Below are positions 1 through 64,000 of a stretch of 64,000 nt of DNA, piece after piece. Position numbers and translations under genes: made by a program. This DNA is from Chitinophaga vietnamensis. Its GTDB lineage: Bacteria; Bacteroidota; Bacteroidia; Chitinophagales; Chitinophagaceae. Position 1 is the stretch's first letter. The number at the start of each line of letters is the position of its first letter. The notes under the pieces are model-generated. The model was not told the DNA's origin. It ran no database searches and saw only the letters and a program-made list of their open reading frames with translations. Location of the stretch: NCBI RefSeq assembly GCF_902167635.1, contig NZ_CABHMS010000003.1, positions 496,001 through 560,000 on the forward strand, written 5' to 3'.

Positions 1-435
1 TACCAGCAGGCCAATCCAGTTGTTGAGGGAAAGACCGAATCCGAGGAAAGACAGCAGGGAGCCGGCATACGCGGGATGCCTGATCAATTTGTAGAGACCA
101 TCTTTTTTAATGGTATGTCCTTCGCGGATGGTGACTACCACCGTGAAAAGCCTTCCCAGCGAAGCGATGGCAGCATAACGGAATAGCATGCCGGCGATGA
201 TGATGGCGAGGCCAATATAATGCATCGTGCGTCCATCGTGTACAATCGGGTAGGAGCTGAATTGTGTGATCACGACCGCTATATTCAGGCAGATGATGAG
301 GACGATCCAGATCAGTGCGAGGCTGCCACGGTCCTGCTTTTTCTTGTCGCTGCTCTTGCCGCCGCGCAGCAGGCGATGTAACAATATTTCCGACAGTAGC
401 CAGGCGAAATACACAATATAGGAGATAAGGCTCAT
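1..435 (-). CDS. Isoprenylcysteine carboxyl methyltransferase (ICMT)-family membrane protein, C-terminus cut off
   Basis: Read on the minus strand from the ATG at 435, an open frame of 145 codons runs off the left edge. It has hydrophobic segments near residues 1-20, 40-58 and 72-95. Near residue 118 is the RHPAYAG signature of the ICMT / phospholipid methyltransferase family, small integral-membrane enzymes that use S-adenosylmethionine. The catalytic C-terminus is outside the window and the substrate cannot be told; bacterial members are mostly uncharacterised. It is divergent from the thioredoxin gene, with about 97 bp between the two starts. Confidence 0.75.
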   Translation of the reverse strand, partial: MSLISYIVYFAWLLSEILLHRLLRGGKSSDKKKQDRGSLALIWIVLIICLNIAVVITQFSSYPIVHDGRTMHYIGLAIIIAGMLFRYAAIASLGRLFTVVVTIREGHTIKKDGLYKLIRHPAYAGSLLSFLGFGLSLNNWIGLLV

Positions 436-502
436 AGGGGTGCAAGTTTTGCAAGCAGATTTACGCATTTTCAGGGATATATGCAAGTTGCTGAAAAGTG
501 TT

Positions 503-509
503 TACTTTG
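503..509 (+). promoter_or_regulatory. Possible -7 element upstream of thioredoxin
   Basis: TACTTTG followed by C lies 24 nt before the chosen thioredoxin start. It resembles the Bacteroidota -7 box TAnnTTTG but is one base short between TA and TTTG, and no TTG sits at the usual 19-nt distance. Confidence 0.3.
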
Positions 510-532
510 CAGGCGGACTAAAACCGTGCGCT

Positions 533-835
533 ATGGAAAATCTGCAAACTATCCTGCAGTCGGCTACTCCCGTACTGATCGATTGCTTCGCTACCTGGTG
601 CGGGCCTTGCAAGATGGTGCCGCCGATACTCAAAGATGTGAAAGCCAGGCTGGGCGATACGCTCAGGATCGTTCAGATAGATATCGATAAAAATCCCAAG
701 CTGGCTGCGCAATGGCAGATCGCCAGCGTGCCCACGCTCTTGTTATACCGCGAAGGCAAGCTCCTGTGGCGCCAGAGCGGGGTAGTGCCTGCTCATCAGC
801 TCATTCCGCTGTTAAACAGTTATATTCAATCCTGA
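533..835 (+). CDS. Thioredoxin-family protein
   Basis: A 100-residue single-domain thioredoxin. The active site is WCGPC near residue 21, and the cis-proline loop is the SVPT stretch near residue 66, so it should be a cytoplasmic dithiol oxidoreductase. There is no signal peptide. The start at 533 (MENLQ) is preferred over the in-frame ATG at 440, because the first 31 codons of the longer frame overlap promoter-like sequence and would add a tail atypical of the family. Its TGA stop at 833-835 directly abuts the stop of the convergent lipoprotein gene. Whether it is the main thioredoxin or a dedicated one cannot be judged here. Confidence 0.85.
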   Translation: MENLQTILQSATPVLIDCFATWCGPCKMVPPILKDVKARLGDTLRIVQIDIDKNPKLAAQWQIASVPTLLLYREGKLLWRQSGVVPAHQLIPLLNSYIQS

Positions 836-1990
836 TCAAAGATTGCTGTAAAAGCTGCGCAGGTCGCGCTCTAATTGGTCATAGATGGGCCGTGTAAACT
901 CCATGAACAATGTTTGCGGTGGTGGCGGTGGCTGGTCTATACCGCCGATCAGAGCACGGTCTTCATTGCTGAGCGCACGTGAATCGCCGCGATAGGTACC
1001 AAACTGGTTCAGCCAGGTATAGCTGCCTGGAATGCGGTCCTGGCGCAGCACCTGGCCGTTATTGGTGTCGGAGATGCGGTAATCGAGCAAGCCTTTAGAC
1101 ACCACGGTTTTCTTGGTGATGAACAGTGTAGCCCTTACTGTTTCATATACATTGATCTCTCTTCCGGTAGTATCCTTGTAGGTATTTACAACGATCTCCT
1201 TTGAAACATCGCGCTGGTAGTGGTCTACATAGGTCTGGCCTACAATGAAATCGTAGAAGCGCAGTTCGAGGTATTGATCGGCGCGTACATTTTCATTGCG
1301 GGCTACGCGTTCGTCGAAGAACTGTACAAAGCGGTTGATATTGCGTTGTTGCAGGCTGCGTACGAGATAGTCGCGGAACTGGTCGGCGCTGAACTGATAG
1401 TAGGCGGAGGCTACATCTATCTGGCTGATCACAACGTTTTCCACGCCTTGCTGATAGGCTTCGCTCATCAGGTTATTGGCGTCGCGGTAGCTGGGCACAA
1501 TTTTGAGCGCGGCGTAGAACTCGTCGTAGGCGCGGCGTGCGTCGGCTTTATCGCCTTTGTTGAGCAGCGATACGCCCATATTGTAGCGGACTTCAGCGGC
1601 ATTTTCCTGTGCGCCTATGATGGCATTGCGGTAGTCTTTGGGTTGTACCACAGTGAGGGCGGCAGGAGCGCTGTGAATGGTGTTATAGAGATTTTGCAGT
1701 ACGCGATATTCATTGCGTACAGATTCCCATTTGAGCGGATTGTTGGAACGCAGGTATCCATTCACGCGGTCTTCATGTTGTTGAACAGCGTGGTTGTAGG
1801 CCTGCGGCAATAGTTGCAGGGCGGTGGCATCGTGCGGGCGGCGCTGTAATTTCTTTACGAAGGCGGCCACGGCTTCATCGTAGCGGCCTTTGTTGTAGAG
1901 CTTCTCCCCGGAACGGCAGGAGAGTAGCAGGGTACAGGCGGCCAGGCACAGTACGGTCAGGTGCTTGCTGAAACTGGACAAAGTTTTCAA
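836..1990 (-). CDS. TPR-containing lipoprotein of unknown function
   Basis: 384 residues with a lipoprotein signal peptide: the hydrophobic stretch ends in LLLSC with Cys25 as the lipidation site. Residues about 30-60 (YNKGRYDEAVAAF) and 138-165 (NKGDKADARRAYDEFYAAL) look like tetratricopeptide helices, pointing to a scaffold or assembly role in the envelope. The C-terminal half has no motif I recognise; a proline run (QPPPPPQ) precedes the final helix. It follows smpB by 27 bp on the same strand and may be cotranscribed. Such TPR lipoproteins are common in Bacteroidota, but a specific function cannot be given. Confidence 0.8.
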   Translation of the reverse strand: MKTLSSFSKHLTVLCLAACTLLLSCRSGEKLYNKGRYDEAVAAFVKKLQRRPHDATALQLLPQAYNHAVQQHEDRVNGYLRSNNPLKWESVRNEYRVLQNLYNTIHSAPAALTVVQPKDYRNAIIGAQENAAEVRYNMGVSLLNKGDKADARRAYDEFYAALKIVPSYRDANNLMSEAYQQGVENVVISQIDVASAYYQFSADQFRDYLVRSLQQRNINRFVQFFDERVARNENVRADQYLELRFYDFIVGQTYVDHYQRDVSKEIVVNTYKDTTGREINVYETVRATLFITKKTVVSKGLLDYRISDTNNGQVLRQDRIPGSYTWLNQFGTYRGDSRALSNEDRALIGGIDQPPPPPQTLFMEFTRPIYDQLERDLRSFYSNL

Positions 1991-2017
1991 AGGGGATCTT
2001 TTTAAATATGTGGTGTA

Positions 2018-2455
2018 TTATTTAAACTGCCTTCTCAGCTCACGCTCGGATTCACGCTGTTTGATAGTGTCGCGCTTGTCGTGTAACTTCTTACCCTTGC
2101 CCACGCCGATTTCCATTTTGGCCAGGCTTTTTTCGTTGATGAACATTCTCAGCGGGATGATGGTATAGCCTTTCTCTTTGATCTTGTTCTCTATCTTCTT
2201 CAGTTCGCGTTTAGTCAGCAACAGCTTCCTTTCGCGGAGGGGATCGTGGTTGGCGTAGGTGCCGTGGGAATATTCGGCAATGTGCAGGCTCTTAACAAAC
2301 AATTCTCCTTTGGAAAAATAGCAGAACGCATCGTTGAAACTCACCTTGCCTGCACGTATGGATTTGATCTCTGTTCCTGTCAATACCAGTCCGGCAATAT
2401 ATTTATCTTCTATTGCGTATTCGTAATATGCCGATCTGTTTTTTAATTCTGCCAT
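2018..2455 (-). CDS. smpB: SsrA-binding protein SmpB
   Basis: 145 residues, the normal SmpB length. SmpB binds tmRNA and delivers it to stalled ribosomes for trans-translation. The N-terminal YEYAIEDKYIAGLVLTGTEIKS stretch and the central SYANHDPLRERKLLL-type segment are typical of the OB-fold core, with the basic C-terminal tail (KRDTIKQRE) that becomes helical in the decoding centre. The tmRNA gene itself is not in the window. It lies downstream of accD, with a hairpin between them. Confidence 0.95.
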   Translation of the reverse strand: MAELKNRSAYYEYAIEDKYIAGLVLTGTEIKSIRAGKVSFNDAFCYFSKGELFVKSLHIAEYSHGTYANHDPLRERKLLLTKRELKKIENKIKEKGYTIIPLRMFINEKSLAKMEIGVGKGKKLHDKRDTIKQRESERELRRQFK

Positions 2456-2471
2456 TTCTTTTAGATGGACA

Positions 2472-2502
2472 GCCCCTGAAGCGCCGGTAGCACTTCAGGG
2501 GC
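2472..2502 (-). repeat. Hairpin between accD and smpB, related to the core of the intergenic repeat family
   Basis: GCCCCTGAAG at 2472-2481 and CTTCAGGGGC at 2493-2502 form a perfect 10-bp stem with an 11-nt loop. The arm resembles the AAGCCCTTGAAGCGCT core seen at 4774, 16916 and other sites. It lies just after the accD stop. No U-run follows, so it is not a textbook intrinsic terminator. Confidence 0.6.
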
Positions 2503-2516
2503 ATGACACTAATTTA

Positions 2517-3365
2517 TTAATGCTTGAACAGGCTCAGCACGGAGGCGAGCCTGGTCTTTAATTCTTTTCTATCCATGATGAAATCCAGGAAGCCTTTTTC
2601 CAGCAGGAACTCTGCGCTCTGGAATCCCGCAGGGAGGTCTTTTTTGATTGTTTCCTTGATGATCCTGGGACCTGCAAAACCAATGAGGGCGCCGGGTTCA
2701 GCGATGTTGAGGTCGCCGAGCATCGCGTAAGATGCTGTTACTCCACCGGTGGTAGGGTCGGTCATCATAGAGATGTAAGGCAGCCTTGCATTGGCCAGCT
2801 GCGTGAGCTTGGCGGATGTTTTAGCCATCTGCATCAGTGAAAATGCACTTTCCATCATACGGGCGCCGCCGGATTTGGAAATGATCATCAGCGGCATCTT
2901 GTGTACAATGCAATAGTCGATGGAACGGGCGATCTTTTCACCCACCACAGAGCCCATGGAGCCTCCGATGAAGTTGAAATCCATACAGGCTACTACCAGG
3001 TCATTACCCGATACTTTACCCGCGCCTACTGTCATGGCATCTTTCAGGCCTGACTTTTTCTGTGCTTCTTGCAGCCTTTCGCTATAAGGTTTCAGGTCTT
3101 TGAAGCCCAGGAAATCGGTGGGATAAATATTGGGGAACAGTTCTTCGAACTGGTTGTTGTCAAATATGATCTCAAAATACTCGGCGGAGTTGATACGATT
3201 GTGATAATTACATTTGTCACATACGTAGTAATGCTCCCTCAGATCCTTTACAGTGGTGGTTTTCTTACAGTTAGGACATTTATGCCACAACCCGTCCGGT
3301 GCTTCTTTCTTTTCACTGGTAGAGGTGGAGATGCCTTGTTTAATTCGCTTAAACCAGCTAGACAT
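2517..3365 (-). CDS. accD: Acetyl-CoA carboxylase carboxyltransferase subunit beta
   Basis: 282 residues, usual length. With AccA it forms the carboxyltransferase that moves CO2 from carboxybiotin to acetyl-CoA, the committed step of fatty-acid synthesis. The N-terminal zinc ribbon is visible with Cys30, Cys33, Cys49 and Cys52. The crotonase-like core follows, with the MDFNFIGGSMGSVVGEK and SKSGGARMMES motifs that shape the oxyanion hole. accA is not in the window. It lies between fbaA and smpB on the same strand, separated from fbaA by a large inverted repeat. Confidence 0.95.
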   Translation of the reverse strand: MSSWFKRIKQGISTSTSEKKEAPDGLWHKCPNCKKTTTVKDLREHYYVCDKCNYHNRINSAEYFEIIFDNNQFEELFPNIYPTDFLGFKDLKPYSERLQEAQKKSGLKDAMTVGAGKVSGNDLVVACMDFNFIGGSMGSVVGEKIARSIDYCIVHKMPLMIISKSGGARMMESAFSLMQMAKTSAKLTQLANARLPYISMMTDPTTGGVTASYAMLGDLNIAEPGALIGFAGPRIIKETIKKDLPAGFQSAEFLLEKGFLDFIMDRKELKTRLASVLSLFKH

Positions 3366-3415
3366 ATTTTGCTATTAGATTAGAAAATAGTGGTGCAAGA
3401 TACGAATTATAATTA

Positions 3416-3545
3416 ATTACGGATTACGAATTAAAATTACGGATTTGTGGGAGGATATTCGCGAAGAAGCCCTTGGAGCACTTTGAGCGCTTCAGGGCTT
3501 CTTCGCGAATATCCTCCCCCTAATTGTTCAATGTAATCCTAATTA
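3416..3545. repeat. Intergenic inverted repeat A (between fbaA and accD)
   Basis: Perfect 25-bp inner arms lie at 3449-3473 and 3494-3518 with a 20-nt loop. The outer part is imperfect, though ATTAATTA and GGATTAC recur on both sides. The left arm is nearly the same sequence as those of repeats E (24758) and F (26695). The core around 3465-3500 resembles the AAGCCCTTGAAGCGCT hairpin family. The right edge overlaps the fbaA stop codon (3543-3545). On the minus strand the order is fbaA stop, repeat, then accD. Confidence 0.9.
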
Positions 3546-4613
3546 ATATGCGTTCCTGTTGATGCAGTTCAGGTCCTGGAAGGCTTCTTCCAGACGCTTT
3601 ACAAAGGTTTCTTCGCCTTTGCGCAGCCATACGCGAGGATCGTAGTATTTTTTGTTGGGCTTGTCAGCACCTTCAGGGTTGCCGAGCTGACCTTGCAGGT
3701 ATGCTTTTTTCGCTTCGTAGTAATCGTGTACGCCTTCCCAGAATGCCCATTGCATGTCGGTATCGATGTTCATCTTGATCACGCCGTAGGTGAGGGCTTC
3801 AGCGATCTGATGTTTCGGAGAGCCGCTACCGCCGTGGAATACATAGTATACCGGTTTGGCTTTGGTACCAAATTTCTGTTGGATATATTCCTGGCTGTTG
3901 TGCAGGATCACCGGGCGCAGTTCCACATTGCCCGGGCTGTAAACGCCGTGTACGTTACCGAAAGCAGCAGCTACGGTGAAACGACTGCCCACTTTCGACA
4001 GTGTTTCATACGCAAACGCTACATCTTCAGGCTGGGTGTACAGTTTGGAGTTGTCTACACCGGAATTGTCCACGCCATCTTCTTCGCCACCAGTCACGCC
4101 CAGCTCGATTTCGATGGACATGCCCAGTTTGCTCATACGCTCGTAATATTTGTGAGAGATCTCAATATTTTCGTGCAGCGGCTCTTCAGAGAGGTCCAGC
4201 ATGTGAGAGCTATACAGGGGCTGGCCATGCAGCTTGAAATACTCTTCACCAGCGGTGAGCAGGCCATCGATCCAGGGCAGCCATTTTTTGGCGGCATGGT
4301 CTGTATGCAGCACTACGGGCACACCATAGTATTTAGCTACTTCATGTACGTGCTTCGCACCGGAGATACCACCGGCAATGTTCGCCTGCAGCTTGTCATT
4401 AGGCATGCCTTTACCAGCAAAGAACTGGGCGCCACCGTTGGAAAACTGTATAATCACCGGTGAATTTACTTTAGCCGCTGTTTCCAGTACTGCGTTTACG
4501 GAGTTAGTACCCACTACGTTCACGGCAGGCATAGCAAATCCGTTGTCTTTGGCATCGTTATACAGCGCATCCAGCTCTTCGCCGAATAATACGCCAGCTC
4601 TGTATTTTCCCAT
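3543..4613 (-). CDS. fbaA: Class II fructose-bisphosphate aldolase
   Basis: 356 residues, the length of class II, FbaA-type aldolases. The enzyme cleaves fructose-1,6-bisphosphate to DHAP and glyceraldehyde-3-phosphate in glycolysis and gluconeogenesis and needs zinc. The zinc and substrate motifs are visible: VVLHTDHAAKK near residue 105, GNVHGVYSPGNVEL near 220, and the VFHGGSGSPK loop near 265. A perfect TATATTTG -7 box lies about 33 nt upstream of the ATG. The stop codon overlaps the edge of inverted repeat A. Confidence 0.96.
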   Translation of the reverse strand: MGKYRAGVLFGEELDALYNDAKDNGFAMPAVNVVGTNSVNAVLETAAKVNSPVIIQFSNGGAQFFAGKGMPNDKLQANIAGGISGAKHVHEVAKYYGVPVVLHTDHAAKKWLPWIDGLLTAGEEYFKLHGQPLYSSHMLDLSEEPLHENIEISHKYYERMSKLGMSIEIELGVTGGEEDGVDNSGVDNSKLYTQPEDVAFAYETLSKVGSRFTVAAAFGNVHGVYSPGNVELRPVILHNSQEYIQQKFGTKAKPVYYVFHGGSGSPKHQIAEALTYGVIKMNIDTDMQWAFWEGVHDYYEAKKAYLQGQLGNPEGADKPNKKYYDPRVWLRKGEETFVKRLEEAFQDLNCINRNAY

Positions 4614-4645
4614 ACGCTTGATATGTATTTTAATTTTTAGGAAAG

Positions 4646-4653
4646 CAAATATA
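4646..4653 (-). promoter_or_regulatory. -7 promoter element of fbaA
   Basis: Read on the minus strand this is TATATTTG, a perfect TAnnTTTG box, 33 nt before the fbaA ATG. No clear TTG is seen at the 19-nt spacing. It sits directly downstream of inverted repeat B in the direction of transcription. Confidence 0.55.
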
Positions 4654-4686
4654 AGGACTTAAAAACAAGATTTATAACGATTTTTA

Positions 4687-4868
4687 GACCAGGATTAAAC
4701 GGATTAATAAGATTTTCCTGATTTAAGCTACGAGATCAAAGCGAAGATTAATGATAGCGGATTTAAGCGAAGAAGCCCTTGAAGCGCTTCGAGCGCTTCA
4801 AGGGCTGGAACCTAGTTGATCTTCGTGTTAAATCAGGGTAATCTTATAAATCCGTTTAATCCTGGTCA
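4687..4868. repeat. Intergenic inverted repeat B (between the Rieske gene and fbaA)
   Basis: Outer arms of 39 nt (4687-4725 and 4829-4867, starting GACCAGGATTAAACGGATTA) match with three mismatches. Nested inside is a perfect 15-bp hairpin (4774-4788 / 4792-4806, arm AGCCCTTGAAGCGCT, loop TCG), the core shared with other repeats in the window. The right edge overlaps the Rieske stop codon (4866-4868). Confidence 0.9.
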
Positions 4869-5300
4869 GGAGACGGTCAATGTATTTCCATTGATGTTGA
4901 TAGCATAGGCCGCCAAAGGCGTAGTGGCCGGGCCGTTGCTCACGGCGCCTGTGGTGGTGAAGCGGCTGCCATGGCAATTGCATTCGATCAGGTGGGATGT
5001 TTTATTGTAGTCGGCAACGGTACAACCCTGATGGGTACACGTACTGGACAATGCCACGAAATCCGCTGTGGTATTGCCTGTGCCGGTGCGGATCAGGATC
5101 ACGCCACCGGAAATTTTATAATCTCCTACGTTAGGTAGATCGCTGGTGAGATTAGCGGTGAGCTTTGCATTGCTGCCGCCGCCAGGGTTCGGATTCGGAT
5201 TAGGATTATTATCGCTTCCTTTGCTGCAGGCCGCCAAACCCGCTGTACAGGCCAATGCCAGGGTAAGACCAATGTTAGTGACAAAGTCTCTTCTTTCCAT
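4866..5300 (-). CDS. Lipid-anchored Rieske [2Fe-2S] protein
   Basis: 144 residues. The N-terminus is a lipoprotein signal (GLAAC, Cys25) followed by a low-complexity NPNPNPNP linker, then a Rieske domain. Both cluster motifs are intact: C88-T-H90-Q-G-C93 and C107-N-C109-H110-G-S. The extra cysteines Cys93 and Cys109 fit the disulfide of bc1/b6f-type high-potential Rieske proteins. An electron-transfer role outside the inner membrane is expected. No cytochrome b or oxygenase gene is nearby, so the partner is unknown. The basic RRDF near the N-terminus could be a Tat remnant, which would suit a cluster folded before export. Confidence 0.88.
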
Positions 5301-5354
5301 AAAGATGATTGTTTATTCATTTTTACGGAGCATCAGGCGGAGAGGTTGCCTGTA

Positions 5355-6137
5355 TCAAAAAATATTTTCCAGCAGGGAATTAAAATAGGCGGGCGCTTCG
5401 AGCAGCCGGCTGCCATACCAGGAGAACATCTCGCCGTCGACCAGGCGGATGGCGGCTTCCGGCACTATGGCCTGCAATTCAGCGATATGTTTTTCTTTGA
5501 AAGGATAAGGCTCTGACGATAACAAAACCAGTTTGCATCCGCTGGAAGCCAGGCTGGCAGCGCTAACGGCAGGATAACGCAATTGCGCGCCGAAAACATT
5601 TTGCAGGCCGCAGGCTCCCATCATCTGGTGGATGAAGGTATCGCCGCCGGCTACCATCCAGGGTTCGCGCCAGATGAAGTAGGCCGCAGGAACCGGCGCC
5701 GGCAAGGGTTTCAGCCGGGTGAAATTACTTTCTATTTCACTGATCAATGCTGCTGCTGCGGAGGAGCGCTGTGTAATCGCACCTACGCCGGCGATCATAC
5801 CGTAAGCATCTTCCAATGATTGTACATTGCTCACCCACACAGGGTAGTGCGCCATCAGCGCGGTGATATCCTGTTGGGTGTTCTCTTCTTTATTGGCGAT
5901 GATGAGGTCGGGTTGCAGTTCGCGGATCACATCGGCATGCACGTTTTTGGTGCCGCCTACACGGGTTTTGCTGCGGAACCACGTCAACGGATGTACGCAG
6001 AATTTGGTGATGCCCACCACTGCTGCATCCAGCCCGAGACTATACAGCAGTTCGGTCTGGGAAGGCACCAGCGAAATGATCCGCCGTGGCGCCTTCTCCA
6101 GCACCACACTACGTTGTAACTGATCGGTATAATGCAT
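5355..6137 (-). CDS. Helical-backbone metal receptor (BtuF/FhuD-like) without signal peptide
   Basis: 260 residues matching the class III periplasmic binding fold used for cobalamin, haem or siderophores. The segment RRIISLVPSQTELLYSLGL starts the first lobe, and VRELQPDLIIANKEEN-type and SGCKLVLLSSEPYPFKEKH segments follow. Unlike exported receptors it starts straight into the domain, with no signal peptide or lipobox. It sits 2 bp after the end of the CBS-type gene on the same strand, with no ABC permease or ATPase nearby. A cytoplasmic metal- or corrin-binding role is possible; the ligand is unknown. Confidence 0.7.
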   Translation of the reverse strand: MHYTDQLQRSVVLEKAPRRIISLVPSQTELLYSLGLDAAVVGITKFCVHPLTWFRSKTRVGGTKNVHADVIRELQPDLIIANKEENTQQDITALMAHYPVWVSNVQSLEDAYGMIAGVGAITQRSSAAAALISEIESNFTRLKPLPAPVPAAYFIWREPWMVAGGDTFIHQMMGACGLQNVFGAQLRYPAVSAASLASSGCKLVLLSSEPYPFKEKHIAELQAIVPEAAIRLVDGEMFSWYGSRLLEAPAYFNSLLENIF

Positions 6138-6139
6138 GT

Positions 6140-7501
6140 TTATTGTCTTCCCAGTGCCTGGATAATATCGTATTTGGTGATGATGTGATGATCGCCGCTT
6201 TCATCGCGGGTAAGCACCGCACCATTTTCCTTGTTGATATAAACTGCGAGTTTTTCAATCGGCGTATCTTCTTTTACCAGCGGGAAGGGCGCCTGCATGA
6301 CCTGCCTGATGAGGGCATCTTTCAGGTTGGCATCATCAATGAGTTTGTTGAACAAGCCGCTTTCTGATACGGAGCCAATGATCTCGTTACCATTCTTCAC
6401 GGGAATATGTTCGATGTCGAATTTCTTCATGCGCGCAATGGCTTCGCTCACTTTCTCGTCGGCGCCGATCGTTACCAGTGGCTGGTTGCGGCGGCCGTTC
6501 ACCACGTCTCTTACCGTTTTCACATCCAGGAATCCGCGTTCCATCATCCATTGGTCGTTGTATACTTTGCCTACATAGCGGCTGCCATGATCGTGGAAGA
6601 TCACCACTACCAGGTCGTCCGGTTTGAGCTGCGCTTTCAGCTGTATCAGCCCTGCCAGCGCGGATCCTGCGGAGTAGCCTACAAAAATGCCTTCTTCCTT
6701 GGTGATGCGGCGGGCCATCACGGCGCCGTCTTTATCGGTCACTTTCTCGAAGTGATCGATCACGCTCATATCGTAGTTCTGCGGCACAAAATCTTCACCG
6801 ATGCCTTCTGTGATATAAGGATATACCTCGCTCATATCGATTTCTCCGGTCTCGAAATATTTCTTCAGCAATGATCCATAGCTGTCGATGGCCCACACTT
6901 TTATATTCGGGTTTTTCTCTTTCAGGTATTTACCGGTACCGGTTATGGTACCGCCGGTGCCTGTGGCTACTACGAGGTGCGTGATTTTGCCATCGGTCTG
7001 TTCCCAGATCTCGGGGCCGGTTTGTTCGTAGTGCGCATCGCGGTTGGCGAGGTTATCGTACTGGTTTACGTAGAAAGAATTGGGTATCTCGGTGGCCAGT
7101 CTTTTCGATACAGAGTAGTAGGAGCGCGGATCTTCAGGCTCTACGTTGGTAGGGCATACAATCACTTCGGCGCCTACAGCCTTGAGGATATCTACTTTTT
7201 CTTTGGATTGTTTATCGGTGGTGGTGAAGATACATTTATAGCCTTTGATCACCGCGGTGATGGCGAGGCCCATGCCGGTATTGCCGGAAGTGCCTTCAAT
7301 GATGGTGCCGCCGGGTTTGAGCAGCCCTTTCTTTTCCGCTTCTTCCACCATCTTCAATGCCATACGGTCTTTGATGGAGTTGCCCGGGTTAAAGAACTCC
7401 ACTTTGGCAAATACGGGGCAGGGCAGGGAAGCAGCCACACGGTTCAGTTTTACTAATGGGGTATGTCCGATCGTTTCGAGTATGTTTTGGCAATATTTCA
7501 T
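6140..7501 (-). CDS. PLP-dependent cystathionine beta-synthase / cysteine synthase with C-terminal CBS domains
   Basis: 453 residues from the ATG at 7501 (MKYCQNILETIGHTPLVKLN). The longer frame to 7657 would overlap the divergent bioD start and lacks homology. The N-terminal about 320 residues are a fold-II PLP enzyme: NPGNSIKDRMAL carries the PLP lysine, TSGNTGMGLA binds the substrate carboxylate, and TGTGGTITGTGKYL binds the PLP phosphate. Residues about 335-453 form a pair of CBS modules, as in cystathionine beta-synthase. It makes cystathionine from serine and homocysteine, or cysteine from O-acetylserine; the CBS pair favours the former. Divergent from bioD. Confidence 0.85.
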   Translation of the reverse strand: MKYCQNILETIGHTPLVKLNRVAASLPCPVFAKVEFFNPGNSIKDRMALKMVEEAEKKGLLKPGGTIIEGTSGNTGMGLAITAVIKGYKCIFTTTDKQSKEKVDILKAVGAEVIVCPTNVEPEDPRSYYSVSKRLATEIPNSFYVNQYDNLANRDAHYEQTGPEIWEQTDGKITHLVVATGTGGTITGTGKYLKEKNPNIKVWAIDSYGSLLKKYFETGEIDMSEVYPYITEGIGEDFVPQNYDMSVIDHFEKVTDKDGAVMARRITKEEGIFVGYSAGSALAGLIQLKAQLKPDDLVVVIFHDHGSRYVGKVYNDQWMMERGFLDVKTVRDVVNGRRNQPLVTIGADEKVSEAIARMKKFDIEHIPVKNGNEIIGSVSESGLFNKLIDDANLKDALIRQVMQAPFPLVKEDTPIEKLAVYINKENGAVLTRDESGDHHIITKYDIIQALGRQ

Positions 7502-7636
7502 AATAAAAAGGTTGTCTACGAAAGTAAGGGATTTCCCAAATATCATGACAGGCTTTATACTGGCTTTAAACTGGCTTGAACCTGCCTTTATCCATACAGC
7601 AAGCCCATAACTATCTGTAAAAACGATTATTGCCTT

Positions 7637-7644
7637 TATATTTG
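7637..7644 (+). promoter_or_regulatory. -7 promoter element of bioD, very close to the ATG
   Basis: TATATTTG is a perfect TAnnTTTG box ending 5 nt before the bioD ATG at 7650; CTG lies 19 nt upstream where TTG is expected. By comparison with rnpB, whose RNA begins 7 nt after its box, transcription would start at about the ATG, giving a leaderless or nearly leaderless mRNA. Confidence 0.5.
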
Positions 7645-7649
7645 CCCCG

Positions 7650-8294
7650 ATGAACAACTACATCTTTATTACCGGTATTGGCACCGGTGTGGGCAAAACG
7701 CTGGTGTCGGCCATTGTGACCGAAGCGCTGCAGGCCGACTACTGGAAGCCGATACAATCCGGGCTGGTGGATGGAACTGATACGGCCACCGTACAGGCTT
7801 TGCTGAGCAACCCTTTGAGTGTATGTCATGAAGAGGCTTACCGCCTGCAGGAGCCGGCATCGCCGCACCTGGCGGCACGGATGGAAAATGTGGTGATCGA
7901 TACCAGCCGCATCGTTGCCCGGGCGGCGGCTTTGCAGCCCCGCAACCGGATGCTTGTGATCGAAGGCGCCGGCGGATTGATGGCGCCGGTGAACGATCAG
8001 CAGTTCACCATCGACCTGATCAGGGAATTGGAAGCCCGCGTGATCATCGTCTCGCAAAATTATCTCGGCAGTATCAATCATTCCATGCTCACCGCCCGCA
8101 TGCTGCAACATACAGGCGTGCCCGTTATAGGATGGGTGTTCAGCGGCGCGCATCATAGCAATGAAGAGGAGATCGTGCAATGGAGCGGCATTCCGCGGAT
8201 AGGCAGGGTGCCGCAGGCCGCGGCTGTCGATAAGGCATTTGTACGCGAACAGGCACAGTTGTTGTCGGCTTCGCTCAACAGTTCGCTGTCATGA
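7650..8294 (+). CDS. bioD: Dethiobiotin synthase
   Basis: 214 residues. BioD closes the ureido ring of dethiobiotin from 7,8-diaminopelargonate, CO2 and ATP. The P-loop FITGIGTGVGKTLVSA is at residues 5-20. The substrate lysine region (YWKPIQSG) and VIEGAGGLMAPV follow as in the family. It overlaps the next gene by four bases (ATGA), a sign of translational coupling. The other biotin genes are not here. The gene starts a five-gene plus-strand run to the polyprenyl synthase. Confidence 0.93.
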   Translation: MNNYIFITGIGTGVGKTLVSAIVTEALQADYWKPIQSGLVDGTDTATVQALLSNPLSVCHEEAYRLQEPASPHLAARMENVVIDTSRIVARAAALQPRNRMLVIEGAGGLMAPVNDQQFTIDLIRELEARVIIVSQNYLGSINHSMLTARMLQHTGVPVIGWVFSGAHHSNEEEIVQWSGIPRIGRVPQAAAVDKAFVREQAQLLSASLNSSLS

Positions 8295-8869
8295 CCACGA
8301 AAAAGGATATACGAAAACGCTTCCTGGAGTTGCGCATGCAGCTTTCCACGGAAGCTATCGCCAGCATGAATGCCGCGCTGCTGGCCAATTGCAGGCTGCT
8401 CAACTATTCGGATATCCACTGTGTGCACGTCTTCCTGCCCATCACGGAAAAAAGGGAGGCCGATACCTGGCCCCTCATCCGCTGGATGAAAGAAAAGTAC
8501 CCGCACCTGCAATGGACGCTCTCAAAGTCTGACATGGCTTCCGGCGAAATGACACACTACCTCTGGGACGATACCACCGTGCTCGTAAATAACAAATACG
8601 GCATCCCGGAACCGGCAGGCGGCATTCGTATCCAGCCGGCAGACATCGACCTGGTATTTGTACCTTTGCTGGCATTCGACCGCCAGGGGCACCGCGTGGG
8701 CTATGGTAAAGGCATGTACGACCGCTTCCTGCAACAGTGCCGCGCAGATGTACGGACCATAGGCCTTTCCCTGTTTGAGCCGGTAACGCTCATCGCGGAT
8801 GCCGGCGAACAGGACGTGATGCTGAAAACCGCTATCACGCCCGATCATATTTATCATTTTACAAAATAA
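8291..8869 (+). CDS. 5-formyltetrahydrofolate cyclo-ligase
   Basis: 192 residues, typical for the YgfA/MTHFS family, which converts 5-formyl-THF to 5,10-methenyl-THF with ATP. Seen in the sequence are the N-terminal KKDIRKRFLELR helix and the C-terminal nucleotide/Mg loop GHRVGYGKGMYDRFL. The start overlaps the bioD stop (ATGA). The next gene starts 6 bp after its stop. The link to biotin and lipid A genes looks like operon packing rather than a shared pathway. Confidence 0.93.
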   Translation: MTTKKDIRKRFLELRMQLSTEAIASMNAALLANCRLLNYSDIHCVHVFLPITEKREADTWPLIRWMKEKYPHLQWTLSKSDMASGEMTHYLWDDTTVLVNNKYGIPEPAGGIRIQPADIDLVFVPLLAFDRQGHRVGYGKGMYDRFLQQCRADVRTIGLSLFEPVTLIADAGEQDVMLKTAITPDHIYHFTK

Positions 8870-8875
8870 GAACAA

Positions 8876-9946
8876 GTGCTGAGATACCTGAATTTTCTCC
8901 TATATCCCTTCTCATTGCTATACGGACTGGTGATGTGGATCCGTAACAAACTATACGACCGTGGCCTGCTCACCGCTGTGGAATTTGATATCCCTACCAT
9001 CGCCGCCGGCAACCTCTCCGTAGGCGGCACCGGCAAAACGCCGCACGTGGAATACCTCATCCGCCTGCTCAAAGAGGAATACAAGGTGGCTACCCTCAGT
9101 CGCGGCTACAACCGCCGCACCAGCGGCTATATCCTGGCCGATGAACACAGCACCGCCGCCGATATCGGCGATGAACCCATGCAGTTCCATGAGAAATTTC
9201 CGGATATTAAAGTATGTGTGGGAGAGGAGCGGATGCTCGCCATCCCGCAACTGTTGGGCGATGAGCCCGAAACGCAGGTGGTGCTGCTGGATGATGCCTT
9301 CCAGCACCGGTCTATCAAACCCGGCATGAATATCCTCATCACGGATTATAAGCGCCGCTTCACCCGCGATCATGTGGTGCCTTTTGGCCGCCTCCGTGAA
9401 GGCCGCAAAGGCTATGAGCGCGCCGGCTGCATCATCGTTTCCAAGTGCCCCCCCAACCTTTCCCTTGCGGAAAAGGAAGCCATAGAAAAAGAAATTCGCC
9501 CGCTGCCGCATCAGCGGCTCTTTTTCACTACCTTGCAATATGGTGCGTTGTATGATATGGTCAGTCACGAACCCGTAGCACTGCCCGCCAACGCCACCGT
9601 ACTGCTGGCCTGCGGCATCGCCAGGCCGGAGCCATTGCTGAATGAATTGAGAACGCGCTACCAGGAGGTATTCCTCCTGCCTTTCCCGGATCATTATTAC
9701 TATTCAGAAAAGGACGTGGCTAAAATTAAAAAAGAACTGAACGACCTGCCCGGACACGAAAAGATGGTCATCACCACCGAGAAAGACGCTGTCAGACTGC
9801 ACCTCCTGCAAAAAACACTGACAGAACAAAACCTCCGCGTGGCTGTTATGCCTGTTGAAGTCTCTTTCCTGTTCGGGGAAGCAAGTTCATTTAATAACTT
9901 TATTTTTGATTATGTAGGCAGATCACTGCCCACCTTCAATCAATGA
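8876..9946 (+). CDS. lpxK: Tetraacyldisaccharide 4'-kinase (lipid A)
   Basis: 356 residues from a GTG start at 8876. LpxK phosphorylates the 4' position of the tetraacyldisaccharide lipid A precursor at the inner membrane. The N-terminal hydrophobic helix (YLNFLLYPFSLLYGLVMWI) anchors it, and the P-loop GNLSVGGTGKTPHVEYL lies near residues 43-60. The VVLLDDAFQHRSIKPGMNILITD segment is the conserved metal/catalytic region. No ATG lies near enough to give the intact N-terminus, so GTG is accepted. Confidence 0.93.
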   Translation: MLRYLNFLLYPFSLLYGLVMWIRNKLYDRGLLTAVEFDIPTIAAGNLSVGGTGKTPHVEYLIRLLKEEYKVATLSRGYNRRTSGYILADEHSTAADIGDEPMQFHEKFPDIKVCVGEERMLAIPQLLGDEPETQVVLLDDAFQHRSIKPGMNILITDYKRRFTRDHVVPFGRLREGRKGYERAGCIIVSKCPPNLSLAEKEAIEKEIRPLPHQRLFFTTLQYGALYDMVSHEPVALPANATVLLACGIARPEPLLNELRTRYQEVFLLPFPDHYYYSEKDVAKIKKELNDLPGHEKMVITTEKDAVRLHLLQKTLTEQNLRVAVMPVEVSFLFGEASSFNNFIFDYVGRSLPTFNQ

Positions 9947-9961
9947 TAACTCCAATGTGTC

Positions 9962-12379
9962 ATGAGTAAAAAAAAGAAAGATAAAAAACACGGCAGCCAG
10001 AAGAAAACCTTCAGAGGCGTTGTGGAAGTAACCCGCTCCGGTATGGCTTTCGTGATCGTGCCCGGTCTCACCAAAGACATCATGGTAAAGCAGAAAAACC
10101 TGCATACCGCCCTCGATAAAGACGAAGTACTGGTGGATGTGATCAAGCAGGCCCGCAACCAGGGCCGGATGGAAGGCGTTATAACGGAGATCCTTAAACG
10201 AAATAAAACCGAATTTACCGGCACTCTCCAGGTGAGCAAAAGTTTCGGCTTTCTCATCCCGGAAAAAGGCATGTTCATGCCTGACATCTATATCCCCGCC
10301 AACTCGCTCAACGGCGCCAAAACAGGCGATAAAGCCGTTGTGAAGATCGTGGCCTGGGGCGAAAAATCCCGCAAACCGGTAGGGGAGATCATCGAAATTC
10401 TCGACGCCAGCGATACCAACGACCTGGCCATGAAAGAGATCCTCATCGAAGCCGGCTTCCCGCTCAACTTCCCCAAGGAAGTGACCGATGAACTTGCCCA
10501 CCTCGAAGAAAAGATAACGGATACGGAAGTACGAAAAAGAAAAGACTGCCGCAAGATACTCACCTTCACCATCGACCCCGTTGATGCGAAAGACTTTGAC
10601 GACGCCATCTCCATACGTCCGCTCAAAAACGGCCTGTATGAGATCGGCGTGCACATCGCCGATGTAAGCCATTATGTGCTGCCCGGCACCGAGCTGGACA
10701 AAGAGGCCGATAAACGCGCTACCTCCGTGTACCTGCCCGACCGCGTACTGCCGATGCTGCCGGAGAAAATATCGAATGAGCTCTGCTCACTCCGCCCGCA
10801 TGAAGATAAATATACCTTCTCCGCCATGTTCCAGATGAATGAGAAGGGAGAAGTAAAACAACACTGGATAGGCCGCACCGTGATCCACTCCGATCACCGT
10901 TTTACGTATGAAGATGTACAGGAGATCATTGAACAACGGAAAGGACTATACGAAAAAGAGATCCTGCTGCTGAACAAGATCGCCCAAACCCTGCGCCAGG
11001 AGCGTTTTAGCAAAGGCGCTATCAACTTCTCCTCGCAAGAGGTACGCTTCAAGCTCGACGAGGATGGCAAACCTGTAGGCATCGTGATCAAAGAAAGCAA
11101 GGAAGCCCACCAGCTCATCGAAGAGTTCATGCTGCTGGCCAATCGTACCATTGCGACGTATGTTGCCAAGCTGCGCGTCAACAAACAGCCGGTGCCTTTC
11201 CCGTACCGCGTGCACGATACGCCGGACGAAGAGAAGCTGAAAGTATTCTCTTCCTTTGCTGCCAAATTCGGCTACAAGTTCGACCTGAGCTCGCCGGAAG
11301 GCATTGCCCGCTCTTTCAACAAAATGTTGCAATTGGTGCAGGGCAAGCCGGAGCAACATGTGCTGGAAACCCTGGGGATCCGCACCATGGCCAAGGCCGT
11401 CTATACGGTAGATAACGTAGGGCACTATGGGCTTGGATTTGAAGACTACTGTCACTTCACATCGCCCATCCGCCGTTACCCCGATGTGCTGGTACACCGC
11501 GTGCTGGCCGAATGCCTGGCCAACGATATTCATCCCGACAAACAGATGGAGAAGAAATGCAAGCATTGCTCCGAGATGGAACGCAAGGCCATGGAGGCGG
11601 AGCGGGCCGCCAACAAATACAAACAGGTGGAATATATGCAGCAGTTCATTGGCCATACCTTTGAAGGGGTGGTGAGCGGGGTGGCGCATTTCGGCTTCTG
11701 GGTAGAAACCGTGGATACTAAATGCGAAGGCCTTGTGAGCGTACATAACCTCAATAAAAAAGAAGAATACGTTTTCAATGAGTCGGAATACGCGCTGGTA
11801 GGGCTTCACAGCGGTCGCCGTTTTCGTATAGGCGAGAAGGTGAATATCCGCGTGGTGGCCGCCAACCTCGCCAAACGCCAGCTGGATTATGAGCTGGAAG
11901 ATGAATTGCAGGCAGCGCCAACAGCTCAGCCGCACAAGAAGAAAAAAGAAAAACGTGGCGCACAGCAGATGCCGAAAAAGCAATGGCGCCCTGAGCGGGA
12001 ACATGTTATCGTCGCGGCCGATCAGCCGGAGCTGTCGCATTCCGTGATCACGCCTGCCGAAGTGCCCGAAGCAGCCTTGCCGATTTCCACTGTTACCGCT
12101 AAACCGGTAGCGCCGCTGGAACCCGTACCGGAAGCGCCTGCCGCACCGGTAAAGAAAACCAGGAAGGCGGTGAAAAAAGAAAAAGAAGTAGTGGCAGAAG
12201 AGAAAGCGCCGGTGAAAAAAGCGCCCGCCAAAAAAGCAACGGCTAAAAAAGCAGCCGTGCCGAAGAAGGCAGCTGCAAAGCCGAAGAAAGCCGCCGCTAA
12301 AGAAGCGCCGGTGAAGAAAGCGCCGCCCGCTAAAAAAGCCACGCCCAAAAAGGCCGCCACCAAAAAGAAAAAGAAATAA
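9962..12379 (+). CDS. rnr: Ribonuclease R with a long Lys/Ala-rich C-terminal tail
   Basis: 805 residues. RNase R is a processive 3'-5' exoribonuclease that degrades structured RNA and works in tmRNA-linked decay. The order is cold-shock/OB domains (about 15-150), the RNB catalytic domain with the aspartates of DPVDAKDFDDAIS near residue 205, and an S1 domain near 565-645 (FEGVVSGVAHFGFWVE). The last about 130 residues are a disordered tail, ending in many KKAPAKKATAKK-type repeats like a histone H1 tail. Family members often have basic tails; this one is long. smpB also occurs in this window but is not adjacent. Confidence 0.95.
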   Translation: MSKKKKDKKHGSQKKTFRGVVEVTRSGMAFVIVPGLTKDIMVKQKNLHTALDKDEVLVDVIKQARNQGRMEGVITEILKRNKTEFTGTLQVSKSFGFLIPEKGMFMPDIYIPANSLNGAKTGDKAVVKIVAWGEKSRKPVGEIIEILDASDTNDLAMKEILIEAGFPLNFPKEVTDELAHLEEKITDTEVRKRKDCRKILTFTIDPVDAKDFDDAISIRPLKNGLYEIGVHIADVSHYVLPGTELDKEADKRATSVYLPDRVLPMLPEKISNELCSLRPHEDKYTFSAMFQMNEKGEVKQHWIGRTVIHSDHRFTYEDVQEIIEQRKGLYEKEILLLNKIAQTLRQERFSKGAINFSSQEVRFKLDEDGKPVGIVIKESKEAHQLIEEFMLLANRTIATYVAKLRVNKQPVPFPYRVHDTPDEEKLKVFSSFAAKFGYKFDLSSPEGIARSFNKMLQLVQGKPEQHVLETLGIRTMAKAVYTVDNVGHYGLGFEDYCHFTSPIRRYPDVLVHRVLAECLANDIHPDKQMEKKCKHCSEMERKAMEAERAANKYKQVEYMQQFIGHTFEGVVSGVAHFGFWVETVDTKCEGLVSVHNLNKKEEYVFNESEYALVGLHSGRRFRIGEKVNIRVVAANLAKRQLDYELEDELQAAPTAQPHKKKKEKRGAQQMPKKQWRPEREHVIVAADQPELSHSVITPAEVPEAALPISTVTAKPVAPLEPVPEAPAAPVKKTRKAVKKEKEVVAEEKAPVKKAPAKKATAKKAAVPKKAAAKPKKAAAKEAPVKKAPPAKKATPKKAATKKKKK

Positions 12380-12388
12380 ACGACAAAA

Positions 12389-12414
12389 CTGCCCGCGCCA
12401 TCGGTGCGGGGCAG
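12389..12414 (+). repeat. Hairpin between rnr and the polyprenyl synthase gene
   Basis: CTGCCC-GCGCC pairs with GGTGC-GGGCAG (one G-U pair, one bulged G) around a 3-nt loop. No U-run follows, so it may be an mRNA-processing or stability hairpin rather than a terminator. Confidence 0.4.
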
Positions 12415-12434
12415 TATAAAACCATCTACCAGAG

Positions 12435-13406
12435 ATGCATTCATTTAAAGAGTTAATAGTACAGTTTAGCCAGCAGTTTGAACCACAGCAGTTTCCGGCA
12501 ACGCCGCAGCGTTTGTACAATGCCGCAACCCACATCCTCGAGATCGGTGGCAAACGTATCAGGCCTGTGCTTTGCCTGATGGGCAATGAATTATTTGATG
12601 AGCTGCACCCCGACGCATTCCAGGTAGGCAATGCAGTGGAGCTGTTCCACAACTTCACGCTCATTCACGACGATATCATGGACAAGGCGCCCCTGCGCCG
12701 CAGCCAGCCTACCGTGCATACGATCTATGGCGAACCCGCGGCCATCCTGGCCGGCGACGTCATGCTGATCTCCGTGTACGACCGCCTCAATAAGGTGCAA
12801 TCGCGCTACAAACAAAGAGTCATCTCCGTTTTCAATAAAGCTGCCATCGAAGTGTGTGAAGGCCAGCAACTGGATATGGACTTCGAAAGCATGGAGCCTG
12901 AAAGTGTGCAATATCACGACTACGTTAATATGATCGGCCTGAAAACCTCCGTGCTGCTGGCTGCCAGCCTGCAACTCGGCGCCATCATCGGCGGCGGCAG
13001 CGATGGCAACCAGGATCATATCTACCAGTTCGGCAAAAATATCGGCATCGCCTTCCAGATACAGGACGATGTGCTCGACGCCTTCGGCGATCCGGAAAAA
13101 TTTGGGAAACAACAGGGGGGAGATATCCTCGTAAATAAAAAGACCTTCCTGCTCCTCAAAGCGCTGGAACTCTGCAACCCCGCCCAGCGCACAGAGCTGA
13201 AGCGGCTCCTGGCCTCTTCTCCGGATGATAAAGTAGCCCGCGTGCTGCAACTGTTCCGCGATTGCAAGGCCGATGTATGGGCCGAAAAAGAGAAGGAAAG
13301 ATTCCAGCAGCAGGCCTTCCAGAGCCTGGATAGCATCGCGGTGCTCTCGGCCCGCAAAAAGCCGCTGATGGAACTTGCAGACTATCTTTTAGACCGCCAG
13401 CAATAG
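12435..13406 (+). CDS. Polyprenyl diphosphate synthase
   Basis: 323 residues of the all-helical trans-prenyltransferase family. It condenses isopentenyl diphosphate onto an allylic primer to make the chain for menaquinone or related isoprenoids. The first aspartate-rich motif is DDIMD at residues 79-83 (LIHDDIMDKAPLRR), and the second is QDDVLDAFGD. GGKRIRP near residue 38 is the IPP-binding loop. Chain length cannot be fixed from sequence alone. It lies 55 bp after rnr on the same strand. Confidence 0.88.
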   Translation: MHSFKELIVQFSQQFEPQQFPATPQRLYNAATHILEIGGKRIRPVLCLMGNELFDELHPDAFQVGNAVELFHNFTLIHDDIMDKAPLRRSQPTVHTIYGEPAAILAGDVMLISVYDRLNKVQSRYKQRVISVFNKAAIEVCEGQQLDMDFESMEPESVQYHDYVNMIGLKTSVLLAASLQLGAIIGGGSDGNQDHIYQFGKNIGIAFQIQDDVLDAFGDPEKFGKQQGGDILVNKKTFLLLKALELCNPAQRTELKRLLASSPDDKVARVLQLFRDCKADVWAEKEKERFQQQAFQSLDSIAVLSARKKPLMELADYLLDRQQ

Positions 13407-13454
13407 TTTTTATTTCTAAAATCCCATATATTCGCATACCACAAATTATTGATG

Positions 13455-13563
13455 AATTTATGGATTTGCAGATTTACGGATTGTATTGATGTTTTGTTGT
13501 TTATCTTCGCAAACTTTACAACAAAACAACCATACAATTCGCAAATCTGTAAATCCATAAATC
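13455..13563. repeat. Intergenic inverted repeat C (between polyprenyl synthase and permease)
   Basis: Arms of about 46 nt (13455-13500 and 13518-13563) match with roughly six differences and enclose a 17-nt loop. The arms are made of GGATTTnCnGATTT-type words also used in repeats I and J. A TTG (13481), 18 nt, TATCTTCG (13502-13509) promoter-like pair lies inside it, so the permease transcript may start in the loop. That last point is tentative. Confidence 0.8.
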
Positions 13564-13576
13564 CAAAAATCCACTT

Positions 13577-15205
13577 ATGTCCAATTCGCTGTTTCGAAAA
13601 AAATCCCTGTCCACAATTTTGAAAGATGCCAATGATGGATTGGCGGATGGCCATGAAACAGGCGGATTACATAAGGTACTGAAAGTGAGAGACCTCACCG
13701 CGATGGGTATTGCAGCGGTGATTGGCGCAGGTATCTTCTCCACCATCGGGGAAGCCTCTTTTCACGGCGGTCCGGGCGTGTCTTTGCTGTTTGTGATCAC
13801 CGCTATCACCTGCGGCTTCTCTGCCCTGTGTTATGCTGAATTTGCCTCCCGCGTGCCGGTATCCGGCAGCGCCTACACTTATTCTTACGTTACCTTCGGG
13901 GAGCTGGCGGCCTGGGTCATCGGCTGGGCGCTCATCCTGGAATATGCTATCGGAAATATTGCCGTCGCCATTTCGTGGAGCGGTTACTTCAATAACCTCT
14001 TGAAAGGCCTGGGGCTCAGTTTGCCCGACTGGCTGCAAAGCAATTACGACAGCGCTACGCCCGGCGTGATTGCCAACGCGCCGCATATTGGCAATATCCC
14101 CGTGATCCTCAACCTGCCGGCCTTTATCGTAGTAGTGCTGATCACCTATCTCGCCTATGTGGGTATCCGCGAAAGCAAGCGTAGCGCCAATCTCATGGTA
14201 GCGCTGAAGATACTGGTGATCCTCTTTGTGATCGTCGTAGGCTTCTTTTATGTGAATCCCGGTAACTGGTCGCCATTCATGCCGAATGGTTTCTCCGGTG
14301 TGCTGAAAGGCGTATCCGCTGTATTCTTTGCCTATATTGGCTTTGACGCGGTAAGTACCACTGCCGAAGAATGCGCCAACCCGCAACGAGATCTGCCCAA
14401 AGGCATGATCTATTCCCTGATCATCTGCACCGTGCTCTATATCCTCGTTTCGTTTGTGCTTACCGGTATGGTGCCGTTTTACAAATTGAAAGTGGAAGAC
14501 CCGCTGGCATTCGTATTCAACGAAGTGCACATGCCCTGGATCAGCTACCTCATCTCGGTGAGCGCAGTGGTGGCCACCACCAGCGTATTGCTCGTCTTCC
14601 AGATCGGGCAGCCCCGTATCTGGATGAGCATGAGCCGCGATGGCCTGCTGCCAAAGCGTTTCAGCAAGATACACCCACGCTTCAAAACGCCTTCTTTTGC
14701 TACTATCATCACCGGTATTATCGTAGGTGTGCCGGCGCTGTTCCTGAACCTCACCATCGTAACAGACCTTACCAGCATAGGTACCCTCTTTGCCTTCATC
14801 CTCGTGTGCGGCGGCGTACTGATGTTGCCGGAGCAGGAGAAAAATACCGGCGACAAACGTTTCCGCCTGCCGTATATCAATAGCCGTTATATCGTGCCGG
14901 GCCTTGTGATCCTGCTGATCCTTGTATTCCGTGGAGAACTGGCCAGCAGGCTCTCTTTCAGCGGTGGCTGGGAGGTATGGAAACACAATATTCCCTTCTT
15001 CTTCTTTGTGATCGTATCCGTAATCGTAACCTTCCTTTCCTTTACCCGCAAGCTGTCGCTGATACCAGTGCTCGGCCTGCTGAGCTGCTTTTACCTCATG
15101 ACAGAGATCGCCCTCAAAAACTGGATCGTGTTCTCTGTATGGCTGGTGATCGGGCTTACCATCTACTTCCTCTACAGCTATACGCACAGCAAGCTGCGGA
15201 AATAA
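13577..15205 (+). CDS. APC-superfamily amino-acid permease
   Basis: 542 residues with about 12-14 membrane helices. The first helix carries GIAAVIGAGIFSTIGEAS, the substrate-binding unwound segment of APC transporters, and the next carries CYAEFASRVPVSGSAYTYSYVTFGE. This pattern fits the cationic amino-acid transporter (CAT) branch, proton-coupled or exchange uptake at the inner membrane. The substrate cannot be named. The N-terminal about 35 residues are cytoplasmic. It directly follows inverted repeat C, which may hold its promoter. Confidence 0.88.
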   Translation: MSNSLFRKKSLSTILKDANDGLADGHETGGLHKVLKVRDLTAMGIAAVIGAGIFSTIGEASFHGGPGVSLLFVITAITCGFSALCYAEFASRVPVSGSAYTYSYVTFGELAAWVIGWALILEYAIGNIAVAISWSGYFNNLLKGLGLSLPDWLQSNYDSATPGVIANAPHIGNIPVILNLPAFIVVVLITYLAYVGIRESKRSANLMVALKILVILFVIVVGFFYVNPGNWSPFMPNGFSGVLKGVSAVFFAYIGFDAVSTTAEECANPQRDLPKGMIYSLIICTVLYILVSFVLTGMVPFYKLKVEDPLAFVFNEVHMPWISYLISVSAVVATTSVLLVFQIGQPRIWMSMSRDGLLPKRFSKIHPRFKTPSFATIITGIIVGVPALFLNLTIVTDLTSIGTLFAFILVCGGVLMLPEQEKNTGDKRFRLPYINSRYIVPGLVILLILVFRGELASRLSFSGGWEVWKHNIPFFFFVIVSVIVTFLSFTRKLSLIPVLGLLSCFYLMTEIALKNWIVFSVWLVIGLTIYFLYSYTHSKLRK

Positions 15206-15254
15206 TTATTCTTCGTAACTTCAGGGTAGCTCTTTGATCTTAAAATCATATTTT

Positions 15255-15719
15255 ATGAACATGCTACAACGAATTGAAAGTTGGGGTGATGCACATCATC
15301 CCAAATGGCTAAGTGTGTTGCGTATTGGTCTCGGAGGCTTCCTGGGGTGGGTAGGCGTGCTGTTCGTAGAGAACAGGGATGCGCTCACCACGATGATCAA
15401 TGAAAATCCAGCACTTACTACCCTGTCTTTCTTTCTTGCGCACTATATCGTTTTCGCGCATATTGTAGGCGGGTTGTTCATGGCGGCAGGCCTGTATACC
15501 AGGCTGGCGGCTGCGGCCAACATACCTATTTTGCTGGGAGCCGTGTTTTTTGTGCACTCCCGTACGGGTCTGTTCAATGTTTATCCTATGTTAGGCCTTT
15601 CTATCCTTGTGCTGTTCCTGTTGATCTTTTTCCTGATCGAAGGCAGCGGCCCCATTTCTGTTGATGAATACATGCGCCGCCATCCTGAAAAGAAAGACCG
15701 CGACCGCTATGCGCCCTGA
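15255..15719 (+). CDS. DoxX-like small membrane protein
   Basis: 154 residues from the ATG at 15255; a TTG at 15234 would add seven residues. Four predicted membrane helices are visible (about 18-40, 57-80, 86-103 and 110-130), with the glycine-rich LRIGLGGFLGWVGVLF and AAGLYTRLAAAANIPIL segments typical of the DoxX/DoxD family. Function is uncertain; relatives are tied to redox or thiol stress. It follows the permease by about 50 bp and ends with a charged cytoplasmic tail. Confidence 0.65.
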   Translation: MNMLQRIESWGDAHHPKWLSVLRIGLGGFLGWVGVLFVENRDALTTMINENPALTTLSFFLAHYIVFAHIVGGLFMAAGLYTRLAAAANIPILLGAVFFVHSRTGLFNVYPMLGLSILVLFLLIFFLIEGSGPISVDEYMRRHPEKKDRDRYAP

Positions 15720-15827
15720 CCGCTAACGACGCGCTTTCATATAGCCGTACCTGTGAGTATCACCATTTTTTATGGCACAGGAGAGCTGCGTGCCCGCCCG
15801 ACTCTTCTTCCCTGTTAAAAAAAATTA

Positions 15828-15835
15828 TAATTTTG
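15828..15835 (+). promoter_or_regulatory. -7 promoter element of the DUF2027-Smr gene
   Basis: TAATTTTG is a perfect TAnnTTTG box, 19 nt before the ATG at 15855. No clean TTG at the expected distance is seen. Confidence 0.5.
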
Positions 15836-15854
15836 CAGGTTGAAGAATGCAATT

Positions 15855-16907
15855 ATGAAATACGAAATAGGTGACAAAATACTACTGTTGAGCTCTAAAG
15901 AAGAAGGTACAGTAGTGGATCTTGTGAATGATAATATGGTGATGATCGAAATAAAAGGTACAGCTTTCCCCGTGTACCTCGATCAGATAGACTTCCCTTA
16001 TTTTCATCGTTTCTCCAAGGAGAAACTGGTGCAACCCAAGCCCAGGCTGATTCCTGGCGATGAGATAAAAGTAGACCGCAGCAAATACGAAGTATTTAAG
16101 ACAGATAAAGGCATGTTCCTTTCCGTGCTGCCCGTGTACCAGTTTGATGGTTTCGACGAAACGGTGCGGCTCATGAAGTTTCACCTGTTCAACGATACGC
16201 CGCATGCCATGCGCTTCTATTTCCAGATATGGCTCAACAACCAGCTGGACCTTGAGATCAAAAACGAAATACAGCCTTACAATCATTTTTACCTCGCCGA
16301 CCTGCTGTTTGAATCGCTGAATGATAATCCGCGCTTCGAGTTCACCTTCTTCCTGAAAGAACCGCAACCCAAGCTGGCCGCGTCTGTACAGAAGACCTGG
16401 AAGATCAAGCCCAAACAGATGTTTACACAATTGGAAGAGCTGCGCACCAAAGCTGAAGCCACGCTGTCCATCCCTTTGTTCGATAAATTTCCGGAGAAAG
16501 CGCCGGAACCGCCGGTCGCGCCACAGCAGCAGGCGGCCAAAAAGCCAGCGATCACCAAACTGGGCTCCGGCAACTTCGCCAGTCTGCTGAGCAAAATAGA
16601 ACTGCAGCCGGAAACCACCCTCGAACCCAAACAGGAAGTGGATCTGCATATCGAAGCATTGGAAAAGAACTGGAAAGGCCTTAGCAACATCGCCATACTG
16701 GCCATCCAGCTCAATGCCTTCCAACGTTACCTTGATCTGGCCATCACCCACCATCAGCACAACATGGTGGTGATCCACGGAGTAGGCAAAGGCAAGCTGC
16801 GCGATGAAATACACAGCATCCTGCGCCGCACGCCGGAAGTAGCTAACTTCGTCAATCAATACCATGGCAAGTATGGCTATGGCGCTACTGAAATTACGTT
16901 TAGGTAA
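15855..16907 (+). CDS. DUF2027 and Smr-domain protein
   Basis: 350 residues from the ATG at 15855 (MKYEIGDKILLLS); a TTG at 15840 is possible but falls too close to the -7 box. An SH3-like DUF2027 N-terminus (about 1-75) is followed by a beta-rich middle domain (about 90-190), a Pro/Ala linker and a C-terminal Smr domain (about 262-350). The Smr hallmarks are VDLHIEAL and HGVGKGKLRDEI. Smr domains are DNA or RNA endonucleases, in some families acting on collided ribosomes; this architecture is typical of Bacteroidota. The exact substrate is unknown. Confidence 0.88.
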   Translation: MKYEIGDKILLLSSKEEGTVVDLVNDNMVMIEIKGTAFPVYLDQIDFPYFHRFSKEKLVQPKPRLIPGDEIKVDRSKYEVFKTDKGMFLSVLPVYQFDGFDETVRLMKFHLFNDTPHAMRFYFQIWLNNQLDLEIKNEIQPYNHFYLADLLFESLNDNPRFEFTFFLKEPQPKLAASVQKTWKIKPKQMFTQLEELRTKAEATLSIPLFDKFPEKAPEPPVAPQQQAAKKPAITKLGSGNFASLLSKIELQPETTLEPKQEVDLHIEALEKNWKGLSNIAILAIQLNAFQRYLDLAITHHQHNMVVIHGVGKGKLRDEIHSILRRTPEVANFVNQYHGKYGYGATEITFR

Positions 16908-16915
16908 TAAGGCTC

Positions 16916-16954
16916 AAAGCCCTTGAAGCGCTTTGAGCGCTTCAGGGGCTTCCA
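16916..16954. repeat. Intergenic hairpin D (between the Smr gene and rnpB)
   Basis: The arm AAGCCCTTGAAGCGCT pairs with AGCGCTTCAGGGGCTT across a TTG loop with a single mismatch. It is the same core as the inner hairpin of repeat B and resembles the loop regions of A, E and F. It lies between the Smr gene stop and the rnpB promoter. Confidence 0.85.
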
Positions 16955-16958
16955 ACCC

Positions 16959-16988
16959 TTGTATTCTCAAGTATTTCCGGTATTTTTG
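16959..16988 (+). promoter_or_regulatory. Promoter of rnpB
   Basis: TTG at 16959-16961, 19 nt, then TATTTTTG at 16981-16988: an exact fit to the Bacteroidota vegetative promoter. The predicted 5' end of the RNA (16995) lies 7 nt after the box, which supports both calls. Confidence 0.85.
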
Positions 16989-16994
16989 TCGTTC

Positions 16995-17370
16995 AACTAC
17001 AAACCGTGCTATCGTTCCTGTGACTTGAGCGCAGGGAAGGAAAGTCCGGACAGCGCAGAGCAACGCACCACCTAACGGGTGGGGCTTCCTTCGGGAAGTA
17101 CAGCCAGTGCCACAGAAAATAACCGCCGCGCAGGGGCATGCTCCTGCGGGGTAAGGGTGAAAATGTGGGGTAAGCGCCCACGGCATAGGCAGGTAACTGT
17201 TGATGCGGGTAAACCTTGCGTGCTGAAATGCCATGTAAACGGTCGTTTGAGGGCTGCTCGCCCGATGACCGAGGGTAGGCAGATACAGGTGGCGTGCGAA
17301 CGTCATCGAAGATAAATGATAGCATTCCGTCGCAAGGCGGAAACAGAATCCGGCTTACAGGTTTGTAGTT
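16995..17370 (+). ncRNA. rnpB: RNase P RNA (class A)
   Basis: This is the catalytic RNA of ribonuclease P, which matures tRNA 5' ends. The universal 5' core GAAGGAAAGTCCGGAC is at 17036-17051. The AGGGTGAAAA stretch near 17154 and the 3' core ACAGAATCCGGCTTACAG are present. The terminal P1 helix is explicit: AACTACAAACC (16995-17005) pairs perfectly with GGTTTGTAGTT (17360-17370). Length is about 376 nt. A run of T follows at once. It has its own consensus promoter. Confidence 0.96.
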
Positions 17371-17380
17371 TTTTTCTTTC
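17360..17380 (+). terminator. Terminator of rnpB
   Basis: The 3' strand of the P1 helix runs directly into a T-rich tract (17369-17376), so P1 or the local 3' structure plus the U-run would end transcription. Confidence 0.55.
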
Positions 17381-17439
17381 TACCAGGCTATCGGCCCTCC
17401 GGGGCTATTGGTAACAATATATCCTTAATCTCTATTTTT

Positions 17440-17856
17440 ATGAATCAAAAAGATGAAAGAACCTGGGGAACGTTCATACACCTGGGAGGTATCGTTGGTA
17501 TGATGATCATACCAGGGGTGGGCAACATCATCGGTGTGCTGATCCTCTGGCTGATCAAACGCAACGAATCCGCATTTGTAGACGATCAGGGCAAGGAAGC
17601 TATCAATTTCCAGATCACGCTCAGCCTGATTTCCGTTCTGCTCGGTATCATCGGCTTTATCTCTTTCGGCTTATGGTCGCTCGGTACGTTCTGGAGCAAC
17701 CGTCACGACATGTTCGATTTTCACTGGGGCTGGAGCTGGATGGGCTTACACGGCATATTGTGGATACTGAACCTGGTATTCTCTATTGTGGGAGCCGTGA
17801 AGGCAAGCAACGGGGTTAGCTACAGATATCCCTTCAGTTTGCGGATCGTAAAATAA
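17440..17856 (+). CDS. DUF4870-type small membrane protein
   Basis: 138 residues with three or four hydrophobic segments. The pattern TWGTFIHLGGIVGMMIIPGVGNIIGVLILWLIKR, then FVDDQGKEAINFQITLSL, is the hallmark of the DUF4870/Tic20-like family. The function of the family is not established. The TAA stop at 17854-17856 is followed with no gap by inverted repeat G. Confidence 0.85.
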   Translation: MNQKDERTWGTFIHLGGIVGMMIIPGVGNIIGVLILWLIKRNESAFVDDQGKEAINFQITLSLISVLLGIIGFISFGLWSLGTFWSNRHDMFDFHWGWSWMGLHGILWILNLVFSIVGAVKASNGVSYRYPFSLRIVK

Positions 17857-17946
17857 TTTAGGGATTTCTTGATTTGGGGATTTTTTGATTTGATCAAATC
17901 AAAAAATCCCTAAATCAAAAAATCCCTAAATCAAAAAATTCCTAAA
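17857..17946. repeat. Intergenic inverted repeat G between convergent genes
   Basis: The repeat is centred on TGATCA at 17891-17896. The left arm holds two copies and the right arm three copies of a 16-nt word (AAATCAAAAAATCCCT or its complement), with few mismatches. It starts on the base after the DUF4870 stop and ends 5 nt before the subtilase stop, filling the whole convergent space. It may act as a two-way terminator, but no classic U-run is present. Confidence 0.85.
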
Positions 17947-17951
17947 TATCT

Positions 17952-19646
17952 CTAGTTCTTCTTTACTGATTTCATCTTTGCTTTGTGCTGCTTCTTCTTC
18001 ACGTTCTCTCCTTTGATCGTTGCAGCTACTTTCAGCGCTTCATAAGCATTTACGATGCCTCCGGTGGCCGACAGATCGGCGAAGGGCACCTGTACATCGC
18101 TGCTGCCAGGTTTATTGACCATGGTAGTGCCATCCGGTAATGGCTGCGCGCTTTTTTCCAATACATATTTCAGCTGGCGTGCACTCAGGTCGGGGTAGTA
18201 GGAGAGCACGAGCGCAGCTACGCCTGCCACTACCGGCGAAGCCATACTGGTGCCGCTGGCGCTGCCGTATTTGTTACCGCCCGGAATAGTAGAGTAGATC
18301 TGTACGCCCGGAGCGAAGAGGTCTACTTCTTTTTTGCCGTAGTTGGAGAAGTTGGCTACTTTATCATTGCCTCTGCCAGTGCTGCTGGCGCCCACGGTCA
18401 CGAAGTTGGTGGCGCGGGTACCATCGAGATAGAAGGGATTGGGATAGTTGGGGATAGAGTCGTTGTTGTTGCCATCGTTGCCGGCAGCATGTATCAGCAA
18501 TACGCCTTTCTTCTCGGCATAGCGCACGGCATCGTCTACCCAGTCCTTATGAGGGGAGTAGGGCTTGCCAAAGCTCATATTGATGATTTGCGCGCCATTA
18601 TCGACCGCATAACGGATGGCGAGGGCAATATCCTTATCGCGTTCGTCGCCGTCAGGAACGGCCTTTACAAACATAATACGAACATTGTCGGCCACGCCAT
18701 CCATACCGATGCCATTATTGCGCAGGGCGGCAATGATACCGGATACGTGGGTGCCGTGGAAACCGAACTGGCCCATCACGTCGTTGTTACCGTAATGTTT
18801 GTCGTTGATATCTTCGAGGTTATCGCCTACGATGCGCTGACGGTTGGCATTGGGCAGCACGTCACCGCTTTCTGCCTTGCGTTTCAGGCTGTTCATGTAT
18901 TCGTCGAATTCCATTTTGAAGTCGCTGAACGACAGCGGCTCATCGCCGGTGCTCTTCAGCAGGCGGCTCATGAAATTGCGCGCCAGCAGCACGTCCTGGC
19001 TGGTGGTTTGGATGCTGTCCAGCTGTGCTACTGTGAAATCATCTTTATGTAAATATCCTTTGAGGATGGTTTCGCATTTGTTCAGGTTCTCCTGTAGCTT
19101 GGTCATGTTCTTGTAGGTGACCTTATCCTGCGAGGTAGGTTTCTCTACTTTCTTTTGCAGCTGCTGCCAGGTAGCGTATTCTTTGGAATCCTTGTTCAGT
19201 GCGGAGTCTGGATTGCCGTAGAGGTGCTTGTAGCGGTAGTATTCGCGGGTAGCTTCGTCAGAGTCTTCCTTTACGCTGCCGCCGTCTTTACCACCGAGAA
19301 AGTTCCAGCCATGGATATCGTCCACATAGCCGTTCCCATCATCATCTTTGCCATTGCCGGGGATCTCTCCCGGGTTGGTCCATAAGATGCCGCGGAGGTC
19401 TTCATGCAGCGTATCGATGCCGGAATCGATCACAGCTACGATCACGGGCGTGCTTTTCTTGCCCTTGAGCAGTTCTTTATAAGCTTTTTCGGTAGCAGTG
19501 CCGTAAACACTGTCGGTGTCGTAGCTTAACAAGTGCCAGTTCTTTGGAAGCGGGGTTTTTCCTTGTGCAACGGTTTGTGTGGTAAATGCAGTCATCAATG
19601 CAACACATCCTGCCAAGACTGCCATCTCTCGACTAAACAATTTCAT
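17952..19646 (-). CDS. Exported S8-family serine peptidase (subtilisin-like)
   Basis: 564 residues with an N-terminal signal peptide ending near residue 28 (TTQTVAQG). The triad is visible: Asp74 (VIDSGIDTLHED), His297 (HGTHVSG) and Ser467 (GTSMASP), with the oxyanion Asn390 (HAAGN). Between the Asp and His blocks is an insertion of roughly 170 charged, helical residues (about 125-290), far longer than in subtilisin. There is no obvious propeptide and no T9SS C-terminal domain; the C-terminus is lysine-rich (KKKQHKAKMKSVKKN). Likely periplasmic or outer-surface proteolysis. Confidence 0.92.
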   Translation of the reverse strand: MKLFSREMAVLAGCVALMTAFTTQTVAQGKTPLPKNWHLLSYDTDSVYGTATEKAYKELLKGKKSTPVIVAVIDSGIDTLHEDLRGILWTNPGEIPGNGKDDDGNGYVDDIHGWNFLGGKDGGSVKEDSDEATREYYRYKHLYGNPDSALNKDSKEYATWQQLQKKVEKPTSQDKVTYKNMTKLQENLNKCETILKGYLHKDDFTVAQLDSIQTTSQDVLLARNFMSRLLKSTGDEPLSFSDFKMEFDEYMNSLKRKAESGDVLPNANRQRIVGDNLEDINDKHYGNNDVMGQFGFHGTHVSGIIAALRNNGIGMDGVADNVRIMFVKAVPDGDERDKDIALAIRYAVDNGAQIINMSFGKPYSPHKDWVDDAVRYAEKKGVLLIHAAGNDGNNNDSIPNYPNPFYLDGTRATNFVTVGASSTGRGNDKVANFSNYGKKEVDLFAPGVQIYSTIPGGNKYGSASGTSMASPVVAGVAALVLSYYPDLSARQLKYVLEKSAQPLPDGTTMVNKPGSSDVQVPFADLSATGGIVNAYEALKVAATIKGENVKKKQHKAKMKSVKKN

Positions 19647-19947
19647 GTTTCGTTTTATTATAAGATTTTAATATCATGATAAAGTTAAAGGTATGAAAAA
19701 GCGGTATAACACGGATCATATTAATGATAAACGCACCACTTTCCGGTTTGGTGGTTATGTGTTATCGATTTTCGTACCAATTAACCAGTTCCTTTACCAG
19801 CCGTCATAAAATATTTCTCTGTACTGCCTGCATCTGCTACATTCGCAGTACATCCATCTTCCTTCTATACCAGGAAAACCATCTGCCATTATCTACACGG
19901 GATTAATGTCAATCACCTTATTGCATCATCTTTAATTTTAAATTATC
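19647..19947. other. Divergent intergenic region, subtilase / histidine-phosphatase-like gene
   Basis: 301 bp between two divergent starts. AT-rich. A small hairpin-capable word (ACCAC...GTGGT, about 19735-19755) is visible, but no clear TAnnTTTG box or RNA gene. Both genes' promoters should lie here. Confidence 0.4.
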
Positions 19948-20478
19948 ATGTTGAAAACAGCTATTTTATCTGTGCTGCTGCTGGCTGGCATCCGGGCCTT
20001 TGCGGCAGAGCCGGAAACCACTATTATTTTTGTGAATGCGGCGGAAACGGAAGCCACGCCCTCGCCTGATCCCGGATTGAGCACAGAGGGCCAGCAGGAG
20101 GCCGCGGCGCTTACCTCCGCCCTTCGGGATATTCCGGTAGACGCGATCTACACCATCTTCCAGAACCGCGGCGTACAAACGGTTACACCGCTTTCCACTG
20201 CTAAAAACTGCCACCTGGAATATTACCGCCCCGCCCCCGATGCGGAAGCCCTGGAAGCCATGATGGGCAGTCTTGTAAAGCAAAATGCCGGCAAAACCAT
20301 CGTTATTTGCGGGGACCCGGAAAATATTCCGGCCATGTTAAGGCAACTCGGGGTGAAGGCTAAAGACCTGAAAACCCTTTATGATAAAGGATATGGGCAG
20401 GGTTTGGTTGTCAAGGTATCCGGTCGTAACACGGTAGTAGCACAAAAGTTGAATATGAATATTCAAAAAAATGTCTAA
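19948..20478 (+). CDS. Exported histidine-phosphatase-like protein lacking catalytic residues
   Basis: 176 residues with a signal peptide (about 1-19). The layout is that of the phosphoglycerate-mutase/SixA superfamily: a first strand FVNAAETE, then LSTEGQQEAAALTSAL, then VDAIYTIFQNRGVQT, and a late strand IVICGDPEN. The defining RHGE motif reads NAAE (residues 30-33), and the second catalytic His is replaced by Cys, so both histidines are lost. It should therefore be a binding protein or pseudoenzyme in the periplasm. The reading frame is intact, so this is not simple decay. Confidence 0.7.
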   Translation: MLKTAILSVLLLAGIRAFAAEPETTIIFVNAAETEATPSPDPGLSTEGQQEAAALTSALRDIPVDAIYTIFQNRGVQTVTPLSTAKNCHLEYYRPAPDAEALEAMMGSLVKQNAGKTIVICGDPENIPAMLRQLGVKAKDLKTLYDKGYGQGLVVKVSGRNTVVAQKLNMNIQKNV

Positions 20479-20558
20479 TATTTATAGCTGGAAGAGTATT
20501 TGAAAGCACTCTTTGCTTCAGATATTTTTCTCATAAGCATGGTTTCCGTTTAACGAAA

Positions 20559-20589
20559 AGCGGGGTTCTCTAACCTCGCTACTCTTTTT
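20559..20589 (+). terminator. Intrinsic terminator after the histidine-phosphatase-like gene
   Basis: AGCGGGGTT (20559-20567) pairs with AACCTCGCT (20572-20580, one G-U) around a 4-nt loop, followed by a T-run at 20585-20589. It lies 80 nt past the stop. Confidence 0.7.
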
Positions 20590-20730
20590 GAAATTTTAAA
20601 ACCATGTTCGTCGGTGTATGTAGAAGGGATCGTAATAGACAGAACGGTAAGTAGCTATAACGATTTAACACAGGAATTTTATCAACCGCTTTTAAAAATC
20701 TGATCGGGACACGTAACCTGAAACGAAAAT
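20590..20730. other. Spacer between two convergent terminators
   Basis: About 140 bp between the terminator of the plus-strand gene and that of the minus-strand ALDH gene. Nothing recognisable is seen in it. Confidence 0.4.
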
Positions 20731-20760
20731 TAAAAGCTCCGAGGCAAGGGCCTCGGAGCT
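20731..20760 (-). terminator. Intrinsic terminator of the lysine-degradation operon
   Basis: AGCTCCGAGGC (20735-20745) and GCCTCGGAGCT (20750-20760) form a perfect 11-bp stem with a 4-nt loop. On the minus strand it is followed by TTTTAATTTT. It lies about 30 nt past the ALDH stop. Confidence 0.85.
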
Positions 20761-20791
20761 ACGAAAGTCTCAAAACTGTTCACACACTTTT

Positions 20792-22321
20792 TTACAGGTC
20801 AAACTTGATCCCCTGCGCCAATGGCAGCTTGGTGGAGTAGTTGATGGTATTCGTTTGCCTGCGCATATACGCTTTCCAGGCATCGGAGCCGCTTTCGCGG
20901 CCGCCGCCGGTTTCCTTTTCGCCGCCGAAAGCGCCACCGATCTCGGCGCCGGAAGTGCCGATATTTACGTTGGCGATACCACAGTCGGAACCCGCATGGG
21001 AGAGGAATTGCTCTGCCTCGCGCAGGTTCAGCGTCATGATAGCGGAAGAGAGGCCCTGCGGCACATCGTTCTGCATCGCGATCGCTTCTGTGAGGGTCTG
21101 GTATTTCATCACGTACAGGATGGGCGCGAAAGTTTCATGCTGTACGATATCGTAAACGTTCTCCACTGCCGCTATACAAGGTTTCACGTAGCAGCCGGAT
21201 TCGAAGCCCGGGCCTTCCAGCACGCCGCCTTCCACGAGGAAGGCGCCGCCTTGCTGTTTCACCTGCTCGATGGAATGGAGGTAAGCCTTCACGGCATCTT
21301 TATCGATCAGTGGTCCTACGTGGTTGTTCTCATCGAGCGGGTTGCCGATGCGTAACTGGCCGTAAGCTTTTACCAGCTTGGATGTGAAGCTGTCGTAAAC
21401 GCTCTCGTGAATGATCAGCCTGCGGGTGCTGGTGCAACGCTGGCCGGCAGTGCCCACTGCGCCAAATACCGCGCCGATGATGGACATATCAAGGTCGGCA
21501 TCCTGCGAGATGATGATGGCGTTGTTACCGCCCAGCTCCAGCAGGGAGCGGCCCAAACGTGCGCCCACAGCGGCGCCTACGGCCTTGCCCATACGGGTGG
21601 AACCGGTAGCGGATACCAGCGGTATGCGGGTATCGTGCGATAGCCATTCACCGGTATCGCGGGCGCCGGTAACCAGGCAGCAAACGCCTTCCGGTACGCC
21701 ATTGGCGGCGAATACTTCTTCCACTATACGCTGACAGGCAACCGCTGTTACCGGCGTTTTTTCTGATGGCTTCCAGATGCAGACATTGCCGCAAACCCAG
21801 GCCAGCATGGAGTTCCAGCTCCATACAGCTACCGGGAAGTTGAAAGCGGAAATGATACCGGTGATGCCCAGGGGGTGCCACTGTTCATACATGCGATGGC
21901 CCGGACGTTCAGAGTGCATGGTGAGGCCATGCAGCTGACGTGATAATCCTACGGCAAAATCGCAGATGTCGATCATCTCCTGCACCTCGCCAAAGCCCTC
22001 CTGGAGGCTCTTTCCCATCTCCCAGGATACCAGGCGGCCAAGGTCTTTTTTATGTTTGCGCAGCGCTTCACCGAGCTGGCGTACGATTTCGCCGCGGCGT
22101 GGAGCGGGCCACAGGCGCCATTCTTTGAAGGCTTCCTGCGCTGTGGCAACCACGGCATCGTAATCTTCGCGGGTAGCGCTTTTGATCGTAGCGATGGTTT
22201 TGTTATTAACCGGAGATACTGAAACAATATCCGCGCCGCCTGCTGGCAGCCAGTGTTTGCCGGTGCTCACACCGCTCTGCGTGGCGGTGATGCCGAATAC
22301 TTTTAAGATATCTTCTACCAT
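20792..22321 (-). CDS. Aldehyde dehydrogenase, ALDH7 / alpha-aminoadipate semialdehyde (P6C) dehydrogenase type
   Basis: 509 residues. It should oxidise alpha-aminoadipate semialdehyde (in equilibrium with piperideine-6-carboxylate) to 2-aminoadipate with NAD+. Seen are SAFNFPVAVWSWN, the Glu of LELGGNNAIII, and the catalytic Cys in GTAGQRCTSTRRL. The last pattern is characteristic of the antiquitin/ALDH7 branch. The neighbours, a saccharopine-dehydrogenase-like gene and a DUF1338 gene, support a lysine-degradation role. It is the last gene of that minus-strand operon and is followed by a strong terminator. Confidence 0.88.
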   Translation of the reverse strand: MVEDILKVFGITATQSGVSTGKHWLPAGGADIVSVSPVNNKTIATIKSATREDYDAVVATAQEAFKEWRLWPAPRRGEIVRQLGEALRKHKKDLGRLVSWEMGKSLQEGFGEVQEMIDICDFAVGLSRQLHGLTMHSERPGHRMYEQWHPLGITGIISAFNFPVAVWSWNSMLAWVCGNVCIWKPSEKTPVTAVACQRIVEEVFAANGVPEGVCCLVTGARDTGEWLSHDTRIPLVSATGSTRMGKAVGAAVGARLGRSLLELGGNNAIIISQDADLDMSIIGAVFGAVGTAGQRCTSTRRLIIHESVYDSFTSKLVKAYGQLRIGNPLDENNHVGPLIDKDAVKAYLHSIEQVKQQGGAFLVEGGVLEGPGFESGCYVKPCIAAVENVYDIVQHETFAPILYVMKYQTLTEAIAMQNDVPQGLSSAIMTLNLREAEQFLSHAGSDCGIANVNIGTSGAEIGGAFGGEKETGGGRESGSDAWKAYMRRQTNTINYSTKLPLAQGIKFDL

Positions 22322-22344
22322 GGTGGTGTATTGAACTGACTAAA

Positions 22345-23235
22345 TTAGGAACTTTTTTTTGTTTGGGCAGCGTAGGTGCTTTCGAAGATCTTGTCGGCAT
22401 TGCCGGCTTCGAAGCCTTCGCGGCGATGTTCGCGCCTGATCTCGCCCGGGGGGAGATGGATGAAGGCCGGTAATACTTTGCGCTCTGCGAATTCAACATA
22501 AGAACCTGCGATCTTGTAATGCTCGTTGCCTGCAAATTCCGCTTCGATCATGCGCGCTACGGTGGCGCTTTGCAGCAGGTTGCCATCGGGGCTGGTCTTG
22601 ATCTTGCCGCCCGCATCATTCAGCAGGAAGCCGTTGCGTTCGAGGAAAGCGTTGAAATCCGCCACTGTATTGTATCCTGCGGGCAAGTTATGTACGCTCA
22701 CCGTGAAGTGATTCAGGTAGTAACGGTTATAGATTACCCAGGCCGCGTATTCGCTTTCTGCTGCCAGCGTCTTGTAATCCGCCAGGGTAGGGGTACGCCA
22801 TAAACCGCTGTGCAGGAAAGTATCTACCGCAGCAGCATCGTCTAATGCAAGTTGATCTACCGGATCGGCCGTTACTTCGTTGGTATAGCTGTGAATGATA
22901 TCCTGTGCGGCTTTGCTGAGATCGTTCACCCGCAGCTCGCTGATGAAGATACGCGGATATTGTGGCGCCGGCGGTGCATACCACCAGGCATCCAGCTTTT
23001 TGGCAGCGAAATGGTAATGGTCTCTTTTCGTATAGCCGTAGTGGAGAAATATTTTCTCCAGCGACTGTACGCCGAGGTGAGGCACGCCCATCGTCCTGAA
23101 GGCGATATGATCGTTCTCAATATCGTTGGCATTACTGATAATGCCTTCCTTTACCATAGCGGCGATCACGGCTGCCACATCCGGTACCCGCTCCTGGTAG
23201 CGGCTCATCAGGCCTTGAAGAATGTCACTTAGCAT
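22345..23235 (-). CDS. DUF1338 protein, probable 2-oxoadipate dioxygenase/decarboxylase
   Basis: 296 residues of the DUF1338 (HglS/YdcJ) family. Characterised members convert 2-oxoadipate to D-2-hydroxyglutarate with Fe(II) and O2 in lysine catabolism. The expected metal ligands are present: His43 (NDHIAFRT), His176 (LNHFTVSVH) and Glu248 (YVEFAER), plus Arg47 for the substrate. It is shorter than the Pseudomonas enzyme. It lies 23 bp upstream of the ALDH7 gene on the same strand. Confidence 0.83.
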   Translation of the reverse strand: MLSDILQGLMSRYQERVPDVAAVIAAMVKEGIISNANDIENDHIAFRTMGVPHLGVQSLEKIFLHYGYTKRDHYHFAAKKLDAWWYAPPAPQYPRIFISELRVNDLSKAAQDIIHSYTNEVTADPVDQLALDDAAAVDTFLHSGLWRTPTLADYKTLAAESEYAAWVIYNRYYLNHFTVSVHNLPAGYNTVADFNAFLERNGFLLNDAGGKIKTSPDGNLLQSATVARMIEAEFAGNEHYKIAGSYVEFAERKVLPAFIHLPPGEIRREHRREGFEAGNADKIFESTYAAQTKKSS

Positions 23236-23277
23236 GTTGGAATTTGGTTATTTTTTTATTTTGATATTTAGTTATTT

Positions 23278-24420
23278 CTACCGGGCTCCCGCCGCTACGG
23301 GGCTTGATATGGCCACCGGTATTTCGTTGTTAAGCCCTGTAGGCGCGTCAGCCCGATAGTACACAGCAAAGCGGTTGTTGATCAGCTCTTTGAAGGAAAC
23401 GTCTTCCTGGCGCAGGAAACCGCTGGCGGGCAGCTGGCCTTTTGCGTGCAGGTCGATCACCGCGCAGGCAGCGCCTGCAGTGGTGAGCTGTATAGCGGTG
23501 AAGTCTCTTCCGGCAATCTCCTGGTTATAGATCTTGCGGGAATAAGAGCGCTGCACGGAACGGCCCTTGATGGTGCCGGACACGGAAACGAATACCAGCA
23601 CTACATCCTGCGGTGTGAAAGGTATGCTATCTTCCATAATTTCTTTCAAAACATCTCTCTTTTTATTAAGCTTGAGCTCATTGAGCAATATCTTCATGAG
23701 TTGGCAATGGCCGGGATAACGCACGGTCTTGTAATCGAGGTTATACACTTTGCCATCGAGGATTTCCGCCAGGGCAGAGAGGCCGCCGGAGGTGTTGAAG
23801 GCTTCATATTCCACGCCATCGAGCGCAAAGCGTTCATAGCCTTCGAGGGGCATTACTTCCTTGCGTTCGCCTTCGTAGATGGCATCGCAGGGATTGCAGT
23901 ATTCGTTGATCAGGCCATCGGTGCTCCAGGTGAGGTTATACATCAGGCTGTTGGTGGGGAACTGCGGCAGTGCGCCTACACGAAGTCTCACGGCATCGAG
24001 GGTGTCAAACTGTTTGGCGATATCATAAGCGGCGATACTGATAAAACCCGGCGCCAGCCCGCATTGCGGCATAAAGCTCACACTTGCTTTTTGTGCGATC
24101 TCCCGGATAGCATTGGTGGTGGCCACATCTTCTGTAAGATCGAAATAGTGCGTATTGGCTTTGGCGGCAGCGGTAGCGATCTTCACGTTCAGGAAGAAGG
24201 GGCAGGCGCTGAGTACGATGTCCTGCGCTTCCAGGGCCTGTTGCAGCGCGCCGGCATCATTCACATCCACCTGGATTTTGTGGATGCCGGGCTCCTGGCA
24301 TTTATCGAGGAGCGAGGGGTTGTTGTCTGCCAGGGTTACCTGGTAATCGCCGGACTGTTGCAGCAGGAAAGCGGCTGTTTCGCCGATCTTGCCGGCGCCG
24401 ATAATCATTACACGTTTCAT
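23278..24420 (-). CDS. Saccharopine-dehydrogenase-family enzyme (saccharopine or lysine 6-dehydrogenase)
   Basis: 380 residues from the ATG at 24420 (MKRVMIIGAGKIGETAAFLL); the longer frame to 24555 has no homology. The N-terminal Rossmann fold has GAGKIGE, with the acidic residue of LADNNP after the second strand, as in NAD binders. QCGLAPGFISIAAYD and the C-terminal domain match the saccharopine dehydrogenase / lysine 6-dehydrogenase family. No separate lysine-ketoglutarate reductase is nearby, so direct oxidation of lysine is a real alternative. First gene of the lysine operon. Confidence 0.8.
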   Translation of the reverse strand: MKRVMIIGAGKIGETAAFLLQQSGDYQVTLADNNPSLLDKCQEPGIHKIQVDVNDAGALQQALEAQDIVLSACPFFLNVKIATAAAKANTHYFDLTEDVATTNAIREIAQKASVSFMPQCGLAPGFISIAAYDIAKQFDTLDAVRLRVGALPQFPTNSLMYNLTWSTDGLINEYCNPCDAIYEGERKEVMPLEGYERFALDGVEYEAFNTSGGLSALAEILDGKVYNLDYKTVRYPGHCQLMKILLNELKLNKKRDVLKEIMEDSIPFTPQDVVLVFVSVSGTIKGRSVQRSYSRKIYNQEIAGRDFTAIQLTTAGAACAVIDLHAKGQLPASGFLRQEDVSFKELINNRFAVYYRADAPTGLNNEIPVAISSPVAAGAR

Positions 24421-24757
24421 AATCTGTGAGGAATTATTAATTATATGCACCGCCTTTGCCGCGGTGCGGATCAGTGAATAAACAAATACCATCACTGCTG
24501 AACCGTATGGACATGACACAGCCATTCTCTGATATAAGAGGCCGGTATGCAACAAGATTTACCAAACAAATCATGCTGCCGCACAGTAATTATAAAAAAT
24601 AATTACCACGCAGGTCATACGTATCACAGTAAAAAAATAAGGAAGAGATTCACCTCATGCCTATCATGGCACGTGGGAGCAGGTGCTCCGCAGATAAGAG
24701 AGAAGAGAAAGCTGTATGTTTAACAGGTGATTCATCGAGGAACGAATGTAAAGAAAA
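24421..24757 (-). promoter_or_regulatory. Leader/upstream region of the lysine-degradation operon
   Basis: 337 bp with no convincing gene. It contains a short perfect inverted repeat at 24676-24689 (GGAGCA-GG-TGCTCC) that could be an operator or hairpin. I compared it by eye with lysine and SAM riboswitch consensus and saw no match. No clear TAnnTTTG box was found. Confidence 0.35.
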
Positions 24758-24890
24758 AATTACGAATTGCGAATTAAGAATTACGGATTTGTGGGGAGAT
24801 ATTTGCGAAGAAGCACTTTGAGCGCTTTAAGGGCTTCTTCGCAAATATCTCCCCACAAATCCGTAATTCTTAATTCGCAATTCGTAATTA
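24758..24890. repeat. Intergenic inverted repeat E: 57-bp perfect arms
   Basis: Left arm 24758-24814 and right arm 24833-24889 are perfect reverse complements over 57 bp, with an 18-nt loop (24815-24832). The outer edge overlaps the panB TAA stop (24888-24890). The arm is homologous to those of repeats A and F, but its differences from F occur in both arms. The loop retains part of the AAGCCC...GCGCT core. Confidence 0.96.
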
Positions 24891-25703
24891 ATATTGTTCG
24901 TTTTCGTTCGGAAAATCTTTGGATTTCACATCGTGAATATAGGCCTGTGTGGCGTCGTAGATCTGGGTGTAGAGATCAAGGTAGCGGCGGAGGAAGCGCG
25001 GCTTGAACTCTTTGTTGATGCCCAGCATATCGTGCATCACCAGCACCTGGCCATCCACATATTTACCGGCGCCGATACCGATGATAGGTATCTCCACGAT
25101 TTCTGCTACCTTCTTCGCGAGTTGCGCGGGGATTTTTTCCAGGACGATAGCAAAGCAGCCTGCTTCCTGCAACAGTTTGGCATCGTTGATGAGTTTATTG
25201 GCTTCCGCTTCTTCGGTAGCTCTTACAGCGTAAGTGCCGAATTTGTAGATGGATTGCGGGGTAAGGCCCAGGTGGCCCATTACCGGCACACCCGCGGAGA
25301 TAATGCGTTTCACCGATTCGATGATCTCTTCTCCACCTTCTATCTTGATACCATGTGCACCGGTTTCTTTCATGATGCGGATGGTGGAGTTGAGCGCTTC
25401 CTTGGAATTACCCTGGTAGGAGCCGAAGGGCAGGTCTACGATCACGAAGCAACGCTTGATGGCGCGCACAACAGAGGCAGCATGATAGATCATCTGGTCG
25501 AGCGTGATCGGTAAGGTGGTTTCATGGCCGGCCATCACGTTGGAGGCAGAGTCGCCTACCAGCAATATATCTATGCCGGCATCATCAAAGATGCGGGCCA
25601 TGGAATAATCATAGGCGGTAAGCATAGAGATCTTTTCGCCGTCTACTTTCATCTTCTGCAGTATATGCGTGGTGATGCGCTTGATTTCTTTATTCACTGA
25701 CAT
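24888..25703 (-). CDS. panB: 3-methyl-2-oxobutanoate hydroxymethyltransferase
   Basis: 271 residues from the ATG at 25703 ([15 protein letters not shown]); the longer frame runs into the preceding gene. PanB makes ketopantoate from alpha-ketoisovalerate using methylene-THF, the first step to pantothenate. Family motifs: [19 protein letters not shown], the metal site [22 protein letters not shown], and [10 protein letters not shown]. It is 60 bp downstream of ppx. panC and panD lie about 7 kb away on the same strand. The stop codon lies in the edge of repeat E. Confidence 0.96.
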
Positions 25704-25764
25704 AGCAGTTCCTTTTGCGTTTAGCGCAAAGGTGGCGATATAAACAGTAAAAAGGAAATGTTTT

Positions 25765-26661
25765 TTATGGCTGGCTAACGGTGGCCGCGATCTCTTCATA
25801 CAGCGCATGAATAAGACCATCTGCCAAACCGATCTTCGGCACGTATATCTCCGGCGTATCTGCCCAGCGCATTACATTCACATAGATCTGTAGTGCCGGC
25901 ACAATTACATCTGCACGGTCTTCGCGCAGGTTGTAGAGATGTATGCGTTCTTCTACGGTGAAGCTGCTGAATTCTTTGTAGTAGTCTTTCAGCGTTTCGA
26001 GCGACAAGGGCTTGCCTTCTTTACGTTTGGAGAGCGAGAATATTTTGTTGATGTTACCGCCGGAACCGATGGCGATTACAGGGCCGCTGCCTTTGAGCTG
26101 CGTTTTGAGGAAGTCTTTCATTTGCTGCCAGGCGGCTTCTGTTACCTGGTTGTGCAGGAGCCGGATGGTGCCGATATTGAAGGACTCTTTGAATTTGAGT
26201 TGCTTGTTGCTGAAGAATGTAAGTTCAGTGCTGCCGCCGCCTACATCGATGTAGAGATAGGATTTGGTGGCATCCATATGCTCTGCTACATGGTTCTCAT
26301 AAATGTAAGATGCTTCTTCCTGTCCGGTAATAATCTTGACATCGATGCCGGTCTGGTTCCTTACTTCCTGTAAAATTTCAGGGCCGTTCAAGGCATCGCG
26401 CATGGCTGACGTAGCGCAGGCTTTCAGGTATTTCACTTCGTAAACGTCCAGCAGGAGCTTGTAAGCCTTGATCGTATTGATCAGATGTGTGGCCCTTGAT
26501 TCAGAAATAGTGCTGTTGGCAAACACATCGAAGCCCAGCCTCAGTGGTACCCTTATGAGGTTCACCTTGGTAAAGTCCATGGCGCCTGCACTATTGGGAG
26601 ATGCCTCTGAAATAAGCAACCGGGCAGCATTTGAGCCTATATCTATCGCAGCTAGCTTCAT
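25765..26661 (-). CDS. ppx: Ppx/GppA exopolyphosphatase-family protein
   Basis: 298 residues of the actin-like ASKHA fold. It removes terminal phosphates from polyphosphate or hydrolyses pppGpp. N-terminal [14 protein letters not shown] is the phosphate-1 loop; [15 protein letters not shown] is the phosphate-2 loop; [12 protein letters not shown] follows. It is shorter than E. coli Ppx (about 500) and lacks the C-terminal HD-like domain, as in many short Ppx proteins. It directly follows ppk1 (upstream on the same strand), which supports polyphosphate as substrate. It has its own -7 box at 26684-26691. Confidence 0.9.
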
Positions 26662-26683
26662 CTGATCGTTTTGGTTAAAGAGG

Positions 26684-26691
26684 CAAAAGTA
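26684..26691 (-). promoter_or_regulatory. -7 promoter element of ppx
   Basis: On the minus strand this reads TACTTTTG, a perfect TAnnTTTG box, 23 nt before the ppx ATG. The region where a -33 element would fall is inside inverted repeat F. Confidence 0.55.
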
Positions 26692-26694
26692 TAA

Positions 26695-26828
26695 AAATTA
26701 CGGATTACGAATTAAGAATTACGGATTTGTGGGGAAGATATTCGCGAAGAAGCTCTTGGAGCACTTTAAAGGCTTCATCGCGAATCTTCCCCACAAATCC
26801 GTAATTCTTAATTCGTAATCCGTAATTT
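26695..26828. repeat. Intergenic inverted repeat F (between ppk and ppx)
   Basis: Outer arms are perfect over 45 bp (26695-26739 / 26784-26828). A 2-nt indel (ATATTC versus ATTC) then interrupts, and the pairing resumes with CGCGA and GAAGC. Homologous to repeats A and E. It ends 3 nt before the ppk stop and begins 3 nt after the ppx -7 box. Confidence 0.93.
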
Positions 26829-26831
26829 ATC

Positions 26832-28946
26832 TCAATCATATTTTTTTTCATGGAGATATTTGTATATCTCTACCTGTGTTCTGATCTTTTTATCTCCTTC
26901 TTTCTTATACTCGTTCTTCTGTTCGTTATCAAGAATACGCGCTTTTACGTTACCGCTAAGCTGTATCTGCATGATATCGGCGAGTTCTTTACGTATAGCC
27001 GGATCCGTTATAGGCACGGCCGCTTCTACGCGGTGATCAAGGTTGCGTACCATCCAGTCGCAGGAAGCGATGTACACCTTTTCCTGTCCGCCATGATGGA
27101 AAATGAATACCCTGGCATGTTCCAGGTATTCGTCCACGATGCTCACCGCTGTGATATTTTTCTTCCACTTTTTATTTTCGGTATAGGCGCAGCAGATACC
27201 GCGGATCACCATTTTCACATCTACGCCGGCTTTGGCGGCCTCGTACAGCTTGCCGATCATGATGGCATCGGAAAGGGAGTTCATCTTGATGATGATGCTG
27301 GCCTTCTTCTTATGACGCGCATTCTTGATCTCGCGGTCTATCAGCCGGAGGAAAGTATTGCGCATGTTGAGCGGGCTCACAGGCAGGGTTTTACATCCTT
27401 CCAGGATCTTCACATCATGCCGCGGACTTTCGAGGTACGCGAAGATACGGTTGATATCTGCGATGATAGTGCGGTTGGTGGTGAGCAGGCAATGATCGCC
27501 ATATACGCGGGCTGTTCTTTCGTTGAGGTTGCCGGTGCTTACAAAACCGCACTGGATGGTTTTGGTGCCGATCCGTTTTTTGATCACGCAGAGCTTCGCG
27601 TGCACTTTCATATCCGGGATGCCGAGGAACACTTTCACGCCTTCTTCTTCGAGCCTGGATTTCCATTCCAGGTTGGCCGCTTCATCAAAGCGGGCGCGCA
27701 GTTCCAGCACCACGGTAACAGACTTGCCGTTGCGGGCGGCATTCACCAACGCATTCACGATCTTGGAATTACGGGCAAGCCTATACGCAGTTATTTTGAT
27801 AGACGATACATTGGGATCGATGGCCGCTTCACGCAGCAGGTCGATGATGGTATCGAAAGAATGGTAGGGGAAATGCAGCATCACATCCTGTTGCTGTACC
27901 ACGTGCATCACGCTGGGGGCATTCAGGAAAAGCGGATGGATAAAGGTTTTGCGGTGCAGGTGTGGCGGGAAGATGGATTCCGGAAAATCCATGAAGTCTT
28001 TGAAATTGTGGATACGCGCGCCGGGGATCAGGTTATCCTTGCCGGATAAGCCCTGGCGCCGCATCAGGTATTCCAGCAGCAGCGGGTCGATATCTTTGTC
28101 GTATACAAAGCGTACCGGCTTGCCTTTGCGGCGGTCTTTCAGCCCCTTCTCGATCTGGTGGATCAGGCTGTCGGAGATATCGTTATCGATATCCAGCTCC
28201 GCATCACGTGTTACTTTGATGATGTGGGCAGAAAATTTATCATAGCCGAAATAGGAGAATACATTTGGTAAACAGAAGCGGATCAGGTCTTCCAGCAGGA
28301 TGATATCATGCTCGCCTTCCTTGGCCGGCAGTACAATGAAGCGGGGCAGCACGGTGGTCGGGATCTCTATCAGCGCAAATTTCTGTCGTACGGAGTTGTC
28401 CTGCCGCGCCAGTACTACCGCAAGATAAATGGATTTATCACGCAGGATAGGGAACTGCTGGATACTTTCGATCATCAGCGGAATGATGGCTGTGCGCACC
28501 TGTTCATTGAAGTAGTTGAGCACAAACTTTTGCTGTTCCTTGTTCAGTTGTTTTTCAGTCCGGAGGAAGATATGCTGGGCTTCCATCTCCGCCACGATAT
28601 CTTTCCATACCCTGTCAAACTCGCGCTGTTGCTCGATTACAGTGCTTTGTATCTCGTCCAGTATTTTATCGGGGTTCTCTTCGAGATGCATTTTGGCAGA
28701 TTTGCCGAAAGACATCATGCGTTTGAGTGTAGCCACCCTTACGCGGAAAAATTCATCGAGGTTGTTGGAGAAGATGCCGAGAAAGCGGATCCTTTCATGG
28801 AGGGGAACAGTAACGTCAGCGGCTTCCTGCAGCACCCTGGCGTTGAAGGCCAGCCAGCTGATATCCCGGGCGATCATCTTCTTTTTGGCTACGGGCGCCT
28901 TTTTCCGGGTCGCTTTCTTTTGTGGTATAACAGCGGGTAATGTCAT
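26832..28946 (-). CDS. ppk1: Polyphosphate kinase 1
   Basis: 704 residues from the ATG at 28946 (MTLPAVIPQKK); an ATG at 28982 would add 12 residues but nearly coincides with a promoter-like TTAGTTTG. PPK1 reversibly makes polyphosphate from ATP. The N-terminal domain starts at ARDISWLAFNARVLQEA; NLDEFFRVRVATLKRM follows. The phosphorylated His is in the phospholipase-D-like HAKLCVIKKR, with a second site near VYIASCDWMVRNLDHRVE. A lysine-rich lead (KKATRKKAPVAKKK) precedes the domain. Paired with ppx downstream. Confidence 0.94.
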   Translation of the reverse strand: MTLPAVIPQKKATRKKAPVAKKKMIARDISWLAFNARVLQEAADVTVPLHERIRFLGIFSNNLDEFFRVRVATLKRMMSFGKSAKMHLEENPDKILDEIQSTVIEQQREFDRVWKDIVAEMEAQHIFLRTEKQLNKEQQKFVLNYFNEQVRTAIIPLMIESIQQFPILRDKSIYLAVVLARQDNSVRQKFALIEIPTTVLPRFIVLPAKEGEHDIILLEDLIRFCLPNVFSYFGYDKFSAHIIKVTRDAELDIDNDISDSLIHQIEKGLKDRRKGKPVRFVYDKDIDPLLLEYLMRRQGLSGKDNLIPGARIHNFKDFMDFPESIFPPHLHRKTFIHPLFLNAPSVMHVVQQQDVMLHFPYHSFDTIIDLLREAAIDPNVSSIKITAYRLARNSKIVNALVNAARNGKSVTVVLELRARFDEAANLEWKSRLEEEGVKVFLGIPDMKVHAKLCVIKKRIGTKTIQCGFVSTGNLNERTARVYGDHCLLTTNRTIIADINRIFAYLESPRHDVKILEGCKTLPVSPLNMRNTFLRLIDREIKNARHKKKASIIIKMNSLSDAIMIGKLYEAAKAGVDVKMVIRGICCAYTENKKWKKNITAVSIVDEYLEHARVFIFHHGGQEKVYIASCDWMVRNLDHRVEAAVPITDPAIRKELADIMQIQLSGNVKARILDNEQKNEYKKEGDKKIRTQVEIYKYLHEKKYD

Positions 28947-29066
28947 AATGTTTTCCAGGTTCTCACCATTCTGCAAACGCATACAAACTAATTTACATTC
29001 AAAATATTCACATCATTGAAGATACGATGTTACATTTTTAGATGAACATATCGTATTAAATTAAAG

Positions 29067-30476
29067 TTAATGAATTGTCGGCTGTTTTTTAAACTTATAA
29101 AGCAAATACAGGAGCACAAAGAGGAACAGGGGGATCACCTGGAAGCGGAAGCGCATATTTTCGCCCAGTTCCAGCAGGTTGCCTATGAGCAGGAAGAACA
29201 GGATATTGAAGGCGGCATAGCTCACCGCGGTTTCCTGCCAATGCCAGCCGGTGGCGGATTTCCGCCGGCGGTATAACTGTAACGCCAGTACGGAAAACGC
29301 CAGCGCATAAAGCAGGGCCAATACGGCGCTGGACACGAAAACATAATTTTTGTAGATAGGGTGTTGCCCCAGGTTGAACAATTTCGTATAGCCGGCGATC
29401 TTGTTGCGATTAGCGGCCAGGTGAAAGTATTCGCTGGCAGGCGCGAAGTACAGCGCATGGGCGGTCATCACCAAGCTTGCATAGTTACGCGGATGCGCCT
29501 TCAGTTCAGCCAGGGAGGCGGCTTTGAAGCGCTGCGCGATCCAGATGCATTGAAGGTGGTTAAGGTTACAGGTGCCATCGGGCTTGGTCGCTTCGTGCAA
29601 TGCAGGAATATCGGGGTAGCGGGCGTCTGCCGGCAGCCAGGGGGCATAGTCGCTCACACAGTGAAAAGGGCCAATCGCCGCAATATGCCGCGTAGTATCA
29701 TCTTTAACAGCCAGCGGCGCCGATTTCGACACCGGCAGCATGATGCGTGAGATGTTCATGCCCATCCAGGTGGAACCGGTAAATTCGCCAAAGAGATAAT
29801 CGTTCTTACCATACCATCCCGCTACCACCAGTAATGGGAAAATGGCTGCCAGCAAGGTTTTCCGCCACAGCGCCTTTTGCAGGAAGCATAAAAGCAACAC
29901 TACCAGCAGTATCCAGCCCAGGTGGAACATGCTTACCGTAAGGCTCAGCATTGCCAGCAGGCCGAATAACGCGCACGCCCACACGAATTTTTCTGTTTGC
30001 AGGTAGCGTATCAGGCACCACATGGACCACGACAGCCCACACATGGCCATCATGGCGTAAAAATACCAGCTTTCATACAGCAGGAAAGCGGGGGAGATGC
30101 AGCAATAAGCCGCAATGGCGGCCGCCAGCCAGCGGCGCGTACAGAGCTCATACAGGGAGCGGTACAGCAGCCAGGTTTGCAGGAAGCCCATCAACATAAA
30201 CAGGTACTCCAATGCCAGCGCATAATGTACGGGAAAGCATTTCAAGGCAAGGCCCGTGAGCAGGTTGAAGAGCGGCGGCTGGCTATGCAGGTACCAGAGA
30301 CTTTGCAGCAGCCTATGTTGCAATAGCTCCGGTGAAAGCAGCTGCCAGCCCATATGCACATGGGCCGCATCAAAAGTGATATGAAAAAAATACCTGACAA
30401 TAAACCGGCTCAACAAAGTAAGCAGCAACAGGAAAACGAAAACGGGGCGATGTAGGCTAGGTATAAGCGGGCGCAT
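29067..30476 (-). CDS. Polytopic GT-C-fold membrane protein (PMT/ArnT-like)
   Basis: 469 residues with about 10-12 membrane helices. The long periplasmic-type C-terminal loop (about 255-335) and the early acidic loop (HITFDAAHVHMG, near residue 35) resemble lipid-linked GT39/GT83 glycosyltransferases. HSQPPLFNLLTGLAL matches the QPPLF word common in this group. The substrate is unknown, and the family call is by topology rather than a full motif. It starts directly at the edge of inverted repeat H. Confidence 0.65.
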   Translation of the reverse strand: MRPLIPSLHRPVFVFLLLLTLLSRFIVRYFFHITFDAAHVHMGWQLLSPELLQHRLLQSLWYLHSQPPLFNLLTGLALKCFPVHYALALEYLFMLMGFLQTWLLYRSLYELCTRRWLAAAIAAYCCISPAFLLYESWYFYAMMAMCGLSWSMWCLIRYLQTEKFVWACALFGLLAMLSLTVSMFHLGWILLVVLLLCFLQKALWRKTLLAAIFPLLVVAGWYGKNDYLFGEFTGSTWMGMNISRIMLPVSKSAPLAVKDDTTRHIAAIGPFHCVSDYAPWLPADARYPDIPALHEATKPDGTCNLNHLQCIWIAQRFKAASLAELKAHPRNYASLVMTAHALYFAPASEYFHLAANRNKIAGYTKLFNLGQHPIYKNYVFVSSAVLALLYALAFSVLALQLYRRRKSATGWHWQETAVSYAAFNILFFLLIGNLLELGENMRFRFQVIPLFLFVLLYLLYKFKKQPTIH

Positions 30477-30596
30477 TATTTTGATATTTTGCTATTTTGT
30501 TATTTGGATATTTCGCCTCGAAGAAATATTTCCCGAATGCTAAATAACAAAATATCCGATTAACAAAATATCCAAATAACAAAATATCAAAATAAT
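30475..30596. repeat. Intergenic inverted repeat H, AT-rich with 16-nt units
   Basis: The outer arm ATTATTTTGATATTTTG (30475-30491) is matched at 30580-30596, and an inner 14-bp arm at 30500-30513 is matched at 30566-30579. The right side consists of three 16-nt units (AATAACAAAATATCCg type), the left of two. It fills the space from the membrane protein's ATG to near the stop of the YbhN-like gene. Confidence 0.8.
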
Positions 30597-30603
30597 CAAA
30601 TAG

Positions 30604-31620
30604 CTAAATTTTTCCCTGGCGGTTCTTGTTGAACAGCGGCAATGCGATGAAGCTGCCAAAGCCGAGGATCAGCACCAGCAGCGTTTGTGCGGCCCATATG
30701 ATCCAGCCGAGCGCAAAACCTACGGCATAGTGGATGCCATATAATTTAAGGGTGCCTTGTACGAGCGGAGGGTAAGCGCCGATGCCGCCAGGCGTAACGA
30801 TCATGCCCAGGCTGCCGATCATCAGCACGGCTAATGCGGCAGCAATGGTAAGATGACTGGTTTCCTGCAAGCAGAAAAATCCGATATACACTTGTGAGAG
30901 ATAGCAGCCCCAGATGAGGATGGTTTGCAGGATGAAGGACCATTTATTTTCCATCTTGCCGATAGAGAGGATGCCTTCTACCACGCCTCTCAGCAAGGCT
31001 TTCATGGTGATGGCAGCTTTGGAGCGCGCAAAGCGGCGCAGCAGCCAGATGAGGACCAGTACGCCCGCTATTATGATGGCGGCCAGCAGCAGGAGTTGTT
31101 TGGCATCTGCATGGGACAGTTTGTCCTGTATCCTGGAAAAAAATTCACGGTTCACATAAGCGCCGAGCACATCGATCTGTGTGAGGATGGTGAGCGCGAT
31201 GAGAGAGATGAGACAGAGCAGGTCTACCGCTCTTTCCGCGATCATGGTGCCAACGAGTTTGTCGGCCGGCACCTTTTCGTACTGCGCCAATACGCCGCAG
31301 CGGGTCACTTCGCCGAGGCGGGGTACGCCGAGGTTGACGAGGTAGCCGATCATCACGGCGAAGAAGGTGTTGAAAGTATTGGGTTGATAGCCCAATGGTT
31401 TCATGAGCAGCTTCCAGCGGGTGGCGCGGAGCCAGTGGCTGGCGATACCCAGTATGAGTGCGGGGATGATGAGCCAGTAGTTGGCGCGGTGAAAGGCCTC
31501 GTTGATGTCCACCCATTGGGCCGGACTGATCTGACGTGTTACGAGCCAGATCAGCAGCACGCCTATGCCGAAAAAGCAAACAAACTTAATAATGTTCTTA
31601 AGCAATTTGGGCATAGCCAA
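30604..31620 (-). CDS. YbhN/UPF0104 flippase-like membrane protein (LPG synthase TM region)
   Basis: 338 residues with about 8 membrane helices. It matches the lysylphosphatidylglycerol-synthase transmembrane family (YbhN, AglD-like): GYLVNLGVPRLGEVTRCGVLAQYEKVP is the signature, with GMIVTPGGIGAYPPLVQGTL near the C-terminus. These proteins are proposed to move or protect lipid intermediates. Start at 31620 (MAMPKLL); an ATG at 31614 is also possible. It follows panD by 40 bp. Confidence 0.85.
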   Translation of the reverse strand: MAMPKLLKNIIKFVCFFGIGVLLIWLVTRQISPAQWVDINEAFHRANYWLIIPALILGIASHWLRATRWKLLMKPLGYQPNTFNTFFAVMIGYLVNLGVPRLGEVTRCGVLAQYEKVPADKLVGTMIAERAVDLLCLISLIALTILTQIDVLGAYVNREFFSRIQDKLSHADAKQLLLLAAIIIAGVLVLIWLLRRFARSKAAITMKALLRGVVEGILSIGKMENKWSFILQTILIWGCYLSQVYIGFFCLQETSHLTIAAALAVLMIGSLGMIVTPGGIGAYPPLVQGTLKLYGIHYAVGFALGWIIWAAQTLLVLILGFGSFIALPLFNKNRQGKI

Positions 31621-31660
31621 AAAGAGTTTAGGATGATACAGTAATCAGTGACTGCCGGGA

Positions 31661-32005
31661 TTATAATTTGTTTCCTTCTTTCGGGAAGATGGCAACAGGT
31701 TTATATTTTTTGGCTTCTTCGAAGTCCATGGTGGCATAGGAAATAATGATCACAATATCTCCCGGGGCAACGAGGCGGGCTGCGGGGCCGTTCATACAGA
31801 TCACGCCGGAGCCGCGTTTACCTTTGATAACATAGGTTTCCAGGCGTTCACCATTATTGACATTCAGTACCTGAACTTTTTCGTATTCTATGAGTCCTGC
31901 GGCGTCCATCAGATCTTCATCGATAGTAATGCTTCCAACATATTGCAGGTTAGCTTCCGTAACAACCGCGCGGTGAATCTTACACTTTAATATTTCAATT
32001 TGCAT
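31661..32005 (-). CDS. panD: Aspartate 1-decarboxylase
   Basis: 114 residues. PanD makes beta-alanine for pantothenate and is a pyruvoyl enzyme made by self-cleavage. The cleavage site Gly-Ser is in YVGSITID (near residue 24-25), and the catalytic GERLETYVI and NGPAARL segments are present. It is downstream of panC on the same strand, separated by inverted repeat I, and has its own -7 box. Confidence 0.95.
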
Positions 32006-32036
32006 AACTGTACAATGCTCTTGTGAGGAGCGTCTG

Positions 32037-32044
32037 CAAAGCTA
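32037..32044 (-). promoter_or_regulatory. -7 promoter element of panD
   Basis: On the minus strand this reads TAGCTTTG, a perfect TAnnTTTG box, 32 nt before the panD ATG. It begins one base after repeat I ends, so any -33 element would lie inside the repeat. Confidence 0.55.
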
Positions 32045-32045
32045 T

Positions 32046-32150
32046 GGAATATTTGAGGATTTTTTGATTTACGGATGTGAGAATTTACGGCGCACTTCAG
32101 CTTGGCCATAAATTCTCACATCCGTAAATCAAAAAATCCTCAAATATTCC
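32046..32150. repeat. Intergenic inverted repeat I: 42-bp perfect arms (between panC and panD)
   Basis: Left arm 32046-32087 and right arm 32109-32150 are perfect reverse complements over 42 bp, with a 21-nt loop. The last two codons and the TGA stop of panC (32140-32142) lie inside the right arm. Words such as GGATTTTTTGATTTACGG are shared with repeats G and J. Confidence 0.96.
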
Positions 32151-33009
32151 CCCGGATGATCATGTTATCAATCAGGCGAACGCCGTCGAGCCAGGCGGCG
32201 ATGGCGGCAACGATGGTGTCGTTGTCTGCTGGCGGCTGGTTGAGCGGGTGGAGGTTGCCATCGGGATCGAGGGAGAGGATATCTACGTATTCGGGATCGA
32301 AGCCTTGTGTTTTGAGATCGTCGAAGGCATCGTGGGCGCCTTCGAGGAAGTGAAGGCCTTTCCCGAATTGTTGTTTGAGGTGTTCGAGTGCCTGGTAGAT
32401 GGCGACGGCTTTTTTACGTGCGGCGGGCGACAGGCGGGCATTACGGCTGCTCATGGCGAGGCCGCTGGCTTCGCGTTCTGTGGGGCAAACCACTAATTCT
32501 ACCGGAGAGTCGATGATTTTCAGTAATTTACGTACGATAAGGCATTGCTGGAGGTCTTTCTGCCCCATAAACAGTTTAGCGGGTTGAACGATATCGAGCA
32601 ATTTGTGTACTATTTTGCCAACGCCCTGGAAATGGCCTGGCCTGAATTTGCCTTCCAGTATGGTTTCGAGATCGCCAAAGTCATAATGGAGGCCGCCGGA
32701 GAGGCCTTCGGGATACATTTCATCTACAGAAGGTAAAAAAAGTATATCTGTTGATGCATCGTTCAATTTTTTGATGTCTTCTTCGATGGTGACGGGATAT
32801 TTTTCAAAATCTTTCGGATCATTGAATTGGGTCGGGTTGACGAAGATGCTGCAAACGGCAATATCATTTTCTTTTTTTGCCGCCTGAATAAGTGACAGAT
32901 GCCCGTTGTGCAAGGCTCCCATAGTTGGCACAAAACCAATGCTTTTGCCGCTTTTTCTTACCAGGTCCAGGTGCTTTTTCAGGTCATTACTGCGCTTAAA
33001 TAGATACAT
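32140..33009 (-). CDS. panC: Pantothenate synthetase
   Basis: 289 residues. PanC joins pantoate and beta-alanine with ATP. Motifs: VPTMGALHNGHLSLI (HIGH-like), SIFVNPTQF, FMGQKDLQQC and the AMSSRNARLSP loop. The C-terminal few codons are formed by inverted repeat I. It is divergent from the glycogen-synthase-like gene across 110 bp. Confidence 0.96.
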   Translation of the reverse strand: MYLFKRSNDLKKHLDLVRKSGKSIGFVPTMGALHNGHLSLIQAAKKENDIAVCSIFVNPTQFNDPKDFEKYPVTIEEDIKKLNDASTDILFLPSVDEMYPEGLSGGLHYDFGDLETILEGKFRPGHFQGVGKIVHKLLDIVQPAKLFMGQKDLQQCLIVRKLLKIIDSPVELVVCPTEREASGLAMSSRNARLSPAARKKAVAIYQALEHLKQQFGKGLHFLEGAHDAFDDLKTQGFDPEYVDILSLDPDGNLHPLNQPPADNDTIVAAIAAWLDGVRLIDNMIIRGNI

Positions 33010-33070
33010 AAAACATTGCTTAAAAGGATGTTAAAACTGACAGATTGGCCAATATTCCGTAAAAAATCCG

Positions 33071-33078
33071 TAATTTTG
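33071..33078 (+). promoter_or_regulatory. -7 promoter element of the glycogen-synthase-like gene
   Basis: TAATTTTG is a perfect TAnnTTTG box followed by C, 42 nt before the ATG at 33120. A TTG at 33045-33047 lies 23 nt upstream, somewhat longer than the usual 19. Confidence 0.6.
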
Positions 33079-33119
33079 CAAGCCAAATTAAAAATTACTG
33101 CATTAATAATCAGCGTTAA

Positions 33120-33938
33120 ATGTCCACAAAGAAAAGAATTCTTTTTATTGCCCAAGAGATGTCGCCTTACCTGGAACTGAGCGAGTACGCGGCGATGGTC
33201 AATAAAATGGCAATTAAGTCCAATGAGGCCGGCTTGGAAGTGAGAGTGATCATGCCTAGATTTGGAATTATTAATGAGAGAAGACACCGTTTACACGAGG
33301 TGGTAAGGTTGTCGGGTATTAACATTGTGATCGACGGGGATGATTACCCCCTGATCATCAAGGTGGCTTCACTGCCGAATGCCCGATTGCAGGTCTACTT
33401 CCTGGATAACGAAGATTATTTCAAGCGTAAGACTGTTTTTGCCGATGAGAACGACGAGTTCTTTGACGACAATGCGGCCCGTGCCATTTTCTTTTGCAAG
33501 GGCGCCCTGGAAACCGTGAAGAAATTCGGATGGCCTCCTGATATCATCCACTGTAGCGGCTGGATGACCTCCCTCATCCCCATGTATCTGAAAACTGCCT
33601 ACAAAAAAGAACCCGTTTTTGCGAACAGCAAAATCGTATATTCACTTTCTCCCAACACCTTCAAGGAAAAACTGGGAACAACTTTTGTGAAGAAAGCCAC
33701 CATCAGTAACCAGATCAAGGAGAAAGACATGGAGCTGTTCAAAGACGGAACCAACACCGCCCTCAACAGAGGCGCCGCTAAATATGCAGATGCGGTGGTG
33801 CTGGCCGCCGACAAACTGGAAAAGAAAGTAGTAGACGAAGTAAAGGCTGAAAAGGGTAAGATTATCCTGCCTTTCAAAAAAGATAATGAAGATCTGGCCG
33901 ATTACCTGGCGCTCTACAACCAGCTGTTAGGTAAATAG
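33120..33938 (+). CDS. Glycogen/starch synthase N-terminal-domain protein (GT5-like, C-terminal half absent)
   Basis: 272 residues resembling the first Rossmann domain of GlgA-type synthases: RILFIAQEMSPYLELSEYAAMVNKMA, IMPRFGIINERR, the VYFLDNEDYF region and WPPDIIHCSGWMTSLIPMYLK. A full GlgA is about 480 residues; here the C-terminal nucleotide-sugar-binding domain is missing, and the frame ends naturally. The KxGG motif of active GT5 enzymes is replaced by the ELSEYAAM region. It is therefore unlikely to be a normal glycogen synthase. It stands divergent to panC and before DUF4270. Confidence 0.8.
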   Translation: MSTKKRILFIAQEMSPYLELSEYAAMVNKMAIKSNEAGLEVRVIMPRFGIINERRHRLHEVVRLSGINIVIDGDDYPLIIKVASLPNARLQVYFLDNEDYFKRKTVFADENDEFFDDNAARAIFFCKGALETVKKFGWPPDIIHCSGWMTSLIPMYLKTAYKKEPVFANSKIVYSLSPNTFKEKLGTTFVKKATISNQIKEKDMELFKDGTNTALNRGAAKYADAVVLAADKLEKKVVDEVKAEKGKIILPFKKDNEDLADYLALYNQLLGK

Positions 33939-33984
33939 CCATTTATTAACGATTGTCCGGCCACACAATTAAACACCATAACGC

Positions 33985-35340
33985 GTGAAGATCAATTTCA
34001 GGAACCTCAGCTTCGTAGCAGCCTTTTTTACTGTATTGTATACATCCTCCGGGTGTAACGAGTCTACCATTCTCGGTAACAACCTTATTCCTCCCGGCGA
34101 CTTCGTCAATGCAAAAGATACTACCATCAATGGTATCATTGCCAATAACATCCTGACGTACGACTCATCTATCATCAACGGATATACGTATTTCAAAAGG
34201 ATCCTTGGATCTATCACAGCCGACCAGGTATTCGGTAAAACAACAGCTGCCTTGTACATGCAGGTGGGCCTGCCTTCCAGCGGTTTCACTTTCGCAGGTA
34301 CCGGCCAGACACTGGATTCCGTGGTGCTCTCCGTGAGCTATATGGGCTACATCGGCGACTCTGCCTCTTCGCAGACCTTCCGCGTGTACCGCATGAACGA
34401 ACCTGGTTTCAAAATCGATTCCAACTACCGGTATAACAAGCCACTGAGCTATAACCCGGGCGAATTGCTGGGTACTGCTACCGTTACGCCCCTGGGCCTC
34501 CGCGACTCCGTAAGCATCTACGGCACTAAAGAGACCGCGCAGCTGCGTATCAAACTCAGCTCCGCTTTTGGTAACGACCTGCTGGCACAAACAGCGGATG
34601 GCGCTTTCAAAAACGATTCCGCTTTCCGTGCTTACCTGAAAGGCTTCGCCATCATGCCCGACACCATGTCTGCCAACAACAAGAACATGATCTATGTGGA
34701 CATGAACAATGCGAACACCAAGCTGACGGTATTCTACAAGAACAGCACAAAGGATTCCCTGAGAGCAACCTTCGCGTTCAACAGCTTGAACAGCGCGCAC
34801 TCCACCTTCTTCCTGCGTAACTACAACGGTTCTGAAGCCAGTAAATATATCAACACCAATAACCCGGCAGGCGACAGCATCCTGTTCCTGCAAACCAATC
34901 CGGGCGTATTTACCCGCATCAAGATACCAGGCCTGGAAAATTTCCCGAATGCTTTGATCAACAAAGCCGAGCTGGTGATCACACAGGTAACGGTAGGGCA
35001 ACCTGACAGAAATGATATTTTTGTTGAGCCAAATACCTTAACTTTGAGACAATACACTAACGGAGACTCCACCAAACTCCCGGTAGATTATAGCGGCGGT
35101 TCCGATTACTTCGGCGGCAAAAAGCAGGTTGTTACTAATTTTGGCGGTGTAATGATTGCACAGTACAAATTTAACCTCGCCCGTTATTTACAATTGCTCA
35201 TTAAAAAGACTGAAACGAACAATGGGTTCAAACTGGAAGGCTATTCACCACTGGTGATGGACGTTCCCCGTGTGAAAGCGGGTGGCAGCGGCAATTCCCA
35301 GTATAGCATCAAGTTGAGAATCATTTATACTAAACCATAA
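33985..35340 (+). CDS. DUF4270 lipoprotein
   Basis: 451 residues from a GTG start at 33985 (no suitable ATG). Lipoprotein signal with Cys24 (TSSGCNEST). The rest is beta-rich and matches the Bacteroidota-specific DUF4270 family: GNNLIPPGDFV, followed by long stretches of short strands and a C-terminal YSIKLRIIYTKP. Function is unknown; an outer-membrane surface or polymer-binding role is possible. It follows the glycogen-synthase-like gene by 46 bp and precedes metK by 21 bp. Confidence 0.82.
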   Translation: MKINFRNLSFVAAFFTVLYTSSGCNESTILGNNLIPPGDFVNAKDTTINGIIANNILTYDSSIINGYTYFKRILGSITADQVFGKTTAALYMQVGLPSSGFTFAGTGQTLDSVVLSVSYMGYIGDSASSQTFRVYRMNEPGFKIDSNYRYNKPLSYNPGELLGTATVTPLGLRDSVSIYGTKETAQLRIKLSSAFGNDLLAQTADGAFKNDSAFRAYLKGFAIMPDTMSANNKNMIYVDMNNANTKLTVFYKNSTKDSLRATFAFNSLNSAHSTFFLRNYNGSEASKYINTNNPAGDSILFLQTNPGVFTRIKIPGLENFPNALINKAELVITQVTVGQPDRNDIFVEPNTLTLRQYTNGDSTKLPVDYSGGSDYFGGKKQVVTNFGGVMIAQYKFNLARYLQLLIKKTETNNGFKLEGYSPLVMDVPRVKAGGSGNSQYSIKLRIIYTKP

Positions 35341-35361
35341 AACTGCTAATCCGAGTTTTTT

Positions 35362-36618
35362 ATGCCTTATTTATTTACATCTGAATCGGTTTCAGAAGGA
35401 CATCCTGATAAAGTAGCAGATCAGATATCAGACGCGTTGATTGATCATTTCCTGGCATACGACCCAACCTCTAAAGTAGCTTGTGAAACACTGGTAACCA
35501 CCGGTCAGGTGGTGCTGGCAGGTGAGGTGAAATCTGAGGCATATCTGGATGTACAGGATATTGCCCGTGAGGTAATCCGCAAGATCGGGTATACCAAGAG
35601 CGAATACATGTTCGAGGCAAACTCCTGTGGTATCCTGTCTGCTATCCATGAGCAATCACCTGATATCAACCAGGGTGTTGACCGTAAATCTCCGGAAGAG
35701 CAGGGCGCTGGCGACCAGGGTATGATGTTTGGTTATGCTACCCGCGAAACTGAGAACTATATGCCGCTGGCACTGGACCTGGCACACAAGCTGCTGCTGG
35801 AACTGGCTGTACTGCGCCGCGAAAACAAAGATATCACTTACCTGCGCCCCGATGCGAAATCACAGGTAACCATCGAATATTCTGACGATAACAAGCCTTT
35901 AAGGATCGATACCATCGTGATCTCTACCCAGCACGATGATTTTGATGCAGACGATAAGATGCTCGCCAAGATCAAAGATGATATGATCAACATCCTGATC
36001 CCGCGCGTAAAAGCACAGCTGAAACCTGAACTGCAAAAACTGTTCGAAGGTTTCGATATCCAGCATCATATCAACCCGACCGGTAAATTCGTGATCGGTG
36101 GCCCGCACGGCGATACCGGCCTTACCGGCCGCAAGATCATCGTAGATACTTACGGTGGTAAAGGTGCACACGGTGGTGGCGCTTTCTCCGGTAAAGATCC
36201 TTCCAAGGTAGACCGCTCTGCGGCTTACGCTACCCGTCATATCGCCAAAAACCTGGTAGCTGCCGGTGTTTGCGACGAAGTACTGGTTCAGGTATCTTAC
36301 GCGATCGGCGTAGCTAAGCCTTGCGGTGTTTATGTAAATACTTACGGCACTTCCAAAGTACAACTGAACGACGGCGAGATCGCGAAGAAGGTAGAAGAGA
36401 TCTTCGACCTGCGCCCTTATGCGATCGAACAGCGCCTGAAGCTGCGCAACCCGATCTACAGCGATACTGCCGCTTATGGTCACATGGGCCGCGAACCACA
36501 AACCGTTACCAAGGTTTTCAACAGAGGTAAGAAGAATGAGAAGAAGGTAGAAGTGGAACTGTTTACCTGGGAGAAACTGGACTACGTAGATAAAGTGAAA
36601 GCTGCTTTCAAATTATAA
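35362..36618 (+). CDS. metK: S-adenosylmethionine synthetase
   Basis: 418 residues. MetK makes SAM from methionine and ATP. Motifs: [21 protein letters not shown] at the N-terminus, [12 protein letters not shown], and the [20 protein letters not shown]-loop. It has an insertion relative to E. coli MetK (384 residues), as seen in other Bacteroidota. A clear terminator follows. Confidence 0.96.
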
Positions 36619-36635
36619 GCAACTTTAGCATATTG

Positions 36636-36667
36636 AAAAGGGACCGCGATTCGCGGTCCCTTTTTTT
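36636..36667 (+). terminator. Intrinsic terminator of metK
   Basis: GGGACCGCG and CGCGGTCCC form a perfect 9-bp stem with an ATT loop, extended by A-T pairs and followed by seven T. It lies about 20 nt after the metK stop. Confidence 0.92.
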
Positions 36668-36671
36668 GTTT

Positions 36672-36697
36672 CATTTAATTGATCGATCAATTAAATG
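36672..36697. repeat. 26-bp perfect palindrome next to the esterase stop codon
   Basis: CATTTAATTGATC and its reverse complement meet without a loop. It begins 5 nt after the metK terminator and abuts the stop of the convergent esterase gene (36698-36700). It could be a 3' hairpin for that gene or a binding site. Confidence 0.7.
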
Positions 36698-37492
36698 CTA
36701 ATAATGCTTTCTGAACATGATCATCCATTCATAAATATTCATATCGCCTTCGCGATAGTCGGGCGTATAGAACTTGTAGAAACCGCCATGCCCCATGGCA
36801 TGCCTGGTAAACCTTGTCAGGCCTGGTTTGTAGTGTTTGGTGCTATCAATATAAGCCTCTGCATTCTGCAGGAATAAGGTTTCTCCGGTGCCCGCAAAAT
36901 ACCAGGCATGCACGTTGTTCTCTGCCGTTACTTTAAATTGTTTTACATGCTGCTCATCGATCGCGGAGGGCGACATGGGCACGGCAGCGGCTATACGCGG
37001 CGCCACCGCCGAATCGGTGATGGCCATCATCGAAGACCAGCCACCAGCGCTGTAGCCTGTTACATACATACGTGTGGAATCGATGGGGAATCGTTTCAAC
37101 ACATCGTTGAGGATGCAGTTGAGGCCATCGGCGGCAAAGGACCAGTTTTCCGACAAGGGCGTCATCACAATAAATTTATACAGCTTGTGATCGATGCGGT
37201 TATAGGCCTCTATCTTTTTCCCTTCTTTGATCTGCCGCAATACGCCTTCACGGAATACTTTAGTAATATCATGCCCGGCGCCGCTGCGGCCATGGAATGA
37301 GATGATCAGCGGCAACCGCGGCGCATTATAGCCCAGCGCCTCTTTAGGCAGGTAAATGATAGCGGGCGACTGATGCCCGTAAATACTATGGGTAACGATC
37401 ACTTTATGGAACTCCCCATCATTTGTTTTGCTGTAAAGTGTTTGCTGCTGTGCTAACGTGTACAGCAGTACGAAAAGTTTCATGAATGTCAT
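36698..37492 (-). CDS. Exported alpha/beta-hydrolase (esterase) of the exopolysaccharide block
   Basis: 264 residues from the ATG at 37492 (MTFMKLFVLLYTLAQQQ), which overlaps the upstream stop as ATGA. The N-terminus is a signal peptide. The fold is a PHB-depolymerase/feruloyl-esterase-like hydrolase: oxyanion region ISFHGRSGAG, nucleophile in GYSAGGWSS, and the catalytic His likely in HAMGHGGFYKF. The same HGR...GxSxGG...GHG layout is found in the giant esterase at 46216-53223. It may remove acyl groups from the polymer. Confidence 0.8.
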   Translation of the reverse strand: MTFMKLFVLLYTLAQQQTLYSKTNDGEFHKVIVTHSIYGHQSPAIIYLPKEALGYNAPRLPLIISFHGRSGAGHDITKVFREGVLRQIKEGKKIEAYNRIDHKLYKFIVMTPLSENWSFAADGLNCILNDVLKRFPIDSTRMYVTGYSAGGWSSMMAITDSAVAPRIAAAVPMSPSAIDEQHVKQFKVTAENNVHAWYFAGTGETLFLQNAEAYIDSTKHYKPGLTRFTRHAMGHGGFYKFYTPDYREGDMNIYEWMIMFRKHY

Positions 37493-38646
37493 GCTTGCTG
37501 TCGGGTTATGAGGGCAGGAGCGGCGGTGAGCTTGTCTTTCAGCTGTATAAACCATTGTTCAAACCAACGGTAACTGATATACGAAACAGCGTACACCACC
37601 AAAAAGAATACAATAAAATAGAGATATTTAAAGGGGCCTTGCTGCCTGTTGAGGAAGGGCTGCCACATCAATTCCATGATGATCCAGTGATAAAGGTACA
37701 TGCCATAAGATACCTTTCCAACGGCCACCAGCGGCCGGCTTTCGAAAAGGTGTTGCAAGGCATTGCGTAAAGGGTTCCGGTACGGCGATACCATCAGCAG
37801 CAGGAGCGCGCCTGCCAGCGGAAAGAAAAAGCAATTGTACCATACTTCCTGCCAATGGCCGCTATGCCGCATGATAAAGCCTAACTGACTGATATACGGC
37901 ACACTGGCGCTGAAGCTGTCTTTGATACTGAGATAATTGATGCCGCCCGCCAGCAATGTAGCCGCAAGGACGCCGGCGAAGAGCCAGTGGGGCCGCTTCA
38001 CACGTGCAGGCAGCTCAAAGAGATGGATGGCGGCGCCTGTAAAGAAGGCATCCAGGTTGGAAGGCGTGCTCCAAAAAACAGCATCATACACGACAGTATC
38101 GCTCTGTCCCATGTGCCGCAGGTAAAGTGAAAACAACAAACGGTACAAAGGGCCCGCTACCAGCATGGCGATGGTGAGTTTTCGTAGCTGCGATACCCTT
38201 AGTAGCAATACGGCAGGCGGAAAGAAAAGATAGAACTGTTCTTCCACGCACAAAGACCAAAAGTGGCTGTACACCGGGCTGAAAGGCACGCCATGAAAGG
38301 CGGTATAGTTATACGTGTAGGTGAGCAGCCAGGGCAGTTCCTGTTTGTAATCTGCCGGATAGCCCCATACGAGGAATATCACTACAAACAACAACAGGTA
38401 CCCATAATATAATGGGAAGATGCGCAGGGCGCGCCTGATCCAGAATTTTTTCAGCTTGGCGGCGAGGCTGTCCGGGCGCTGCTTTTCACGGAGGAGGATA
38501 CCGGAAATCAGATAGCCCGACAGCACAAAGAAGAGCGGCACGCCCACCCATCCGAAGCGGAGGATATCCCAGTGGAAGAGCATCACCCCGGAGATAGCGA
38601 TGGCCCTTACGCCGTCCAGACTGCGTATATACGGGTTATTGGTCAT
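37489..38646 (-). CDS. Acyltransferase 3 (OafA-like) membrane protein
   Basis: 385 residues from the ATG at 38646 (MTNNPYIRSLDGVRAIAI). About 10 membrane helices. Family signatures: RSLDGVRAIAISGVMLFH with the catalytic His, then FFVLSGYLISGILL and FWSLCVEEQFYLFFP. These enzymes O-acetylate (or succinylate) sugars at the inner membrane, here probably of the exopolysaccharide. Overlaps its neighbours at both ends (11 bp and 4 bp), so it is translationally coupled. Confidence 0.92.
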   Translation of the reverse strand: MTNNPYIRSLDGVRAIAISGVMLFHWDILRFGWVGVPLFFVLSGYLISGILLREKQRPDSLAAKLKKFWIRRALRIFPLYYGYLLLFVVIFLVWGYPADYKQELPWLLTYTYNYTAFHGVPFSPVYSHFWSLCVEEQFYLFFPPAVLLLRVSQLRKLTIAMLVAGPLYRLLFSLYLRHMGQSDTVVYDAVFWSTPSNLDAFFTGAAIHLFELPARVKRPHWLFAGVLAATLLAGGINYLSIKDSFSASVPYISQLGFIMRHSGHWQEVWYNCFFFPLAGALLLLMVSPYRNPLRNALQHLFESRPLVAVGKVSYGMYLYHWIIMELMWQPFLNRQQGPFKYLYFIVFFLVVYAVSYISYRWFEQWFIQLKDKLTAAPALITRQQA

Positions 38647-40306
38647 GTGCAAGGGTATTTTGAGCGAGCACCGTTTGAGGCAGTTCCTTTTTGAACTCGG
38701 CCAGCCGCTGTTGCAGCAGGGGCGCGTCTTTCGGGTCCAGTGCGTAAAAGGTGACCTTATCGCCGCCACAGATCACATTGTCGGAGATCGTCCAGCTGCC
38801 GGCTTCCGTCCATTTGCCATAGAGCGCCGGCTCATACCAGTCGTTATAGATCACGGCTATCTTCGTATGCTCCTGTTGTAAGAATTGCAAGAGCCAGGCA
38901 GCGGAATAATCGCCTTTGAGGCGGCTTTTAGCAATGGCGTTGTTGCCGAGGCCCCAGATATCGATGATGCGGCTGCCAGACAAAAAGCTCACGGCGCCTA
39001 CATCGTTGGCGGCCACAGTTACACCCGGATAGTATTTGTTGAGGAACAGCCCCATCTGGTATTGTTGCTCATAGATATTGCGGCAGGCGCGGTGCATGAA
39101 GCGGTAACCCGCGAGGGTTCTCACGATGAGCGGGCTGCAAACAAAATACACGAGCGCCAGCAGTATGATCCTGCGCGGCCATCCGAATTGCCCTATCGTG
39201 GCTTTATATACCGGCCATTGTTGATACAGTAATATGGAAGAGATGATCAGCGCGAGACCGATGAGATAGGCTTCATAGCGGAACATCCATCCCACGGCAG
39301 CCAGCCCCAGGTGCAGGATACAGCTGATGCTGAAGATCACGCCCATGATGATGGCGCCGCCGTTTCGTTTATCATCTTCCTTCGTCTTCGCTAATAATAC
39401 CAACAATGGCACGATCACGATCAACCGTACTACCGCCGTACCGGATATGGAAGGAATGCCGGCGAATAATTTTTCTTTCTGGAAAAGATTCATCATGGTA
39501 TTATTGCCATACATGAGGCGGTATACCAGTATCTCTTGCAGGCGTTGCCCCAAACCTGCGCTGCCACTGCCTTTCAGGAGCACGGAGTTGGGCAGGATCG
39601 CACCGCCATGCAACACAGACAACAACCCGAAAAGACATAGAGGAGCAATTGCTATTACGCCGATGATCACAGCGGGGCGCCATTTACGGTAGTAACACAA
39701 CAAGAGACAGGCAGTACCCAACATGAACAGTCCCTCAAAACGGGCGCTCACCATCAGGGCCGCAAAAGCGCTACAGGCAAGTATCTGGCGCGTAGTAGCT
39801 TTGGTAGCCTGGGCCAGTTCCGCTACGCTTTGCAGAAACAGCAAAGCAAACCAGAGATGCAGCACATGTTCCATACCGGTGATCACCAGCACTTGCAGCG
39901 GCAACAAAAATATCAGCAGCAGCAGTACGATGGTGCGCGCGCGGGAGGGCATGTTATATTTTTCCAGCAAGCGGTTGACAGAAAACAATAGCAGGAAAGC
40001 CGCTCCCACATTGATGAAGAGGGCTACCAGATAACTGTGCACGCCTATACGAAAAAGTAATGCCAGCAACACCGTATACAGTGGTGAAGAAGAAGCAGAG
40101 CCAAAGGCATCGGGCGTGATGCCCCAAACACCGTGCAGCCCGAAGTTTTTGGCAACGGCCATGTGAATGAAGGCATCATCCAGCGAATAACAGAACATGC
40201 CGCCGGTGAGGCGGCTGATCCGGTACCAGGAGAACAGCATCAGCAGCGTAAAAACAGCGGATGCGATATAGAACGGAGAAAGAGATCTTTGCTGTTGGTG
40301 ATTCAT
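38636..40306 (-). CDS. Polytopic membrane protein, GT-C-like, of the exopolysaccharide block
   Basis: 556 residues with about 11-12 helices and a C-terminal soluble domain (about 430-556). The first loop has YSLDDAFIHMAVAKN near residue 41, the acidic pair expected for lipid-linked-sugar GT-C enzymes. The soluble tail contains ANDVGAVSFLSGSRIIDIWGLGN, a word common in this uncharacterised group. It may add a side-chain sugar outside the inner membrane. It overlaps the acyltransferase downstream by 11 bp. Confidence 0.7.
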   Translation of the reverse strand: MNHQQQRSLSPFYIASAVFTLLMLFSWYRISRLTGGMFCYSLDDAFIHMAVAKNFGLHGVWGITPDAFGSASSSPLYTVLLALLFRIGVHSYLVALFINVGAAFLLLFSVNRLLEKYNMPSRARTIVLLLLIFLLPLQVLVITGMEHVLHLWFALLFLQSVAELAQATKATTRQILACSAFAALMVSARFEGLFMLGTACLLLCYYRKWRPAVIIGVIAIAPLCLFGLLSVLHGGAILPNSVLLKGSGSAGLGQRLQEILVYRLMYGNNTMMNLFQKEKLFAGIPSISGTAVVRLIVIVPLLVLLAKTKEDDKRNGGAIIMGVIFSISCILHLGLAAVGWMFRYEAYLIGLALIISSILLYQQWPVYKATIGQFGWPRRIILLALVYFVCSPLIVRTLAGYRFMHRACRNIYEQQYQMGLFLNKYYPGVTVAANDVGAVSFLSGSRIIDIWGLGNNAIAKSRLKGDYSAAWLLQFLQQEHTKIAVIYNDWYEPALYGKWTEAGSWTISDNVICGGDKVTFYALDPKDAPLLQQRLAEFKKELPQTVLAQNTLAHDQ

Positions 40307-40310
40307 CCGG

Positions 40311-41030
40311 TTATTGTTTCAGTAGTTGCAGCGCGGCCTCCAAAGGCATATTGATGGCGCCTTCCAGGTCTATCTTGGATTCGTTCATATTCTTGGCCAG
40401 CACTACGTTCTGTACCATTTCGGCGTTATAAACGCGGTAGGCGCTGTTGTATATTTCGATGGATACTTCGCCGGCGGAGAATTTCTTTTCCTGTGACTGG
40501 TAATTGCTGTAGGCATCTTCCAGCAGGGGCAGGTGTAGCTCAAACAATTTTTTGTTGGCGATATAGGTCTCGTACTGTTTTAATACATTCGTGCGCGCAT
40601 CGCGGAGATCCTTTTCCTTCAAGGCTTCTATCACTTCGCGGTTAGTTTTGGCGATCTTCACATTGTTGGGAGTGGTGAGCAGGTCGCCGAGAGAGATACT
40701 GAAGCCGAGGTTATATTTCGGGTAGTAGTAGTTTTGTCCGTTGATGGTGCTGCTGTTCTTCAGACTATATTCGTTAACGTTAGCGGCGGCCATGAAGTGA
40801 TTGAGCCAGGCGGCTTTGGCATTTTGTATTTCATATTTGTTGATCTTTTCTTTGGCTTTGTAGCCATCCTGGTTGGGGTTGTTGCGTGCCAGCGCTACCA
40901 GCGTTTGCTTGAAACGGGCTTCCAGTGCGGGATTGCTTTGTACAGTGGCCAGGTCGATAGAATCTTTCTGTTGTGCGCTTGCCATCAGAAAGGTGGTGAG
41001 GGATAAAACAAAAAGTAACAGCTTTTTCAT
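40311..41030 (-). CDS. Half-size TolC-like outer-membrane efflux family protein
   Basis: 239 residues with a signal peptide (cleaved after MASA). The body is mostly long helices with a short strand segment (YYYPKYNLGFSISLGDLL), as in one TolC repeat: helix, beta hairpin, helix. A normal TolC has two such repeats and about 430 residues, so this is half size. The C-terminal YNSAYRVYNAEMVQNVVLAKN matches the OEP family. It sits between the polymerase and a membrane protein in the operon, so a role in polymer export or assembly is plausible. Confidence 0.7.
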   Translation of the reverse strand: MKKLLLFVLSLTTFLMASAQQKDSIDLATVQSNPALEARFKQTLVALARNNPNQDGYKAKEKINKYEIQNAKAAWLNHFMAAANVNEYSLKNSSTINGQNYYYPKYNLGFSISLGDLLTTPNNVKIAKTNREVIEALKEKDLRDARTNVLKQYETYIANKKLFELHLPLLEDAYSNYQSQEKKFSAGEVSIEIYNSAYRVYNAEMVQNVVLAKNMNESKIDLEGAINMPLEAALQLLKQ

Positions 41031-41051
41031 ACTATCTCATTTAAAAAATAA

Positions 41052-42476
41052 TTACAGAAGATATTTTGATTTGATGGCGATACCTGCCAGCACATTCGTG
41101 AAGAAGGCTGATTCCATCAGGCCTCCGGCTTCCTGCGAGTACATAGAAACGGTAACGGCAAAGAGCATACAGGTGATGCTGATATGCAGCAGTTTGTCGA
41201 GCTCCTCTGTGGCACGGAAATAATTGCTGATGGCATAGCTGAGCAGCACGCAATAATAAATGCAGGTGAGCAGCAACATGATCCAGCCGAGTTCCAGCGC
41301 TACGCGGAGGTAGCCGCTATCGGGCGGAAAGCCTGCCAGCGGGTGTCCGGGGTTATAAGTTTTGCCTTCGCCGCCAGCCGTGAAGATGCCGCCGCCGATA
41401 GGATGCGCATAGATATAAGGTTGTATGTGATGGCGGTTCACCTCACGTACATTGAGCGAAGCATCCTGCGTACCTACAAAGGCGCTGCGCACGCGGTTGA
41501 TGGTGGCATTGCCATAGAAAGGACCAAACAACAATGCCGCGCCAAAACAACCGAATATCATGGCCGCAATAATGGCGTTACGTTTGTGCAGGTTCACCAG
41601 CAGGAATACCAGCATGCCGGCGGGCACCATCACGAAACCCGTGCGGGTGCCGGAATACGCGCAGGCCAGCAGATGCAGCAGGAGGGATATCGCCAGCCAT
41701 ATTTTTCTTTTGGGAGAAACAACGCTATTGCTGGCAGTGAGCAGTATTAAACAAAGGATCGCGCCCAGGGCCATCATCAGCCCCATCACTGCGGGGTCCG
41801 ACATGGTGGAGAAGATGCGCATATGCCCGTTGATCAATACCGTATTCAGCGCCTCCGGCGTGCGCAGGAGGAAGGCCAGTTCAAAAGGCATAAGGCCAAA
41901 CCATTCCTGTATGCAGCCATAGAAGGCCACAAAGGTGGACAGCCCCAGCCAGTAGCGGAAAAAACGCCGTACGTCGGTCATGCTGCGGAAAACCTGTATC
42001 ACCAGCACGAGGAACATGAGGTAACGTATCATCAGGCGCATATACAGCACCCAGGTTTCTTTGCTATAGCTGTTGGGATTGAACACCTGTATGATATCAT
42101 AGAGGAACTGCACATAGAGCAGCAGCATGATCGGCTCTTTGAGGAAGTTCATGCCGCTCTTTTCCCGCGGGCCTTTCCGCAGCATCAGGCCAATGATGGA
42201 GCTGCCCATCATCAGGTCGGTGGCGGCGCCTACGGGCAGGTCTTCTCCATAAACCCTCGCAAAAAAACGTACCACGATCACCGTGGTGATGGTGATATAA
42301 AATCCCAGCTGCGGACTGCGAAAGCAAAGCACGCTGAGCGCGGCGCCCAGGATACCTGCCAGCACCAGCACGCCGGATTTGAAATCCTGCGAGGATACCC
42401 AGGAAATGGCCAGCACGGCTGCTATCAGCGCCAGCGCCCAGATAATATTGGTGGTATGTTGCCTGGTGATCTGCAT
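41052..42476 (-). CDS. O-antigen ligase / Wzy-polymerase family membrane protein
   Basis: 474 residues with about 11-12 helices. A large periplasmic loop (about 330-400) carries NRHHIQPYIYAHPIGGGIFTAGG and GHPLAGFPPDSGYLRVALELG, the usual Wzy_C/WaaL landmarks. It would polymerise repeat units of the exopolysaccharide. It starts 2 nt after the stop of a 35-codon ORF. Confidence 0.86.
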   Translation of the reverse strand: MQITRQHTTNIIWALALIAAVLAISWVSSQDFKSGVLVLAGILGAALSVLCFRSPQLGFYITITTVIVVRFFARVYGEDLPVGAATDLMMGSSIIGLMLRKGPREKSGMNFLKEPIMLLLYVQFLYDIIQVFNPNSYSKETWVLYMRLMIRYLMFLVLVIQVFRSMTDVRRFFRYWLGLSTFVAFYGCIQEWFGLMPFELAFLLRTPEALNTVLINGHMRIFSTMSDPAVMGLMMALGAILCLILLTASNSVVSPKRKIWLAISLLLHLLACAYSGTRTGFVMVPAGMLVFLLVNLHKRNAIIAAMIFGCFGAALLFGPFYGNATINRVRSAFVGTQDASLNVREVNRHHIQPYIYAHPIGGGIFTAGGEGKTYNPGHPLAGFPPDSGYLRVALELGWIMLLLTCIYYCVLLSYAISNYFRATEELDKLLHISITCMLFAVTVSMYSQEAGGLMESAFFTNVLAGIAIKSKYLL

Positions 42477-42478
42477 AG

Positions 42479-42586
42479 CTACAAAAACATGATTTTTACA
42501 AACATCATCGTCATCACCAATACAAAAAAGATATTGATCAGCAGTTTGTGATATTTCGCGTTGATATTTTTACTTTCTTTCTTCAT
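42479..42586 (-). CDS. 35-residue single-helix membrane peptide in the exopolysaccharide operon
   Basis: An open frame of 35 codons from ATG at 42586 to TAG at 42479. It starts MKKESKNINAKYHK and then has a hydrophobic segment (LLINIFFVLVMTMMF) ending KIMFL: positive-inside, one membrane helix. Its ATG overlaps the stop of the acyltransferase gene (ATGA), and its stop is 2 nt from the ATG of the Wzy-like gene. This packing strongly suggests a real translated gene. I know no family for it. Confidence 0.65.
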   Translation of the reverse strand: MKKESKNINAKYHKLLINIFFVLVMTMMFVKIMFL

Positions 42587-43626
42587 ACATTAACGGTATA
42601 GGCTATACGTTTTGCTGGCAATGGCCCCTTGAACAGGAAACCCAGTTTTAACTGTATACAGGTTTTATACACCAGCACCGACAAAGGAATGGAGGTACCG
42701 ATGAGCACCAGCAGCAGCAAAGGCACATTGCTAAGCAGGTCACTCTTCAGCAGGGCATAGCGGATCATAGAAGCCAGCATCACATGCAGCAGGTAGATGT
42801 ACAGCGAATAGTGGCCGATCGCCGTTAACCAGCGCAGGACGCGGTATCTGGCCAGCCAGGCCGACAGCATCACCATAAATAAACTACCCGCCAATGCAAT
42901 CAGTGCATATAGGTAAAGGTTCATCTGCTGATGATACAGGAAGTACCATTGCGACAGCACAAACAGCGGCAGCAGCAGTAATAATCCCGCTCCTGATGCA
43001 AGCCGCTCCTGTACCTGTTCCTGCATCAGCAGCGGCGCCGCCAGGCAGCCGGCGGCGAAGAAGACGTAATGCAGGCAGATATCATAGCATGCGCTCATTT
43101 GTACTACCAGCGGCGCCAATGCCAGCAAACACAGGCCGGTAAATAATTGCAGACGATCGTTGCATTTTAGCACCACACTGGTGAAGAGGTACAGCGCTGT
43201 TACATTGAACAATGCAAACAGGTACCAGAGCTGGTCTAACGCGCGCGGCTGCACGAAAATATCCAGGTAGCTGTGCCAGCTGCGGTGCGCATTGGCATAG
43301 CGGGCAAAAACGATCTGCAAGGTGATCTGTATCACGGCCCATAACAGGTAGGGATACAATAAGGTGTTTACCTTGTTGGCCAGAAAGCCTGCGGGGCCGC
43401 GTTTGCGGAGCCCCGCCCGGAAGAACAGGCCAGACAATGCAAAGAACAAAGGCATCCGGAAACTGAACAAGGCATTGTTACCATCCACGATCCACTGCGG
43501 CACCACAAGGCCCCCATTTTGCAAGCCGAACAACATATGCCGGTACACCACCAATATGATGGCGATACCTTTGGCATAGTCGATCCAGCTCTGGCGCGCA
43601 GTGGTTATCGTGTTGGCAGTTGGCAT
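42583..43626 (-). CDS. Acyltransferase-family membrane protein (second in the locus)
   Basis: 347 residues with about 10 helices. SWIDYAKGIAIILVVYRHMLFGL carries the conserved His/Arg region in the first helix, and FSFRMPLFFALSGLFFRAGL follows, as in the acyltransferase-3 / fucose-4-O-acetylase-like group. It probably adds acetyl groups to the polymer. Starts 3 nt after the Wzc-like gene's stop; its own stop overlaps the small peptide's ATG. Confidence 0.88.
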   Translation of the reverse strand: MPTANTITTARQSWIDYAKGIAIILVVYRHMLFGLQNGGLVVPQWIVDGNNALFSFRMPLFFALSGLFFRAGLRKRGPAGFLANKVNTLLYPYLLWAVIQITLQIVFARYANAHRSWHSYLDIFVQPRALDQLWYLFALFNVTALYLFTSVVLKCNDRLQLFTGLCLLALAPLVVQMSACYDICLHYVFFAAGCLAAPLLMQEQVQERLASGAGLLLLLPLFVLSQWYFLYHQQMNLYLYALIALAGSLFMVMLSAWLARYRVLRWLTAIGHYSLYIYLLHVMLASMIRYALLKSDLLSNVPLLLLVLIGTSIPLSVLVYKTCIQLKLGFLFKGPLPAKRIAYTVNV

Positions 43627-43629
43627 GGG

Positions 43630-45828
43630 TTATAATTCAAGATAGTCTTCCCTTACATTGTTCAATACGGCGCCGAGGCATTTATCGCCCAGGCCTTGCA
43701 GGAACTGTATAGATTCTTTGTCTTGCTGATTGATCGTAGTGCGTGAAGAGAAGACGGCGATCACGCCTTCTACCTCATTCACCAACTCTTTACTATCGGT
43801 GTAATCATTGAGGGGCGCGCCTTCCAGCAGAATGAAATCGTAGTGTGCCTTGAGATCCGGCAGGTAATTCAGCAGGTTATCTTTCGGCAGTATCTCCGAC
43901 GGCGTATAGTCGCCACCTTTACATCCAATCACCTCCACGCCGTCGATCGCATAGGTGGTAACGATATCGTGTATCTTATCGAAGGAATATTGTTCCCTTG
44001 GCAGCGAAAAGCCTTCCAGCGTGGGTTTGGCATCCAGCTGCACGGTGAGGTCGTTATTGCAGAAATTGGTATCGATGATCAAAACTTTGCGGTTGCTAAG
44101 ACTGAGGCTATAGGCCAGCGCTTGTGTGAGCGTGGTTTTGCCCTGTTGCGATTCCGTGCTGGTAAAGAGGAATACCTGTTTGCCGCTGTGCTCTACTTCG
44201 TAGCGCAGTTTGCGCAGCAACTCGCGGAAAGTATTTTGCCGCTGTTTCTTTTCTTTCTTCGGTTCATCTTTCTTCTGTAAGATCTCCAGGATGCTGTACC
44301 TGCGAAGATCTGCGTGATTGATGGTGCTGATCAGTTTCAACGGCACCGACCTTTCAAAGATGGAAGGTGATTTTAAAGAAGAGTCGATAAATTCCAGGAA
44401 GAGGATACCCAGGGTAACGAGAAAGAATACGGATATGCCGGAGAGGCCCATTACCATTAATCTTTTGGAGGATTCCGGTTTGATGGCGGGCTGGCCCACC
44501 AGACTCTGTTTAAAGCCATCCTGTGGCGCGGAGCGGTTATCAACGGCAGCGTTGAGCTTTTCTTTCAGCTTGTTGTAGTCTTCCTGCGCCATCGTAGCTT
44601 CTTGCTGCAAAGAGCTGAGGGTGGCTTCTTTGCTGGCATAGGAGCCGAGCGATCCGCGCAGGCTGGAGATGCGTGATTGCAGGTTGGCAATATTCTGTGT
44701 GGTGGCTTTGATCTGTGCTTCCAGGCTGCCTTTCTTCTGCCGCAGTTCGTCGATATTGGTGGTTTCGCGGCCACTGGCCACGGTTACATTGTCGAGTTTA
44801 TTTTGCAGTTGTGCGCGCAAGGACTTTATTCTCGCGGCGAGCGCATCGTCGTTGGAGCCTTTCTTGATATATTCTTCGTTGAGATCGTTGATCTGTTTGC
44901 GCAGGGCGATGATATCGCCATTGCTGCTGGTATTGTATACCGGCTTACCCGCGCCGGCGATGCTGATCTGGTTGTTGATATTTTCCAATGACGCCTGTAA
45001 GGTGTTGAGGTTGGCCTTCTCATCAAAGAGGCTTTTGTCGAAACCCTTGATCAGCTCCATTTCGCTGCCGCTGGCCTGGTCTACGTTGAGGATGCGTTCG
45101 GAGGATTTGTATTCGCGCAGCGCTTCCACTTTCTGGTCCAGTTCTTTTTTCTTTTGCTCTACAAGCGAGGCGAATGTTTCTACGTTCTCCACGGTTTGCT
45201 CGGAGCGTTGCCCGCGATAGTAGCGGGTAAATTCATTGTACAGTTTATTGACCACAAATGCCGAGAGGTCCGGATGTTCGGAGCGGAAAGTGAAGTCGAT
45301 ATAATCAGTCCGGTTCAAACGGGCCACTGTCAACTGTTTGCGGATAGACTCATAATCGTAGCCATAGAGTTTGAGTATCTCTAAAATATTTTTTTCGTCT
45401 GTTCTGTAAGAACTGAGCATCTGGAGCGAATCATATTTCTGGCGGCATATCCTGATCACGGATTGTTTATCCATGCTGCGGTATGCCGGGTCTCTGAGCT
45501 GCGTTTCCTTGAGAGTGCGGAAGGGCGTGGCTTTGCCATCCATGTCATGCAGCAGCAGATCATAGGAGAGGAGGGAGATGACGATGGGAGAAGTGATGGT
45601 GGAGGTGAGCCCTTCAAATTTCTGATCTACCGCAAACATATCGATATGATCATCGCGTAGTTTGATCTGATCGGTGAGGGTAAGACCGGTTGACATCTGG
45701 GCAGTGGAAACAAACAACCTTGGTTTGTGCATGGTAAAGAAGAAAGCCGCCACCACAGCCATTGCAGAGCTGATGATGATCAGCCATTTCTTTTTCAGTA
45801 GTGCCTTTAGAAAATAGATTACATCCAT
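43630..45828 (-). CDS. Wzc/GumC-like polysaccharide co-polymerase with altered kinase motifs
   Basis: 732 residues. A Wzz domain: helix at about 15-33, periplasmic coiled-coil part (about 200-430), second helix at about 457-480. The cytoplasmic part is a BY-kinase-like P-loop domain. Walker A is TSTESQQGKTTL (556-567); the A' motif reads LIIDTNFC, with Asn588 and Cys590 in place of the usual Asp and Arg; Walker B reads FILLEGAP with Glu669 instead of Asp. The C-terminal tyrosine cluster is missing: only Tyr729 is near the end. It likely sets chain length, with tyrosine-kinase activity doubtful. Confidence 0.88.
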   Translation of the reverse strand: MDVIYFLKALLKKKWLIIISSAMAVVAAFFFTMHKPRLFVSTAQMSTGLTLTDQIKLRDDHIDMFAVDQKFEGLTSTITSPIVISLLSYDLLLHDMDGKATPFRTLKETQLRDPAYRSMDKQSVIRICRQKYDSLQMLSSYRTDEKNILEILKLYGYDYESIRKQLTVARLNRTDYIDFTFRSEHPDLSAFVVNKLYNEFTRYYRGQRSEQTVENVETFASLVEQKKKELDQKVEALREYKSSERILNVDQASGSEMELIKGFDKSLFDEKANLNTLQASLENINNQISIAGAGKPVYNTSSNGDIIALRKQINDLNEEYIKKGSNDDALAARIKSLRAQLQNKLDNVTVASGRETTNIDELRQKKGSLEAQIKATTQNIANLQSRISSLRGSLGSYASKEATLSSLQQEATMAQEDYNKLKEKLNAAVDNRSAPQDGFKQSLVGQPAIKPESSKRLMVMGLSGISVFFLVTLGILFLEFIDSSLKSPSIFERSVPLKLISTINHADLRRYSILEILQKKDEPKKEKKQRQNTFRELLRKLRYEVEHSGKQVFLFTSTESQQGKTTLTQALAYSLSLSNRKVLIIDTNFCNNDLTVQLDAKPTLEGFSLPREQYSFDKIHDIVTTYAIDGVEVIGCKGGDYTPSEILPKDNLLNYLPDLKAHYDFILLEGAPLNDYTDSKELVNEVEGVIAVFSSRTTINQQDKESIQFLQGLGDKCLGAVLNNVREDYLEL

Positions 45829-45840
45829 ATCGGTTAAATT

Positions 45841-46224
45841 TAGGAATGTGAGGATTTATGGATTTCTTGATTGGTGGCGGGCTTCGACCCTTCACAATCA
45901 AGAAATCCGTAAATCAAAAAATTCTCACATATTCATTTAGGAATGTGAGGATTTACGGATTTCCTGATTGGTAGTGGGCTTCAGTCCCTCGCAATCAAGA
46001 AATCCGTAAATCAAAAAATTCTCACATATTCATTTAGGAATGTGAGGATTTACGGATTTCCTGATTGGTAGTGGGCTTCAGTCCCTCGCAATCAAGAAAT
46101 CCGTAAATCAAAAAATTCTCACATATTCATTTAGGAATGTGAGGATTTACGGATTTCCTGATTGGTAGTGGGCTTCAGTCCCTCGCAATCAAGAAATCCG
46201 TAAATCAAAAAATTCTCACATATT
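45841..46224. repeat. Tandem array J: four 97-bp units, each an inverted repeat
   Basis: Units start at 45841, 45938, 46035 and 46132, an exact 97-bp period. Units 2-4 are the same by eye; unit 1 differs at about ten positions, mostly in the loop. Each unit folds: GATTTACGGATTTCCTGATTG pairs with CAATCAAGAAATCCGTAAATC (one mismatch) around a loop with TGGGCTTCAGTCCC, and ATGTGAG pairs with CTCACAT outside. The array fills the gap between the giant esterase stop (46216-46218, inside unit 4) and the Wzc start. There are no variable spacers, so it is not CRISPR. Confidence 0.96.
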
Positions 46225-49200
46225 TTTAATGACCTTAAACACTTTCTGTTTACGCTGGTCGTCTGTTATTCTTAGCAGGTAATATCCTGCTACGGTTATT
46301 TTGTTGCCGGTATTGATCCTCAATGTAGACCTGCCTTGCGGCACGTGGGTGATGAGTTCGCGGTACAGCGCTCTGCCGTTGAGATCGAAGATTTCGAGGA
46401 ACAGGCTGGACGAACGTTTCATCTCTATATCGAGGTTGAGTTGATTGACAAAGGGGTTCGGATACACGCTGGTTTCGCCAAAGGTTTCGCTGGCGGATTC
46501 CACAGGCGCTGCGTGCACGGGCGTGTTGCCGCCTGCTACCTTGGTTTGTTTGAGCGGCTGCAGGGTGCTGCCGGTGGTAGTGCCCACCGGTGGCGTATAG
46601 CCTTGTATCACGAGCGCGCCGAGCAGGCCGTAACTGGCGGTGGGGCCGGGGTTGACGGCGAGCGCGATTTCGCCGTTCTGGTCAGGCGTCACGTTGTAGA
46701 TGGTAGCGGCGCCAGTGGTGTCCATAGAGGCGTTGAGCCAGGTTACGCGGTTGCCGTTGGCCGTGTATTGTGTGTTGAGATCGAGCCAGTCGATGGCGCT
46801 CGCGAAGAACGTGAGGTTGTAACTCATCGACTGATTCAGCCCGGTGATCTTCATGGTAGCCTGCTGGCCGGGGAAGAGCACGAGGTTTTCCTTCATCACT
46901 ACATCCGGGTATATGCCTGCATTGCGGCCGCCGGTGGTCATGCCGGGGTTGCCATACATGCCTGCGAAATTGTTGATGATAGTGATGCCCACATTGGTGC
47001 GGTTACCGTTATCATCTGCGAGGTTGCTGATGTAAGCGCCTGTTGCCGGGCGTTTGCTGGTATTGTTCCAGGGCGCGGGAGCATAGGTGGTATCGCTGAA
47101 CTTCACGTACAGGTTCAGGGCGAAGGTAGTGGTAGACGCCATGTTGCTGTAGTCAGACAAGGTGCTGCCTTTCACAGCTCTCACCCGGTAGAAATATTGC
47201 TGGTTGGGCGTGAGCAGGGAATCGATGTAGCTGGTGCTACCAGCGGGCAGGCTGGCGATCTGTGTTTCCGTGCCGGTAGCAGATGTCTTGCGGAACACCT
47301 GGAAGCCGGTTTCGCCGGTGGAGCGGTCGGCCCACATCAGCGCCACTTTGGTGCCGTTGATGGCGTCGGCTCTCAATCCGGCCGGACTTACCAAAGGCAC
47401 GGTAGGCAGATAGGCTTCTACTACCATCGCATTGAGGTAGGCATTGGAATTGGCCAGCGCGTTGAGCGGTTTCTGCATCACGATGGACACTTGTCCGTTC
47501 GAAGGCGTGATACCATTGATCTGTACCGTTTTGCGGGTATTGTACATACCGTTGAGCGAAACGGTAGTGCCGTTGATGGTAAAGAGCGTGGTGGCATCGG
47601 AGCCATAGGCCAGGCTATTGAAGAATACGAAGTTGTAGCGTTTGTTGTTATCGAGGCCGCCGATCACGATGGTTCTGCCATTGGTACTGTTTTCATACCA
47701 GGATGTTTTGAGCACGAGATCGCTATAGATACCAGTGCTTTCGCCGGTGTTTACGCCGGTGCGTGCGGCCCAGGTCCAGTTTTCGTTGATGCTCCAGGTC
47801 ATGCCGTTGGGCGTGCCGGTTTCATCGAGCGCATTGCTCACATAGGTGCCTGCATACGGATAGTTGTTGATATTGTTCCAGGGTGCAGGCGCCGGGTAAA
47901 TTTCTGCAATGTTGAAATAAGTGAGCGTGGTATTGCGGTCGTTTACGAACAGGCGGAAAGTACGGCTGCTGCTGCCTCCGTGGTTATCGCTTACCCTCAC
48001 GGTGATCACATACGAACCAAGATTATCATTAGTAGGACTGAAAGTGATGGTACCGGTGCCGTTACCATTATCGCCGAAGGCGGCGAAAGGAGGCAGGCCG
48101 GTAGCGGTGAAGTGCAGGGTATCTGTTGAATCGTCCACGGCGTGGAGGCTCACAGTAAATACATCCTGCGCTTTCATCTTCACATCCGCAATCGAATCGA
48201 GCACCGGTATCTTGTTGGGCACCGTGATCGCTGCGATGTTGCTGTAAGCAGAAGCGCCTGCATTGTTAACAGCTCTCACTTTATAGTAATAGCTGTTGTT
48301 GCCGCTGGCAGATGAATCTATGATGCTGGCCGTGTTAGGTACTGCCGTTTTCACGAGCGTGTATGCGCCGGCGCTGTCGGTGCTGCGATATACCTCATAA
48401 CCGGTTTCATTGTAAGCTACATCGGTCCAGTTCAATTGTACGATGCCATTGGCCAGTGTAGCTGCCAGATTGCGCGGAGCGGCTGGCGGATTGCCATCGT
48501 CATAGTTAACGTCTATCTCCACACTGTTGAGATAACCCACAGCAGTACCTGGCGCGCGGTTGGCCACAAACGTGATATTGCCGCCGGCATCAGGTTTTAC
48601 GTTATAGATGTTGGCAGTATTGGTCGTATTGTTCTGTACAGCCAGCGGTACAGTAGTATTGCCGATGCGGAACGTGGTAGTACCGTTATCTGCCTGCTGG
48701 TTCCAGATGCTGCTGGCGAAGAATTTAAATGTGTATGTTTTGGAAGTGTCGAGGCCGGTGACATTGCCGATAATAGAGTCAGGACCGCTGAAGTAGCCAG
48801 GCTTGTTACCGAAGAACAGGTATTCCTGCATCACGGCATCCGGTACTACGCCGCTGTTATTGCCGGTGGTTGGGCCTCCTGCATACATGGCATACCAGCT
48901 GCCTGGTATGTTCACGTTGATAGATGTGAGCGCACCTTTGTCGTTCTTCAGGTTGCTCCAGGTGGAAGACGTAACGTTGTTCCATGGAGAAGGCGCGTCT
49001 GTCCACAGTTTGAGGTTCACGAACACTTTACTGTTGGGGTCTACTTTATTCACCACCAGCGTAAATGTTTTGGTATCGAATCCGCCTTTGTTGTCGCTAA
49101 CCTGCACTTTCACGTTGTAAGTGCCGGCATCGATATAGCCTGGTTTCAGGTTGAGGATGCAGGTGTCGTTATTGCTGTTGACGGTGATGAAAGCAGGGAG

Positions 49201-52200
49201 GTTCACGCCGGTCCAGGTGAGTGAATCGCCTGGATTGCGATCGGTAGCCGTAAGTGTGACTTGTTGTTTGTCGCCTTCATTCATGGTCACATTGCTGGCA
49301 CTATCGATCACCGGGCTGTAGTTATCGTTGATGATGAGATTGAACACTGCCTGTGCGGAGCCACCATGGCCGTCTGTCACGATCACCTTGATATTGTAGT
49401 AAGTGCCTTGTTGTGAGAGCGCTGGCGCTACATTCAGGAAATAACCATTCGCATTTTGTACGAGCGTGATGAAAGGCGGCATGTTCACCAATGTATAGGT
49501 GAGAGAGTCGCCATCGGGATCACTGGCGATGACCGGTATCATCGAGCTTACATCGTAGCGGGAAGTCTGGTCGGGGATGGCTTGTATCACCGGCGGATTA
49601 TTGAGCGCGGTGGCGCTGGCGATATTAGACCATGCAGAGTTGCCGCCTGCATTCAGGGCTCTTACCTGGTAAGAATATTGTTGATTGGCGAAGATGCTGG
49701 TATCGCTGAAAGTACCGCTGCTATTGCCTCTTGCAAGGGCGTTGGTATTGGCGAGGAAGCGGAAGCTCGTGTTGTTGCCTACAGAGCGCCATATCTCGAA
49801 GCCCGTTACGTTGGTGGCGGTATCTGTCCAGCTGAGGTTGATGCGCTGCGCTGCTGCGGTGGCTGTGGCTGCCGTCGGTGCTGCCGGTGGCGCCGGCAGC
49901 GTATCCGTGACGGCAGTGGGTACAGGATAAATATTGTCCCGCAGTTTAACGATATCGCTATCGCTCAGAACAGCGTTGATGATAGTGGTATAGTCAATGT
50001 TACCGGAGAAGCTCAATACGTTGGTATTGTCTGCAAAGGCATTCTGACTGATATATTTGCCGATGGCGGCAGCGTCGCTGCTGGCGCCGATGCTGGACGA
50101 GAAGGTAGTGGAGCCTGCAGGCAAGCCATTTACATACAGTTTCAATGAGCTGCCATTATATACGGCGGCTATATGTGTCCATACGTTATTGCTGATGGTG
50201 GCGCTGGCGGCAATTGTTTTTCTGGTGCTGCTGGAACTGCCTACCACTGCGCCTTCCAGCACATTGCCATTGAGGCGGAGGGCGATGCCGTTGGTACTGC
50301 CACCCATATCGATCAGGATGCGCTTGCCGGAAACACTGTTCGGTTTGATCCACATGGCCACTGTTCTTGCACTGAAGGCATCGTGGAGGAAGCCGGTAGT
50401 GCCGGCTGCGCCGATGCCTACATAACCGTTGGCAGTGCCATCGAGGGAGAGGCATTTGGCGCCTTCTTTACCCGGACTGCTAAAAGTAAGGCTGCTGCCA
50501 GCCGTACCATTGTTGCCATTGTAACTGATATCATTCACATCTCCATTGAAAGGCCAGATCGCGCCGTAAGGTGCGCCGGTGTTCAGGGTAGAGGTACCGT
50601 ATTGATTGATAGATGCTACTTTATAGTAATAACGTGTATTGGCGTTGAGCAGGCTATCAGTAAAGGCAGCAGCGCCGGCAGCGGCCTGACCTACTTTGGT
50701 GAAGGCGCCGGTGGCGGTGTTGCCGCGATAAATTTCAAACCCGCTTTCATTGGTGCTGTTATCGGTCCAGTTCAGGTTGATACGGTTGTAACCGCCGGAA
50801 ACTGCTCCCAGCAAGGATGGCGCGGCAGCAGTGCTGCCTGCGGGCGTGAAGGTATCAGCAAATGCAGATGCAGGAACGTTAACGTAAGTGCCACTGCTGC
50901 CTGTTTTCCATTGCAGGCTCAGGGCAGAACCGCCTCCTTTCTGGAAGTAAGCGATCGCGATGGGGTAGATGCCTGCATTGAGGTAGATGCTGCCGCTTTG
51001 CGCTACGGTGCCGTGCAGGCCGTCGTTGTTAACCAGCGGCGTGGCGCCATAGTTATAAGGCGTGTTGATATACAGCTTGCTGCCATCGTCGGAGCTGAGC
51101 TGGAAATAATAGGTACCTGCGGTAGTGATGTTGATATATCCTTCAAAGAGGAGACCGAAATTATTAGCGGCCCTGGCTACGCTCAGTGTAGGCGTTGGTG
51201 TTACTCCTACGTAAACAGGCGTCAGTGCGTTGAAGTCGGGCAGCATGTCCCAGGAGCTTTCGTAATATTTGTAGTTGAGACCATTGTTCACGCTGTTGGC
51301 AGATACCTGGTTGCTCGGCACGGATACGTTGCCGGAAGCATCGCGGGCTACTACGTAGAAGGTGTAGGTCTGGCGCGGTGTGAGGCCATAGGCAATGATG
51401 CTGCGGGTGGAAGAATCTACGCTGTAGCTTTTCACTCCGTTTACATATACATCATATCCGGCTACGCCTACATCGTCGGTGGAGGCCGTCCATGCCAGCG
51501 GTACGCTGGTGCGGGTGGTAGCGCCATTTACCACGAGGTTGCCGGGAGCGGTAGGCGGTGTGTTATCAGGGATGGTCACGCCTTTCACTTCTGCCGACAA
51601 GGGGCCGGCGGCGTTGTTGTTCACCGGACGGATGCGGTAATAGTAATTGGTGTTGGGTTGAAGATTGCTGTCGATATAATAAACAGTATCTGCGGGCGAT
51701 TTGCCTACCAGCTTGTAAGGGCCGCCAGGCTGGGCGCCGCGGTATACTTCAAAAAATGTTTCGTTGTATTGGGGGTTGGCCTTGTCGGTCCAGTCGAGGC
51801 GCAACTGTGTTTTTGATATAGCCGTTGCCGTTAGTGCGCGGATGCCGTCAGGGCCATTGGGGCCATTGGCATTCACCACAAGGAAAGGTGCGGTGGGATT
51901 GCTGGAGCAGCCATATAGTTCTGTTACTTTGGCGGTATAGGCGCCGGCGGTGCTGGTGGTGAATACGGCGTCGGTATCTACTACGGTATTGGCTGCATTG
52001 CGCCATTCATAGTGCACGTAGCCTTTGGGCAGCTGCAAGCTGACGTTGGTATTGCCATCGGGGGCGGGTATCACATTGCTCATGAGGCCTGCGGTGGTGA
52101 TGGGCGGCGTAACGGTAGGCGGCTTGAGGCCTACTACCAGCGGGGTGGGCGACCAATCGCTCCAAACGCCGTTCCGTAGCGCTTTTACGGCATAGGCGCC

Positions 52201-53223
52201 ATATGAAGTAACGTTGATCGAATTACCGGTAGCGCCGTTGATGATGGTATCATTCCGTTTCCATTGATAGCTGTCGAACCCGGGCGTGATACCTACGGTG
52301 ATGTTGATGGTATCTTCCGCGCAGAACTGCGAGCGGCCATACAGGGGATATGGATTGAGGATATTAGCGCGGTTCATGAACGGGAAGAAATCCGGTTCGG
52401 CCCAGGCGAGGTACCAGGTGCCGTGGCCTACGCCGGGATAAACGGTGTAGGTGATGTTCGCGCCTGCGGCTCTTGCATTGGCCACTACCTGGTCGGCGGT
52501 ATACTGTGTGGGAGCCGCATCTACAGCGCCCTGGAACAACCATACCGGCGTGAATTTATAAGAATTTACCTGGCTGAGTTGGGCAGTGGCGGCTGCGCTC
52601 ATCGGTAATGCGGCCGCAGTGAGCTGCGGGTAACGGTTGAGGAAATCCCAGGTGGCAGCGCCGCCGCTGGAAAGTCCGTTCACTATCACACGGGTAAGAT
52701 CGGCCTTGTTATTGGCCGCCATGTAATTGAGGATATCGGCTACTTTGTCGTAGTCGAGCGTACCAAAAAAACCGCCCTGGTTCTGCGGATAGAGCAGGAA
52801 GCCATCGAAAGTGCCGTTCACAACGGCGCCACTGAAGATGTAGCCGCCATGATAAAGTTGTAGTTCATTGTCGGTGATAGGTCCGGCTTCACCGCGTCCG
52901 TGGAAGAATACAAAAACGGGATACTTTTTTCCGTCGTTGGCAGCGGGATTATACGATTTCGGAAATTGCAGGCGAAAGGCCATACCCTTGTAGATGTAGG
53001 CTTTCAGTGAATCGGTGTGCCAGTTGTAGGGCATGTTTTTGCTGAGGTCTGTACAGATCCATTTGCCGATCTGTCCATCCGGAGGCTGCTGTGGCAGCGT
53101 CATACCGGTGTAGTACCTCACGATGGGGTCGTAGGGGTTCAGTACACTCTGCGCCAGCGCCACACGGGCGGAGAGCAGCATAATACCGAGCATGATGTGT
53201 AAAAATCTTTGCATAAAATTCAT
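46216..53223 (-). CDS. Giant T9SS-secreted multidomain esterase/adhesin
   Basis: 2335 residues. Signal peptide to about 24. Residues 35-290 are an alpha/beta-hydrolase (PHB-depolymerase/esterase type) with Ser185 (GLSSG), Asp235 (QGAVD) and His267 (GVGHGTW). Then Ig-like segments (300-450), fibronectin III (460-550, 555-645), PA14 (650-790), fibronectin III (800-885), LamG-like (888-1100), fibronectin III (1110-1210) and Ig/cadherin-like repeats (1220-1400). Next come three copies of a module with the motif APxPWNN (about 1400-1577, 1766-1939, 2036-2208), separated by fibronectin III or Ig domains. The end (2250-2335; VYPNPF, then KVFKVIKNM) is a T9SS type A sorting domain. The last codon and stop fall in repeat J. 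Probably surface-exposed and acting on polymer esters. Confidence 0.9.
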   Translation of the reverse strand: MNFMQRFLHIMLGIMLLSARVALAQSVLNPYDPIVRYYTGMTLPQQPPDGQIGKWICTDLSKNMPYNWHTDSLKAYIYKGMAFRLQFPKSYNPAANDGKKYPVFVFFHGRGEAGPITDNELQLYHGGYIFSGAVVNGTFDGFLLYPQNQGGFFGTLDYDKVADILNYMAANNKADLTRVIVNGLSSGGAATWDFLNRYPQLTAAALPMSAAATAQLSQVNSYKFTPVWLFQGAVDAAPTQYTADQVVANARAAGANITYTVYPGVGHGTWYLAWAEPDFFPFMNRANILNPYPLYGRSQFCAEDTINITVGITPGFDSYQWKRNDTIINGATGNSINVTSYGAYAVKALRNGVWSDWSPTPLVVGLKPPTVTPPITTAGLMSNVIPAPDGNTNVSLQLPKGYVHYEWRNAANTVVDTDAVFTTSTAGAYTAKVTELYGCSSNPTAPFLVVNANGPNGPDGIRALTATAISKTQLRLDWTDKANPQYNETFFEVYRGAQPGGPYKLVGKSPADTVYYIDSNLQPNTNYYYRIRPVNNNAAGPLSAEVKGVTIPDNTPPTAPGNLVVNGATTRTSVPLAWTASTDDVGVAGYDVYVNGVKSYSVDSSTRSIIAYGLTPRQTYTFYVVARDASGNVSVPSNQVSANSVNNGLNYKYYESSWDMLPDFNALTPVYVGVTPTPTLSVARAANNFGLLFEGYINITTAGTYYFQLSSDDGSKLYINTPYNYGATPLVNNDGLHGTVAQSGSIYLNAGIYPIAIAYFQKGGGSALSLQWKTGSSGTYVNVPASAFADTFTPAGSTAAAPSLLGAVSGGYNRINLNWTDNSTNESGFEIYRGNTATGAFTKVGQAAAGAAAFTDSLLNANTRYYYKVASINQYGTSTLNTGAPYGAIWPFNGDVNDISYNGNNGTAGSSLTFSSPGKEGAKCLSLDGTANGYVGIGAAGTTGFLHDAFSARTVAMWIKPNSVSGKRILIDMGGSTNGIALRLNGNVLEGAVVGSSSSTRKTIAASATISNNVWTHIAAVYNGSSLKLYVNGLPAGSTTFSSSIGASSDAAAIGKYISQNAFADNTNVLSFSGNIDYTTIINAVLSDSDIVKLRDNIYPVPTAVTDTLPAPPAAPTAATATAAAQRINLSWTDTATNVTGFEIWRSVGNNTSFRFLANTNALARGNSSGTFSDTSIFANQQYSYQVRALNAGGNSAWSNIASATALNNPPVIQAIPDQTSRYDVSSMIPVIASDPDGDSLTYTLVNMPPFITLVQNANGYFLNVAPALSQQGTYYNIKVIVTDGHGGSAQAVFNLIINDNYSPVIDSASNVTMNEGDKQQVTLTATDRNPGDSLTWTGVNLPAFITVNSNNDTCILNLKPGYIDAGTYNVKVQVSDNKGGFDTKTFTLVVNKVDPNSKVFVNLKLWTDAPSPWNNVTSSTWSNLKNDKGALTSINVNIPGSWYAMYAGGPTTGNNSGVVPDAVMQEYLFFGNKPGYFSGPDSIIGNVTGLDTSKTYTFKFFASSIWNQQADNGTTTFRIGNTTVPLAVQNNTTNTANIYNVKPDAGGNITFVANRAPGTAVGYLNSVEIDVNYDDGNPPAAPRNLAATLANGIVQLNWTDVAYNETGYEVYRSTDSAGAYTLVKTAVPNTASIIDSSASGNNSYYYKVRAVNNAGASAYSNIAAITVPNKIPVLDSIADVKMKAQDVFTVSLHAVDDSTDTLHFTATGLPPFAAFGDNGNGTGTITFSPTNDNLGSYVITVRVSDNHGGSSSRTFRLFVNDRNTTLTYFNIAEIYPAPAPWNNINNYPYAGTYVSNALDETGTPNGMTWSINENWTWAARTGVNTGESTGIYSDLVLKTSWYENSTNGRTIVIGGLDNNKRYNFVFFNSLAYGSDATTLFTINGTTVSLNGMYNTRKTVQINGITPSNGQVSIVMQKPLNALANSNAYLNAMVVEAYLPTVPLVSPAGLRADAINGTKVALMWADRSTGETGFQVFRKTSATGTETQIASLPAGSTSYIDSLLTPNQQYFYRVRAVKGSTLSDYSNMASTTTFALNLYVKFSDTTYAPAPWNNTSKRPATGAYISNLADDNGNRTNVGITIINNFAGMYGNPGMTTGGRNAGIYPDVVMKENLVLFPGQQATMKITGLNQSMSYNLTFFASAIDWLDLNTQYTANGNRVTWLNASMDTTGAATIYNVTPDQNGEIALAVNPGPTASYGLLGALVIQGYTPPVGTTTGSTLQPLKQTKVAGGNTPVHAAPVESASETFGETSVYPNPFVNQLNLDIEMKRSSSLFLEIFDLNGRALYRELITHVPQGRSTLRINTGNKITVAGYYLLRITDDQRKQKVFKVIKNM

Positions 53224-53627
53224 GATTTATGGAACAGGGACAGTTAAAGCGCTGTTACGTATTTCGTTAGCGCGCAGGCATACGGTAATGGCTACACGAT
53301 AACGCATGAATTTCAGAGGAGATGGAAAAAATCAGTGGGTGGGGATCGAAATATTCTCCAACCGGTTGTTGGCTTTAACGAAGGATAAGGCGTGAAATTA
53401 TTTGGTAAGATATAACTGAAGTACCGTGGCACTTGACAATCACCTGCTGAATGATGGTCAACAGGTATTGGTATATCCGGTTTTGCCCGCTAATTTACAG
53501 CGGCTGCTGTAATCCAGTTGTCTTTTTAGGTAAACGGTCACTTTTTTTTAGTGAACGTTACGAAACAGATGGTGAAAGTGTTTTTTATCTATCGCCCCGG
53601 AGAGCGATAGATAAAATGTGCTTTCTG
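53224..53627. other. Intergenic region upstream of the giant esterase
   Basis: 404 bp. It should hold the promoter of the giant esterase, but I found no clean TAnnTTTG box on the minus strand. A hairpin with 13-bp arms (TTTTATCTATCGC, 53583-53595 / 53604-53616) lies 11 nt after the stop of the adjacent glycosyltransferase; it lacks a U-run on either strand. No gene is seen. Confidence 0.45.
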
Positions 53628-54809
53628 TCAGGCCATCGCGCGTTGCGAACGTTCCCACACGGCAGATTGCCTGCCTTGTATAAACCGCGCAAACCCTTTA
53701 TATACGGCAATATTCATGAATACGAAATAAAAAGGTATATAGAAGTATTTCACTTTCAATTGCTGCTTGGCTAAAAGATAGCCGGTGAAGGCTGCGGCAT
53801 AAAATGCCAGCTGCAATATGAAAAGTATCATATACGTATAGCCGTCGCCGTTAATTACCAATATGGTATTACTGATCAATAGCAGCAGCAGGCATAGCGG
53901 CGCCAGCGTCCAGCGCAGCACGCGGTGCGATACATATTGCCAGGTGATTTTCGGATAACGGAAAATATTCAGCAAGGGAAGCAGGCGGCTGATAGCCTGA
54001 AAGCCGCCGGCAGCAATGCGCACCTTACGTTTATATTCTTCCGCGAGGGAGGCAGAAGGTGTTTCCATGGCATAGGCCGCCGGTTCGTATTGTACTTTAT
54101 AGCCTTGCAGGTTGATGTTGAAAGAGATGATAAAATCATCAAGGATGGTATCTGCGGGGATAGGCGCATAGGCGCTGGTGCGTATTGCCAGCAGCTCTCC
54201 GGCCGCGCCCATCACGCTGTACAGCTCTGCATCCCATTGTTTTAATTTGGATTCGTATTTCCAGTACATGCCTTCGCCGGCGCCCTCCGTGCCTGTATTG
54301 GCAGCCAGGGTCACCTTTTTTTCTCCCGCCACTGCACCAATGTCTTCCAGTGCAAAATGTTTGATCAGCGCTTTCACTGCCTCTTTATTCAATAAGGTGT
54401 TGGCATCCGAAAAAATCACGAAAGGCGTGGAAACCTGTTCCATGGCGCGGTTGATGGCGGCCGTCTTTCCATTGCGCGCTGGCTGGTACAACAGCTTGAT
54501 CTTTTCATGTGCGCGGATGATGTCGTTGGTATTGTCGGTACTGCCATCAGTGACAAACACGATCTGCATCTTCTCCGCGGGATAATCCAGCGCTAAAGTA
54601 TTAGCGATCTTCTGCCGGATGAAGGCGCTTTCGTTATAAGCCGCCACCATAAAGGTGACATGCGGCTCAAAGTCCTTGCCGGGAAAGGCTTTCGGCGGCG
54701 ATATCCATCGCTTCACCTTTACTGCCATATATAACAGTAACGCATATCCGATGTAGGCGTAGCACACCGTAGCGAAACTGATCAGGCAAATTAGTTTCCA
54801 GTTGTTCAT
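53628..54809 (-). CDS. Membrane-anchored family 2 glycosyltransferase
   Basis: 393 residues. An N-terminal helix (about 8-30), a GT2 catalytic domain and three C-terminal helices (about 300-375). Motifs: FMVAAYNESAFI, VFVTDGSTDNT, FSDANTLL (the DxD-like metal site), and TILDDFIISF with the general-base Asp and EEYKRKVRIAAGG, the counterpart of the QxxRW region of processive enzymes. It probably builds the exopolysaccharide repeat unit at the inner face of the membrane. It is 12 bp downstream of the polytopic gene. Confidence 0.88.
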   Translation of the reverse strand: MNNWKLICLISFATVCYAYIGYALLLYMAVKVKRWISPPKAFPGKDFEPHVTFMVAAYNESAFIRQKIANTLALDYPAEKMQIVFVTDGSTDNTNDIIRAHEKIKLLYQPARNGKTAAINRAMEQVSTPFVIFSDANTLLNKEAVKALIKHFALEDIGAVAGEKKVTLAANTGTEGAGEGMYWKYESKLKQWDAELYSVMGAAGELLAIRTSAYAPIPADTILDDFIISFNINLQGYKVQYEPAAYAMETPSASLAEEYKRKVRIAAGGFQAISRLLPLLNIFRYPKITWQYVSHRVLRWTLAPLCLLLLLISNTILVINGDGYTYMILFILQLAFYAAAFTGYLLAKQQLKVKYFYIPFYFVFMNIAVYKGFARFIQGRQSAVWERSQRAMA

Positions 54810-54821
54810 ATTTGCATTGGT

Positions 54822-56060
54822 CTATCTGAATAAGAAATATGTTTCGAGTGATAATAATCCGATGCACATACCCACTGCAAACCGCAGGCACCTGTTATAG
54901 CTGATACGGTCGTAGCCCGCCAGCACCAACACGAAGAAGGGCGCGGCCTGCGCTACATAACGGGAACTGAACAAATGCGTTACCTTGAAGCTGGTGGCCA
55001 GCACCAGGATGCCTGCTGCCAGCAGGAACAGGAATACATTGTCCGTCCGGTGCAGCCATGCCTGCCAGGCGGAACAACAAAGAAAATACAAAGCCACCGT
55101 AGCCAGCAGGGGAGAGATCACATAAGGATATACCTGCATGAGCTTTACCGGCATCACCTTGCCCAATGCTTCACTTAAAGGCGCATATTCATAATGCAGC
55201 ACCGAGATGTTCGCTATTAATAAAATAATATAAGCTGCGATCAATGCGAACAGGATGCGCCGGTTATATACGAACCACTGTGGCGCAATGATGATCGTGA
55301 GCAGCGCGCCATAGGCGAAGGCCAGGATGCCATGCCATGGCTTGATGCCGCCCGCGCTGATCACCGCTTGCTGCGGCGGCATCAGGCCTTTCCAGATGAT
55401 GAATACCGGTACGCACATCGCGAGGGCGCAGCCGGTATATATAAGTATCAGCATCCAGCGCCTGCCGTCTTTGACATGATATAATAATAAGAGCGCACTG
55501 GCGGGCGCCATCATCAGGAAAGGAGAACGGCCCAATATCGCGAAACCCAGCGCCACGCCCGCCAATATCGCGAAAGGAAAGCTTTTCCAGTCGGAACACT
55601 GCAATGCCAGCAGCAGCCACCAGATCGACAGCGATGCAAAGAACATCGGCGGTATCTCTGTGAGCGCCATGCCGGCTACCTGCCATACCATCGGCACGGC
55701 CATGATAGCCAGGGCCGGCAACCAGGCATCCCGCAAGGGGATACGGCGGTAACGGGAAAGGTTATACGTTAATAATATTATCATCCCGCCCAGTAACACC
55801 GTATTCACCAGCCGGATACCCGGCGTTTGTAAATGTGTAAGCGGTTGCAAGGGATAATGTATGAACTGATATAAAGGTCCCGGCGCCTGGTTGTCTATCT
55901 TCACTAAAAATTCTCTCGATAACCCATATTGTTCAAAGAGATGTACGTTAGGAATAAACAGGGGCTCGTCGAATAACGGCGGTTGATGATGTAGACAGGT
56001 AATCAGCAATAGCAGCGCGTATCCGCCTATCCCTAGTGCTAACAGCAGTTTCTTTTCCAT
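54822..56060 (-). CDS. Polytopic membrane protein of unknown function (GT-C-like)
   Basis: 412 residues from the ATG at 56060 (MEKKLLLALGIGGYALLLL); the longer frame to 56135 has a poor N-terminus. About 10 helices. The first loop (HQPPLFDEPLFIPNVHLFEQYGLS) carries an acidic motif with conserved Pro, like some lipid-linked mannosyl/arabinosyl transferases, and GRSPFLMMAPA appears in the middle. A glycosyltransferase role is only inferred from this and from its neighbours. Confidence 0.65.
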   Translation of the reverse strand: MEKKLLLALGIGGYALLLLITCLHHQPPLFDEPLFIPNVHLFEQYGLSREFLVKIDNQAPGPLYQFIHYPLQPLTHLQTPGIRLVNTVLLGGMIILLTYNLSRYRRIPLRDAWLPALAIMAVPMVWQVAGMALTEIPPMFFASLSIWWLLLALQCSDWKSFPFAILAGVALGFAILGRSPFLMMAPASALLLLYHVKDGRRWMLILIYTGCALAMCVPVFIIWKGLMPPQQAVISAGGIKPWHGILAFAYGALLTIIIAPQWFVYNRRILFALIAAYIILLIANISVLHYEYAPLSEALGKVMPVKLMQVYPYVISPLLATVALYFLCCSAWQAWLHRTDNVFLFLLAAGILVLATSFKVTHLFSSRYVAQAAPFFVLVLAGYDRISYNRCLRFAVGMCIGLLSLETYFLFR

Positions 56061-56509
56061 GACGGGCAAGAGCGTTTGGGAGTTATATAAATTGGCATCA
56101 GGTATTTTACGGGGAGGTAAAATTAGAGAATACATGGCATCATTTCAAAAGCTGAAAACCACTTTCGTCGAATTTTTTTCCGCTTTCTGCACTTACGCTT
56201 GATTTTGATGCATTCACGGATAAAAAATCAATCTTTACCAAAAAACTATTTTGCAGATAACAAAGAATTATAATTTTACGCTCGTTCTAACTGAATGACA
56301 AAAAAATCAGTAAGTTTGCCCTGGTTGTGACATGAACCATATAACAACCTGAGACCCTGAGATGCCAACTGTATCTCCGCAAGTATCCTCCGAAGAACCA
56401 CCTTTAACCGAAGCCCGTTGCCTTATCCCATCTAAAACCTTCTATGGTTTATACACAGCATTTGTGTTGCACCATGCCAATTTTAAAACCGCTTAAAAAA
56501 GAAGGTGGA
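56061..56509. promoter_or_regulatory. Divergent regulatory region of the second exopolysaccharide block
   Basis: 449 bp between divergent starts. A perfect -7 box, TAAGTTTG, lies at 56311-56318 on the plus strand, followed by CC. A transcript from it would carry an untranslated leader of about 185 nt before the response regulator. No known riboswitch pattern was recognised. Confidence 0.5.
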
Positions 56510-56902
56510 ATGAAAAAGAAAGTATTGATCATTGATGATAGCATGCCTATAAGGTTCTTGCTGGAGGCTGTTTTCAGCAAAAATTATCATGTCGTATCAG
56601 CGCAGGATGGCCTGGTGGCAATGTCCTGGCTCACGAAAGGGAATACCCCCGATCTGATCATCACCGATCTGCAGATGCCTAATATCGACGGCTTCGAACT
56701 GATCAGTTTTTTATCTTCCAGTAATCTCTACCGGGATATTCCTGTAGTAGTGCTTACTGCCGCCAATGATGCGGAAACAACAGCGTCTATCAACCAACAT
56801 CACAATGTACAGGCATTCTTCAGCAAACCTTTCGATCCTATGCAGTTGTCTGCCGTTGTAGCAGATATCCTCAGTGGTCACCTGGTAGCAGCGATGTCCT
56901 GA
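56510..56902 (+). CDS. Single-domain response regulator
   Basis: 130 residues from the ATG at 56510 (MKKKVLIIDDSMPIRFLLE), preceded by an AAGGTGG Shine-Dalgarno-like site 2-8 nt upstream; the frame start at 56444 is less likely. A receiver domain with the acidic pair IDDS near residue 8, the phosphoacceptor Asp in LIITDLQMP (about residue 52), a Thr in VVLTAAND and Lys in FSKPFDP. There is no output domain, so it should signal through a partner. It is followed by a sugar transferase whose N-terminus looks receiver-like. Confidence 0.9.
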   Translation: MKKKVLIIDDSMPIRFLLEAVFSKNYHVVSAQDGLVAMSWLTKGNTPDLIITDLQMPNIDGFELISFLSSSNLYRDIPVVVLTAANDAETTASINQHHNVQAFFSKPFDPMQLSAVVADILSGHLVAAMS

Positions 56903-56933
56903 ACCGCCTACATCATCATGCCAAATTGAAAGT

Positions 56934-58088
56934 ATGGAAACGATTACACCTGGCTTTACAACTGCCGCTACACTGAAGCCTGTAGCAATAAAAAACGACA
57001 GTGCTGTTATACGGCAGCTGGGCCCCGAAAAAATTGTCATCTTCGTAGGGAACTCTTATGTGGATGTAAAAGATGCACCTGGTCACTATAAATACCTGGT
57101 GGTACCGGATATTCACGCCGCACAGTCGGCCATTTCCGAAGTGCTCAGCATCTTCCGCAAAATACCCGCGGTAATCATCTACCGCTTCAACAGTAATTAT
57201 GAACTGGAATGTACGCAATGGGAACATTATTTCCGCGATAATCAGATCATGCGCTCTATCCCTTTCCTTTTGTATGCTGAACAGGTATCAGAAGAGTTGC
57301 GCGCTTTTGCAAAGAAACACCGTTTTATTGATGAGGTGATCACCCGCGACTGCCTCACGCAAACGCTCGATAGCAAGATATCCTTTATCAGTAAATATAA
57401 ATACCTCAGTCACTTTACCCGGCAGGAGACCTTGGCCACTCCTGTGAAAGAGAAGGCTGGCAAGGCTTTCAGCCATTTCATGAAACGTACGCTGGATATT
57501 GCAGCTGCCGGCTCGCTGCTGCTGTTATTATCTCCCGTATTGTTGCTCATCGCTTTGTTGATCCGACTGGAATCGAAAGGACCTATATTTTATGCGGCCA
57601 AACGTGCGGGAAAGAATTACCGCATCTTCAAATTTTATAAATTCAGAACGATGGTGGCAGATGCAGATAAACAACTCCAAAAGCTCTCACATCTGAACCA
57701 GTATAACAACAACGAAGGCGGCGCCGTATTTTATAAAGTTAGCAACGATCCCCGCATTACCAAGCTGGGCGCCATTTTGCGAAATACCAGCCTGGACGAG
57801 ATACCGCAATTATGGAATGTGATCATAGGAGATATGTCGCTCGTTGGTAACCGCCCCCTGCCACTGTACGAAGCGGCGGCACTCACTACCGACGACTGGG
57901 CGCAGCGCTTCAATGCGCCTGCGGGCATCACCGGCCTTTGGCAGATCAGTAAAAGAGGAACGAAAGATATGTCGGTAGAAGAGAGAATAGGATTGGATAT
58001 CAGCTACGCTAACAGGCATTCATTTGCTTATGATATGTGGATCATGATGAATACGCCTTTTGCGCTCGTGCAAAAAGAAAACGTATAA
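56934..58088 (+). CDS. Initiating sugar-phosphate transferase with receiver-like N-terminal domain
   Basis: 384 residues. The C-terminal about 205 residues are a bacterial sugar transferase (WcaJ/WbaP type) that puts the first sugar phosphate on undecaprenyl phosphate: FSHFMKRTLDIAAAGSLLLL helix, KFYKFRTMVADAD, TSLDEIPQLWNVIIGDMSLVGNRP and GITGLWQISKRG. The N-terminal about 160 residues replace the usual membrane helices with a fold that alternates like a receiver domain (IPAVIIYRFNSNYELE; SIPFLLYAEQVSEELRAFAKK) but lacks the phosphoacceptor Asp. It may pair with the response regulator upstream. Confidence 0.87.
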   Translation: METITPGFTTAATLKPVAIKNDSAVIRQLGPEKIVIFVGNSYVDVKDAPGHYKYLVVPDIHAAQSAISEVLSIFRKIPAVIIYRFNSNYELECTQWEHYFRDNQIMRSIPFLLYAEQVSEELRAFAKKHRFIDEVITRDCLTQTLDSKISFISKYKYLSHFTRQETLATPVKEKAGKAFSHFMKRTLDIAAAGSLLLLLSPVLLLIALLIRLESKGPIFYAAKRAGKNYRIFKFYKFRTMVADADKQLQKLSHLNQYNNNEGGAVFYKVSNDPRITKLGAILRNTSLDEIPQLWNVIIGDMSLVGNRPLPLYEAAALTTDDWAQRFNAPAGITGLWQISKRGTKDMSVEERIGLDISYANRHSFAYDMWIMMNTPFALVQKENV

Positions 58089-58089
58089 C

Positions 58090-59322
58090 ATGCTGGTGCT
58101 TGAAATTATCATCTTCGCTTTCCCGGCCCTTTGTGTAGGATACAATTTGTATTTCTGCCTGGCGGCCTCGTTGGCAAAACGGCAGAAGGCGAACCCGCAG
58201 GAAGTAGCGCGTTACAGCCGCATCGCCATACTGGTGCCGGCTTACAAGGAAGACGCTATCATCCTCTCTACCGTACGGAACTATGAAAGTTTGCAATACC
58301 CCGCACTGTCATATGACATCGTTGTGATCGCCGATTCCCTGCAACCCGCTACCTTATTGGCCTTGCAGGATACCCGCGCCCGTGTGATACCCGTGTCGTT
58401 TGAAAAAAGTACCAAGGCTAAATCGCTGAATGCCGCCATGGACCAGCTGAATGATAACTATGACATCGCATTGATCTGCGATGCGGACAACCTCCTGCAT
58501 CGCGATTTCCTGCTAAGGATCAACCATGCTTTTCTCAATGGCACACAGGTGTTGCAGGCGAGGAGAGTGGCCAAGAATATTGATACGCCCTTTGCTATCC
58601 TGGATACGGCGAACGAGATCATCACCAATCATATCTACCGCAGAGGCAACAGTGTGCTGGGTTTGTCGGCCTCCTTGATCGGCTCCGGCATGGCCTTCCC
58701 ATATGCCTTGCTGAAGGCCGCCATCCGGGAAGTGGAAGCTACCGGCGGATTTGATAAAGTGTTGCAGCTGGTGATCGCCGACAGAAAAATATTCGCCGCT
58801 GCGCCGGGCATCCGGCCGCAGCCGATCAAATACCTCGAAGAAGCAATTATCTATGATGAGAAAGTAGATAACCCCGCCGCCTTCACCAACCAGCGCCGCC
58901 GATGGCTGGCCAGCCAGTTCAAATACCTGCGCCGCTATTGGGCTAAAGGCTGGAAAGCTTTGCTGCAGGGCAACCGCGACTACTTCAATCTCGCGGTTTG
59001 CCAGAACCTCATGCCGCCACGTATGCTATTGCTGGCGGCTATAACGGTTATGCCTATACTCTATTTGATATTTCAGCGCTTCCTGTTTATCCCTGCCCTA
59101 TACTGGATCGTATTGTGGCTGATCAATGCCCTGTGCCTGTTGCTGCCCATCCCGCGGAAATTTTTCTCGAAATATTTTGTGCAGGCCCTGATCAGCCTGC
59201 CCCGCGCGATGGGCATCATGATCGCGCTGGTATTTCGTTTGAAGGGCGCCGATAACACCTTCATCCATACCAGCCATTCTAAAACCACCATCGATAACCC
59301 ATTACTGGATGCAGAAGGATAA
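58090..59322 (+). CDS. Membrane family 2 glycosyltransferase
   Basis: 410 residues from the ATG at 58090, one base after the previous stop. An N-terminal helix, a GT2 domain (IAILVPAYKEDAII; ICDADNLLHRDFL as the DxD site; NQRRRWLASQFKYL as the QxxRW-like motif) and C-terminal helices (about 315-390). Chain elongation on the lipid carrier or processive synthesis is likely. It overlaps the next gene by 14 bp. Confidence 0.88.
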   Translation: MLVLEIIIFAFPALCVGYNLYFCLAASLAKRQKANPQEVARYSRIAILVPAYKEDAIILSTVRNYESLQYPALSYDIVVIADSLQPATLLALQDTRARVIPVSFEKSTKAKSLNAAMDQLNDNYDIALICDADNLLHRDFLLRINHAFLNGTQVLQARRVAKNIDTPFAILDTANEIITNHIYRRGNSVLGLSASLIGSGMAFPYALLKAAIREVEATGGFDKVLQLVIADRKIFAAAPGIRPQPIKYLEEAIIYDEKVDNPAAFTNQRRRWLASQFKYLRRYWAKGWKALLQGNRDYFNLAVCQNLMPPRMLLLAAITVMPILYLIFQRFLFIPALYWIVLWLINALCLLLPIPRKFFSKYFVQALISLPRAMGIMIALVFRLKGADNTFIHTSHSKTTIDNPLLDAEG

Positions 59323-60232
59323 TCACATATCGCCACTGGTGTCCGTGATCACGGTCAACTATAACAATGCAGCTGTTACCACTGCACTGCTCGCATCTAT
59401 CCGGCAGCATCAATATCCGCGGCTGGAAGTGATCGTGGTAGATAATGCCTCACAGGAAGATGGCAGCGCTGATTTTGTGGCGGCATACCCCGAAGTGAAG
59501 ATCGTGAAAAGCCCTGTCAACAGAGGATTTGCCGGCGGCAATAACCTCGGCATCGAAGCTGCCGCCGGAGAGTATTTCTTCCTCGTCAACAACGATACCG
59601 AGTTCACGCCCGGACTGGTATCCAGCTTGCTGGATATCTTCTCGCAGTATCCCGATGCCGGCATCGTGAGCCCGAAATTCCATTACTACTTTCATCCCGG
59701 CATCATCGAATATGCCGGATATAAAAAAGTAGATGTGCTCACAGGTCGCAACGCAATGATCGGCTGCAAGGAAAAGGATGAAGGACAATATAATGTTTTC
59801 AGTGCTACCGCCTACGCACACGGCGGCGCCATGATGATGAAACGCAGCGTGGTGGCGCAGGTAGGCCTGATGCCGGAGATCTACTTTTTATATTATGAGG
59901 AGTTCGACTGGTGTGCACAGTTCAAACAGAAGGGCTACCAGATTTATTATCAGCCGGAAGCGCTCATCTATCATAAAGAATCAATGACCACCGGCAAGAA
60001 CAGCCCCCTGAAAACCTATTACCTCACCCGCAACAGGATACTGTTCATGCGGCGTAATGTACGATGGTATCAGCTCTGGCTCTTTCTTTTATTTTTCACC
60101 GTGTTCACGGTACCCAAACATACTTTATCATTTTTGTTGAAGAGAGAAAAGGCGCACCTGAAGGCTTTCTGGAATGGCATTGCCTGGCATCTTAACAACC
60201 TGTATTTAAAATCCGAAACATGTGCGGCATAG
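59309..60232 (+). CDS. Family 2 glycosyltransferase, rhamnosyltransferase (WbbL)-like
   Basis: 307 residues. VSVITVNYNNAAVTTALLASI opens the GT2 domain; FLVNNDTEFTPG carries the metal-binding NDD-like motif; YEEFDWCAQFKQKGYQIYYQPEALIYH is the acceptor region typical of rhamnosyltransferases. A short hydrophobic stretch near residue 255 may touch the membrane. It overlaps its neighbours on both sides (14 and 13 bp). Confidence 0.9.
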   Translation: MQKDNHISPLVSVITVNYNNAAVTTALLASIRQHQYPRLEVIVVDNASQEDGSADFVAAYPEVKIVKSPVNRGFAGGNNLGIEAAAGEYFFLVNNDTEFTPGLVSSLLDIFSQYPDAGIVSPKFHYYFHPGIIEYAGYKKVDVLTGRNAMIGCKEKDEGQYNVFSATAYAHGGAMMMKRSVVAQVGLMPEIYFLYYEEFDWCAQFKQKGYQIYYQPEALIYHKESMTTGKNSPLKTYYLTRNRILFMRRNVRWYQLWLFLLFFTVFTVPKHTLSFLLKREKAHLKAFWNGIAWHLNNLYLKSETCAA

Positions 60233-62121
60233 CAGGATTTGCAGATTTCTCCCGGCTAACGGGAACGGCTATACTTCAGGAGATGACTGATGCGATGACG
60301 CATCGCGGTCCTGATGATGCCGGCTATGAAGTATATCTTCCGAAAATAGCCACCGTAGGCCTCGGACAGCGGCGCCTGTCGATCATCGACCTCTCGCCGC
60401 AAGGCCATCAGCCGATGCATTTCGGCGCCTATACCATCGTGTTCAACGGCGAGATCTATAACTATAAAGAGATACGGCAGGAGCTCCTGCAACATGGCTA
60501 TAAATTCAGTTCCGGTTCCGATACCGAAGTGCTGCTCAAAGGATTTCACTGCTGGCAGGAAAAAGTGCTCGATAAATGCATCGGCATGTTTGCCTTCGCC
60601 ATCTATGATGAACAAAGGGAAGAGCTGCTGCTGGGCCGCGACCGCGCCGGCGTTAAGCCGCTTTATTACTACTGGAACGACAACCTCCTGTTGTTTGCTT
60701 CCGAGTTGAAGAGCTTCCACCAGCATCCCCGCTTTGAAAAAAAGATCGATGTGAACAGCCTGGCCTTGTTCCTGCAATATAGCTACATTCCGGCGCCATA
60801 CACGATCTTCCGTCATACCTGGAAGCTGCGGCCCGGCCACCTGCTTAAGTTGCAGCTGGCCAAGCGTACCGTTACCGAACATGAATACTGGAGCGCCTTG
60901 CGCGCCTACCGCCAGCCACTCACCGATATGAGCGAACAGGAGATCATCGATGAAACGGAAAGCCTCATGCACAGCGCCTACAAATACCGTATGGTGGCTG
61001 ATGTGCCGGTGGGTGTGTTCCTCAGCGGCGGTTACGATAGCTCCAGCGTGGCGGCCATCCTGCAATCCTCCTCTACCAACAAGATCAAAACTTTCACGAT
61101 CGGTTATAAGGAAGAACAGTGGGATGAATCCCGCGAAGCCGCCCGTATTGCGCAGCACCTCGGCACCGATCATCACGAATGGATCATTGGTCCATCCGAT
61201 GCGCTGGGCATCCTGCACCGCCTTCCTGAAATCTACGATGAGCCTTTTGCCGATAACTCCACTGTGCCTACTACGCTGGTAAGTCAGCTGGCTGCCCGTG
61301 AAGTGAAAGTGGCACTTTCCGCTGACGGCGGCGATGAACTGTTTGCCGGCTACAGTAAATTCGGGCAATCGCTGCGCTATACCACGCAGATGCCGCATGC
61401 GCTGCAAGCCTTGCTGGGCAAGGCAATGGGCCTGATCAATCCCGAAGCGGTACCGTATTTCAACAAGCAATATAATTTCGCCACACGGTATGAAAAAATG
61501 AAACTCATCTGGCGCAACGGGAAACCGGAAGCCGCCCTCAAATATATCAGCCAACATCTTACAGACACTGAAATTCGCCGTTATCTCACTGCCACGCCCA
61601 TGCATTATAAAACGGCATTCGATCTCAATGGCGAACTGCAAACGGTCAACGATCCCCTGAACCGCCTGCTGGCTATGGATTACAAGACCTTCCTGGTAGA
61701 TAACAACCTCACCAAAGTAGATCGTGCAACCATGTCCGTTAGTATCGAAGGGAGAGAGCCGATGCTCGATCATCGCCTGCTGGAATTTCTTGCACGCATA
61801 CCGGCTTCACTGAAGATGAAGAACGGCATCAATAAATACATCCTCAAAACAATTGTTCACAAGTACATCCCGGCATCGATGATGGACAGGCCCAAACGTC
61901 CGTTCATAGCGCCTTTGCAGGTATGGTTCAAAGAAGAGCTGCGCGAACAGATGCAACATTATCTGGCGCCGCAACAGTTACAACACTCGGGTCTCTTTCA
62001 TGCAGACAGCATACAATCGCTGCTGAACCGCTATCTCTCCGGCGAAAAGGTGAATCACCAGAAACTCTGGAACCTGTTGGTATTCCAGTTGTGGTACAGC
62101 CGCTGGATGTCACCGTTGTAA
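60220..62121 (+). CDS. asnB: Asparagine synthetase B-type amidotransferase in the exopolysaccharide locus
   Basis: 633 residues. N-terminal glutaminase with catalytic Cys2 (MCGIAGFADF) and the DxGP-like HRGPDDAGYE loop. The C-terminal synthetase domain has the PP-loop VFLSGGYDSSSVA and LSADGGDELFAGYSKF. Family enzymes make asparagine from aspartate, but copies in polysaccharide loci often amidate a uronic acid. The overlaps with its neighbours favour that second role. Next gene starts 2 nt after the stop. Confidence 0.9.
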   Translation: MCGIAGFADFSRLTGTAILQEMTDAMTHRGPDDAGYEVYLPKIATVGLGQRRLSIIDLSPQGHQPMHFGAYTIVFNGEIYNYKEIRQELLQHGYKFSSGSDTEVLLKGFHCWQEKVLDKCIGMFAFAIYDEQREELLLGRDRAGVKPLYYYWNDNLLLFASELKSFHQHPRFEKKIDVNSLALFLQYSYIPAPYTIFRHTWKLRPGHLLKLQLAKRTVTEHEYWSALRAYRQPLTDMSEQEIIDETESLMHSAYKYRMVADVPVGVFLSGGYDSSSVAAILQSSSTNKIKTFTIGYKEEQWDESREAARIAQHLGTDHHEWIIGPSDALGILHRLPEIYDEPFADNSTVPTTLVSQLAAREVKVALSADGGDELFAGYSKFGQSLRYTTQMPHALQALLGKAMGLINPEAVPYFNKQYNFATRYEKMKLIWRNGKPEAALKYISQHLTDTEIRRYLTATPMHYKTAFDLNGELQTVNDPLNRLLAMDYKTFLVDNNLTKVDRATMSVSIEGREPMLDHRLLEFLARIPASLKMKNGINKYILKTIVHKYIPASMMDRPKRPFIAPLQVWFKEELREQMQHYLAPQQLQHSGLFHADSIQSLLNRYLSGEKVNHQKLWNLLVFQLWYSRWMSPL

Positions 62122-62123
62122 TC

Positions 62124-63281
62124 ATGAACATGCATCTGAACAGGAAAATAAGGGTATTACAAACGATCCATCAGGGAAAGGTAGGTGGAGGGGAACGGCA
62201 TGTGCTGGACCTGGTATCCTGTATGGACAAGTCACGCTTCGAGCCTATTGTACTATCGTTCACCGACGGGCCTATGATCACTGCCTTGCGGCAGATGCAG
62301 GTACCGGCCTATATCATTCCCACCGAAAGGTCTTTTGATGTCCGCGTATGGCGGAAAGTGAGACAGTTTCTCATCGATCATCGTATCGACGTAGTACATG
62401 TGCATGGCTCCCGCGCCAATACTAATGTGCTGTGGATGGCCCGCTCGCTGGGCATTCCCACGATCTACACCGTACATGGCTGGTCCTTCCACAACGATCT
62501 TTCTTTCTTCACACGCCGTGCCCGCATGGCGGCGGAACAGTTCATCACACGCCGCACGATGGTAAACATCACCGTGTCGGAAGCCAACCGGCAAACCGGC
62601 CTTAAAGCCTTTGGCCGCTTCCGTTCCATCGTGATCAGGAACGGCGTCAACCTGGGCCGCTTTAACCCCGACAGTATCTCCGGGCATCGCCTGAGAAGAA
62701 GTTTTGGATTTACGGAAGATGATATTGTGATAGGATTTATTGTGCGGATGACCTTACAGAAAGATCCCCTTGGCATGATCCGCGCCTTTGCACTGGCAGC
62801 CGGGCAGGAGACCCGCCTCAAGCTGCTCATGGTAGGCGAAGGGGAGCTGAAACACGCTGCCATAGCGCTTGCGAACGACCTCGGACTGGAAGGCGCCGTG
62901 ATATTCGACGACTTCCGCGAAGATATTCCCGAAGTGCTTAAAGCCATCGATATCTATTGTCTGCCATCCCTGTGGGAAGGCTTTCCCATCGGCGTACTGG
63001 AAGCAATGGCCATGGGCCGCGCCATCATTGCTACCGATGTAGATGGCACCCGTGAAGCCATTGATGACGAGGTGAGCGGCTTGCTCATCCCGCCGAAAGA
63101 TACGGTGGCCTTGTCGGCCGCCATCCTCAAACTGGCGCACAACAACAGCCTCCGCGCACGCCTGCAGGAAGCCGCGCTCCGCAAGGTGCGCAGCGAATAC
63201 AGCATCACCACCATGACCGAAAAAGTAGAAGCCGTATACACACAACTGTATTACCAAAAAAAGATTTTTGCATCAACATGA
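62124..63281 (+). CDS. Family 4 glycosyltransferase
   Basis: 385 residues from the ATG at 62124 (MNMHLNRKIRVLQTIHQG); a frame from 61923 is only read-through within asnB. GT-B fold: QGKVGGGERHVLDLV at the N-terminus, VHVHGSRANTNVL, then the donor-binding CLPSLWEGFPIGVLEAMAMGRAIIATD with the EX7E motif. It should add a sugar from a nucleotide donor. It overlaps the next gene's start as ATGA. Confidence 0.93.
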   Translation: MNMHLNRKIRVLQTIHQGKVGGGERHVLDLVSCMDKSRFEPIVLSFTDGPMITALRQMQVPAYIIPTERSFDVRVWRKVRQFLIDHRIDVVHVHGSRANTNVLWMARSLGIPTIYTVHGWSFHNDLSFFTRRARMAAEQFITRRTMVNITVSEANRQTGLKAFGRFRSIVIRNGVNLGRFNPDSISGHRLRRSFGFTEDDIVIGFIVRMTLQKDPLGMIRAFALAAGQETRLKLLMVGEGELKHAAIALANDLGLEGAVIFDDFREDIPEVLKAIDIYCLPSLWEGFPIGVLEAMAMGRAIIATDVDGTREAIDDEVSGLLIPPKDTVALSAAILKLAHNNSLRARLQEAALRKVRSEYSITTMTEKVEAVYTQLYYQKKIFAST

Positions 63282-64000
63282 AAACAAGGAACCCTGCCTC
63301 ACGTTTCGATATACACGTAAAAAAGCACGACCGCGTACTGGAAGTGGGCGGCGGCCACAATCCGCATCCACGCTCGAATGTAGTGGTCGACAAATACGCC
63401 GATGACAACACGCACCGCAGCGGCGATATCAAAGTGCTGCGCAACCAGCAGTTCCTTTCCGCCGATGGCGAGCACTTGCCATTCGATCATCATGCCTTCG
63501 ACTACGTAATTTGCAATCATGTGCTCGAACATGTCGAAGACCCGCATGCCTTTCTGCAAGAACAGTTCCGGGTGGCCAAACGCGGCTACATCGAAACGCC
63601 CTCTTTGCTGGGCGAGCATCTCTATCCTAAAAAGTCCCACAAATGGGTACTGCTGGAAATCGACAACAAACTGGTACTGGTAGATAAACAACGTATAGGC
63701 TTCCCCGTTAACTTCGATTTCGGAGAGCTGTTCCAGGCTTACTTCCCTAAAAACTCTATCGGCTACAAAATGATGGAGCGCACGCATCCCAACCTGCACA
63801 CCGTACGCATAGAGTGGGAGGGCAGCTTCGACTACCTCATCAACCCCGACGACGCTACCCTCATGCAATATTTCCTCGCTCCCTGGAGCGAAGAAATGGT
63901 ATACCATCACTTCCCCAAACGCTCCATGGGCGCCGAACTCGCCGCCGCTGCCCGCGCCTTCGCGGATATATGCCGCAGTATAGTCAAATCCAGGCTCAGG
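63278..64000 (+). CDS. Class I SAM-dependent methyltransferase, C-terminus cut off
   Basis: At least 241 residues, open to the window's right edge. Motif I is VLEVGGGHNPHP near residue 21 (SAM-binding loop), with the acidic residue of VVVDKYAD after it. The FDYVICNHVLEHVEDPHAFL segment near residue 76 is the post-I/motif II region of methyltransferase family 11. In an exopolysaccharide operon it would methylate a sugar. Coupled to the previous gene by ATGA overlap. Confidence 0.87.
   Translation, partial: MKTRNPASRFDIHVKKHDRVLEVGGGHNPHPRSNVVVDKYADDNTHRSGDIKVLRNQQFLSADGEHLPFDHHAFDYVICNHVLEHVEDPHAFLQEQFRVAKRGYIETPSLLGEHLYPKKSHKWVLLEIDNKLVLVDKQRIGFPVNFDFGELFQAYFPKNSIGYKMMERTHPNLHTVRIEWEGSFDYLINPDDATLMQYFLAPWSEEMVYHHFPKRSMGAELAAAARAFADICRSIVKSRLR

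Follow-up and report, generated by a model that had tools for sequence, protein, structure and literature searches.

It has long been debated whether paired changes in a stem arise by slow compensatory selection or by DNA being copied in one step, and covariation between the halves of a stem is routinely taken as proof of RNA function. Two homologous palindromes, E and F, raise this question in a 64,000-nt stretch of Chitinophaga DNA that was analysed as a whole (G000:C3:496001-560000, hereafter the window). The initial annotation of the window had proposed that RNA selection tolerant of G-U pairs would not by itself keep such arms identical, and that template-switch correction of quasi-palindromes, or a dedicated mechanism, would. 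The comparisons described below indicate that, most likely, the arm halves keep matching because DNA copying repeatedly templates one half on the other.

Elements E and F and their relatives in the genome

Element E (24758..24890, no strand assigned) is a class A palindrome of AATTACG words with the core GATTTGTGGGGAGATATTTGCGAAGAAGC, its end lying over the stop codon of a panB-like gene that ends in it (24888..25820, minus strand; ketopantoate hydroxymethyltransferase, PF02548). Its paralogue, element F (26695..26828, likewise unstranded), sits between the upstream ppk gene (26832..28982, minus strand; polyphosphate kinase with four PP_kinase domains) and a downstream ppx-like gene (25765..26661, minus strand; Ppx-GppA, PF02541), 3 nt behind the ppk stop codon and 33 nt before the ppx start. 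The arms of E span 66 nt, gap-free and 95% complementary, with the outer 57 nt perfect as the initial annotation had stated, and our own stem finder pairs 60 of 61 arm positions. The 45-bp perfect arms ascribed to F are also present (45/45 arm positions paired, with 44 nt separating the arms), but the perfection is confined to the outer 45 nt because a 2-nt indel and a single mismatch separate its inner arms. The two elements are homologous, as had been proposed, at 89% over 132 bases. Alignment of left arm with left arm and of right arm with right arm returns the identical two substitutions and one-base indel in both cases, and a fourth difference, TTTGCG versus TTCGCG, is read further inward in both arms, so that all four differences originally noted are borne out. 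A third close copy (C1:142379-142522), paired at 63/63 positions, has F's variants. The minus-strand RNA of 24750-24900 is predicted to fold with -98.4 kcal/mol (z = -21). Rfam at gathering thresholds matched only RNase P in the window, and E and F thus correspond to no listed RNA family.

The whole of contig C3 (731,785 bases) and 120 kb of C1, the parts of the latter picked by matches to E, were scanned for ungapped stems with arms of at least 22 nt. The scan returned 81 elements, 61 of them in C3, where arms range from 22 to 105 nt; at the same arm length, Markov controls (order-3 contig and order-3 intergenic models, three runs each, and one run of an order-5 intergenic model) yielded 0 stems against the 61 real ones in C3. 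If the C3 density holds, extrapolation gives about 530 long palindromes per 6.3-Mb genome. The elements fall into word families, assigned by reading of the sequences and not formally: AATTACG 7-mers (E and F), GATTT plus 3, GATT plus 5, GCAAAG plus 2, TATTT plus 3, and others. An arm stretch is common to another element at a score of at least 40 in 67/81 elements. Around ppx, 44 Chitinophaga loci (300,529 bases) hold 17 stems with arms of at least 25 nt, and 36 loci filed under other genera (240,474 bases) hold 5, with L223 among them being of the same genus. The longest perfect arms, 113 nt around a 53-nt spacer, lie near ppk, in L190 at 327 (C. niastensis) and L020 at 1104.

Several of these palindromes, none assigned to a strand, accompany E and F in the window. 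A decayed, E-like class A element (3430..3537) is 82% paired over 44 nt, its decay being partial, with perfect inner 25-nt arms; a GATT-plus-5 palindrome (4687..4867) has 40-nt arms, 37/40 paired, around a 101-nt spacer. GATTT-plus-3 palindromes lie at 13448..13570 (85% paired over 53 nt), 17856..17947 (arms containing tandem 16-nt units) and 32046..32150 (45/46 paired), and a TATTT-plus-3 palindrome at 30475..30602. At 45838..46224, about four 97-nt GATTT-plus-3 hairpins form a tandem array at the end of a gene for a 2335-aa fn3/Ig-domain protein with a C-terminal sorting domain; the array is directly 3' of the gene, and its hairpins run head-to-tail with 97% matches, the first unit being the most divergent.

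With the arms of the 81 elements written outside-in, the own partner is the best-scoring arm for 139/162 arms; for the other 23, which include one arm of the E relative at C3:481719, it ties with or scores below other arms. The claim that arms within a copy are more alike than copies are to each other therefore usually applies. In family A (11 elements, 483 cells), 64 non-consensus letters occur in both arms versus 6 that are unshared, i.e., in one arm only or different between arms; in family C (17 elements, 864 cells), 87 departures from the consensus occur in both arms versus 19 unshared. One family A element, C1:610917-611050, is paired at 64/64 positions, and its arms extend past the family module into sequence absent from the other ten, as outward copying would leave them.

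Paired arm changes, spacer inversions and slot replacement between species

For a comparison of orthologues, syntenic blocks were taken from ten relatives, and stems with arms of at least 18 nt were matched via flanking DNA, those without an orthologous place being dropped. Six close species pairs, 90-95% identical around ppk, gave 86 orthologous sites; 36 directed comparisons that fell short of 0.8 in arm coverage or 0.75 in identity were rejected, and 189 pairs adjoining gaps and 107 pairs unpaired in the first species were left out of the pair counts. Among 1951 paired positions, 1744 show no change, 153 a one-sided and 54 a both-sided change. Under independence, 8.7 both-sided changes are expected when pooled and 14.5 when computed site-wise, so the observed 54 represent a 6.2-fold and a 3.7-fold excess, respectively, in a set of stems that were detected by pairing and are hence biased towards paired states. 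Watson-Crick pairing is kept in 48 of the 54, and 32 of the 86 sites have at least one double. For the 26 sites with arms of at least 30 nt, 32 doubles (27 Watson-Crick) stand against 6.1 to 9.2 expected, and a control with partners slid by 4 and 9 positions gave 25 doubles in 2702. The test on close relatives that the initial annotation had called for thus comes out in favour of paired change. Independent divergence of orthologous arms, which it had named as the opposing outcome, is found in one respect only: arms do diverge singly (153 one-sided versus 54 both-sided changes), which implies that correction lags mutation, but they do so much less independently than chance predicts.

The kinds of change are informative about the route. 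If RNA-hairpin selection were at work, one arm would mutate, the resulting G-U pair would survive, and a second mutation would restore the Watson-Crick pair. Among the 48 Watson-Crick doubles, 26 are transversions and 22 transitions, and the transversions speak against the G-U route because no single G-U intermediate bridges a transversion; at G018:117752, compared with G019, one T-A pair is exchanged for A-T in both arms. The transversion share is 0.54 in Watson-Crick doubles, 0.42 in singles and 0.36 in flanks. Doubles and singles do not differ significantly (p 0.18); G-U bridging predicts a clearly lower share in doubles, and the observed share is just not lower. Selection on an RNA helix should also favour G-U mismatches. 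With the RNA sense set by flanking co-directional genes, C3 stems show 30 G-U, 23 A-C and 27 other mismatches in 1709 pairs, and stems of the ten relatives show 30, 42 and 31, respectively, in 2137 pairs; over these co-directional stems there is no G-U excess over A-C (60 versus 65). One subset leans the other way, family C with 13 G-T, 2 A-C and 4 other arm mismatches on the contig plus strand, but the transcription-oriented co-directional GATT-plus-5 elements of C3 show 9 G-U and 6 A-C. The proposal that G-U tolerant RNA selection alone would be insufficient is upheld by both the transversions and the G-U counts.

Spacers were compared in eight species pairs where both species have a stem, those longer than 250 nt being excluded and uncounted. 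The spacer is under 12 nt in 34 comparisons, without recognisable homology in 20, in the same orientation in 16 and inverted in 8, i.e., inverted in 8/24 comparisons with homologous spacers. The eight inversions amount to seven distinct sites, since one was counted against two relatives, and two of the seven are weak (z 4.6 and 5.1). Inverted spacers span 24 to 108 nt; the largest are at two sites in G045/G061 (90-108 nt), and the flipped cases include arms of 26-47 nt around spacers as short as 24-27 nt.

Slots with arms of at least 28 nt were followed in 71 directed comparisons. A z-score cut classed 56 as homologous, 52 of which hold a long stem, and 15 as not homologous; an earlier homology cut, which had called 28/71 non-homologous, was abandoned as too strict for diverged words. 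The 15 non-homologous slots hold another long stem in nine cases (two of them also with an ordinary terminator), a terminator only in two and neither in four. The slot at G018:226670 carries a GCAAAG-type palindrome in G018, an AAAGC-type palindrome in G078 and an ordinary terminator in G019. Eight pairs with a shorter non-homologous counterpart, read by eye, show no clear target-site duplication. Between G061:250472 and G045 (joined-block coordinates) the hairpin core looks conserved and the outer arms consist of different words, so that the two parts may be swapped independently. Between G061:270249 and G045:261831 (joined-block coordinates), a 7-nt AATTACG unit sets one arm apart, and a variant unit is shifted by one place; this site seems minisatellite-like, with slippage and palindrome upkeep acting on one array. 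Judged by sequence comparison, then, the arms change jointly more often than expected under independence, transversions included, spacers flip, and a palindrome can occupy a slot where a close relative has a different hairpin with no recognisable homology to it.

Gene-end position and the SbcCD nuclease

Gene calls from a simple codon-usage script, not from annotation, place 32 C3 stems in co-directional, 22 in convergent and 5 in divergent regions and 1 in coding sequence, against a background of 149, 41 and 67 co-directional, convergent and divergent regions of at least 60 nt. Convergent regions are enriched (Fisher p 0.0005) and divergent ones depleted (5/59 versus 67/257 in the background; p 0.003). 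The stems of the ten relatives are similarly placed (65 co-directional, 26 convergent, 8 divergent and 3 coding; background 436, 113 and 182), with p 0.01 for the convergent enrichment and p 0.00006 for the divergent depletion. Co-directional stems begin at a median of 2 nt after the stop codon in C3 (22/32 within -5 to +10) and 8 nt in the relatives (31/65 within the same range). In short intergenic regions of the relatives, long stems occupy 52/384 co-directional, 49/120 convergent and 8/136 divergent regions, and ordinary terminators, called by our own simple rule, occupy 81/332, 37/71 and 3/128 of the remaining regions; both rank convergent, co-directional, divergent. The T frequency behind 33 co-directional stems is 0.24-0.36 at positions 1-6, with no enrichment in these first six positions, and 0.58, 0.45 and 0.42 at positions 7-9. 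A simple terminator scan called neither E nor F. The motif TAnnTTTG, which we take to be a promoter motif, occurs within 40 nt behind 2/33 stems, which is nothing general. We infer that the hairpins act as, or replace, two-way transcription terminators. They resemble intrinsic terminators in their position behind stop codons and orientation preference, and two sites lack the long stem in a relative and carry an ordinary terminator there; unlike those of intrinsic terminators, their stems are several times longer, AT-rich at the base and without T enrichment at positions 1-6 behind them.

At E 1e-3, no sbcD is detected in the own genome by the model TIGR00619, which matches 13/14 control genomes, 8 of them over its cut-off. 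The sbcC model gives a sub-threshold match of 21.5 bits, which tells little because just 1/14 controls passes the sbcC cut-off. Across the genus, sbcD is over the cut-off in 24/79 genomes, including G009 with a stop inside the match, where six genomes with weak matches only are counted as lacking it; its absence from the other 55 of the 79 species genomes, at this cut-off, is a patchy absence of a widespread nuclease. None of the eleven genomes read in long blocks has an sbcD match. At least 10 pattern matches are found in 20/55 genomes without sbcD versus 1/24 with it (p 0.0022), and at least 5 in 20 without and 2 with (p 0.013), in counts that cover three word families, include overlapping matches and are uncorrected for ancestry. 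The pattern-rich exception is G081, assembled in 570 contigs, in which two sbcD matches run almost the full length of the model. In a tree of 58 genomes both sbcD and pattern richness are clumped, and the association is confounded by ancestry. Eleven genomes that form one clade, none with sbcD over the cut-off, have one pattern match in total, so sbcD absence is insufficient by itself; it may permit palindromes and does not alone produce them. At the locus level, stems in 17 loci with sbcD and 41 without show no significant association (p 0.195, 0.089 and 0.093 for arms of 25, 30 and 40 nt). In E. coli, a recA mutant that carries an interrupted palindrome of 246 bp is killed by SbcCD expression, and growth is unimpeded with an 85-bp one (PMC3315005); by analogy, and not as proof, these sizes would fit those found here.

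Competing explanations and known systems

Template-switch correction, which the initial annotation had offered as the means of arm upkeep, accords with the 3.7- to 6.2-fold excess of paired changes over independence and with the inverted spacers of orthologues. During replication, a nascent strand would fold back on, or cross to, the opposite arm and copy there; a mutation in one arm would then be erased or copied into the other, and a switch spanning the centre would invert the spacer. Loss of the SbcCD hairpin nuclease would let palindromes reach sizes that are unstable elsewhere. Paired changes, the lack of a G-U excess and spacer inversions are footprints of template switching and thus support this interpretation. 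A dedicated mechanism of arm upkeep is not needed, and one may still operate. Taken together, template-switch upkeep of gene-end palindromes, spacer flips, a putative terminator role and a putative release of size by SbcCD loss probably constitute the joint explanation.

Homologous recombination, that is, gene conversion between arms or sister copies instead of polymerase switching, would likewise homogenise arms and invert spacers. Spacers as short as 24-27 nt between arms of 26-47 nt have been flipped, however, and repeats this short and close are ill suited to RecA-type crossing-over inside a single molecule, which makes recombination an unlikely source. Another reading holds that the copies are born perfect, by a mobile palindrome or hairpin-primed insertion, and that their youth makes them look concerted without in-place correction. 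The dispersal of the word families, with 67/81 elements sharing an arm stretch, and the 15/71 orthologous slots that are not recognisably homologous would agree with this; however, 56/71 slots are homologous, paired changes and flipped spacers are seen among homologous orthologues as well, and no RAYT-type transposase is needed, so we regard birth in perfect form as quite unlikely. An origin from RAYT transposases was discarded, as the search for Y1_Tnp (PF01797) gave a single hit in the own genome and hits in 2/18 other genomes of the genus that were searched, with none in the pattern-rich G011 and G018.

RNA-hairpin selection draws plausibility from the gene ends, where stop-codon position and the convergent and co-directional preference suggest a functional transcribed hairpin, and from the 22/48 doubles that are transitions and the 13 G-T versus 2 A-C mismatches of family C. 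It is already weakened by the 26/48 transversion doubles and the nearly equal G-U and A-C counts; the arms, moreover, exceed by far what a terminator needs and are paired out to their AT-rich ends, and spacer inversions are unaccounted for. Selection alone is not supported, and as the explanation of matching arms it appears very improbable. Palindromes are known trouble spots for sequencing, and fold-back chimaeras in the assemblies might mimic the stems. This artefact was dropped because homologous stems occur at the same sites in independent assemblies of separate species; with species-specific changes and elements that respect gene ends, it deserves next to no credence.

Template switching accounts for the maintenance of the palindromes and not for the spread of word families between sites. 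A tentative and rather doubtful extension is that the gene-end hairpins of SbcCD-less Chitinophaga are transposase-free interspersed repeats which template switching perfects, extends, flips and ectopically rewrites. Ectopic switching at shared short words would rewrite palindromes, and gene 3' ends would be continuously replaced while the hairpin slot persists. Chitinophaga offers a natural assay for the question of how paired changes arise: the own genome has dozens of stems per 732 kb, species pairs close enough for comparison show transversions in both arms and flipped spacers, and sbcD is present in some species and absent from others. If template switching does maintain these arms, covariation in long bacterial hairpins could not be read as a sign of RNA function before G-U excess and transversions have been tested for.

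Among the titles and abstract openings searched, there was no account of such elements in Chitinophaga; the searches extended to little of the subscription literature, so an earlier description is possible. In the passages checked, a Chitinophaga genome paper uses 'palindromic' for CRISPR only, and a term search did not find Chitinophaga in the text of a survey of inverted repeats across all bacteria. REP/BIME elements with RAYT transposases are likewise dispersed extragenic palindromes, whereas the elements described here have much longer arms, several word families and no tie to a Y1 transposase. The BrickBuilt MITE of Porphyromonas is also an intergenic repeat with tandem units and inverted-repeat ends, but has a 23-nt tandem unit, small inverted ends and no single large palindrome (PMC4596501). 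Nematomorph mitochondria also contain long inverted repeats, perfect and of up to 284 bp, for which template switching is named as a possible cause; theirs, unlike ours, are mitochondrial and lie within protein genes (PMC6649704).

Template switching between the arms of inverted repeats is itself a known process (PMC7202029, PMC8604942, PMC8794818). In E. coli reporters with an 18-bp quasipalindrome, one arm is copied from the other during replication, which improves the match between the arms of an imperfect inverted repeat (PMC7202029), whereas the present arms are natural, reach 105 nt (113 in a relative) and are followed in many species over evolutionary time. Saccharomyces strains show arm homogenisation together with spacer inversion at short repeats in coding DNA (PMC8604942); matched arms and inverted spacers are both found here, but in long, nearly all intergenic palindromes with inverted spacers of 24 to 108 nt. 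For rRNA genes, PMC8794818 describes template switching that creates and maintains RNA hairpins, with both stem halves changed as single events and with loop inversions, as in our stems; those stems are just a few bases long and most of their loops have four bases, whereas here dispersed intergenic families with long arms are involved. Against this background, what seems new is the scale across a genus, the gene-end slot, the palindrome-by-palindrome replacement between close species and the spacer flips.
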